5,063 nucleotides of DNA from positions 1-5,063 of the forward strand of contig JAJZLW010000095.1 of the NCBI GenBank assembly GCA_021850505.1. The letters are read 5' to 3'. The position numbers and the translations under genes are program-made. Position 1 is the first letter of the stretch, and each line of letters opens with the position of its first letter. Of this stretch, positions 1 through 5,063 are shown piece by piece. This DNA comes from Thermoplasmata archaeon. GTDB lineage: Archaea; Thermoplasmatota; Thermoplasmata; Thermoplasmatales; Thermoplasmataceae. The notes below the pieces were generated by a model. That model worked only from the letters and a program-made list of their open reading frames with translations. It was not told the DNA's origin and did no database searches.

Positions 1-27
1 GTGCCCGATTCTCAGGACAGTTATCAT
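1..27 (-). CDS. trm56: tRNA (cytidine(56)-2'-O)-methyltransferase Trm56, N-terminal 9 codons only
   Basis: Only the first nine codons are inside the window and they read MITVLRIGH. This matches, from memory, the conserved N-terminus of archaeal Trm56 (SPOUT-fold family), which typically begins with a VLRLGHRPERDKR-like stretch. Trm56 uses S-adenosylmethionine to methylate the 2'-OH of C56 in the T-loop of tRNA and is essentially restricted to archaea. The ATG lies 12 nt downstream of the stop of the HTH gene on the same strand and has its own SD-like GAGGT, so the two are probably co-transcribed. The rest of the protein lies beyond position 1. The call rests on nine residues plus good start context, so it is probable rather than certain. 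Confidence 0.72.
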
Positions 28-30
28 CTT

Positions 31-35
31 ACCTC
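31..35 (-). promoter_or_regulatory. Shine-Dalgarno site for trm56
   Basis: On the minus strand GAGGT precedes the ATG at position 27 by 3 nt. It matches the anti-SD end of archaeal 16S rRNA (GGAGGTGA core). It supports the ATG choice and translation of this gene from a polycistronic mRNA. Confidence 0.55.
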
Positions 36-39
36 ACAA

Positions 40-540
40 TTATTCCTGAACGAGATCAATCTTGAAACCTTTAATAGTCAGATCAGAAGACCTCTTTATA
101 AGTCCCCTGAGGAGTGTTTGGGAAAACTGAAGTTTTTCAGCGACATCACCCAGGAAAACACCTTCTCCAGGTACGATCATTTCCTTGATCTTCGACTCAT
201 ATTCCTCAAGCTTCTTCTCGCTCATGGTCGTTGCGTAAATTATGTCCGCAAGTTCCTCCATTCCGCCTATAAGATTTATCTGGACGTTGGTGTAATATGT
301 ATGATAAGCCTTTTCTGGCCCGTTTTCACTGGTCACCCACTGGCTTTCGGTCATCTTTATCTTGTCAAGATAATGAAGTGCTCTCTTCCCCTCCATGCCG
401 TATTTTTCCTCTATTTTTGGTATAGTAATCCAGCCGGTGGCAAGATCAATTAGAAGCTTTCTCTTTACCTCAGAATCTGCAGCATGGAAAATGGAAACAA
501 GCTCTCCGACATCATTGACTACCTTTATCCTGCTGACCAT
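40..540 (-). CDS. ArsR-like winged-helix DNA-binding protein with two HTH regions
   Basis: A 166-aa soluble protein that I read as an archaeal winged-HTH transcriptional regulator; its target genes are unknown. Residues about 22-63 look like an ArsR-type tri-helical core (SEVKRKLLIDL, then ITIPKIEEKYG, then a recognition helix around 50-63), with a wing at about 65-90 containing QWVTSENGPEKAYHTYY. A charged helix spans about 105-122. A second HTH-like segment lies at about 128-152 (VFLGDVAEKLQFSQTLLRGLIKR). I see no metal-binding Cys cluster; the protein contains no Cys at all, so metal sensing of the classical ArsR type is not supported. The ATG at 540 is favoured because a TATA box centred about 25 nt upstream fits a leaderless mRNA. 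It sits 12 nt upstream of trm56, so a link to RNA modification is possible but only contextual. The regulator class is fairly sure; a ligand or role is not. Confidence 0.85.
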   Translation of the reverse strand: MVSRIKVVNDVGELVSIFHAADSEVKRKLLIDLATGWITIPKIEEKYGMEGKRALHYLDKIKMTESQWVTSENGPEKAYHTYYTNVQINLIGGMEELADIIYATTMSEKKLEEYESKIKEMIVPGEGVFLGDVAEKLQFSQTLLRGLIKRSSDLTIKGFKIDLVQE

Positions 541-562
541 CTCTCCGGTATCGCAAGATTAG

Positions 563-568
563 ATATAA
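563..568 (-). promoter_or_regulatory. TATA box of the HTH gene (leaderless promoter)
   Basis: The minus strand reads AATTATATCT here, with TTATAT centred 25-26 nt before the ATG at 540. This is the archaeal TBP-site distance to a transcription start, so the mRNA should start at or very near the ATG. CAAGA (554-558) and TCTTG (573-577) form a short inverted repeat centred on the TATA box. Confidence 0.6.
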
Positions 569-581
569 TTATTCTTGAAAG

Positions 582-986
582 TTACTTGCGCCTTGCCCGG
601 ATTTCCTGCAGAAGCATTTTGTCGTATTCAATTGTGAACTTTATTTTTGCATTTCTCAGTATTTTGGCGACCTCTTCTGTCAGGTCCCTGATATTCTCTG
701 AAAGGAGCCCCCTATATATTATCATCTCCTTCCTGTCCATCGGAAAAAGTAACCTGTTTTTTGCCCCTTCTTTGATGTATCCAAAGGGTTTCTTATTGTT
801 TCTTATCTCCTCCAGATTGAGATACAGATTAGCCTGGTCATACTGAACCTCCTCTACCGTTGGCCTTGCATCCTTGGAAAAAATCTCCCAGATCTCGGGA
901 AACACTTTTTCAAGTTCCTTCCACTGGAAATTGCTTGGAAATATGATGTGTCCGCTCCAGTTCTTCACATCTTCATGAAGGTTCAC
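582..986 (-). CDS. Hypothetical protein, 134 aa, family not recognised
   Basis: I do not recognise this protein. It is soluble, with no signal peptide, no transmembrane stretch and no Cys. The N-terminal part is aromatic-rich (NWSGHIIFPSNFQWKELEKVFPEIWEIF), followed by a charged middle region (KKPFGYIKEGAKNRLLFPMDRKEMIIYRGL) and a basic helical C-terminus ending EIRARRK. The start is GTG at 986: a stop codon lies in frame two codons upstream and there is no in-frame ATG in the N-terminal third. A TATA-like element about 30 nt upstream suggests a leaderless mRNA. The stop is 41 nt from the HTH gene start; a separate promoter in that gap means the two genes may or may not share a transcript. 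Charge and size would allow nucleic-acid or ribosome association, but nothing shows it. Confidence 0.78.
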   Translation of the reverse strand: MNLHEDVKNWSGHIIFPSNFQWKELEKVFPEIWEIFSKDARPTVEEVQYDQANLYLNLEEIRNNKKPFGYIKEGAKNRLLFPMDRKEMIIYRGLLSENIRDLTEEVAKILRNAKIKFTIEYDKMLLQEIRARRK

Positions 987-1003
987 ACCCTAAATAATTT
1001 AAC

Positions 1004-1029
1004 GAATCTGCTATTTTATTCTCAGATTC
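1004..1029. repeat. Inverted repeat bracketing a TATA-like element (candidate operator)
   Basis: GAATCTG (1004-1010) and CAGATTC (1023-1029) are perfect 7-bp inverted arms separated by 12 bp, with centres 19 bp apart. The right arm continues into GATTC-A-GAATC (1025-1035), a further perfect dyad, and another CAGATTC occurs at 1074-1080. The arms enclose the A/T-rich candidate TATA box of the 134-aa gene. Because they lie upstream of its expected transcription start, a DNA operator is more likely than an RNA hairpin. Binding protein unknown. Confidence 0.45.
1011..1020 (-). promoter_or_regulatory. Candidate TATA element of the 134-aa gene
   Basis: The minus strand reads AATAAAATAG, centred about 29-30 nt before the GTG at 986. 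That spacing fits a leaderless or nearly leaderless transcript. The match to a TATA consensus is moderate; a second A/T-rich stretch (990s) lies too close to the start codon to serve. Confidence 0.4.
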
Positions 1030-1148
1030 AGAATCAATCCTTCTAACATAAGCATAGAGCAGTGCATAAAAAACAGATTCCGTTATTCACCATGGAAAAT
1101 TTTGCATGTAAGATTAATTAGGGTTCTAAGTATTCCAGCAGAAAGGAT

Positions 1149-1162
1149 GGTGTAGCCACACC
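1149..1162 (+). other. Small hairpin just upstream of tRNA-Gln
   Basis: GGTGT (1149-1153) can pair with ACACC (1158-1162) around an AGCC loop, ending 4 nt before the tRNA 5' end. It could be a structured pre-tRNA leader removed by RNase P, or it may be chance. Eight bases, TGGTGTAG, are also repeated inside the tRNA D-arm (1148-1155 and 1174-1181). Confidence 0.25.
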
Positions 1163-1166
1163 TAAA

Positions 1167-1239
1167 AGCCCTGTGGTGTAGTGGCCAAGCATTACGGGCT
1201 CTGGACCCGTCGACGGCAGTTCGAATCTGCCCGGGGCTA
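1167..1239 (+). tRNA. tRNA-Gln, anticodon CTG
   Basis: This is a complete 73-nt cloverleaf without an intron. The acceptor stem is AGCCCTG with CGGGGCT (one T-G wobble at 6-67) and the discriminator is A73 at 1239. The D-stem is GTGT (1176-1179) with GCAT... partners at 1189-1192, including two G-U pairs. The anticodon stem is ACGGG/CCCGT (1194-1198, 1206-1210) with loop CTCTGGA, giving anticodon CTG at 1201-1203, which reads CAG. The variable loop is CGAC, and the T-arm is GGCAG-TTCGAAT-CTGCC. CCA is not encoded. The A1-U72 pair is the archaeal tRNA-Gln identity feature used by the GatDE amidotransferase, which forms Gln-tRNA from Glu-tRNA; this supports an archaeal source. C56 (position 1222) is the base modified by Trm56, whose gene begins at the left edge. 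Confidence 0.96.
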
Positions 1240-1249
1240 TTTTCCTTTC
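1240..1249 (+). terminator. T-rich candidate terminator after tRNA-Gln
   Basis: TTTT CC TTT C follows the discriminator base directly. Archaeal RNA polymerase can stop at oligo-T tracts without a hairpin. The tract is short and interrupted, so read-through into the downstream gene is possible. Confidence 0.3.
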
Positions 1250-1309
1250 AGGTATTTCATGTATTAAGAAAACGTGAAAACTCTTTTAGTGTGCAGCCAA
1301 TTCACTTTT

Positions 1310-1783
1310 ATGCCTGACGAGGAAAATCCGAACGAGCAGTATTGTGAGCTTGTAGATGCAGACCTTCCCCTTGATCACCCGTATTTCTCATTCCTGTCTG
1401 AGGTGAGGCTCTCAGAATCCTTTCTAGGCCTTGCAGTATCAACTGGAAAACAATTGAACGAAACGCGATCCCTGCTTGATATGCTTGATACCATTGTTTC
1501 AGGAATAGAAGATCCGAATATCAGGCTCAGCGATCAGAACAGAAAGATGCTAAACCACGCCGACGAAGTATGGCTTGATCTAAAGGAAAAACTGAGTTCA
1601 GGGGATCAGAGGGCGGCGAACCTTCTCGCGGCTAGTGCCCACATGAGAAATGCATCGTCCCTGCTTCTTAAATGTTCAAACATGGAAAAGTTTGAGAATA
1701 AAATAGACCCTTACACGATAAAATATCTAAAAAAACTAAGTGTGCATACATACAGAGAAGCAATTGGTCACGTTATGCTTTAG
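1310..1783 (+). CDS. Hypothetical helical protein, about 157 aa (169 aa if GTG 1274 is used)
   Basis: I do not recognise this protein. From the ATG at 1310 it begins MPDEENPNEQ, has an acidic N-terminal segment (ELVDADLPLDHPYFSFLSEVRLSE), and is then predicted mostly helical: roughly 40 residues around LNETRSLLDMLDTIVSGI, an amphipathic middle (MLNHADEVWLDLKEKL), an Ala-rich helix (AANLLAASAHMRNASSLLL) and a basic C-terminus. There is no signal peptide, membrane segment or metal site. Start choice is uncertain: GTG at 1274 adds 12 residues (KTLLVCSQFTF). Neither start has an SD. I prefer 1310 because a CTTTTAG element lies about 25 nt upstream, the spacing expected for a leaderless start. It follows tRNA-Gln by 34-70 nt and overlaps the convergent SDR gene by 11 bp. 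Confidence 0.72.
   Translation: MPDEENPNEQYCELVDADLPLDHPYFSFLSEVRLSESFLGLAVSTGKQLNETRSLLDMLDTIVSGIEDPNIRLSDQNRKMLNHADEVWLDLKEKLSSGDQRAANLLAASAHMRNASSLLLKCSNMEKFENKIDPYTIKYLKKLSVHTYREAIGHVML
1729..1735 (-). terminator. Oligo-T candidate terminator for the SDR gene
   Basis: The minus strand carries seven T in a row about 38 nt past the SDR stop codon. It is the kind of T-tract at which archaeal RNA polymerase terminates. It lies inside the convergent coding region, where it encodes part of a Leu-Lys-Lys-rich stretch. Confidence 0.35.
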
Positions 1784-2612
1784 CCTTTTCCTTCAGGTAA
1801 TCAACAAATTTCATTGGATCTTTTACGCTTCTGTATAGAGACGTGTTTTCTCTGTAATAGTTCAGTGTAAGATCCATAAGTCTCCAATCAGGAATGTCAA
1901 CCTTTTCAGCCATTTTTGAGACAAGTTTCGGTATTTTTCTTTTATTTTCCACACCCTTTGCAGGTCTACCGCCAATTATATTCCTTGCAATATTCACTGC
2001 ACTGCTTAAGGAAATATCCTCCTTTGAGCAGACGTAAATTGTTCCCTTGTACGTAAGGAATGACTGCAGTACTTTGACAAGATCTGATATACTGACAGGT
2101 GCCAGGGACTTACCTGCTGGCATCTTGTGTATTGGAGATCGCGCAATTTTCAAGATCTCGCCAGTTATCCGATCTCCCTCTCCAAAAATATTTGATAATT
2201 TGATCGTGAGGCTCTCTTTTGCCAAATTCACGTTGTCCTCAGTAATTCTTCTTAACCTGAAATACTCGGAGCTTCCATAATCCGTGTTTATAGCAGAGAA
2301 AAATATCAGCTTCTGCCCAGTATCCTGTTTCCTGATCACATCAACGACTGCCTTTATTCCCTTCAATGTTACGTCGTCATGCGTCTGCTGTGGATCATTG
2401 AATATTCCAGCTGAATATACTATCATATCGAACTGCTTAACAGCTTCCTGGAGTTTTTCAGTTTCAACAACGCTACCAGTAATATGTTCAACTCCCTTTT
2501 TATTGAGAACTTCATTTTCATGCCTGGAGTAGTATACGACTTTCTCAGCGTCAAGCGACATGGCCACATTGCTGCCAATAAAACCCGAGCCGCCAATTAC
2601 AATAGCCTTCAT
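1773..2612 (-). CDS. Atypical SDR, NAD(P)-dependent epimerase/dehydratase-like protein
   Basis: A 279-aa extended/atypical short-chain dehydrogenase, closest in appearance to the NDUFA9-like/NmrA-like group. The N-terminal Rossmann motif GGSGFIG (residues 7-13) follows MKAIVI. After strand 2, SRH (29-31) hints at NADPH. ITGSVVETEKLQEAV and FDMIVYSAG are the usual strand-3 and strand-4 segments, and LSNIFGEGDR (139-148) matches the family's RxxNxyGpgd strand. The catalytic-site segment is FFSAINTDYGSSEYFRLRR, so YxxxK is replaced by YxxxR (Y117, R121). The start at 2612 is preferred over an in-frame ATG at 2657: a TTATAT box sits 27 nt upstream of 2612, and the longer start would place the box inside the coding region while adding residues before the Rossmann strand. 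It diverges from the thiolase operon, so shared metabolism is possible. Substrate unknown; it may bind a nucleotide without catalysis. Confidence 0.88.
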   Translation of the reverse strand: MKAIVIGGSGFIGSNVAMSLDAEKVVYYSRHENEVLNKKGVEHITGSVVETEKLQEAVKQFDMIVYSAGIFNDPQQTHDDVTLKGIKAVVDVIRKQDTGQKLIFFSAINTDYGSSEYFRLRRITEDNVNLAKESLTIKLSNIFGEGDRITGEILKIARSPIHKMPAGKSLAPVSISDLVKVLQSFLTYKGTIYVCSKEDISLSSAVNIARNIIGGRPAKGVENKRKIPKLVSKMAEKVDIPDWRLMDLTLNYYRENTSLYRSVKDPMKFVDYLKEKAKA

Positions 2613-2636
2613 GTCAAGTGTATGCGCGGTAAACTG

Positions 2637-2642
2637 ATATAA
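2637..2642 (-). promoter_or_regulatory. TATA box of the SDR gene
   Basis: The minus strand reads AAAATTATATCAG, with TTATAT centred about 27 nt before the ATG at 2612. The core is identical to that of the HTH gene promoter. It implies a leaderless mRNA and decides the SDR start. Confidence 0.6.
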
Positions 2643-2674
2643 TTTTCTAGCTGCCATTCACTGCAGGATTAATA

Positions 2675-2681
2675 TTATAAA
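2675..2681 (+). promoter_or_regulatory. TATA box of the thiolase-DUF35-ThyX-like operon
   Basis: TTATAAA is centred about 31 nt before the ATG at 2709, so the transcript should begin around 2704 with only a few untranslated bases. It lies about 38 bp from the oppositely oriented SDR TATA box, giving a compact divergent promoter. Confidence 0.55.
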
Positions 2682-2708
2682 GAGTAAAGGAATCTACATA
2701 AGGTTTTC

Positions 2709-3971
2709 ATGAAGCATAAAGGACGAAAGGTATACATGGTTTCCGGCGGTGTAACTAAATTCGCAAAAGCAACTCCGGAAATGGATTTTAGACTGCGTGT
2801 GAAGAAGGCATTCGACTATGCTATGAATGACGTCGGGCTTGAATTGAGCGACATAGACGGTTCTGTAGCTTCATATTTTTCAGATCATTTTCAGAGGCAG
2901 CTGATGTCAGGTATAATGGTCCAGGATTATCTGGGTCTGACACCAAAACCCAGCAAAAGGGTCGAGGGCGGAGGCGCCACTGGCGGCCTTTCCTTCCAGA
3001 CAGGTTATGAGGAGGTCGCTTCCGGAAGGATGGACACCTGTGTTGTTTACGGCTTTGAATCAATGTCACATGTAAATACATGGAAGGGAAATGAGTTCAT
3101 AGCTCTCGCAAGTGATACCAACTTTGATTATCCGGTTGGCGGGTTCTATACGGGATATTATGCCATGATGGCTGTCAGGCATATGCATGAATTCGGAACC
3201 ACCGTTGAGCAACTTGCCAAAGTCTCGATCAAGAATCACGAGAACGCCCTTCACAATCCATATGCCCAGAGCCCCATGAAGCTTACAGTTGAGGACGTAA
3301 GGAAATCGCCGATGGTAGCATATCCCCTGACAAGGCTGGATGTTTGCGCAATGTCAGATGGCGCTGCCGTTGCAATACTCGCATCTGAAGAGAAGGCGTT
3401 TGAGATAACAAAGCATCCGATCGAAATAACAGGTATCGGTACCGGGACGGATACTATGAGGCTTGCAGACAGACCGTTTGGCAAGGTTCCACTTCTTCCA
3501 AATGAGAAGCCGTCAGACTACAAAGATCTGAAATACCCGGGGATCCATTCATTCAGGGCTGGGAGATCTGCCGCAAAGGAAGCTTATGAGGCAGCTGGCA
3601 TAACAGATCCGCTGAACGAGATTGATGCAATCGAGCTGCACGATGCATACACATCATCTGAGATACAGACCTATGAGGATCTTGGGCTGTGCAAATATGG
3701 AGAGGGCGGGCAGTTCATAGATGAGGGTAAACCCAAGCTTAATGGAAAGATTCCTGTCAACTTCTCAGGCGGCCTGCTTGCATGCGGTCACCCGGTTGGT
3801 GCAACTGGAATAATGCAGGGTGTATTCATGTTCTGGCAGCTTCAGAAGACGATCAAGAAACACTTCAAGGACGACAAGCTTCAGCTGAAGAATCCAAAAC
3901 GCGGGCTGATACATAGTCATGCGGGCACCGGAACTTATGTTACAGTATCCATCATGGAGGTGCCAAAATGA
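2709..3971 (+). CDS. Thiolase-superfamily (SCP2-type) protein lacking the nucleophilic Cys
   Basis: A 420-aa protein covering a full two-domain thiolase fold, of usual length for archaeal SCP2-type thiolases. Visible motifs: RKVYMVSGGVTKF (6-18, first strand); RVEGGGATGG (84-93), the nucleophile-loop region; GRMDTCVVYGFESMS (106-120); DVCAMSDGAA (211-220); IELHDAYTSSEIQTYEDLG (309-326); NFSGGLLACGHPVGATG (351-367); and HSHAGTGTYVTV (402-413). In thiolases the loop reads VEAACASGG; here the Cys position is Gly89 (codon at 2973-2975). H311 and H361 remain. Normal thiolases condense or cleave acyl-CoAs through acyl-Cys, so ordinary acetoacetyl-CoA thiolase activity is doubtful. It overlaps the DUF35 gene by 4 nt, and the two probably form a complex. 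An Ltp2-like aldolase or a non-catalytic partner are alternatives. The start at 2709 retains the first strand; M10 would delete it. Confidence 0.93.
   Translation: MKHKGRKVYMVSGGVTKFAKATPEMDFRLRVKKAFDYAMNDVGLELSDIDGSVASYFSDHFQRQLMSGIMVQDYLGLTPKPSKRVEGGGATGGLSFQTGYEEVASGRMDTCVVYGFESMSHVNTWKGNEFIALASDTNFDYPVGGFYTGYYAMMAVRHMHEFGTTVEQLAKVSIKNHENALHNPYAQSPMKLTVEDVRKSPMVAYPLTRLDVCAMSDGAAVAILASEEKAFEITKHPIEITGIGTGTDTMRLADRPFGKVPLLPNEKPSDYKDLKYPGIHSFRAGRSAAKEAYEAAGITDPLNEIDAIELHDAYTSSEIQTYEDLGLCKYGEGGQFIDEGKPKLNGKIPVNFSGGLLACGHPVGATGIMQGVFMFWQLQKTIKKHFKDDKLQLKNPKRGLIHSHAGTGTYVTVSIMEVPK
3956..3962 (+). promoter_or_regulatory. Strong Shine-Dalgarno site for the DUF35 gene
   Basis: GGAGGTG lies 5 nt before the ATG at 3968, inside the last codons of the thiolase-like gene. 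It is a near-perfect archaeal SD and fixes the DUF35 start at the ATGA overlap. It contrasts with the SD-less first gene of the operon. Confidence 0.8.
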
Positions 3972-4495
3972 CGATAAACCCCGATGCAAAGATGGAAGAG
4001 AGCCAGTCTGGGACTGAAGTTTACACGGTAGATCCACTTGTTGTCAAATCAACCTATTCGATCGACTACATACACAGTTTCGCACAGGACTCAGAGTTCT
4101 TCAGGGCACTTGGCAAGAAGAAACTGATGGGAAGCAGGTGCAAAAAATGTGGTTACAGATATGGAACACCAAGATCCCACTGCATGATGTGCGGCGCTGA
4201 AACCGAATGGATAGAATTGCCAAAAACCGGAAAAATACATTCGTATACAACATGTTATTTCGGTAGCGAAGTTTTCCTTCCACAGACTCCATTCAACCTG
4301 ATAATGGTTGAATTCGAGGGCATAGACTCTCTCTTCATGGCAAGGCTAATCGGTGCAGACCAGGATGATATGTATGTCGGCATGCCGGTGGTTGCAAAAT
4401 TCAAGAGACTGCAATCATTCAGTCCAACGGATGTTTACTTTGTCCCTGCGAAGGGCTCAGGAAGGAACGACCAGAAAGGGAAGAAAAAGAGATAA
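3968..4495 (+). CDS. DUF35 zinc-ribbon/OB-fold protein, thiolase partner (acyl-CoA binding)
   Basis: A 175-aa protein of the DUF35 (YqgB-free, ChsH2-tail-like) family. Domains: an N-terminal extension of about 30 residues (MTINPDAKMEESQSG...), a helical segment at about 33-52 (DYIHSFAQDSEFFRALGKKK), a rubredoxin-like zinc ribbon with C58-x2-C61 and C72-x2-C75 (GSRCKKCGYRYGTPRSHCMMCG), an OB-fold at about 84-160 (TGKIHSYTT through MPVVAKFKRLQSF), and a Lys-rich tail ending KGKKKR. Known DUF35 proteins sit beside thiolases: in archaea one bridges acetoacetyl-CoA thiolase and HMG-CoA synthase, and in steroid degradation the DUF35 domain of ChsH2 binds the aldolase Ltp2. The ATGA overlap with the thiolase-like gene and a strong SD indicate stoichiometric, coupled translation. 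The adjoining protein lacks the thiolase Cys, so its role here probably follows that enzyme, whatever its chemistry. Confidence 0.93.
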   Translation: MTINPDAKMEESQSGTEVYTVDPLVVKSTYSIDYIHSFAQDSEFFRALGKKKLMGSRCKKCGYRYGTPRSHCMMCGAETEWIELPKTGKIHSYTTCYFGSEVFLPQTPFNLIMVEFEGIDSLFMARLIGADQDDMYVGMPVVAKFKRLQSFSPTDVYFVPAKGSGRNDQKGKKKR

Positions 4496-5063
4496 ATGGT
4501 CGACAAGAGGGAAGCATTTTCCAACCGGGATAGAAATGTTTTCCTTATAACTGCAGACAGGGGCATTGATCGCGGTGCTCTTATTTCCAGGTATAGCAGG
4601 ACTGCATCACTTGATATTAGAGAGGTATACGACAAAGAATTCGCTGCAAACTCAGAAAGGGGTTCAGAGTTCTACAGGCGCGTATTCAGCGACTATGGCG
4701 ATGAGTCTGTAGCCGAGCTGGTTTTCGCTCAGGTAGGTGTGCAGGGTGTTTCAAATATTGTAAGTAAGATGATGGAAGACCTGCGCATTGGGCTATCTTT
4801 TATAGAAAAATCCTCCAGATATGTAAGATATGACAAAAAAGTAAATGGCAGATATCTCTATCTATCGGCGGATGAGGCAGGGATAAGTGGAAACCTGCAA
4901 ACAGAATATGATGATCTCTGCAGGGATCTTTTCACCTTCTACTCAGAATGTTATGGTCAAGTTACAGGATATTTTGAAAAAACCAATCCGATCGAGAATT
5001 GCGCATTCGCTAACAGGAAAGATTCCTCGGAATCCCTCTATTCAGATCTATCCGGAAACGAAA
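4496..5063 (+). CDS. ThyX-like (FAD-dependent thymidylate synthase superfamily) protein, 3' end outside window
   Basis: 189 codons are open from ATG 4496 to the window edge, with no stop. The sequence has the ThyX-like pattern of the long two-domain proteins (about 500 aa, from memory): SRYSRTASL (31-39), EFYRRVFSDYGDESVAELVFAQV (58-80), then SNIVSKMMEDLRIGLSFIEKSSRYVRYD (86-113). Canonical ThyX methylates dUMP with FAD, NADPH and methylene-tetrahydrofolate, using RHRxxSxNExSxRY. Aligned here, S101, E104, S106, R108 and Y109 are kept, but R-H-R becomes L96-R97-I98 and N becomes I103. So this N-terminal domain probably does not bind FAD/dUMP in the usual way; the missing C-terminal half may hold another domain. 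The ATG abuts the DUF35 stop (TAA then ATG, no gap) and has no clear SD, implying translational coupling. Family fairly sure; activity uncertain. Confidence 0.85.
   Translation, partial: MVDKREAFSNRDRNVFLITADRGIDRGALISRYSRTASLDIREVYDKEFAANSERGSEFYRRVFSDYGDESVAELVFAQVGVQGVSNIVSKMMEDLRIGLSFIEKSSRYVRYDKKVNGRYLYLSADEAGISGNLQTEYDDLCRDLFTFYSECYGQVTGYFEKTNPIENCAFANRKDSSESLYSDLSGNE

Follow-up and report, generated by a model that had tools for sequence, protein, structure and literature searches.

Thiolase-fold proteins acting together with a DUF35 protein are known from several systems, the closest being the aldolases Ltp2-ChsH2 (PDB 6ok1) and Sal-Shy (PDB 9myr) as well as the archaeal acetoacetyl-CoA thiolase/DUF35/HMG-CoA synthase system (6esq/6et9). 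According to a report on Sal, CtSal carries Gly at the position of the thiolase Cys, and the backbone of this Gly contacts the substrate hydroxyl in a modelled complex (PMC12329534). The same text assigns catalysis to Tyr302 and Cys304 of a YDCY motif in CtSal and to Tyr294 (of YDHF) and Tyr344 in TcLtp2, with Tyr344 corresponding to Gln352 of CtSal (PMC12329534).

The window analyzed here, the complete stretch of 5,063 nucleotides of contig JAJZLW010000095.1 from a Thermoplasmata archaeon, encodes a thiolase-fold protein of 420 amino acids (2709 to 3971, forward strand), whose intact ORF overlaps by 4 nt with that of a DUF35 protein (3968 to 4495, forward strand). Its best-matching model is NCBIfam NF004982 (PRK06365.1; 806.1 bits vs. 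a curated cut-off of 695), an equivalog named 'thiolase domain-containing protein', which gives no function. In the VEGGGATGG loop (residues 85–93, 2961 to 2987), Gly89 (codon GGC, 2973 to 2975) takes the position of the nucleophilic Cys, as claimed by the first-pass annotation, because phmmer aligns rvegggatggls of the window protein gap-free with rveaacasgsla of the M. thermolithotrophicus thiolase (6esq). Moreover, the HDAYT motif (residues 311–315, 3639 to 3653) places Ala313 where many relatives carry the second catalytic Cys of the SCP2/archaeal type (HDCF); HDAF also occurs in some Cys-89 relatives, e.g., BbsB and 7yvy. The thiolase fold and the His of the GHP motif, here GHPVGATG (residues 360–367, 3786 to 3809), are retained. 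In the AlphaFold model (mean pLDDT 92.8), Gly88-Gly89 are the first residues of a helix spanning residues 88–104. The possibility raised earlier that C111 might serve as a displaced nucleophile was rejected, as this residue sits in strand 110–118 and is Cys in only 108 of 121 sequences. Judged by its alignments, the protein is thus devoid of a thiolase's catalytic residues and predicted to be incapable of forming an acyl-cysteine intermediate. The earlier warning that acetyl-CoA acetyltransferase is a misleading label was justified; several sources name homologues acetyl-CoA C-acetyltransferase.

Position 89 is Gly in all 121 sequences comprising the window protein and its best 120 homologues, in the 120 best homologues of a paralogue (L148), and in 120 of 120 loci, which are related rather than independent; L053–L055 are near-duplicates, and L067 and L139, whose contigs both measure 111,497 nt, appear to be one contig counted twice. 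In 80 loci, the codon for Gly89 is GGA (31), GGC (23), GGT (16), or GGG (10); silent changes are frequent, while no replacement was seen. Because Gly is found throughout these three samples and is encoded by all four of its codons, Gly89 is neither chance nor error. A pseudogene was likewise rejected, in agreement with the first-pass annotation, since the window gene and its homologue in L001 share 80% identity at DNA but 95% at protein level, with a dN of 0.028 (dS was not computable by NG86, which returned −1, read as saturated), and four Gly codons are in use. Position 313 in 41 rows of the Gly clade is Ala in 36 and Ser or Pro in five, and none of these rows has Cys at either 89 or 313. 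With both cysteines lost under such strong constraint, a thiolase mechanism is therefore argued against. His361 is conserved in all 121 sequences, and several members (L059, L060, L104, L114–L117) carry Tyr at position 311, a natural His/Tyr exchange. In two further Gly-type proteins (L134 and L135), the HD motif is also without its His-Asp (IFAPY / LFTPY), while GHP and the DUF35 gene are kept.

Among archaea, the Gly clade occurs in Thermoplasmatota and Promethearchaeota, and it extends to several phyla of bacteria; proteins from Bacillota, Chloroflexi, Nitrospirae, Planctomycetes, and further bacterial genomes share 70–77% identity with the window protein. The clade is wider than the NF004982 model, whose cut-off many of its proteins do not reach. 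When 148 genomes of a single phylum were searched with P0193 (E up to 1e-60), one of them yielded a match, and its context was uninformative. No paper on this family was found by title in the open-access literature, which does not prove that none exists. The window protein belongs to a large, strongly conserved, and uncharacterised family sharing the exchange of Cys for Gly. The first-pass annotation had thus understated the case: its suggested survey of the Gly/Cys position reveals that Gly does not vary within a large clade spanning several phyla, and the second Cys is missing too.

In an IQ-TREE phylogeny calculated after removal of the motif columns and with an outgroup of classical thiolases, all 41 Gly rows form a single clade (support 100/99), while six Ltp2/Sal-like rows, all with Gly at position 89, form another (support 100/100). 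Joining the Gly clade with the Ltp2 group gave a p-AU of 0.49 (motif columns removed, outgroup included); with the motif columns kept, the Gly clade and the Ltp2/Sal rows fall on the same side of a branch (support 97/83). The remaining 18 rows carry Cys (11), Thr (3), Ser (2), or Pro (2) at position 89, two of the Cys rows being duplicates (L099/L197 and L100/L198 are the same proteins twice). A candidate Ltp2, L154, was rejected as an SCP2-thiolase type with Cys. Thiolase-like paralogues with Pro (L196, L202) or Ser (L205, L207) at the nucleophile position indicate that Cys loss recurs across the superfamily. Thermoplasmatales also possess a second thiolase-like protein linked to DUF35 (L199, L203, L204; VEASTASGG or IEASTASGA), another Cys-less type with Thr at the nucleophilic Cys position, HDSY, HDSF, or NDSY as HD motif, and GNP or GFP in place of GHP.

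The DUF35 protein of the window (175 amino acids) combines a zinc ribbon with an OB fold (zf-ChsH2 and OB_ChsH2_C), and its translation and PF12172 match place the four Cys of the ribbon (C58, C61, C72, and C75) at 4139 to 4192. In 113 of 120 loci, a DUF35 gene of the same orientation lies at most 30 nt away; three of the other seven loci are contig ends. The coupling to an intact DUF35 gene described in the first-pass annotation is supported, and the DUF35 partner characteristic of the aldolases is present. Both proteins may form a physical complex, and a 593-amino-acid fusion (P0212) of a Gly-type thiolase-like protein with zf-ChsH2 and OB domains supports the view that they act as one unit. 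The next gene of the window (4496 to 5063) is a Thy1 (ThyX) relative; members of this cluster are present in 33 of 81 sequences (the window and L001–L080), and L001 contains at 7794 to 9335 a full-length homologue of 513 amino acids, whose two Thy1 stretches suggest a tandem ThyX protein. The window further carries a tRNA-Gln (CTG) gene (1167 to 1239) and, on the reverse strand, an ORF of 134 amino acids (582 to 986) without Pfam or NCBIfam match, whose cluster is represented in 23 of these 81 sequences, the window counted among them.

For comparison of the active sites, a plasmid-borne Ltp2 homologue (L156, best match 6ok1, E 2.7e-75) and a Sal homologue (L157, best match 9myr) were aligned with the family. 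Residue counts along 6ok1 reproduce Tyr294 and Tyr344. By those along 9myr (offset 24), the second Gly in VDLGGA is CtSal Gly89, and it shares its column with Gly89 of the window protein. The Ltp2 homologue also has Gly in the nucleophile column. In contrast, the catalytic Tyr of the YDxF/Y motif (Tyr294/Tyr302) is aligned with His311, and neither catalytic acid is present: Ala313 occupies the column of His296/Cys304, and His361 that of Tyr344/Gln352. The analogy to Ltp2 drawn in the first-pass annotation therefore holds for the Gly, found in the Ltp2 homologue and in CtSal, and gains from dehydrogenase and MaoC genes beside some relatives, but it fails for the catalytic residues. Similarly, the HDAYT and GHPxGATG motifs, whose presence had been pointed out, are indeed kept but lend an aldolase no support, as His311, Ala313, and His361 replace Tyr294/Tyr344 and Tyr302/Cys304. 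His311 and His361 are retained in many true thiolases as well, so that both could be ancestral instead of adapted to a new role.

Gene neighbourhoods were tallied for genes within 4 kb in the 95 loci flanked on either side by 1.5 kb or more; 25 of 120 loci with less than 1.5 kb on one side and one of 12 control loci (L199) were left out. Gene calls were mechanical ORFs, part of which were scanned with Pfam or NCBIfam. Near the Gly gene, acyl-CoA dehydrogenases are found on the same strand in 20 of 95 loci (28 on either strand), AMP ligases or CoA-transferases in 26 (27), B12 mutases in 11 (12), MaoC in 3 by both ways of counting, ETF and enoyl-CoA hydratase in 2 each (3 each), and 3-hydroxyacyl-CoA dehydrogenase in a single locus (1). 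The rarity of the latter was dropped as an argument, since the controls have none either (0 of 11). These neighbours are concentrated in other Thermoplasmatota groups and in a group made up of bacterial members and a single Undinarchaeales archaeon, whose 26 loci account on the same strand for 14 dehydrogenases, 11 mutases, and 8 ligases or CoA-transferases; in two groups, the acyl-CoA dehydrogenases lie on the opposite strand, which slightly lowers the likelihood of the lyase readings given below. The window's own group, 37 Thermoplasmatales-type loci, is free of same-strand dehydrogenases, ligases, mutases, and MaoC over the 4 kb range; two of these loci have a dehydrogenase in the opposite orientation. 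The controls were thiolase-like paralogues with Cys (4), Thr (3), Ser (2), Pro (2), or Gly (1, L206, which groups with Ltp2). On either strand, the 11 tallied control loci contain no dehydrogenase, ligase, CoA-transferase, mutase, or MaoC, a difference favored by references for these five that stem mostly from Gly loci and, for MaoC, from one protein (L148), so that divergent genes may be missed; one enoyl-CoA hydratase and, in five loci, DUF35 were found.

Single loci illustrate the metabolic setting. In L138, the gene order is ligase, sigma-54 regulator (identified via its sequence cluster), ligase, short-chain-type acyl-CoA dehydrogenase, thiolase-like protein, and DUF35. A MaoC hydratase directly adjoins the gene in one paralogue group (L148, L149, and L186, three of three), an arrangement of MaoC, thiolase-like protein, and DUF35 recalling Shy (MaoC plus DUF35) with Sal. 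The neighbouring B12 mutases are probably of the isobutyryl-CoA-mutase type, which is marked by Phe/Gln. All ten mutase large subunits seen carry Phe/Gln, compared to Tyr/Arg in methylmalonyl-CoA mutase (1req) and Ile/Gln in 2-hydroxyisobutyryl-CoA mutase (4r3u). Overall, the neighbourhoods of the relatives resemble the steroid-aldolase modules of Ltp2 and Sal, and their dehydrogenase, hydratase, and mutase genes suggest a β-oxidation-like route in which a 3-hydroxy intermediate is cleaved without a 3-keto ester, like the substrates of the steroid side-chain aldolases. Genome G001, holding a copy 95% identical to the window protein, encodes three classical thiolases, two with a CxGGG motif (L213 and L216) and one (L209) which we take to possess the nucleophilic Cys as well; thiolysis therefore need not depend on the Gly-type protein. 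HMG-CoA lyase as the replaced enzyme was dropped, as it exceeded the cut-off in one of 18 family genomes and three of 14 control genomes; this comparison leaves the substrate uninformed.

The explanation we favor, although we put it just short of an even chance, is that the window protein is a DUF35-assisted acyl-CoA C–C lyase with an active site of its own, which performs retro-aldol cleavage of a short 3-hydroxyacyl-CoA, probably a branched one, or the reverse aldol addition. We infer reaction, substrate, and residue roles as follows. The substrate would be a 3-hydroxyacyl-CoA which cannot be oxidized to a 3-ketoacyl-CoA, candidate reactions being the conversion of 3-hydroxyisovaleryl-CoA to acetyl-CoA and acetone or of 3-hydroxyisobutyryl-CoA to propionyl-CoA and formaldehyde. 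His311, at the position of Ltp2 Tyr294, would deprotonate the 3-hydroxyl group, whose oxygen could find room and backbone NH contacts at the Gly88-Gly89 helix start; the C–C bond would then break, and His361, at the position of Tyr344, might protonate the resulting enolate. With a short branched acyl-CoA, both the mutase neighbour and the need for an aldolase would make sense, because the two candidate substrates cannot become 3-ketoacyl-CoAs. Presumably, Thermoplasma possesses a branched-chain 2-oxoacid dehydrogenase.

Such a lyase is consistent with the fixation of Gly89 without Cys at 89 or 313 in any of the 41 clade rows, with the Gly reported for the DUF35-dependent aldolase CtSal, with the match of His311 and His361 to the two catalytic Tyr of TcLtp2 (and Tyr at 311 in some members), with neighbours of relatives that are absent in the 11 controls, with Phe/Gln in the ten mutase large subunits, and with thiolysis probably being covered in G001. 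Against it stand the lack of either set of proven aldolase catalytic residues, a metabolic context drawn from relatives instead of the window's own group, search references stemming mostly from Gly loci, the presence of His311 and His361 in many true thiolases, a p-AU of 0.49 for kinship with the Ltp2 group, and the loss of His311-Asp312 in L134 and L135.

Alternatively, the protein could be a non-catalytic scaffold subunit which binds acyl-CoA and DUF35 and passes the substrate to a partner, e.g., an acyl-CoA dehydrogenase or ligase. A precedent cited in PMC12329534 is the archaeal thiolase/HMG-CoA-synthase complex, where DUF35 links two enzymes sharing a CoA site, and the neighbours indeed vary among groups, those expected being absent from the same strand in the window's group; however, His361 and Gly89 are invariant in 87 diverse rows, and the 70–77% identity between the archaeal protein and its bacterial counterparts exceeds what a scaffold is expected to need, which makes this explanation unlikely. 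Quite unlikely, too, is an acyl-CoA decarboxylase, in which the Cys-less fold would act on malonyl-, methylmalonyl-, or other 3-carboxy- or 3-ketoacyl-CoAs via a His oxyanion hole. While His361 is retained in 121 of 121 sequences and TbSLP, like Sal without the SCP2-thiolase cysteines, slowly decarboxylates malonyl-CoA (kcat 0.005 per s), this activity is absent in CtSal according to the same source (PMC12329534), no carboxylase was recognized among selected neighbours scanned with Pfam or NCBIfam, and the neighbouring mutases lack the Arg of methylmalonyl-CoA mutase. We consider acyl transfer or Claisen-type condensation without covalent acyl-enzyme, or a biosynthetic aldol addition, improbable: the same fold hosts acyltransferases such as PhlC, and adjoining ligases in relatives could provide acyl-CoA in either direction, but the related acyltransferase 9skm is a C88S variant by its title, which points to Cys there, and acyl-CoA dehydrogenase neighbours suggest catabolism. 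A true thiolase with another nucleophile, e.g., Cys213 (codon 3345 to 3347), is very improbable, since this residue, which presumably occupies the column of the pantetheine-contact Ser in classical thiolases, is Cys in all 121 near homologues but Ser (P0121–P0147) or Ala (L127, L129) elsewhere in the Gly clade, is Cys also in some Cys-89 thiolases and the Ltp2 homologue and hence no compensating change, and classical thiolases exist in a near genome.

Returning to the favored C–C lyase, a more far-reaching proposal is that the Gly clade has separately evolved an aldolase active site with a His/His pair, the third on the thiolase/DUF35 scaffold, and provides archaea and diverse bacteria with a short branched-chain acyl-CoA lyase cleaving 3-hydroxyacyl-CoAs beyond ordinary β-oxidation (or building them from small carbonyls, e.g., acetone or formaldehyde) without ATP or biotin; this we regard as possible but doubtful. 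When Gly-clade proteins are given names such as acetyl-CoA acetyltransferase, metabolic reconstructions acquire a thiolase reaction that is probably absent. Should the proteins prove to be lyases, they could close a gap in the short branched-chain acyl-CoA metabolism of their hosts and be a source of DUF35-dependent C–C lyases for small acyl-CoAs, some from thermophiles.

Compared with the known systems, the archaeal acetoacetyl-CoA thiolase/DUF35/HMG-CoA synthase system (6esq/6et9) possesses the nucleophilic Cys and the Cys of HDCF, both replaced in the window protein, and, unlike that system, the window contains no HMG-CoA synthase gene recognizable by Pfam or NCBIfam. The SCP2-thiolase-like TbSLP (PDB 5ab4–5ab7) is eukaryotic and carries a YDCF motif. 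In Sal-Shy, YDCY, Cys304, and Gln352 stand against HDAY, no Cys304 equivalent, and His361 in the window protein, while Ltp2-ChsH2 has Tyr294 and Tyr344 in place of His311 and His361 and belongs to a separate clade. Gly at the nucleophile position is common to both aldolases and the window protein. On the residues compared, the window protein fits neither the thiolase nor the Ltp2/Sal aldolase class; in kind, it most resembles the DUF35-dependent aldolases, with an active site of its own.
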